Source: Aquirufa sp.
GTDB taxonomy: Bacteria; Bacteroidota; Bacteroidia; Cytophagales; Spirosomataceae
NCBI GenBank assembly: GCA_030833145.1
Contig: JAURHT010000101.1
Coordinates: 1 to 6,821 of the forward strand
Length of the DNA: 6,821 nt
Reading direction: 5' to 3'
The position numbers and the translations under genes were made by a program. This document shows, one piece after another, positions 1 through 6,821 of the stretch (its first letter is position 1; every line of letters starts with the position of its first letter). The notes beneath the pieces are model-generated. The model was given only the letters and a program-made list of their open reading frames with translations, was not told the origin of the DNA and searched no databases.

Positions 1-792
1 AGCCGCGTCAGTACCGCCATGGAATGCACCGTAACCCCCTTCTAATTCACGAGATGCTTGCGTATCTGGCAAGTTATTAGGCGCTTTTCCGCAAATAACT
101 AATCCACCCCAGTCACCCGCTTCACGTGTTCCTGGATCTCTTTCTGATGTAAATACGATAGGAGCTGCCGCAGTACCGATGGCGTTGATTTTAGAACCGC
201 GTTGTACGATTAACGCACCTTTAGTAGCACGCTCACCTACGATTACCGTACCTGGCTCGATAGTCAAGTTACCCACTTTCGTAATCGTTCCGAACGTAGC
301 TTCTTCGCCTACACGTACAAAACCTGATAATTTATAGATTTTGTTAGCCGTCCACGTAACGTTTCCTTCAATCACACCTGTTACTGTAACGATTTGCTTA
401 GGAGGCGTAGCAGTAACGGTCACAACCACTGGAACTAGAGCAGAAATTTGGCTCTTGTTATCCGTAGCTTGGATCGTAAAGTTTACTACTGTACCTGCTG
501 TTAAAGCTTCAATCGTGTAATTCGAAGTATACGTGTATGATTTCTCTCCCGCTAATACCTTCGTTTCAAATGGAGCACCGTTTTTCAAAACAGTGATCGA
601 TTTTAATCCCGCAGGAGCAGAGATTGTAGCGCTTACTGTCACAGTAGCACCCGCGATTCCAGACAATGCACCGCTAGACGTTACCGTAGGTAGCGGGAAA
701 ACTTCATCTTCTTTTTGGCAAGAAGAGAATGCAAGAGAAACGACTGACAAAACAGCCATTAACTTGAACAATTTGTTTGTAAAAAGTTTCAT
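1..792 (-). CDS. Surface-exposed lipoprotein with Ig-like and beta-helix-like regions, partial (3' end outside window)
   Basis: An open frame of 264 codons runs from the ATG at 792 to the left edge without a stop, so the C-terminal part is missing. The N-terminus is a lipoprotein signal peptide: Lys2, Lys7 and Lys10, a hydrophobic core at 11-22, then F-S-S-C with the lipidated Cys25. The next residues, QKEDE, closely match the Bacteroidota lipoprotein export signal (QKDDE-like), so surface display is expected. Residues about 31-130 are Val/Thr-rich and resemble a bacterial Ig-like domain. From about 135 the sequence resembles a right-handed beta-helix: short turns such as LTIEPGTVI and ALIVQRGSKI, then PIVFTSE and GDWGGLVICG. 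This pattern is common in Bacteroidota lipoproteins encoded next to TonB-dependent receptors. The ATG lies 35 bases after the receptor stop with no terminator, so the two are probably cotranscribed. The function is inferred as a substrate-binding or accessory partner of that receptor; the ligand is unknown. Confidence 0.82.
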   Translation of the reverse strand, partial: MKLFTNKLFKLMAVLSVVSLAFSSCQKEDEVFPLPTVTSSGALSGIAGATVTVSATISAPAGLKSITVLKNGAPFETKVLAGEKSYTYTSNYTIEALTAGTVVNFTIQATDNKSQISALVPVVVTVTATPPKQIVTVTGVIEGNVTWTANKIYKLSGFVRVGEEATFGTITKVGNLTIEPGTVIVGERATKGALIVQRGSKINAIGTAAAPIVFTSERDPGTREAGDWGGLVICGKAPNNLPDTQASRELEGGYGAFHGGTDAA

Positions 793-827
793 TGGATTGT
801 AATTGATTGTTTAGTTTAATTGTAAAA

Positions 828-3665
828 TTATTTATAGCCAAAAGGGGTAAAAATCAGCCCTAAAGAGTATACACGACCGGGAGAATAAGATTGAATCACT
901 TGATCCTTAGAGGAATCAAAGCTTCCATCTTGGTTACCGTCTTGCAAGACGATGTTGTTATTGTTTAAGATATCAGAAACGCCTCCTTTGATTTGCACAT
1001 TCTTGAAGACTCTCTTAGAAAATGTGAAGTCCACTACATTACGTGGCATTTCATACCAATCGGGATACGCATATCCGTAGTTATTACCTACCGCATAAAT
1101 ACGCTTACCGATTACGTTAAATGAAAGGTTTAATTGCAATCCTTTTTGCGTGTCATTGTAGTTATAGGTCGCGTTAACGATGTACGGGCTTTGGCCTTGT
1201 AAAGGACGATTATCTGATTGATTTGCTCCAGTCGTAGCTCCTAAAGTAACCTTACTCGCAATAAAGGCGGCATTAAATACCACGCTTGATTTCGCCCAAA
1301 AACCGGTAGGCTGAATGAAGTTCAAGTTTTTACGAATCTCAGCCTCGATACCTGCCGAATAAGCACTTGCCGCGTTTTCAAAACTCAAGTTCGGGTTTGA
1401 TCCAGAAGAGAATACCACCTCAATCGGGTTCGTAAATTGCTTGTAGAATAGGGCAACACTCACTACCTCGGATGGCGTAGGATAGGATTCAAAACGGAAA
1501 TCGTAATTTTGAACCGTTGCATTCTTCAGTTTAGAGTTACCGGTAATATTGCGGTTGTTCACGAAATCATAGAAGGAGAACGGTGCGACCTCGCGGAATT
1601 CAGGACGATTGACGGTTTGGCCAAAAGCTAAACGAAGCAATGATTTCTCCGTGAAGTTGTAGGTCATATTCACGGACGGCAAGATGTTCAACACGGTATT
1701 ATCGTATTTCAACGGCTTACCGATTAAGTCATAGGAATCTAGTTTTTGGCTATTGCTCTCCGCACGTACACCCGCTACCACGTTTACTTTTGACCCTAAG
1801 GCTAAACCCGCTTGCACATATCCAGCCATCAGCACATTGGTAGCCGTATAAGAGTCATTCGGATTCGTTTGCTCATCTATTTTAACCCCATTCGTCGGAT
1901 TGATGTTAGATGGGTCAAAAATTTGTTCCACCGGCAAACCACCTAAATTAAATAAGCTGGAATTCGAACGAACGAAGGCTAAGTTACGCGCGTCAAATTG
2001 GCGCTTTTTAGACTCCGCATAAACTCCCGTTTTGAATTCTAATTCTTTACCTTTAGCGCCGTCCTTCCCTGAAGCCAAGATGAATTTGTGCGCTAAATTA
2101 AGACCACCTGTTACCGCTTTTTCATTCAATATAATGTTTGTACGGCCTAGGTTAAAGGTTTGTGCTGCTCCTTGAGGAACATAGAGAATACGGTTATTAC
2201 CATCAATTAAATAACGGAATCGCTTGTAATCTGGCTGCTCACGGAATGAAGAATTATATCCTGCTACCCAATCCAATTTTGTATTACCGTCATTAAAGTC
2301 ATGCTTTCCGGCTAATTGACCTGTGTAAATACCGCGGTAAACTTGGTCAAAAGAACGAATGTTCCAATTAGCGCCATTGTCATCTCCATTACGATCTACA
2401 AATTGCGAATTGCTTAACTGGTTAAATAAGTTCTTGATTTCGATACTATGATTGTCTGAGAATTTGAAAGCCCAGTTGTGCATCACGCCCACACGAATCG
2501 CAGTTGAATATTGTTGATCTGTAAAACTGAAAACGAAATCTGGTTTTCCTGTCGTCAAAATAGACGAGTAGCCATAATCATTGCGAAGCATATTGAACTT
2601 CGTGTATGTGCTGGAATAGTTCACAGCCGTTACATTTCCTACTTTGACATTTCCCAGGTTGAATTTCAAACCACCCGATAAAGAGAAACGCATATCTGGT
2701 AAAGCGGTCGATTGAACCGGTACCCAGTTGTTTTTTAAGGATTGACCGATTTGAGCTAATTGCCCTGGAGCTGCATTATTGATCTCTAACTTAGTAGCTG
2801 GAAACGATTTAGGTAAATCGAAGTAACCTGTGTTAAAACCTGTCCAATAATTTGCTCCGTGCATAGGAGAATAGAACGTCGAATTTGTTGTTCCATCTCT
2901 GTAAGATGAGCTTGCATCGATCGTTAAGAAGTTTTGTTCTGGAATCGTTTTGGTAAAGATCTTCACCACACCCCCCGCAAATTCACCGGGTAATTCTGCT
3001 GCTGGAGATTTGAATACCAAAATGCGGTCGATTTGACCTGCTGGAATGATATCAAATGAGAATGAACGCATATCCGTTTCCATCGATGGAGCGAAAGTAT
3101 TGTTCAATTGTACGGTGTTATAACGCTCGTTTAGACCACGGATGTTAATGAAACGCTCTCCAAAAATCGTAACGCCTGGGACACGCTTCACGACCTCTGC
3201 CGCCGTACGGTCTAAAGTCTTCGTGATTTGTGCAGCGGAGATACCACTTACGACTAATTGAGAGGCTTTGATTTCGGAGATAACCGAAACTTCCGTATTC
3301 GTTAAACGCTGAGCGACTACTTTTACTTCTGCCAGGGTGGAGCTGGATTCTTGGAGGTTTAAGTTCAGGTCCGTTACTTGGCCTGCTTCTACTTTAACGC
3401 CTTCATAGATTTTAGATTCGTACCCTACATAAGAGATCTTTAAGGAATAGGATCCTACTGGAAGTTTCGCGAACGAGAAGAAACCGTTAATGTCTGTCGC
3501 GGCTCCTTTATTAATGCCTTGCACTAAGATGGTGGCTCCGATAATGTCTTCTTTAGTTTTAGCGTCTTTAATGGTTCCACGAAGGGTTCCTTCTTGCGCA
3601 AATGCCGCTGCGGAGAGCGTTAAGCATAAAATGAGGAGATTGGTGTATTTGTAAATTGATTTCAT
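828..3665 (-). CDS. TonB-dependent outer-membrane receptor with carboxypeptidase-regulatory-like N-terminal domain
   Basis: The 945-residue protein should form a 22-strand outer-membrane barrel that imports a substrate using TonB/ExbBD energy. A Sec signal peptide occupies residues 1-23 and ends at AFA-Q. Residues about 25-107 form a CarboxypepD_reg-like beta-sandwich (GTLRGTIKDAKT, then ATDINGFFSF and SYVGYES). A TonB-box-like stretch (EVKVVA) follows at about 113-118. The plug domain covers about 125-240, with RVPGV at 161-165, NIRGLNERYNTV at 174-185 and AELPGEFAGGVVKIFTK at 223-239. The remainder to 945 is barrel, rich in alternating aromatic strands. The plug is closer to the RGL-type receptors (distantly the Caulobacter/Xanthomonas type) than to SusC, and no SusD gene follows. 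The last residue is Lys, not the usual terminal aromatic. The start at 3665 is the one that gives a complete signal peptide. It is the first gene of a unit with the lipoprotein downstream. The upstream phased TTAACA-like repeats suggest phosphate-starvation control. The transported substrate is not identifiable from sequence. Confidence 0.93.
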   Translation of the reverse strand: MKSIYKYTNLLILCLTLSAAAFAQEGTLRGTIKDAKTKEDIIGATILVQGINKGAATDINGFFSFAKLPVGSYSLKISYVGYESKIYEGVKVEAGQVTDLNLNLQESSSTLAEVKVVAQRLTNTEVSVISEIKASQLVVSGISAAQITKTLDRTAAEVVKRVPGVTIFGERFINIRGLNERYNTVQLNNTFAPSMETDMRSFSFDIIPAGQIDRILVFKSPAAELPGEFAGGVVKIFTKTIPEQNFLTIDASSSYRDGTTNSTFYSPMHGANYWTGFNTGYFDLPKSFPATKLEINNAAPGQLAQIGQSLKNNWVPVQSTALPDMRFSLSGGLKFNLGNVKVGNVTAVNYSSTYTKFNMLRNDYGYSSILTTGKPDFVFSFTDQQYSTAIRVGVMHNWAFKFSDNHSIEIKNLFNQLSNSQFVDRNGDDNGANWNIRSFDQVYRGIYTGQLAGKHDFNDGNTKLDWVAGYNSSFREQPDYKRFRYLIDGNNRILYVPQGAAQTFNLGRTNIILNEKAVTGGLNLAHKFILASGKDGAKGKELEFKTGVYAESKKRQFDARNLAFVRSNSSLFNLGGLPVEQIFDPSNINPTNGVKIDEQTNPNDSYTATNVLMAGYVQAGLALGSKVNVVAGVRAESNSQKLDSYDLIGKPLKYDNTVLNILPSVNMTYNFTEKSLLRLAFGQTVNRPEFREVAPFSFYDFVNNRNITGNSKLKNATVQNYDFRFESYPTPSEVVSVALFYKQFTNPIEVVFSSGSNPNLSFENAASAYSAGIEAEIRKNLNFIQPTGFWAKSSVVFNAAFIASKVTLGATTGANQSDNRPLQGQSPYIVNATYNYNDTQKGLQLNLSFNVIGKRIYAVGNNYGYAYPDWYEMPRNVVDFTFSKRVFKNVQIKGGVSDILNNNNIVLQDGNQDGSFDSSKDQVIQSYSPGRVYSLGLIFTPFGYK

Positions 3666-3693
3666 AAAAGGAATACTGGTGATTTTGACGACA

Positions 3694-3701
3694 CAAAAGT
3701 A
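3694..3701 (-). promoter_or_regulatory. Predicted -7 element of the receptor promoter
   Basis: Read on the minus strand this is TACTTTTG, an exact fit to the Bacteroidota -7 consensus TAnnTTTG. Transcription would start near 3687-3690, giving a leader of about 25 bases before the receptor ATG at 3665. No TTTG is present at the -33 position; a GTAACG repeat of the upstream array sits there instead, which suits an activator-dependent promoter. This was identified by motif and spacing only. Confidence 0.55.
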
Positions 3702-3721
3702 TTCTCTCTATTTCGGGGCTT

Positions 3722-3760
3722 CGTTACGGTTATGTTAGGCTTCTGTTATGTAAATGTTAA
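3722..3760 (-). promoter_or_regulatory. Four TTAACA-like direct repeats with 11-base period: putative PhoB/PhoP-type operator
   Basis: On the minus strand, reading toward the receptor gene, the hexamers are TTAACA (3760-3755), ATAACA (3749-3744), CTAACA (3738-3733) and GTAACG (3727-3722). Each is separated from the next by exactly five bases. Direct repeats of TTAACA-like hexamers at an 11-base period are the known layout of PhoP boxes in Bacillus; cyanobacterial SphR sites (CTTAACCT) and the E. coli pho box share the 11-base repeat. The proximal repeat covers the expected -33 position of the TACTTTTG promoter, as expected for a class II activator. The repeats and spacing are directly visible. 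Assignment to a PhoB-family regulator is inference; another OmpR-family regulator could bind the same architecture. Confidence 0.55.
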
Positions 3761-3776
3761 ATGAAACCCTATTCGA

Positions 3777-3793
3777 TTAACAATTTCGTAACA
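3777..3793 (+). promoter_or_regulatory. Second pair of TTAACA-like repeats, inverted relative to the main array
   Basis: On the plus strand, TTAACA (3777-3782) and GTAACA (3788-3793) are again separated by five bases. Their TAAC cores are 22 and 33 bases from the last GTTA core of the minus-strand array, so all six elements share one 11-base register, with one empty position at the point where orientation flips (centre about 3768.5). They point toward the rightward gene, but no good -7 element lies at the distance seen on the other side. They may therefore be an accessory site or chance in AT-rich DNA. Confidence 0.3.
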
Positions 3794-3813
3794 TAGGTAT
3801 TTTTTGCAGAAAA

Positions 3814-3893
3814 TTTCACTTTTCTACACTGTTTTATTGCACAATTTCAAGTTTTTGCATTTTTTATAGAAGAACTTTCTTAGAAAAGTGAAA
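3814..3893. repeat. 13-base perfect inverted repeat with 54-base spacer
   Basis: The left arm TTTCACTTTTCTA (3814-3826) is the exact reverse complement of the right arm TAGAAAAGTGAAA (3881-3893). The long AT-rich spacer makes a stable RNA hairpin terminator unlikely. A further copy of the core AAAGTGAAA at 3919-3927 lies between the predicted -33 and -7 boxes of the rightward promoter. That placement is compatible with binding sites for a regulator that could loop the DNA. No known family is recognised. Confidence 0.45.
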
Positions 3894-3909
3894 ATTAACA
3901 CGGATTTAA

Positions 3910-3939
3910 TTTGCGGGTAAAGTGAAAGCACTAGTTTTG
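3910..3939 (+). promoter_or_regulatory. Predicted promoter for the small secreted protein gene
   Basis: A -33 element TTTG (3910-3913) and a -7 element TAGTTTTG (3932-3939) match both halves of the Bacteroidota consensus, with 18 bases between them, close to the usual spacing. The start of transcription would be near 3945, leaving a leader of roughly 44 bases before the ATG at 3989. The spacer carries the AAAGTGAAA motif at 3919-3927, a possible operator. Confidence 0.6.
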
Positions 3940-3988
3940 GGTCAACAAACGGAAATCATTCCGCCTAAGTTTATTAAAATCAAGCATT

Positions 3989-4327
3989 ATGAAAAAGTAC
4001 ACATTTGCTGCCCTTTTATTCGCAGCCAGCCTGTTTGTCGTTTCTGCCGCTAATGGAGCAGAATTATCGCTTCCCGTGAACATCGAATCTGTAGGTAAAT
4101 TAAAATATATGGTGACTGTCAAAGCAGGAGCCACTGTTGTTATCTACGATGGAGAAAACAACGAGATTCACAAGGAAGGAATCGCATCGAAAAAATTGTT
4201 CAATTTGGCGAGTTTATCTGATGGAAACTACCGCCTGGTAGTCTTAGATGACCACAAAAACGTGTTGACTTCCAAGTCGTTTACAATCAAAACGGAAGTG
4301 AAGCGCGATATCGTCGCGATGAACTAA
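3989..4327 (+). CDS. Small secreted beta-rich protein of unknown function
   Basis: The product has 112 residues and is not recognised by function. A clear Sec signal peptide spans residues 1 to about 21-24: Lys2 and Lys3, a hydrophobic core at 5-18, then SAANGA. There is no Cys, so it is not a lipoprotein. The mature part of about 90 residues alternates beta strands: KYMVTVKAG, VVIYDGENNEIHKEG, then FNLASLSDGNYRLVVLDDHKNVLTSKSFTI. This resembles the small Ig-like or DUF3244-like exported proteins of Bacteroidota, and the DGNYRLVV element recalls the fold of T9SS sorting tails, although here it forms the main body of the protein. The ATG at 3989 begins a full signal peptide; no Shine-Dalgarno sequence precedes it. 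The gene is monocistronic, with its own promoter and a terminator 40 bases after the stop. Location is most likely periplasm or cell surface. Confidence 0.8.
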   Translation: MKKYTFAALLFAASLFVVSAANGAELSLPVNIESVGKLKYMVTVKAGATVVIYDGENNEIHKEGIASKKLFNLASLSDGNYRLVVLDDHKNVLTSKSFTIKTEVKRDIVAMN

Positions 4328-4367
4328 TTACCCAACATCAACGAATTATAGTGAAAGATTAAGGGGT

Positions 4368-4396
4368 AAAAAGGCGGACCGGTGGTTCGCCTTTTT
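4368..4396. terminator. Bidirectional intrinsic terminator between convergent genes
   Basis: The arms at 4368-4380 (AAAAAGGCGGACC) and 4384-4396 (GGTTCGCCTTTTT) pair over 13 positions, with one G-U wobble when read on the plus strand and a three-base loop (GGT). A run of five T closes the stem on either strand. It lies 40 bases after the small secreted protein gene and 5 bases after the stop of the convergent MFS gene, so it can end both transcripts. Confidence 0.85.
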
Positions 4397-4401
4397 CTAT
4401 G

Positions 4402-5589
4402 TTAGGTCAGTTCTTTGCTCTTGATTTTGTGCAGCAAAAACACGGCGACCAGGATCGGAAGCGAGAAAATCAGGAATCGCCCCGCCACAGACATACCACT
4501 ATCTGTCAGTAGTCCAAAAACCGTAGGTCCCATGATCGCCCCAAAACGACCCGCTCCCATCGCCAAGCCCACACCAGTGGATCGAATAGCTGCGGGATAA
4601 ATCCGCGTCGCTGCCGGATAAAAACTATTGAATCCGCCCTGTACCAAAAATCCGATGAAGAACACTAAGGTTAGGTTGACTACATAATCGAGTTTTACGT
4701 TACCATAGAAATTCATCAAGATAAAGGCCACGATAAAAAAGAGCGTCATCGTTTTCTTGATCCCTATTTTACTAATCGCCAAACCCATCACAAACACTCC
4801 AGTGAAAGCCCCAAAATTCAAGGTCATTCCCACGTAGGTGGCGAGCTCGAAGGGCATGCCAGATTGTTTGGCGAGAGTAGGTACCCAGCTGATTAAGGTA
4901 TACAAAGTCAAAAAGCCAAAGAAAATAGCCGTCCACAACAACAAAGTGGACGCTCGGTATTCAGGGGTGAAAAGTTCCTTCATCCTAGTCTTAGTGTGTT
5001 TCGATTCCGACACGAATCCAGGAGATTCTGGCAGAAAGAAATAGACCAATAATAATAGCGCAAATGAAAAAGCACTCGCAATCAAAAAGGTCGCGCGCCA
5101 GCCTAATAACGGGAATACCCAGGCCACTACAAAACCCGTTAAAATCGCTCCCAAAGGCCAGCCTCCTTGAACAATCCCCACATTGAAATCGCGGGTTTTA
5201 TCGGTGGAAAACTCAGAGGCGACCGTGGCTAAATTAGGCAGGATCCCGCCGATGCCTAAACCGGTAATCAATCTGAAAATCAGTAATGCTTTTAATGATG
5301 GAGCGAAATAAACGAGCAACATGCCCACACTAATTAGAAACAAAGATCCTAAAAAGACCTTACGCCTTCCCCATTGATCTCCCAAAGGTGCTAAAATGAA
5401 ACAGCCCGCCGTCATCCCCGCTAATCCTGCCGAAAAAACATACCCTAGTTCCGCATTATTCAAGCCCCATTCTTTCATGATGTGCTCACCAGCAAAAGAA
5501 ACGAGCAAAACGTCGATTCCGTCATTGAAATTGAGCAAAAAGCAGAGGGAGACTACGCCTGTTTGGAGCCAAGACATCGAGTTTTTCAT
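4402..5589 (-). CDS. MFS transporter, AAHS-like (aromatic/organic acid:H+ symporter type)
   Basis: A 395-residue inner-membrane protein with the 12 hydrophobic segments and central loop (about 191-212) of a major facilitator. It resembles the aromatic acid:H+ symporter branch (PcaK-like). TM1 carries D23-G-I-D26, equivalent to the DGxD pair important in PcaK. The TM2-3 loop has the MFS signature around D71 (PLGDQWGRRK, 68-77), though its usual first Gly is Ala67. TM4 has R106 with GLGIGG at 110-115. PESPGF lies at 188-192 after TM6, and RSTGVGLAMGAGRFGAIMGP at 336-355 is typical of the AAHS/sugar-porter-like group. Its ATG overlaps the dehydrogenase stop (ATGA, 5589-5586), which indicates translational coupling. 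It is the last gene of the operon, so it probably imports that pathway's substrate. Aromatic acids, sugar acids and other carboxylates are all possible; the sequence does not decide among them. Confidence 0.88.
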   Translation of the reverse strand: MKNSMSWLQTGVVSLCFLLNFNDGIDVLLVSFAGEHIMKEWGLNNAELGYVFSAGLAGMTAGCFILAPLGDQWGRRKVFLGSLFLISVGMLLVYFAPSLKALLIFRLITGLGIGGILPNLATVASEFSTDKTRDFNVGIVQGGWPLGAILTGFVVAWVFPLLGWRATFLIASAFSFALLLLVYFFLPESPGFVSESKHTKTRMKELFTPEYRASTLLLWTAIFFGFLTLYTLISWVPTLAKQSGMPFELATYVGMTLNFGAFTGVFVMGLAISKIGIKKTMTLFFIVAFILMNFYGNVKLDYVVNLTLVFFIGFLVQGGFNSFYPAATRIYPAAIRSTGVGLAMGAGRFGAIMGPTVFGLLTDSGMSVAGRFLIFSLPILVAVFLLHKIKSKELT

Positions 5590-6554
5590 ACGATCTGAAC
5601 GACGATTTTTCCGGGATGTCCGTCCTTGGCCGCTTCTAAACCGGCCTGAACCTCCGCAAGAGGAATGTATTTTGAAATGATTTTATGGGGTTGAATTTTT
5701 CCGTCTTCAATCAATTGAATGACTGCCTGGAAATCTTCCGGATGGTCGTAAATCAAAGAACCTTGGATTGAAATGCCTCGGCGAACTAAATCCAAGGGGG
5801 TAAAGCTAGCCTGCTTTTCGGATAAGCCTAAGAGAATGACACTGGCACCGCGCGGAGCATCAGCAATAAGTTGTGTGGTAGCTGCAGCAGAACCGGTGCA
5901 TTCGAAAATCACGCGGATGTCTTCTGCTTTCCAATCGCCTTTAAAGGCTCCAAATTCATACGCTTTCTCCTGCAAAACAGGATTCAAATCAGTCGCATAA
6001 ACTTTCAAGCCTTGTTCCACCGCGAGGTGCGTAATCAGCATCCCGATGGCTCCTAATCCAAGGACATAGATGGCATCGCCTTTTTTCAACGCTGCCTTTT
6101 TCAATGCATGATAGGCGACAGCTGTAGGTTCGATGGTCACAGCATCTTGCGAGGTAATAGAGTCTGGCAGTTTGTGAGCGAAATCTGCCGGAATCAGCAC
6201 GTATTCAGCGAAACAACCGGGGGCGTTTAGGCCAATGGTGCGTTTATTCGGGCAAACCGTCGCTTGGCTACGTGCGCAATAGCTACATTCCCCACAAGGC
6301 GCATTGGGATCTACCACCACTCTTTCTCCTAGTTCGCGGTTTACTCCCTCGCCTAGCGCGTCGATGTGGCCCCAGCCCTCGTGACCGATGATGGTGGATT
6401 CAGGCAGCGGACGATGTCCACCAAAATAATGCACATCCGATCCGCAAATACCGACTTCCTGCAAGCGAATGCGTAGCTGGCCTGGACCGGGGTTTGGGAT
6501 AGGGTGATCGCCTAGTTCGATTTGCAAAGGTTTTAAGAGAACGGCCGCTTTCAT
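5586..6554 (-). CDS. Zinc-dependent medium-chain alcohol/polyol dehydrogenase
   Basis: A 322-residue cytoplasmic NAD(P)-dependent oxidoreductase of the medium-chain (MDR) family. The catalytic zinc site is complete: C37 (GICGSD), H58-E59 (GHEGWG) and E142 (IEPTAVAYHA). The structural zinc site has all four Cys (87, 90, 93, 101). The Rossmann motif is G166-L-G-A-I-G171 and the following strand ends in D189 (YATDLN), which favours NAD over NADP. The overall pattern is that of sorbitol, threonine and RspB/gulonate-type dehydrogenases, so the substrate is likely a secondary alcohol of a polyol, sugar acid or hydroxy acid. The protein is shorter than the usual 340-350 residues because the segment between the second Rossmann strand and the next (about 196-215) is compressed; motifs on both sides are intact, so this is not a frameshift. 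The start at 6554 overlaps the VOC stop (TAATG). It sits between the VOC gene and the transporter in one operon. Confidence 0.92.
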   Translation of the reverse strand: MKAAVLLKPLQIELGDHPIPNPGPGQLRIRLQEVGICGSDVHYFGGHRPLPESTIIGHEGWGHIDALGEGVNRELGERVVVDPNAPCGECSYCARSQATVCPNKRTIGLNAPGCFAEYVLIPADFAHKLPDSITSQDAVTIEPTAVAYHALKKAALKKGDAIYVLGLGAIGMLITHLAVEQGLKVYATDLNPVLQEKAYEFGAFKGDWKAEDIRVIFECTGSAAATTQLIADAPRGASVILLGLSEKQASFTPLDLVRRGISIQGSLIYDHPEDFQAVIQLIEDGKIQPHKIISKYIPLAEVQAGLEAAKDGHPGKIVVQIV

Positions 6555-6821
6555 TAGAGTATCTGATTGAATTCGATGATCTCGCCGTTCGGACCTTTGA
6601 CATTAAAAAAGCGGGTGCCGTTTTTCCAAAAAGCCAAAAACGTAGGTTCCTTTTCAATAATGTCAAATCCTGCTTGCTTTAAGGCTTCGAACGCATAATC
6701 CACATCCTCCACGTCGATGGCGAAATGGTCGATGTGACCGACTTTGCGTTGTTTGATTTCGGCTAATTGCTTTTCCGGCATTTGGTATAACTCCACGATC
6801 ACCTCGTGATTCTTCATCATC
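6554..6821 (-). CDS. VOC-superfamily (glyoxalase/dioxygenase fold) protein, partial (5' end outside window)
   Basis: Eighty-eight residues from the ATG at 6820 to the TAA at 6554 are visible. They correspond to the later part of a vicinal-oxygen-chelate protein of about 125-130 residues. The visible metal ligands fit the family: Glu10 in VELYQ, His32 in GHIDHFAIDV, and Glu83 in GPNGEIIEF. Glu10 belongs to the first beta-alpha-beta-beta-beta module, so the two Met codons at the edge are probably internal and the true start lies beyond 6821. Members of this fold act as isomerases, lyases, epimerases or dioxygenases on small oxygenated substrates with a divalent metal. The stop overlaps the dehydrogenase start by one base, so it is cotranscribed and probably acts in the same pathway. 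The exact reaction cannot be assigned. Confidence 0.85.
   Translation of the reverse strand, partial: MMKNHEVIVELYQMPEKQLAEIKQRKVGHIDHFAIDVEDVDYAFEALKQAGFDIIEKEPTFLAFWKNGTRFFNVKGPNGEIIEFNQIL

Follow-up and report, generated by a model that had tools for sequence, protein, structure and literature searches.

We analysed a stretch of 6,821 nucleotides from the freshwater bacterium Aquirufa sp. (hereafter the window), in which the gene for a TonB-dependent receptor and the beginning of a surface lipoprotein gene lie next to each other on one strand, and a gene for a small secreted protein diverges from them on the other (Table 1). The receptor of L001, a locus from a Cytophagaceae MAG, is 97% identical to that of the window over the best tblastn segment; L001 falls in the genus of G001, which we sampled with 38 genomes that include A. 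nivalisilvae (G002). The lipobox cysteine of the lipoprotein, C25 (assigned by eye), is invariant in 26 aligned sequences. This protein has no match in a local copy of Pfam and no solved relative among PDB sequences; a beta-helix fold would therefore be a tentative assignment. The divergent secreted protein has no Pfam match, and its gene keeps its position beside the receptor both in L001 and in the relative G022.

Table 1. Genes and promoter features around the receptor start in the window.
Feature	Position	Strand	Description
Surface lipoprotein gene, start only (window edge)	1..792	-	264 aa visible; 596 aa in relative L001
TonB-dependent receptor, 945 aa	828..3665	-	CarboxypepD_reg-like domain and Plug; 43 related loci
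Receptor -7 element TACTTTTG (TAnnTTTG)	3694..3701	-	Last TAAC begins 25 bp upstream; spacing common to orthologues
Four-unit 11-bp direct-repeat array	3717..3760	-	Proposed receptor-operon Pho box; units TTAACATTTAC 3760-3750, ATAACAGAAGC 3749-3739, CTAACATAACC 3738-3728, GTAACGAAGCC 3727-3717
Inverted two-unit box	3777..3798	+	11-bp register same as array; units TTAACAATTTC 3777-3787, GTAACATAGGT 3788-3798
Second promoter-type box TTAACACGGAT TTAATTTGCGG	3895..3916	+	Two units, faces divergent gene
Divergent promoter -7 element TAGTTTTG	3932..3939	+	25 bp from box TAAT
Divergent small secreted protein, 112 aa	3989..4327	+	Candidate second target for the regulator of the receptor array

The receptor is preceded by TAAC units that face it, each exactly 11 bp from the next, and by a -7 element of the form TAnnTTTG, which we take to be the Bacteroidota-type consensus. 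A preliminary description of this DNA had reported four repeats facing the receptor at this exact period and two inverted repeats in the same 11-bp register; we find both, at the positions given in Table 1. The inverted pair lacks an exact TAnnTTTG at the expected distance, and it therefore probably serves as an upstream site for a regulator rather than as a promoter box. The two-unit box of the divergent gene had been overlooked in that description.

The sequences of the spacers vary, and TAA words are common in AT-rich intergenic DNA; this could point to a chance or compositional repeat, or to a general feature of receptor promoters unrelated to regulation. We regard this explanation as extremely improbable. 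We simulated 3000 regions of 323 bp under each of two Markov models, and at least three TAAC spaced by 11 bp occurred in none. The window itself contains no run of three TAAC at any other period from 6 to 24. When up to three mismatches were allowed, the four-unit pattern was matched in 1 of 200 window shuffles, and the real sequence has one match without mismatch. The array also recurs in register in nearly all orthologous promoters (33/35) and is carried by pitA, phoB and phoX promoters, as detailed below. A sigma-70 reading of the TTAACA words was set aside, as it yielded two sites against a shuffle average of 1.5.

To describe conservation, we used the 43 orthologous receptor loci; 3 are without upstream DNA, and 35 of the other 40 have an exact TAnnTTTG within 200 bp. 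The last TAnnTTTG, picked without regard to TAAC, served as the anchor. At least three in-register units (14, 25, 36, 47 or 58 bp before TAnnTTTG) are present in 33 of the 35 anchored promoters, as compared with 0 when the registers are shifted. By position, TAAY stands 25 bp before the -7 element in 34 of the 35 promoters, 36 bp before it in 33, 47 and 58 bp before it in 23 each, and 14 bp before it in 11. It also occurs at 78 bp, inside the inverted pair, in 12/35; the median at the remaining offsets is 0. The two exceptions are L040, with one in-register unit on its last TAnnTTTG, and L019, with two. In the five unanchored loci (L012, L028, L030, L041 and L042), arrays lie before a GACCTTTG-like element, which was picked there with TAAC in view. 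Because orthologous promoters are related, their common register shows conservation, not independent origin. Conservation in orthologues had been set beforehand as a test of the preliminary description, and the 33 anchored promoters answer it in the affirmative; their fixed spacing before TAnnTTTG also agrees with its proposal that the proximal repeat stands in place of a missing -33 box.

Searching for the same motif before other genes of the genus, we found the exact pattern TAACAN6TAACAN6TAAC at 14 places in the 38 genomes, corresponding to 10 distinct arrays in 8 genomes, and the reversed exact pattern at none. These 10 arrays precede the window-type receptor (6), a second receptor (2) and a PitA-type phosphate transporter (2); the other 30 genomes contain no exact three-unit match. 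A PHO4-family transporter is encoded in 37/38 of the genomes, and the A. nivalisilvae PitA homologue matches NF033774 at 1.3e-118, below the cut-off. A full, close match to the PhoB-like regulator of Emticicia is present in 35/38 (E of 2.3e-83 or better); the search returned fragments in G019 and G029, and a distant match only in G042. With the consensus TTAAYAN5NTAAY, used alone for this count, a site lies within 120 bp of the start at 29/29 readable pitA loci and at 30/30 phoB loci, and periods 8-10 and 12-15 give at most 3; these are the best 30 loci for each gene from the 38 genomes (pitA without L136), all from one genus and so not independent. The spacing of the phoB box is one base longer, and for this reason our first anchored scorer missed it.

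A stricter pattern had matches in only 3 of 10 relatives. With a loose pattern, 7 genomes gave 73 matching places; the reversed control gave 29, and a considerable share of the 73 are accordingly chance. Genes were examined at 20 of these places, chosen by eye. Five have TAnnTTTG 37-39 bp past the site start; the gene downstream is phoB-like in three of them (L080, L081, L096) and a pit gene in the other two (L083, L090). The other 15, including sites upstream of a helicase-like gene in L078, L079 and L087, are without TAnnTTTG and are not claimed. At these three Emticicia loci, the two-unit TTAACATTG lies directly before a dnaB-like gene (identified by eye) and has no -7 element; it is conserved but probably unrelated. 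At L085 and L086 (Arundinibacter and Rhabdobacter), three- to four-unit arrays lie about 44 bp before genes for similar secreted proteins of 149-151 aa, with no TAnnTTTG between the array and the start codon.

Within a single genome, G022, we ranked sites with a matrix built from units of 15 hand-picked receptor promoters outside the genus, mostly from Emticicia, Runella, Leadbetterella, Arundinibacter and Rhabdobacter, with two (L012 and L030) from MAGs known only as Cytophagaceae. Run over 2.4 of the 2.5 Mb, this matrix places its best two-unit site in a pitA promoter and its second-best at the counterpart of the window's inverted pair (19.3 bits). The pitA site scores 22.4 bits in this genome-wide scan and 25.0 in an anchored scan because the former matrix was built from three units per promoter (45 units) and the latter from the second and third only (30 units). 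In all, 38 unanchored sites exceed 10 bits: 8 lie before phosphorus genes, the receptor or the divergent gene, and about 30 at non-phosphorus genes, most of them inside coding sequence.

The anchored scan covered 544 TAnnTTTG words within 200 bp upstream of G022 gene calls, and only five reached 10 bits or more. These belong to pitA, a TIGR03364 oxidoreductase, phoB, the receptor and a PF00149/PF12850 phosphoesterase; the receptor promoter is kin to the training set, and the other four are different genes. Column-shuffled matrices gave on average 0.3 and at most 3 such sites in 200 trials. By period, sites of 10 bits or more number five at 11, three at 10, one at 14 and none at 8, 9, 12 or 13. 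Four further anchored sites of 7 to 10 bits lie at genes without an evident phosphorus link. The oxidoreductase scores 358.5 bits against a cut-off of 285.1 for TIGR03364, presumably a family of phosphonate loci. The phosphoesterase is PlcP-like, and the gene after it encodes a PF13528/PF04101 glycosyltransferase. For F. johnsoniae, the excerpted text of PMC8115612 groups PF12850 and PF04101 under lipid remodelling. With the consensus TTAAYAN5NTAAY, sites precede 12 of 1956 gene calls in G022: seven are phoB, two pitA, the phosphoesterase, the TIGR03364 oxidoreductase, the receptor and the divergent gene, and five are non-phosphorus genes. By count alone, this loose consensus gives 12 genes at period 11 versus 10 at period 10.

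The motif also extends to phoX elsewhere in the phylum. In an even sample of 148 Bacteroidota genomes, 15 had a match to PF05787 (PhoX), 14 of them over cut-off. At ten loci (L293-L302), with the longest ORF taken as phoX, a TAAY chain at 11 bp lies within 180 bp upstream in seven, one of which has four units; some of these phoX genes are alike, and not all are independent. The summed 11-bp chain score is 27, compared with an average of 1.1 and a maximum of 8 in 1000 simulations and with 0 to 11 at other periods. Among the seven, L299 is weak, with a fraction of 0.084 of its simulations reaching its score, and the phoX loci L292, L303 and L304 have no array. The two pstS genes taken from Spirosomaceae (Emticicia and Arundinibacter) gave a weak pair, TAACAAACAGTTAATC, at 11 bp in one (L307) and none in the other (L308). 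Because of this result, and because the genus has no PstB over cut-off, Pst is a poor test of the motif. The preliminary description had named phosphate genes of the same genome as the place to look for the same array; in relatives we find the box before pitA (29/29), phoB (30/30), the PlcP-like phosphoesterase and the TIGR03364 oxidoreductase, and in other Bacteroidota before phoX (7/10).

The gene content of the receptor operon in relatives points in the same direction. In L001, the receptor is followed by the 596-aa lipoprotein, a 180-aa lipoprotein, a 134-aa protein with a CxxCH motif (seen by eye), a 353-aa PF01676 enzyme and PitA, and L003 has the same order minus the 134-aa protein; families for the PF01676-type enzyme and the PHO4 transporter were assigned by a scan of the L001 proteins. 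At the corresponding site in G022, the receptor and lipoprotein are of other sequence (judged by eye, unaligned), and the PF01676 enzyme and PitA are kept. The surrounding region (G022:C1 988000-1002200; L221, L222) is a phosphorus island in which several genes are boxed; it contains the PlcP-like phosphoesterase, the glycosyltransferase, a PF07396 phosphate-selective porin, two PitA, the TIGR03364 oxidoreductase, the PF01676 enzyme, the lipoprotein and the receptor.

The PhoP box of B. subtilis has TTAACA-like letters and belongs to a Gram-positive promoter. A review, in its excerpted text, ascribes similar 11-nt direct-repeat features to B. subtilis and describes the Pho box as a pair of 11-nt direct repeats whose sequence is species-dependent (PMC4415409). 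Like the E. coli PhoB box, the Aquirufa-type box has at least two 11-nt direct repeats, which lie a short way upstream of the core promoter; unlike in E. coli, the unit is TTAAC(A/T)TTG-like and not CTGTCAT, and the box is tied to the Bacteroidota TAnnTTTG, with two to five units, some of them inverted upstream. In the excerpted part of PMC1906773, the cyanobacterial SphR box consists of at least three tandem 8-bp repeats, CTTAACCT, with a 3-bp linker. The 11-bp period and TTAAC core are common to the SphR and Aquirufa-type boxes, whereas the phylum, the promoter type and the way in which the unit continues differ. In B. fragilis, PhoB binds a pstC promoter fragment, and the excerpted text of that report does not use the words motif or consensus (PMC3547664). 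Our literature search, with most subscription journals outside its scope, gave no paper on a Bacteroidota Pho-box motif among the matches listed.

We propose that the array is a Pho box for low-phosphate, PhoB-type control of the receptor operon, and on the basis of sequence comparison we put the probability of this reading, with its predicted binding and induction, at roughly 0.87. Phosphate-starvation control of the receptor unit was the central suggestion of the preliminary description, and the conserved array and the phosphate-gene target set in relatives support it. Under phosphate limitation, a phosphorylated PhoB-type regulator would bind the array head-to-tail, with one winged-helix domain per 11-bp unit and all on one face of the DNA. 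The proximal end of PhoB would then lie about 25 bp upstream of TAnnTTTG, standing in for the missing -33 element, and PhoB could recruit RNA polymerase as on E. coli Pho boxes. The operon so switched on would comprise, in the order of L001 and L003, the receptor, the surface lipoprotein, the small lipoprotein, the alkaline-phosphatase-superfamily enzyme and PitA, and might provide a route for phosphorus from the cell surface to the cytoplasm.

Direct-repeat layouts are common to several OmpR-family regulators, and half-sites for KdpE are reportedly named in one paper; moreover, G022 encodes other related regulators. The sites could therefore belong to another member of the OmpR/PhoB family that uses 11-bp direct repeats and answers to a non-phosphate signal, which we consider quite unlikely. 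The targets are pitA, the PlcP-like phosphoesterase, the TIGR03364 oxidoreductase, phoX and the PhoB-like regulator's own gene, and by eye no other regulator gene occurs among the 11 anchored sites of G022. This target set argues for a PhoB-type regulator. The candidate has the PF00072 and PF00486 domains; its best NCBIfam models, TIGR02154 (PhoB) and NF053854, both remain below their curated cut-offs, with 206.6 bits versus 296.2 required by the NCBI PhoB model, and PhoB is still its best family.

What the receptor carries is a separate question. A TonB-dependent receptor beside a surface lipoprotein is the gene layout of the Pi-starvation pairs of the FI/FII and ElpS type, and by this layout the window resembles the Flavobacterium pairs and Cc0171/ElpS. 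A study of the low-phosphate transcriptome and proteome of one Bacteroidota member, whose main text contains neither the word motif nor the word promoter (PMC8115612), describes in its excerpted passages strong low-Pi induction of the F. johnsoniae receptor-lipoprotein pairs Fjoh_3857/3856 and Fjoh_0545/0546, with the lipoprotein FI the most differentially transcribed gene at low phosphate. In Caulobacter, ElpS is a Pi-starvation lipoprotein beside the receptor Cc0171 (PMC2996285, as excerpted). These pairs also lend themselves to another reading, in which the array is a true Pho box and the receptor imports a non-phosphorus compound, such as a metal or cofactor that phosphatases require, or the pair serves the secretion or display of phosphatases. 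In the passages available from Lidbury et al., the Flavobacterium lipoproteins are related (31-36% identity) to a low-Pi Caulobacter lipoprotein to which an accessory part in phosphatase activity is ascribed (PMC8115612), and in those from the Caulobacter work ElpS is a type II secretion substrate whose adjoining receptor, Cc0171, is constitutively expressed (PMC2996285). We think this reading rather doubtful, if worth keeping in view: the operon of L001 and L003 places a phosphatase-superfamily enzyme and PitA in one unit with the pair, an arrangement for which uptake and release of phosphate is the simplest fit. We thus favour a receptor that handles a phosphorus compound, and the comparison of sequences would assign to phosphorus nutrition a receptor-lipoprotein pair that had no assigned function.

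How phosphate would be sensed in this genus is a further point. PhoU was found in none of the 38 genus genomes (13 of 14 control genomes were positive), and PstB over cut-off in none of them, the best score being 145.8 bits against 343.2 (13 of 14 controls were over). The PstS cut-off was reached in 0 of 101 family genomes, with a model that exceeded it in only 8 of the 14 controls. PhoB, a PhoR-like kinase and a boxed pitA are present where PhoU and PstB over cut-off are absent; in G022, the orthologue of the PhoR-like kinase of Emticicia (3.6e-111; next 4e-33) is not beside phoB. On balance, we lean slightly towards a PhoB-box regulon that operates in this genus without the classical phosphate sensor, with PhoR sensing by another route and PitA acting as a regulated starvation importer, not a housekeeping one. 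Phosphate input to PhoR might come from the flux through PitA, from cytoplasmic phosphate or from the receptor operon that the box controls. A Pho response that lacks Pst would have a precedent, because pstS is missing from part of Flavobacterium, as already published (PMC8115612, as excerpted).

These results have practical implications. They provide a simple motif that can be tested, a series of TTAAC(A/T)TTG-like units with an 11-bp period that ends 25 or 14 bp before TAnnTTTG, and this could be used for predicting phosphorus-acquisition genes across Bacteroidota. They also place a PitA importer under predicted starvation control in a genus that apparently has neither Pst nor PhoU.

The divergent gene could likewise belong to the regulon as a new member, and because the second box faces it, we suggest that the small secreted protein would be co-induced with the receptor operon. 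Among 20 relatives, 7 keep 7 of the 8 core letters of this box, which is also the number in the window, 10 keep 4 to 6, and 3 gave no anchored site. The counterpart in G022 scores 6.8 bits in the anchored scan. Beyond the divergent gene, genes for an aromatic-acid-type MFS transporter, a zinc-dependent alcohol dehydrogenase-like enzyme and a glyoxalase-family protein form an apparent second operon on the minus strand of the window (4402-6820), and the same gene group adjoins the receptor locus in L003 and G022.
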